The notes beneath the pieces are model-generated. The model was not told the DNA's origin. It ran no database searches and saw only the letters and a list, made by a program, of their open reading frames with translations. A stretch of 11,422 bases of DNA from the NCBI GenBank assembly GCA_023386855.1, contig JAEWIW010000399.1:1-11422 (forward strand). Direction: 5' to 3'. A program made the position numbers and the translations under genes. This DNA is from Bacteroidota bacterium. GTDB taxonomy: Bacteria > Bacteroidota > Bacteroidia > Chitinophagales > Chitinophagaceae. Positions 1 through 11,422 of the stretch are shown one piece after another. How positions within the stretch are numbered: the stretch's first letter is position 1; each line of letters opens with the position of its first letter.

Positions 1-3
1 GAT

Positions 4-1077
4 ATGCAGTTCCGGAATTTTAAAATGGTGGATTACGTGGTCTTCGGACGCAGTGCTTTTGACCAGCTTGATGAGATCCTGGCGCCCAGGCGTACCGAGG
101 AGGCCCCAATGGTTTTCCTGCTTGATCATTTCTTTGAAGGCAAACCGCTTGCCGACAGGATTCCCCTTCGCGGCAATGATAAACTGATCTTTGCTGATGT
201 TACCTACGAACCAAAAACAACCTATGTTGATTCCCTGGCCAATTCACTGAAAGAAGAATTTGGAACAGTAAGTGGAGTTATCGGCATCGGTGGCGGATCT
301 ACTATGGACCTTGCCAAGGCGGTATCCCTTATGATGACCAATCCCGGTTCTTCGGCCGATTACCAGGGATGGGACCTGGTGAAATTTCCCGGCGTTTATA
401 AGGCTGGTATACCCACATTGAGTGGAACAGGAGCGGAGGTTTCCAGGACAACCGTGTTAACAGGCCCTACAAGGAAACTGGGTATGAATTCAGATTTTAC
501 TCCATTCGACCAGATCGTACTGGACCCTACCCTTACCAGTAACGCCCCGGTAAACCAGCGCTTCTATACAGGCATGGATTGTTATATCCATTGTATTGAA
601 AGTCTTACGGGCACCTATCTTAATGAATTCAGTAAAGCTTATGGGGAAAAAGCACTGGACCTTTGCAGGAAAGTATTCGTGGATAAAAACCAATGGGATG
701 AGGAAAGTGACGACCAGCTGATGATGGCTTCCTATGCCGGCGGAATGAGTATCGCTTATTCACAGGTGGGTGTAGCACATGCGGTGAGCTATGGATTAAG
801 CTACCTGCTTGGAACAAAACATGGAATCGGTAATTGTATTGTATTTGATAAACTGGAAGAGTTCTATCCAGAAGGAGTAAAAGAATTCAAATACATGGTT
901 GAAAAAAATAATATCGAGATTCCCCAACATATAACAAAAGGGCTTACCGACCAGCAATTCGATGCCATGATCGAGGTATCTCTTGGTATGAAACCCTTAT
1001 GGGAAAATGCCCTGGGTAAAGACTGGGAGAAAATAATGACACGCGATAGACTCCGTGCCCTTTACGAAAAATTATAA
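4..1077 (+). CDS. kdnB: Iron-dependent alcohol dehydrogenase, probably 3-deoxy-D-manno-octulosonate (Kdo) 8-oxidase KdnB
   Basis: This 357-residue protein is a complete group III iron-dependent alcohol dehydrogenase. The NAD-binding glycine motif GGGSTMD lies at residues 96-102 and the family segment PTLSGTGAE at 137-145. The expected metal ligands are present as Asp192, His196 (DxxxH), His259 and His273, the last two 14 residues apart as in lactaldehyde reductase-type enzymes. Length and sequence flavour resemble KdnB, which oxidises C8 of Kdo so that the aminotransferase KdnA can make 8-amino-Kdo for lipopolysaccharide. Assignment to KdnB rather than another iron dehydrogenase rests on recalled similarity and is the less certain part. 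No kdnA is visible; it could lie beyond the left edge. The ATG sits three bases inside the window, so an upstream start cannot be excluded. A strong hairpin terminator follows. Confidence 0.72.
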   Translation: MQFRNFKMVDYVVFGRSAFDQLDEILAPRRTEEAPMVFLLDHFFEGKPLADRIPLRGNDKLIFADVTYEPKTTYVDSLANSLKEEFGTVSGVIGIGGGSTMDLAKAVSLMMTNPGSSADYQGWDLVKFPGVYKAGIPTLSGTGAEVSRTTVLTGPTRKLGMNSDFTPFDQIVLDPTLTSNAPVNQRFYTGMDCYIHCIESLTGTYLNEFSKAYGEKALDLCRKVFVDKNQWDEESDDQLMMASYAGGMSIAYSQVGVAHAVSYGLSYLLGTKHGIGNCIVFDKLEEFYPEGVKEFKYMVEKNNIEIPQHITKGLTDQQFDAMIEVSLGMKPLWENALGKDWEKIMTRDRLRALYEKL

Positions 1078-1102
1078 ACTAACCTGTCTTCTTTAATAGA
1101 GT

Positions 1103-1144
1103 AAAATCGGTCAGAACCATACCTGGTAGCTGACCGATTTTTAG
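1103..1144 (+). terminator. Rho-independent terminator after kdnB, possibly bidirectional
   Basis: A perfect 12-bp stem, AAAATCGGTCAG (1103-1114) against CTGACCGATTTT (1130-1141), encloses a 15-base loop and ends in a run of T. It lies 25 bases after the kdnB stop. The mirrored A run on the left arm means it could also stop transcripts of the convergent minus-strand gene that ends at 1193. Confidence 0.85.
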
Positions 1145-1192
1145 TATAAAATAAAATTTTGTTTCAGTTTCATGGGTTCAGACCCTTGGGAA

Positions 1193-1423
1193 CTAAACAT
1201 CCGTACGGCGGCTGCCACCTCTAAGGATTGCAACCAGTAAAAGGATGAATATGGCTGCGCCAACAACCCATACCCAAGGTGCTGCATACCAGTCGTCCGA
1301 CTTCGTATTAATATTTACATCCACCTGCTTATCCTGCGCTAAAGCAACTGACTGGTAAGTTGCTGCCATAATGAAAATAACCACCCGGTTAATCCATTTC
1401 ATAAAAGTTGATTTTACCTTCAT
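1193..1423 (-). CDS. Small exported or inner-membrane protein of unknown function (76 aa)
   Basis: I do not recognise a named family. The protein has a basic, hydrophobic N-terminus with a plausible signal-peptidase site after Ala29 (SVALA|QDK). A short polar stretch follows (residues 30-46, including VDVNINTKSDDW), then a strong transmembrane helix at about 50-67 and a short basic tail (RGGSRR). The mature product would be about 47 residues, anchored by one helix with the polar part outside the cytoplasm. Small proteins of this layout occur in Bacteroidota; that is recollection, not a search result. An internal Met at residue 8 (MKWINR) is an equally good start and gives a more typical signal peptide. 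The gene is divergent from the exported protein that starts at 1546. Confidence 0.65.
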   Translation of the reverse strand: MKVKSTFMKWINRVVIFIMAATYQSVALAQDKQVDVNINTKSDDWYAAPWVWVVGAAIFILLLVAILRGGSRRTDV

Positions 1424-1519
1424 GTTTCAGCTTTTTTAAACTTTAAAAAAAATTATGCCATTTATTTTTTCCCTGGCAGAGTAACTTTTGATAAACGGTA
1501 TGGCATTTCCGGACATTTC

Positions 1520-1532
1520 GATTAAATTAATC
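1520..1532. promoter_or_regulatory. Short palindrome upstream of the 188-aa exported protein
   Basis: GATTAA-A-TTAATC is a perfect 6-bp dyad around one central base. It ends 13 bases before the start codon at 1546, in the 122-bp divergent intergenic region. It could be an operator or a chance palindrome in AT-rich DNA. The same region also carries ATGCCAT (1454-1460) and its reverse complement ATGGCAT (1500-1506). No convincing TAnnTTTG -7 box was found; the nearest is TAACTTTTG, with one extra spacer base, at 1482-1490. Confidence 0.25.
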
Positions 1533-1545
1533 AAAAATTAATACA

Positions 1546-2112
1546 ATGAAAAAGTTATTGCTGGCGCTGGCACTTTTTACAGCATGGGGTGTTCATGCAC
1601 AGGAAAAATTCAAACCCGAGATCAAACAGGGAAGCAAGCTGACTTATTTGGTGAATATACAGGGCCAGGATATTCCATTGATCGTGTCCTATGATTCCAT
1701 TGCCACAGATTACCTAAAGCTGGGATGGAATATTGAAAGCCTCGGAACAGGAAGCTGGATAGCGAAAAAAAATTCTATTGATAATGCTACGCGTGGAATG
1801 TGGGATGAACCTGCACCGGGGGTGGATGCAGAAATTTCTGATGACCAGTCCGTTTTAATGCTTTCCAAAGCGCAATGGAAATCGCTCAAAGAAAATAATA
1901 AATTCGACTATGATCTTCAGTCTTTTGTTCCACAGGAAGCAACGGAAAGCGACCAGCTCATGCTCAATGACAAGCCTGTTGATGTGTTGCTTGTAAAAGG
2001 AGAAAATGGTTCCACCCGGCTTTGGATTCTCAATAATGAATCGCTTCCTTTAATTCTAAAAATTGAAGGCAACACCATGGGGCCCGATCTTGGCGTTAGT
2101 TCCATTGAATAA
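1546..2112 (+). CDS. Exported protein of unknown function (188 aa)
   Basis: I do not recognise this protein beyond its export signal. A textbook signal peptide (MKKLLLALALFTAWGVHA, cut before Gln19) precedes a soluble domain of about 170 residues. There is no lipobox cysteine and there are no further membrane helices, so a periplasmic location is likely. The mature part looks rich in beta strands. It begins with KQGSKLTYLVNIQGQDIPL and ends in LPLILKIEGNTMGPDLGVSSIE. That layout is reminiscent of small beta-barrel or lipoprotein-carrier-like periplasmic folds, but no diagnostic motif supports a function. The gene has its own terminator at 2201-2225 and is divergent from the 76-residue membrane protein, so it is probably transcribed alone. 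Confidence 0.75.
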   Translation: MKKLLLALALFTAWGVHAQEKFKPEIKQGSKLTYLVNIQGQDIPLIVSYDSIATDYLKLGWNIESLGTGSWIAKKNSIDNATRGMWDEPAPGVDAEISDDQSVLMLSKAQWKSLKENNKFDYDLQSFVPQEATESDQLMLNDKPVDVLLVKGENGSTRLWILNNESLPLILKIEGNTMGPDLGVSSIE

Positions 2113-2200
2113 TTGAGGCCGACCTGGTGTTACAATATTAATTAGAACCCGATCCCGGAGTTATTTTTATTGAATAAAGTATTACCCTTTCATGTTCCTT

Positions 2201-2225
2201 ATCCCGCTTTGGCGGGATTTTTTTT
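2201..2225 (+). terminator. Rho-independent terminator after the 188-aa exported protein
   Basis: A GC-rich hairpin, ATCCCGC (2201-2207) with GCGGGAT (2212-2218) around a four-base TTTG loop, leads into eight consecutive T. It lies 89 bases after the upstream stop codon and before corA. Confidence 0.9.
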
Positions 2226-2250
2226 GGGTTGGAATTAATACCTAATTTTC
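2223..2250 (+). promoter_or_regulatory. Weak candidate promoter for corA-nhaA
   Basis: TTTG (2223-2226) and TAATTTTC (2243-2250) are 16 bases apart. They resemble the Bacteroidota -33/-7 pair TTTG and TAnnTTTG, with one mismatch in the -7 box and a slightly short spacer. The -7 box ends 16 bases before the corA ATG. The -33 element overlaps the T-run of the preceding terminator, which weakens the call. Confidence 0.25.
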
Positions 2251-2266
2251 AGGATATCGTAATCAC

Positions 2267-3364
2267 ATGCGCAATACAAGATCGGCACTGAATTTCCTTA
2301 TACCTAACCACCGGGCTCATCGCGAAAGAACCAAAGCGATCGTCCATGCAAATCCGCAGCCAGATGAAAGAACGGATGCGGCTGAAGTGAAGATCAGTGT
2401 ATATGATTATGATGCCTCCGGTATACAAGAATACCACCTGGATACTATTGAAGCTTCATCAGAATTTTTGGATAACGGAAAGATCACATGGATCAATATC
2501 GATGGTATTCGTCAATCGGATATAAATGCCATTGCTTCCATTTTCAATATACATCGCCTGATTGTTGAAGATATATTGAGCATTCAGCAACGACCCAAGA
2601 TGGATGATATCGAGGGAAAGCTATATTGCCTGCTCAACATGATGTATTATAATGAAAGGCGTAAGACAGTTGAACTTGAACAGATCAGCATTGTATTAGG
2701 ACCGGATTACGTTATCAGTTTCCAGGCCGATGCAAAAAAGGATGTTTTCGATATTATCCGCAAAAAGCTCTTCATACAAACCAGCAATATCAGGCAAAGA
2801 ACAGCGGATTATCTTTTATATGCAATGCTCGATGTTATAGTGGATAATTATTTTGAGGTAATGGAAAAGTTAGGCAATGATATTGAAGCGGTGGAAGAGG
2901 AATTGAACCGCAAGAATACAACAAGATCACTCGCCCAGATTAATGCAGTAAGAAAAGAGATCATTGTATTGCAACGAAATATTACACCAGTACGCGATCT
3001 GGTCAATGATATTGTAAGAACCGAATCTGAACTTATCACTGAAAGAACAACCAAGTATTTCAAGGATGTATATGATCATATAGTCCAGGCCCATGAGCTG
3101 GTAGAAAACTACCGCGATCTCATGATGAACATGCAGGATCTTTATATCAGCAATGTTAACCTGAAGATGAATGAAGTGATGAAAGTTATGGCTGTAGTTA
3201 CCTGCCTGATGGCCCCTGCTACTGTAATAGGCGGTATATTTGGAATGAACTTCGATGTTATTCCTTTTTCCCACCAGGGACTTGGATTTTATCTTACCGT
3301 GGGTTTGATGTTATTTATTCCCCTGGTAATGTTATATATTTTCAAGCGTAGGGGATGGTTTTAA
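2267..3364 (+). CDS. corA: CorA-family magnesium/cobalt transporter
   Basis: This 365-residue protein has the full CorA layout. A cytoplasmic alpha/beta domain comes first, followed by a long helical stalk of charged heptad-like segments (roughly residues 195-305). Two C-terminal membrane helices (about 306-325 and 339-358) flank the invariant pore motif GMN at residues 326-328. The tail is basic (FKRRGWF), as is usual for the cytoplasmic C-terminus. The segment YRDLMMNMQDLYISNVNLKMNEVMKVM just before the first helix is characteristic of the family. CorA proteins form homopentameric channels in the inner membrane that let Mg2+, and often Co2+ or Ni2+, enter the cell. Length is normal. nhaA follows after 23 bases with no terminator between them, so the two are probably co-transcribed as an ion-homeostasis unit. 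Confidence 0.95.
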   Translation: MRNTRSALNFLIPNHRAHRERTKAIVHANPQPDERTDAAEVKISVYDYDASGIQEYHLDTIEASSEFLDNGKITWINIDGIRQSDINAIASIFNIHRLIVEDILSIQQRPKMDDIEGKLYCLLNMMYYNERRKTVELEQISIVLGPDYVISFQADAKKDVFDIIRKKLFIQTSNIRQRTADYLLYAMLDVIVDNYFEVMEKLGNDIEAVEEELNRKNTTRSLAQINAVRKEIIVLQRNITPVRDLVNDIVRTESELITERTTKYFKDVYDHIVQAHELVENYRDLMMNMQDLYISNVNLKMNEVMKVMAVVTCLMAPATVIGGIFGMNFDVIPFSHQGLGFYLTVGLMLFIPLVMLYIFKRRGWF

Positions 3365-3387
3365 TTTTTGGATGAAAGAACTTCAGG

Positions 3388-4575
3388 ATGAATTATAAAT
3401 TGACTAAACTATTCAGGGAGTTTTATGAAAGCGGGAAATTAAGTGGCATTATCCTGATCCTTTGTACGGTATTAACTTTGCTGGCCGTCAATACAGGAAT
3501 GGGTGATAGTTACTCAGGTTTCCTTCACAACTATACTGATTTATCTGTTTGGAAAATACGCCTGCATTTATCTAATGAACACTGGATCAATGATGGTTTG
3601 ATGACCATTTTCTTCCTGATGGTGGGTTTAGAAATCGAAAGAGAATTATACCAGGGTGAACTATCTTCCTTAAGCAATGCATCCTTACCTATCGCTGCAG
3701 CTATTGGTGGTATGGCTGTGCCTGCGCTGATACATTTTATGCTTAATGGTGGAACACCCACGCAGGCAGGCTTTGGAATACCCATGGCCACAGACATTGC
3801 ATTTTCTTTAGGCATTCTTTCGCTATTAGGAAAGCGGGTACCTGCCTCCATAAAAATTTTTCTTACTGCGCTTGCCATCATTGATGATCTTGGAGCTGTA
3901 GCGGTGATCGCGATATTTTATACTGCAGATTTCAGCACTTTTCATTTCGCTATTTCGATTGGCATCTTTCTTCTGCTGATGATCTTCAACAGGATCGGTA
4001 TACTTAATCTTTGGATGTACCTGGTTCCCGGGGTGGTGATGTGGTACTTCATGTTGCATTCCGGTGTACATGCTACTATCACCGGTGTGCTACTGGCATT
4101 TGCTATTCCCTCCACAAGGGTGGATGATGATACCAATCCTTCCTATTGGTTACAGCACAGGCTTCATCATCCTGTTTCTTATGTCATCCTTCCCATTTTC
4201 GCAATTGCCAATACAGGCATACCCCTGTCGGGTGATGCTTATAGAAGCCTTTTTACACAAAACAGCCTGGGTATATCATTAGGACTAATCTTGGGTAAAC
4301 CCGTTGGAATTCTATCGGCCTGTTATATAATGATCAAATCAAAATTATCAACACTTCCGGGTGATGTGAATTTTAAATTGATCCTGGGAGCCGGGTTACT
4401 TGCAGGAATTGGTTTTACCATGTCGGTATTTATTTCCAACCTTGCCTTTTCTGATGCTGAACATATTACTGCTTCAAAGATGGCCATTTTGCTGGCATCC
4501 ACTATTTCTGGTATTGCCGGCTTTTTTTACCTAAATAAAATACTGGGAAAAGAAAATATTGAGCAGGCAGGGTAG
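3388..4575 (+). CDS. nhaA: NhaA-type Na+/H+ antiporter
   Basis: This 395-residue polytopic membrane protein expels Na+ (or Li+) in exchange for protons and supports pH and salt homeostasis. The family's functional residues are visible. Asp136 in PMATDIAFSLG corresponds to Asp133 of E. coli NhaA. The pair Asp166-Asp167 in LAIIDDLGA corresponds to Asp163-Asp164, which bind the ion. The ILGKPVGI segment carries the lysine equivalent to Lys300. About twelve hydrophobic helices span the sequence. Length matches the family (E. coli 388). It is 23 bases downstream of corA and is probably translated from the same transcript. No good hairpin terminator follows; the downstream stretch instead holds degenerate tandem repeats. 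Confidence 0.96.
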   Translation: MNYKLTKLFREFYESGKLSGIILILCTVLTLLAVNTGMGDSYSGFLHNYTDLSVWKIRLHLSNEHWINDGLMTIFFLMVGLEIERELYQGELSSLSNASLPIAAAIGGMAVPALIHFMLNGGTPTQAGFGIPMATDIAFSLGILSLLGKRVPASIKIFLTALAIIDDLGAVAVIAIFYTADFSTFHFAISIGIFLLLMIFNRIGILNLWMYLVPGVVMWYFMLHSGVHATITGVLLAFAIPSTRVDDDTNPSYWLQHRLHHPVSYVILPIFAIANTGIPLSGDAYRSLFTQNSLGISLGLILGKPVGILSACYIMIKSKLSTLPGDVNFKLILGAGLLAGIGFTMSVFISNLAFSDAEHITASKMAILLASTISGIAGFFYLNKILGKENIEQAG

Positions 4576-4616
4576 GTTTTTGCCGCTGCTAAAATTCAAT
4601 TCAGCAAGTTTGAAAA

Positions 4617-4779
4617 AATAAGAAACCAGGCTTTTTTTGACCAATAAAATTGGATAGGGTATATTTAATCAAAGCTGCAAGCAGGCTTTTTCCAACAGAA
4701 AAATTTTTCCTGACTATTTAATGAAAGCCGCAATCAAGCTTTTTCCCACCAATAAAAATTGGATTCAGCATATTCAACG
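4617..4779. repeat. Three degenerate ~54-bp tandem repeats at the nhaA/GNAT junction, the last overlapping the GNAT 3' end
   Basis: Units run at about 4617-4670, 4671-4723 and 4724-4779. 4662-4693 and 4715-4746 match at 28 of 32 positions with an offset of 53. Units one and three share ACCAATAAAATTGGAT (4640-4655) and the same string with one extra A (4748-4764), offset 108. The phased GC+T-run motif recurs at 4630, 4685 and 4738. The third unit contains the last codons and stop of the GNAT gene, so the outer two look like decayed copies of that gene end. The second and third units could also fold AAAGC-N9-GCTTTTT into weak terminator-like hairpins. Confidence 0.75.
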
Positions 4780-5180
4780 AACCCGCAGGAAGGATATAGT
4801 TTATTCCCAATAGCATTAATCTTTTCTGTTTCCAGGAGAAGTCCTGCTGATCCTGTTTCGCGTGCGAACTGCTGTGCTGCTTTTATGAGTGCTTTTCCAA
4901 TGCCCAATCCACGGTAAATTTCCAGCACAAAAAGGTCGTTCAGAATCCAAAGCCTTTTCATCCGGGTAGAAGAGAACTGTGGATACAGTTGTGTAAACCC
5001 AAGCAGTTTTCCTTCCTCCTCGGCGACAATGATCTCTGATTCGCCGTTTTTCATTCTTTCCTGGATGAAAAGTTTTGCCGCAGGCCTGTCTGAATTCTGC
5101 CTGTAAAATATCCTGTACAGATCAAATAAATCGGCTATTTGTTCAAGATCTGTTTCTACCGCATGACGAATGGTGATCAT
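4734..5180 (-). CDS. GNAT-family N-acetyltransferase (148 aa)
   Basis: This is a single GNAT domain of normal length. The acetyl-CoA pyrophosphate-binding motif A is clear as YRGLGIGKALIKAA, with Arg90, Gly91, Gly93 and Gly95 in the R/QxxGxG/A pattern, preceded by the strand LNDLFVLEIYR. Motif B follows at NKLYPSCGF, with Tyr129 in the position of the usual catalytic or thiolate-protonating tyrosine. The substrate cannot be inferred; small-molecule amines or a protein N-terminus are possible. The start is 30 bases downstream of the DUF2480 stop on the same strand, which suggests one transcript. The C-terminal codons (SNFYWWEKA and stop) lie within the third unit of a degenerate tandem repeat that continues past the gene. 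Confidence 0.9.
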   Translation of the reverse strand: MITIRHAVETDLEQIADLFDLYRIFYRQNSDRPAAKLFIQERMKNGESEIIVAEEEGKLLGFTQLYPQFSSTRMKRLWILNDLFVLEIYRGLGIGKALIKAAQQFARETGSAGLLLETEKINAIGNKLYPSCGFVEYAESNFYWWEKA

Positions 5181-5210
5181 TGTTTTATTCTTGAAATGTA
5201 ATGCTGGTCA

Positions 5211-5732
5211 TTATTGACCGACTTCTCTTTTTTGTTTATAAATGGGTACGGTGCTACAAGGTTCACCATACATCAGGCTTTTAACTATCGGCCTTAATAA
5301 TCTTGTGATCTCAAGATAAGCGTATTCCGCAACGTTCAGTTCACCGCAACCTTTTATCACCACTCTTTGATCCTGGAACTGGGCCAGGTCGATCTTACGG
5401 AGATTACTTATAAAGGCCTGCCGCAAGGCCTCCGATCCGGAACCAAAAATAATATCAGCAGCATAAGGTTGCAGGTAGGATCCTACCAACATGTATGCCC
5501 ATCGTGGAATGATGGAATCAGCGGAACATTCTACTGCCACAATTTTATCCTGGTATACCGACCAGTCGATCTGCAATAAAGCGGCCCTGAATTCTTTTTC
5601 CTTCAGTATAAGCTCCATGAAAAGATGGGGCTTAAGATCGAAAACAATGATTTCCTCCCTTGGGTAATAATCTTCAAGGTCAAGGCTCATGATAGCGCTA
5701 CCGGCCACTTTATTCACAATAGGTTCATTCAT
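5211..5732 (-). CDS. DUF2480 family protein
   Basis: This 173-residue soluble protein matches the Bacteroidota DUF2480 family as I remember it. The diagnostic stretches are SLDLEDYYP near the N-terminus (residues 16-24), a WSVYQ segment, AVECSADSIIPRWAYMLVGSYLQPYA in the middle, VVIKGCGEL, and the C-terminal VKSLMYGEPCSTVPIYK. Conserved Cys residues occur in CSAD, KGCGE and EPCS. There is no signal peptide or membrane helix, so it should be cytoplasmic. Its biochemical role is unknown and I assign none. It probably leads a two-gene unit with the downstream GNAT gene, behind the -7 box at 5751-5758. Confidence 0.88.
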   Translation of the reverse strand: MNEPIVNKVAGSAIMSLDLEDYYPREEIIVFDLKPHLFMELILKEKEFRAALLQIDWSVYQDKIVAVECSADSIIPRWAYMLVGSYLQPYAADIIFGSGSEALRQAFISNLRKIDLAQFQDQRVVIKGCGELNVAEYAYLEITRLLRPIVKSLMYGEPCSTVPIYKQKREVGQ

Positions 5733-5750
5733 TCACTAAAATTTCTTCTG

Positions 5751-5758
5751 CAAAATTA
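5751..5758 (-). promoter_or_regulatory. Candidate -7 box for the DUF2480-GNAT unit
   Basis: On the minus strand this reads TAATTTTG, a perfect match to the Bacteroidota -7 consensus TAnnTTTG. It would start transcription about 11 bases upstream of the DUF2480 ATG. No TTG or TTTG was found at the expected -33 position, which lies next to the ppiD terminator, so the call is tentative. Confidence 0.35.
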
Positions 5759-5784
5759 ATCATTCCTCTACCCTTACTATACAT

Positions 5785-5811
5785 AAAAAAAGCGGCCAGG
5801 CCGGCCGCTTT
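5785..5811 (-). terminator. Rho-independent terminator of ppiD
   Basis: Read on the minus strand, AAAGCGGCC (5811-5803) pairs with GGCCGCTTT (5797-5789) around a five-base loop and runs into seven T (5791-5785). It begins only 8 bases after the ppiD stop codon and separates ppiD from the DUF2480-GNAT unit. Confidence 0.92.
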
Positions 5812-5818
5812 CAATCTG

Positions 5819-7954
5819 CTAGAAGAACTTGTATCGTTCATCTTTTATTTTCACATCTTTCTTAAGGATCTCCAGGATCAGCCTCGGGTCGGAAAACGCA
5901 CGCTGCTGGTATTGCTGCATGGCCGATTGCTGCTGAACAGCATTGAAACCTTCGTTGGAAAGAGCACTAACTTTTTCAGTCCTTATCACAAATACTCCTG
6001 AATAACCAGGAATAGGAGCCGAAACTTTTTGAAGGTTGCCCTTATAAAAACTTGCACCCACTACCTTGGCTTCCTGGCCAACATTTGGTACAAAGGGGCT
6101 GCTGAATAAAATGGTATCCGCTTTGGCCACCTGTACAGCAAACTTCTGTGCTACTGCTTCAAGTGTTGATGGCGTTCCCATTTTATCGATAATCTGTTCA
6201 GCTTTTTTCTCATTGCGGATTACAGGTTCCACTGAAGAGCGTGCAACAGAAACCGGCATCAGTCCTTTATCATAAGAAGCAGTAAGAACAGGTACAACAT
6301 ATTTATCACCCACGAGAATAGGACGATCAGCTACATCACCAACTTCAGCATCATACATCCATTTCACCAGCTCACGGCTAGTTCCCAAACCAGAGATCAT
6401 AGTTTCCATCGGCTTGATGTCAACAGCAGAAAATTTGGTATAGTTTTTCTTTTGTGCGATCTGTTCAAATTCTTTTTTGGATCGTGCTTCACCAACAAAT
6501 TGAGAAGCGAGGCCCATGGCTTTATTCATGGTTTCATCGCTTGCATAGATAGGCTTGGTGAGGTATGCAATTTTATAGGCAGGTTCAAAATTTTTCTGAC
6601 TTAATACTTCAATGTAGTGATAACCTGAATAAGTTGGGTTTTCAACCTTAACGGTTTTCTTGTCACCAGTTTTTCCAAGGAAAGCTGTTTCGGCAAATTC
6701 CTTACTAAGGTTTCCATATTGCATTGAACTGAATTCATAAACCCCTCCAGTTTCTTTTGATCCTTCATCTTCACTGAATCTTGCCACAAGTGTATCAAAG
6801 TTTGCACCTGCATTCAATGCATTCACGATACTATCAATTCTTTTTTTGGCAACACTGTCTGGAGTGGTAGGCATGCCCTGCTCAGCGGTCTTGATCAGGA
6901 TGTGACGAACCTTCACTGAATCAGGAAGGGTTCTTTTTTCCACCATCTTGGCCAGCGTATAGTTTGTATTATCGATATAAGGACCAAATACCTGGCCTTC
7001 GGATAATTGCATCAGGCTATCGGCATTGGGAACCTGTAATTTTGATTTCTGAACATAACCATTATAATAAGGAGTCTCACTTCCGTTTCTTGAAATGAAA
7101 GAGGATACATCATTAGTGGTGATAAATTCTTCTTTCAGGGCAAGCACCTGCTCGAGTACAGCTGCACTATCCTGCTGGGTAGGAGCAGCATCAAACATTA
7201 CATATTCGATAGATCTTGATTCCTCCTGCTGGTAATCATCTTTATGAGCATCGAGGTAAGACTGAACATCTTTATCACTCACTTTAACTGCAGAATCAGA
7301 TATTGAAGAATATGGAATGGAAACATAAGAGATGGAAGCCTGCTGGCTATCATCACTGATCATTTTTTCCACCAGCCAACGGGGAACATAAACGGTATTG
7401 GCGATAAGGGAAAGATATTTTTCTCTTTGCCTGGCTTTCACCAGTGCAGGAAGGTACTGGTTAAAGAAGCTGTTGTACATAGGACTGTTCTTTTGCTTCC
7501 TCAGTGCCTGGATTTGCTGGTAAGCAAGGTTGGCATCATATACGCCGGTTTTGGGATCACTGAATTGCTGGCGAAGATCCTGTGGAGGATTTGCTCCATA
7601 TAATATATCACTCAATTCTTTATCGGAAACTTCAAGGCCCAGTTCATCATAGTGATCATTCATGATCGCATTTTCCACGTATTCATTCCAAAGACTTTCG
7701 CGGATATTTGCCTTCATCATATCGTTGAGGGCATAACCCTGGTTACGGTATTGAGTCTCGGCCTGGTTAACTCGGGTTTCAAATTCAATAGCATTCACTT
7801 TCTCGCCATTGATTACACCTAGTGTATTGGCGGAACGGTTAAACATGCTGCTGTTGTGAAAAGCATCCTGTACAACGAATGCGATAAGGGCAATGGCAAT
7901 GGCACCGATAATGATCCATGCGGCTTTGTCACGGATGGTCTGAATGATCGACAT
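5819..7954 (-). CDS. ppiD: PpiD/SurA-type membrane-anchored peptidyl-prolyl cis-trans isomerase
   Basis: This 711-residue protein has the PpiD plan. A short cytoplasmic N-terminus (MSIIQTIRDKAAW) leads into a single transmembrane anchor (about residues 12-28) and a SurA-N-like helical chaperone region (about 40-200). A parvulin domain at about 346-455 starts with VKVRHILIKT and contains FSEDEGSKETGG and GYHYIEV. A second helical, possibly degenerate parvulin-like, region follows towards the C-terminus. Family members sit in the inner membrane facing the periplasm and help newly exported proteins fold. It is longer than E. coli PpiD (623 residues), which is common in Bacteroidota. The gene has its own promoter candidate (8061-8092), a palindrome in its leader and a strong terminator, so it is probably monocistronic. 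Isomerase activity is not certain, because parvulin domains of PpiD proteins are often weak. Confidence 0.9.
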   Translation of the reverse strand: MSIIQTIRDKAAWIIIGAIAIALIAFVVQDAFHNSSMFNRSANTLGVINGEKVNAIEFETRVNQAETQYRNQGYALNDMMKANIRESLWNEYVENAIMNDHYDELGLEVSDKELSDILYGANPPQDLRQQFSDPKTGVYDANLAYQQIQALRKQKNSPMYNSFFNQYLPALVKARQREKYLSLIANTVYVPRWLVEKMISDDSQQASISYVSIPYSSISDSAVKVSDKDVQSYLDAHKDDYQQEESRSIEYVMFDAAPTQQDSAAVLEQVLALKEEFITTNDVSSFISRNGSETPYYNGYVQKSKLQVPNADSLMQLSEGQVFGPYIDNTNYTLAKMVEKRTLPDSVKVRHILIKTAEQGMPTTPDSVAKKRIDSIVNALNAGANFDTLVARFSEDEGSKETGGVYEFSSMQYGNLSKEFAETAFLGKTGDKKTVKVENPTYSGYHYIEVLSQKNFEPAYKIAYLTKPIYASDETMNKAMGLASQFVGEARSKKEFEQIAQKKNYTKFSAVDIKPMETMISGLGTSRELVKWMYDAEVGDVADRPILVGDKYVVPVLTASYDKGLMPVSVARSSVEPVIRNEKKAEQIIDKMGTPSTLEAVAQKFAVQVAKADTILFSSPFVPNVGQEAKVVGASFYKGNLQKVSAPIPGYSGVFVIRTEKVSALSNEGFNAVQQQSAMQQYQQRAFSDPRLILEILKKDVKIKDERYKFF

Positions 7955-7970
7955 ATTATATAATAATTAC

Positions 7971-7986
7971 GTACACCCTGGTGTAC
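7971..7986. promoter_or_regulatory. Perfect palindrome in the ppiD leader
   Basis: GTACACC-CT-GGTGTAC is an exact 7-bp dyad with a two-base centre. It lies 16 bases upstream of the ppiD start codon and downstream of the predicted promoter. The position suits a repressor operator or an mRNA hairpin (six pairs with a four-base loop) near the ribosome site. No regulator is identifiable. Confidence 0.4.
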
Positions 7987-8060
7987 TTTTAATGATGACT
8001 TACAAACATCATGAATTAAATCTGCCTTTTTGAAATTTTGGCCGGATTTTTCATGGCTGG

Positions 8061-8092
8061 CAAAAATAGCGGTAAATGTGCTTATTAACAAA
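8061..8092 (-). promoter_or_regulatory. Bacteroidota-type promoter for ppiD
   Basis: On the minus strand TTTG (8092-8089) is followed after 20 bases by TATTTTTG (8068-8061). This exactly matches the Bacteroidota sigma consensus TTTG-N(about 17-21)-TAnnTTTG. Transcription would start near 8054 and give a leader of about 100 bases that contains the palindrome at 7971-7986. A DnaA-box-like site (8094-8102) abuts the -33 element. Confidence 0.55.
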
Positions 8093-8234
8093 TTGTGGAA
8101 AAGCTGCTGCAAATCTTGATTTATAAGGGTTTCAGCTGTTGGATCCCCGGGATAGGAACTATGATATTGTCCAAATGGCAAAATATTTTAACGCTACGAT
8201 AATACCTGTGGAACAATGCCGTGAAACCTTGATT

Positions 8235-8262
8235 AACAGGCTTAGTGGAAAAGCCTGTTTTT
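8235..8262 (+). terminator. Terminator-like hairpin inside the candidate origin region
   Basis: AACAGGCTT (8235-8243) pairs perfectly with AAGCCTGTT (8251-8259) around a seven-base loop and is followed by T to 8262. It has the form of a plus-strand intrinsic terminator, yet no plus-strand gene precedes it. It may stop an unannotated short RNA or stray transcription entering the origin, or be a structural element. Confidence 0.4.
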
Positions 8263-8504
8263 ATGGGGATAAGACTGGTTTTTTGCATCTGCGGGTGGTG
8301 GGTAACTGGGGAATAAAAATGAGGATCGCAAATTGACCATCGATCTGTGTAGATAATCCCCAATTTATCCCTGTTCATTCCACACCCTTTTTTGTAAAAA
8401 GGCGAAGAAAGATTTTCCCTGCTTTTTTATATGAACAGAAGTGGATAAGCATATTAAACCCGCTAAAATCCTGGTAAAATTACTGTGGATTAGAAGTGGG
8501 AAAC

Positions 8505-8513
8505 TGTGGATAA
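8505..8513 (-). promoter_or_regulatory. Perfect DnaA box
   Basis: TGTGGATAA on the plus strand is the exact complement of the DnaA box TTATCCACA. It is one of six same-orientation boxes (at most one mismatch) between 8094 and 8513. It shares ACTGTGGAT with the box at 8484-8492, placed exactly 21 bp (two helical turns) away. Confidence 0.75.
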
Positions 8514-8588
8514 ACAGGAAGGATTAACTTTACCAAACTAATCACGGTCAAAGTTTTCCCCGAATCCACAGCCGTAATAGTAATAGGG

Positions 8589-8620
8589 TTTTTTATAAAT
8601 TATATAGTTATTAATAAATA
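8589..8620. other. AT-rich tract, putative DNA unwinding element
   Basis: 31 of 32 bases are A or T, ending two bases before the nadA ATG. It adjoins the direct repeat TAATAG-TAATAG (8575-8586). Its place at one edge of the DnaA-box cluster fits an origin unwinding element; it must also serve as the nadA leader. Confidence 0.5.
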
Positions 8621-8622
8621 CT

Positions 8623-9633
8623 ATGGAGCTTATTAACACAGATAATTCAGCACTGGCTATCGGAAAAAATGGTTTTCTTGATATTGAAATTGACCCGACA
8701 CTCGATTTGTTTCACGAGATCGAATTGTTGAAAAAAGAGAAGAACGCCGTGGTGCTGGCGCATTATTACCAGGAGCCCGACATCCAGGATGTTGCTGACT
8801 ATATCGGCGATAGTCTTGGATTAGCCCAGCAGGCCCAGAAAACCGAGGCTGATATGATTGTATTTGCAGGAGTTCATTTCATGGCGGAAACTGCCAAGAT
8901 CCTTAACCCTTCCAAAAAAGTGGTGCTTCCCGACCTGAATGCCGGTTGTTCGCTGGCCGACTCTGCCCCACCGGCCCTGTTTAAAAAGTTCAGGGAGCAG
9001 CATCCCGATCACATAGTTATTTCCTATATCAACTGCTCGGCGGGAATCAAGGCGCTCAGCGATATTATCTGCACCAGCAGTAATGCTGCTTACATTGTGG
9101 ATAGCATCCCTGAAGACCAGGGGATCATCTTTGCTCCTGATAAAAACCTTGGTGCTTATTTAAACCGTAAAACGGGGAGGAATATGTTGCTATGGAATGG
9201 AGCCTGCATGGTGCACGAAATCTTTAGCCTTGAAAAGATCATGAAACTAAGGATCCGCCATCCCAAAGCAAAACTGATCGCACATCCTGAATGTGAAGAT
9301 GCCGTGCTAAAACTGGCGGATTATGTTGGTTCCACAACGGGGTTGCTAAAATTTTCACAGAACGATGAGGCACAGGAATACATTGTGGCCACTGAAACGG
9401 GCATTCTTCATCAGATGCAAAAGAACAGTCCTCATAAAACCTTTATTCCTGCTCCTCCTACAAATAGTTGTGCCTGTAACGACTGCCCGCATATGAAGCT
9501 CAATACACTCGAGAAACTGTATGTTTGCATGAAGTATGAACTGCCGGAAATTCTTATGGATGAAGATTTAAGAATAGCCGCTAAAAAGCCGATCGACAGG
9601 ATGCTGGAGATCAGTGCTAAGGCAGGACTCTGA
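8623..9633 (+). CDS. nadA: Quinolinate synthase NadA
   Basis: This 336-residue enzyme condenses iminoaspartate with dihydroxyacetone phosphate to make quinolinate, the precursor of NAD. Family hallmarks are present: [29 protein letters not shown] near the N-terminus, and three cysteine regions for the [4Fe-4S] cluster. These are Cys109 in [11 protein letters not shown], Cys195 in WNGACMVHE, and the C-terminal CACNDCPHM, where Cys288 is the likely third ligand. HPEC and the VGSTTG substrate-binding segment are also in place. Length is normal for the type with a three-domain pseudo-trimeric fold. nadB and nadC are not in the window. The gene starts directly against the AT-rich edge of the candidate origin, and no clear promoter box was found. 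An RDD protein gene follows after 22 bases. Confidence 0.96.
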
Positions 9634-9655
9634 TTTTTCAATTGATGTGATTTAC

Positions 9656-10111
9656 ATGCTAGCTTCCATACAACGCCGTGCTGCTGCACTGCTGATCGAT
9701 TATTTATTGTTTGCTTTTTTCCATACCCTGTTTTTGTTGGAATTCGGTACAAAATCAGTTTCTGACGACGGCCGGCCGGCCTTTGAACTCGAAGGATACT
9801 GGAATATCGTTCCTGTGATCATTTGGATACTCACCTTTCCTGTAATGGAGGGTTTTGAGGGGCGAACCCTTGGTAAAAAATTGATGGGCTTAAAGGTGGT
9901 TAAAATCAACGGTGAGCCATATGGCTATTTTGATGCCTTTAAAAGAAGGATTGCGGATTGGGTAGATTTCGCATTGCTTGGTTTACCTGCTATCATTATC
10001 AGTCATAATACCCCACTTCGGCAGCGCTTAGGAGACCTTTGGGCAGGAACCTGTGTAATCGAATTCAGGGCTGAACCGGACAACACGGAAAGCAACACAC
10101 CATCCATTTGA
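9656..10111 (+). CDS. RDD-family membrane protein (151 aa)
   Basis: This small integral membrane protein has the RDD signature. The first helix carries R8-x-x-A11-x-x-x-D15 (about 8-28), and a second helix spans about 48-66. The cytoplasmic GRTLGKKLMGLKVVKINGEP loop follows, then FKRRIADWVDF leading into a third helix (about 102-117), and the closing RQRLGDLWAGTCVI motif. Its function is unknown; RDD proteins have been linked to transport or ion exchange, but nothing here shows the substrate. I chose the ATG at 9656. An in-frame ATG at 9614 would overlap the end of nadA and add a polar extension not expected for the family. It is 22 bases after nadA, so probably co-transcribed. Confidence 0.88.
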   Translation: MLASIQRRAAALLIDYLLFAFFHTLFLLEFGTKSVSDDGRPAFELEGYWNIVPVIIWILTFPVMEGFEGRTLGKKLMGLKVVKINGEPYGYFDAFKRRIADWVDFALLGLPAIIISHNTPLRQRLGDLWAGTCVIEFRAEPDNTESNTPSI

Positions 10112-10154
10112 TTTGTCTGGTAAGGGAACTTTTCCTATATATTTACCTGTTGCT

Positions 10155-11422
10155 ATGAAGTTCACCCTTTTTTTACTGATGATATTTTGCGGGATATTTA
10201 TTTCCCAGGGCGTTATAGGTCAATGTACAACCCTTGGTCAGAATCCCTCCACTGCCTTCCCCGTTTGTGGAACGGCTACTTTTTCCCAAAAGGATGTTCC
10301 CTTATGCGGGGGACGATTTATTCCAAGTCCCTGTTCCAGGGATGAAGGTTTGTCTGATGTCAATCCTTTCTGGTACAAGTTCACTGCCTTTACTGAAGGA
10401 ACTCTTGGATTTGTGATTACACCTGCAACCATATCAGATGATTATGACTGGCAGGTATTTGATATTACGAATCGTAATCCTGATGATGTGTATACAGATG
10501 CTTCTTTGTTTGTAGCATCGAACTGGTCGGGGGAAGGTGGAAAAACCGGCGCCAGTGCTGCTGGAACTTCATTGAATGTTTGTGGTGGATATGGAAAGCC
10601 TCTCTATAGTTCAATGCCTAAACTTAAAAAAGGACATAATTATCTTTTATTGGTTAGCCATTTTACACAAACACAAAGTGGATATACATTGGAGTTTAAA
10701 GGAGGTACCGCAAGTATTACGGATACCACTCAACCCTTACTGGTAAAGGCTTTTGCAGGTTGTGATGACAGTACCATTAATGTAGTAATGAACAAAAGGA
10801 TGAGTTGTTCGTCTCTTGCCGCCAATGGTTCCTACTTTTTTCTTAATGATACTTATGTAGAAATCATTGTTGCCGCTTCATTGACCTGTAGTAAATCCTT
10901 TGACATGGATACACTTCAACTTCAATTGAAAAACTCCCTGGTACCAGGATCATATAAACTTTCTGTGAAGATGGGTTCCGATAATAATACTATTCTCGAT
11001 TATTGTAATACTGGTATCCCGGTGGATGATGAATTGAGTTTTGAAGTGTTGCCTGTTAAGCCTACTCCTTTTGATAGTATCATTCCTGTAAACTGTGCTC
11101 CGCAAGCACTGGAATTTTATTTCAGGAATAGTATTCTTTGTAACAGTGTTGGTAAAGATGGAAAAGAATTTATTGTTCGGGGGCCTCAAGCTGTAAATGT
11201 TGTTTCTGCCGAAGTAAATTGTATTGACAAGAAAACCTCTTCCATAAGGATTATCCTGTCTGCTCCCCTGGTATCAGGTGGAGATTATTCGGTAGAGCTC
11301 GCAAGGGGTACTGATGGTAATACCCTGATTGACGAATGCAGCCAGGAAACCCCTGTTGGTTCAGTTGTCCGCTTTTCTGTAAAAGATACCGTTTCGGCAA
11401 ACTTTACCTTTAGCATTACCCC
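10155..11422 (+). CDS. Large secreted protein with tandem Ig-like repeats, 3' end beyond the window
   Basis: The frame stays open from the ATG at 10155 to the window edge, giving 422 residues without a stop. A signal peptide (MKFTLFLLMIFCGIFISQ, cut near Gly22 before Gln-Cys) is followed by a Cys-rich, beta-rich N-terminal domain (about 24-192, with FWYKFTA, DYDWQVFDIT and YLLLVSHFT). Two Ig-like repeats follow (about 194-304 and 305-415). Their cysteines, 203/218/245/284 and 314/329/356/395, have identical spacing. This organisation is typical of long Bacteroidota surface proteins that end in a gliding-associated type IX secretion sorting domain. The end is not visible, so that is inference, and adhesion is the likeliest but unproven role. 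The gene begins 43 bases after the RDD gene, with no terminator seen between them. Confidence 0.85.
   Translation, partial: MKFTLFLLMIFCGIFISQGVIGQCTTLGQNPSTAFPVCGTATFSQKDVPLCGGRFIPSPCSRDEGLSDVNPFWYKFTAFTEGTLGFVITPATISDDYDWQVFDITNRNPDDVYTDASLFVASNWSGEGGKTGASAAGTSLNVCGGYGKPLYSSMPKLKKGHNYLLLVSHFTQTQSGYTLEFKGGTASITDTTQPLLVKAFAGCDDSTINVVMNKRMSCSSLAANGSYFFLNDTYVEIIVAASLTCSKSFDMDTLQLQLKNSLVPGSYKLSVKMGSDNNTILDYCNTGIPVDDELSFEVLPVKPTPFDSIIPVNCAPQALEFYFRNSILCNSVGKDGKEFIVRGPQAVNVVSAEVNCIDKKTSSIRIILSAPLVSGGDYSVELARGTDGNTLIDECSQETPVGSVVRFSVKDTVSANFTFSIT

Follow-up and report, generated by a model that had tools for sequence, protein, structure and literature searches.

A probable chromosomal replication origin between ppiD and nadA in Chitinophagaceae, with a conserved box-spacer-trio element

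Results

The stretch of DNA analysed here (the window) comprises 11,422 nucleotides from a Chitinophagaceae bacterium and contains a gap of 668 bp (7955–8622) between two divergent genes. Its left neighbour is ppiD, encoding a PpiD/SurA-like peptidyl-prolyl isomerase (5819–7954, minus strand; Pfam PF13623 and PF13616), and its right neighbour is nadA, encoding quinolinate synthase (8623–9633, plus strand; PF02445). A preliminary description of this DNA had placed a candidate chromosomal origin of replication (oriC) in the gap, and its reading of the 668 bp as gene-free, with ppiD on the minus and nadA on the plus strand, was borne out. Using Pfam, we scanned nine window proteins, identifying an Fe-ADH, a protein without a Pfam match, CorA, NhaA, a GNAT acetyltransferase, a DUF2480 protein, the SurA/PpiD-like isomerase, NadA and an RDD protein; a tenth frame (10113–11420), cut by the window end, was left out of the scan. 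No tRNA was found in the window, and neither dnaA, gidA nor mioC adjoins the gap there. Upstream of ppiD, a promoter-like site of the Bacteroidetes type (TTTG-N20-TATTTTTG, 8061–8092, minus strand) was recognized by its match to what we take to be the consensus; the CAAAAATAG word within it is present in 54 of 75 gaps.

The preliminary description had also pointed to minus-strand genes on the left and plus-strand genes on the right as the strand bias of an origin. This holds for the minus-strand genes at 4.7–8.0 kb but not for the genes listed at 4–4575, which are on the plus strand. As only the nearest left-hand genes have the expected orientation, the argument is weak, and C. pinensis stretches near the gap also lack a clear bias; we therefore rejected gene-strand bias as origin evidence.

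Motif searches of the gap located six sites within one mismatch of the DnaA box TTATCCACA, all on the minus strand and none on the plus strand. These are a perfect TTATCCACA at 8505–8513, the boxes TAATCCACA (8484–8492), TTATCCACT (8440–8448) and TTTTCCACA (8094–8102), and the box-like sites TTATCTACA (8348–8356) and TTATCCCCA (8264–8272). The count, orientation and single perfect site all agree with the preliminary description, as does the spacing of 21 bp between the best pair (starts at 8484 and 8505). Its estimate that fewer than 0.2 such sites would arise by chance was about right, since dinucleotide shuffles of 8094–8622 gave a mean of 0.22 sites over both strands, and none of 5,000 shuffles reached six. 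Across the whole window, a looser TTATNCACA motif with one mismatch occurred 23 times against 13.8 expected, a number reached by 5 of 200 shuffles; this enrichment is mild, so the box signal is local. The box at 8094–8102 directly adjoins the ppiD promoter-like site (together 8061–8102), and a similar box lies at its position in most of 12 close relatives aligned. A DnaA-box cluster of the kind looked for in a chromosomal oriC is present in the window.

When the window was aligned with the 12 close gaps, one block before nadA was almost unchanged. It belongs to a core at 8554–8622, most conserved over 8554–8585, that does not appear in the preliminary description and consists of a tandem pair of DnaA boxes, a spacer of 3 bp, four trios and a tract of A+T-rich DNA. 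On the plus strand, box 1 (TTTTCCCCG, 8554–8562, three mismatches) overlaps box 2 (GAATCCACA, 8562–8570, two mismatches) by one base, and is followed after box 2 by the G+C spacer GCC (8571–8573). Four DnaA-trios, reading GTA-ATA-GTA-ATA on the top strand and 3'-NAN-5' on the bottom (minus) strand, occupy 8574–8585. Beyond them lies a tract of 86% A+T (8586–8622), the likely DNA unwinding element, which includes the 31 A+T bases in 32 that the preliminary description had reported (8589–8620).

From this alignment, we derived a search pattern comprising a box end, a short spacer and three TAR-type repeats. The element was found within 260 bp upstream of nadA in 78 of 81 nadA loci, against an expectation of 0.001 per locus from the rest of the loci, a contrast that is not blind because the pattern was taken from the loci in which it was counted. 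In these 78 loci the position of the tandem boxes is kept and the element ends 12–160 bp ahead of the nadA start. The three misses have degenerate repeats (L023 and L056) or an altered box end (L025); an earlier, stricter pattern with four TAR repeats had missed 30 nadA loci. The spacer measures 3 bp in 78 of 78 elements, where the pattern allowed 1–4 bp, and all 78 carry at least four top-strand NTN trios (bottom 3'-NAN-5'), of which the pattern required three. Invariance of the final ACA of box 2 is partly built in, as the pattern demanded it, and an alignment of 49 non-redundant elements has 10 invariant columns, mostly required by the pattern. Over the 40 bp past the third trio, A+T content averages 86% (78 loci).

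The arrangement resembles the basal unwinding system (BUS), which is described as a DnaA box or box pair separated by no more than 16 bp from three or more 3'-NAN-5' trios (PMC8287927). According to the same source, a BUS is predicted in 1,755 of 2,070 origins, with 3'-GAT-5' as the commonest trio, and the box-pair rule allows up to two mismatches in one box and up to four in the other. The window pair, with three and two mismatches, falls within this rule, as do 67 of the 78 elements, while 11, including those of C. pinensis and L034, exceed the published limits; a strict version of the rule gave 69 matches in all 81 loci, 68 of them upstream of nadA. The distance from box to first trio and the number of trios lie within the published definition in all 78 elements. 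As in the B. subtilis BUS (PMC8287927, PMC6669920), a box pair is followed by a short G+C spacer, at least three trios and A+T-rich DNA. Unlike the BUS as set out in these sources, the Chitinophagaceae element has boxes that overlap by one base, a spacer that is always 3 bp, at least four trios, and trios among which 3'-CAT-5', TAT and GAT prevail instead of GAT as the main form. The assayed species named in the available part of PMC8287927 include no Bacteroidetes.

We next considered the gap in relatives of the window. Eighty nadA relatives (76–83% identical) were kept, most of them titled Chitinophagaceae or its genera and some only Bacteroidota, Sphingobacteriales or the like. The preliminary description had proposed conservation of the gap as a check, and the gap is conserved: ppiD lies divergent from nadA in 74 of the 80, with gap sizes of 448–967 bp in 62 and 2.7–3.1 kb in 12, and the unwinding element is present in 77. 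The six relatives without ppiD are three whose sequences start less than 1 kb before nadA (L003, L039 and L056) and three Niabella (L044, L050 and L057). In relatives with a long gap the element remains with nadA; in one of these (L006), Pfam identified an S46 peptidase gene (7227–9392) that separates ppiD from the candidate origin and lies towards ppiD, and by eye a frame resembling it occupies the same place in Niabella L044.

DnaA boxes occur at 4.42 per kb in 75 gaps (337 in 76 kb) compared with 0.47 per kb elsewhere in these loci (600 in 1,272 kb), an approximately 9-fold contrast that is inflated, and may in part reflect composition, because the flanks are mostly coding and the gaps noncoding and richer in A+T. 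Perfect boxes number 44 in the gaps and 60 in the rest of these 75 loci, the window included, and ATCCACA, ATTCACA and similar words are enriched in the gaps. Eight of the 75 gaps hold a single box (L021, L026, L033, L034, L052, L060, L076 and L080), among them that of L034, the locus whose ppiD is the most similar to that of the window.

The preliminary description had named several other regions of equal or greater box density as a point against an origin. In 0.8 Mb of C. pinensis samples one place was equally dense, a coding repeat; of the 75 loci, 56 have their densest 500 bp at the gap and 19 have a flank that is equal or denser. The C. pinensis chromosome has 62 perfect boxes, of which 3 are in the gap and 4 in the coding repeat. 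Such a repeat forms a further box cluster, some 10 kb away from nadA, in C. pinensis and L070; we rejected this cluster as a rival origin since it lies within coding sequence: the protein has DVDK/NVDK-like repeats whose codons read TGTGGATAA. Dense boxes, several of them perfect, were observed inside such a repeat gene at L070:19366–20793 and L123:12146–13657, and genes of this kind are a trap for origin finders that count boxes.

An origin in the gap should coincide with the minimum of cumulative GC skew. This was the case to within 4 kb in three of six sampled relatives, while in the other three the minimum lay 22–95 kb away. The complete C. pinensis chromosome (LR632930, G001; 6.3 Mb) was sampled at 40 places of 20 kb each, and the other five genomes along the nadA-bearing contig, with the dense stretches picked around nadA. 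Within a contiguous stretch of C. pinensis (680–1,100 kb), the minimum falls at 877,942, 3.7 kb from the gap at approximately 881,663–882,424. Along its right arm (0.9–3.9 Mb), 8 of 11 coarse samples were positive and 3 had the wrong, negative sign (at 1.2, 2.4 and 3.0 Mb); along the left arm (4.2–6.0 and 0–0.6 Mb), 8 of 9 samples were negative and 1 was zero. The minimum lies about 20 bp outside the gap in Flavihumibacter solisilvae (292,093) and inside nadA in Niastella yeongjuensis (797,744). In N. caeni the skew has a local minimum near nadA but reaches a lower value at a distance of 95 kb. Strain IBVUCB2 has a noisy skew with its minimum 22 kb away, and in Niabella pedocola the minimum, 44 kb away, is beside low-G+C DNA and close to where the contiguous stretch ends. 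With ppiD, DUF2480 and nadA left out, skew was higher on the nadA side in 40 of 53 usable loci (of 75; sign test, P = 3e-4, for loci that are not independent of one another). In the window itself, which is too short to decide the matter, skew is positive at both ends.

The low-G+C DNA of Niabella (L205–L207; G008:C5, 2.08–2.22 Mb) has 38–41% G+C against a background of 44–51% and lies beside the nadA region; it is possibly a genomic island next to oriC.

The preliminary description had further implied that oriC lies away from dnaA, and this is supported by every relative in which the distance could be taken. Of 12 relatives searched, five (G001, G003, G004, G005 and G009) carry dnaA and nadA on one contig, 0.68–1.23 Mb apart, whereas in the other seven the genes are on different contigs. 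In C. pinensis, dnaA is at 1.685 Mb, 0.8 Mb from the gap. The dnaA loci of all 12 genomes (eleven of 3.2 kb and one of 3.1 kb) contain 0–2 boxes each, and all 12 DnaA proteins retain GGRDHTT, which we take to mark the box-binding helix-turn-helix.

Finally, we built a 60-position sequence model of the element and ran it on 79 genomes of the order. The model matched 43 of the 79 at E 0.1, and 43 genomes have a Pfam NadA match. Inspected by eye, these 43 NadA genomes comprise 10 with a model match beside nadA (G001, G039, G049, G055, G062, G066, G067, G077, G089 and G091), 14 with a match only elsewhere and 19 with none. Matches in the 14 are mostly weak, the strong one being in G053, 331 kb from nadA. 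A link of the element to nadA is thus not established for the order as a whole. The model was scored on at most 69 (order) or 37 (phylum) first-look candidates per genome, out of about 80–7,400; with so few scored the search is insensitive, and misses are no evidence of absence.

In the phylum, 55 of 148 genomes matched at E 0.1, most of them weakly. Matches at E < 1e-4 were obtained in eleven genomes (G089, G066, G001, G107, G384, G053, G100, G039, G350, G418 and G452), where the neighbours are ppiD and nadA in five, ppiD alone in G100, rpiB in G350 and other genes in four. By eye, the G100 and G350 sequences have the same box-spacer-trio order. Among 3-kb loci, the element occurs without nadA in L238, beside ppiD, and at L240:1500–1560, beside rpiB. 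A weak model match (E 0.016) in L250 also lies beside rpiB.

Discussion

We conclude that the ppiD–nadA gap is very probably the chromosomal replication origin of this Chitinophagaceae bacterium, with oriC as proposed spanning 8094–8622. The proposal of the preliminary description is supported by the skew minimum in three of six relatives, by the box enrichment across 75 loci and by the conserved box-spacer-trio element abutting an A+T tract, and the present analysis gives a more precise anatomy than that description did. By analogy with the published basal unwinding system, DnaA would bind the box array (8094–8513) and the tandem boxes (8554–8570), and would be guided from the latter across the 3-bp spacer onto the bottom-strand trios (8574–8585). 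It could then open the A+T-rich tract (8586–8622), where helicase would be loaded and replication would start in both directions.

The same boxes could instead make the gap a DnaA-controlled regulatory region or a DnaA titration site for ppiD and nadA, with the true origin elsewhere. The box adjoining the ppiD promoter-like site would suit this explanation, as would the distant skew minima in three of six genomes and the further dense box arrays near nadA in some Chitinophaga. We nonetheless judge it improbable, since in three genomes the skew minimum lies no more than 4 kb from the gap, and boxes, spacer and trios are arranged as in an unwinding element, an arrangement found also where nadA is absent (L238 and L240). 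As for the arrays, a tandem-repeat region at L067:11940–12580, 2 kb downstream of nadA, holds ten boxes with at most one mismatch, all in one orientation and spaced by about 62 bp; only a chance-like frame of 100 amino acids overlaps it. In L041, eight boxes fall within about 500 bp at +2.6 kb. Such arrays might serve for DnaA titration or belong to the origin as an accessory part.

More improbable still is that the conserved TAATAGTAATAG block serves nadA as an operator or leader and has no part in an origin. Such a role would suit the location of its end, 12–160 bp upstream of the nadA start in those 78 of 81 loci that carry it, but the same element is found without nadA in L238 and L240, it follows the DnaA boxes at a fixed 3 bp with a strict 3-bp period, and no Rfam family matches the window at the gathering score. 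That the gap is the origin of a plasmid or phage, whether integrated or free, can be practically dismissed, even though such origins too have DnaA-box clusters: the search of 72,556 plasmid and 50,697 phage records gave no match at E 1e-5, the nine scanned window proteins include no replication initiator, 74 of 80 relatives have the gap flanked by ppiD and nadA, and in C. pinensis this gap is part of a 6.3-Mb chromosome, close to the skew switch.

In other bacteria, oriC is found next to dnaA or between gidA and mioC. The latter location is also given in PMC10225481. The chromosomal origin proposed here shares with these a DnaA-box cluster in an intergenic gap and differs in that neither dnaA, gidA nor mioC adjoins it. 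That oriC is commonly far from dnaA in Bacteroidetes is already known and not new (PMC4755523, citing DoriC). The Prevotella intermedia oriC described there has several DnaA boxes at the skew switch and away from dnaA. The present candidate likewise has several boxes away from dnaA, and in three of six sampled relatives it is within 4 kb of the skew minimum; its neighbours are ppiD and nadA, whereas the available part of that source names none for Prevotella. Among the literature matches listed, none had a title or opening of the abstract concerned with an oriC of Chitinophagaceae, and a DoriC prediction may exist.

As dnaA is no marker of the origin in Bacteroidetes (PMC4755523), origins are hard to place in draft genomes and metagenome bins. 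For Chitinophagaceae, a fixed landmark (the nadA start) together with a fixed element would ease estimates of replication rate, strand annotation and origin cloning, and with the element one could cleanly test how widely the published unwinding mechanism applies. Around the 60-bp element the neighbours vary, being ppiD and nadA in Chitinophagaceae and ppiD alone or rpiB elsewhere. We hold in even balance the wider proposal that this element (overlapping boxes, 3-bp spacer, four trios and A+T tract) forms a conserved oriC core in much of Bacteroidota, with changing neighbours. If so, the element would allow origins to be placed in drafts and metagenomic genomes for which dnaA is uninformative. 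On a smaller scale, the box next to the promoter-like site suggests that DnaA might also regulate ppiD.
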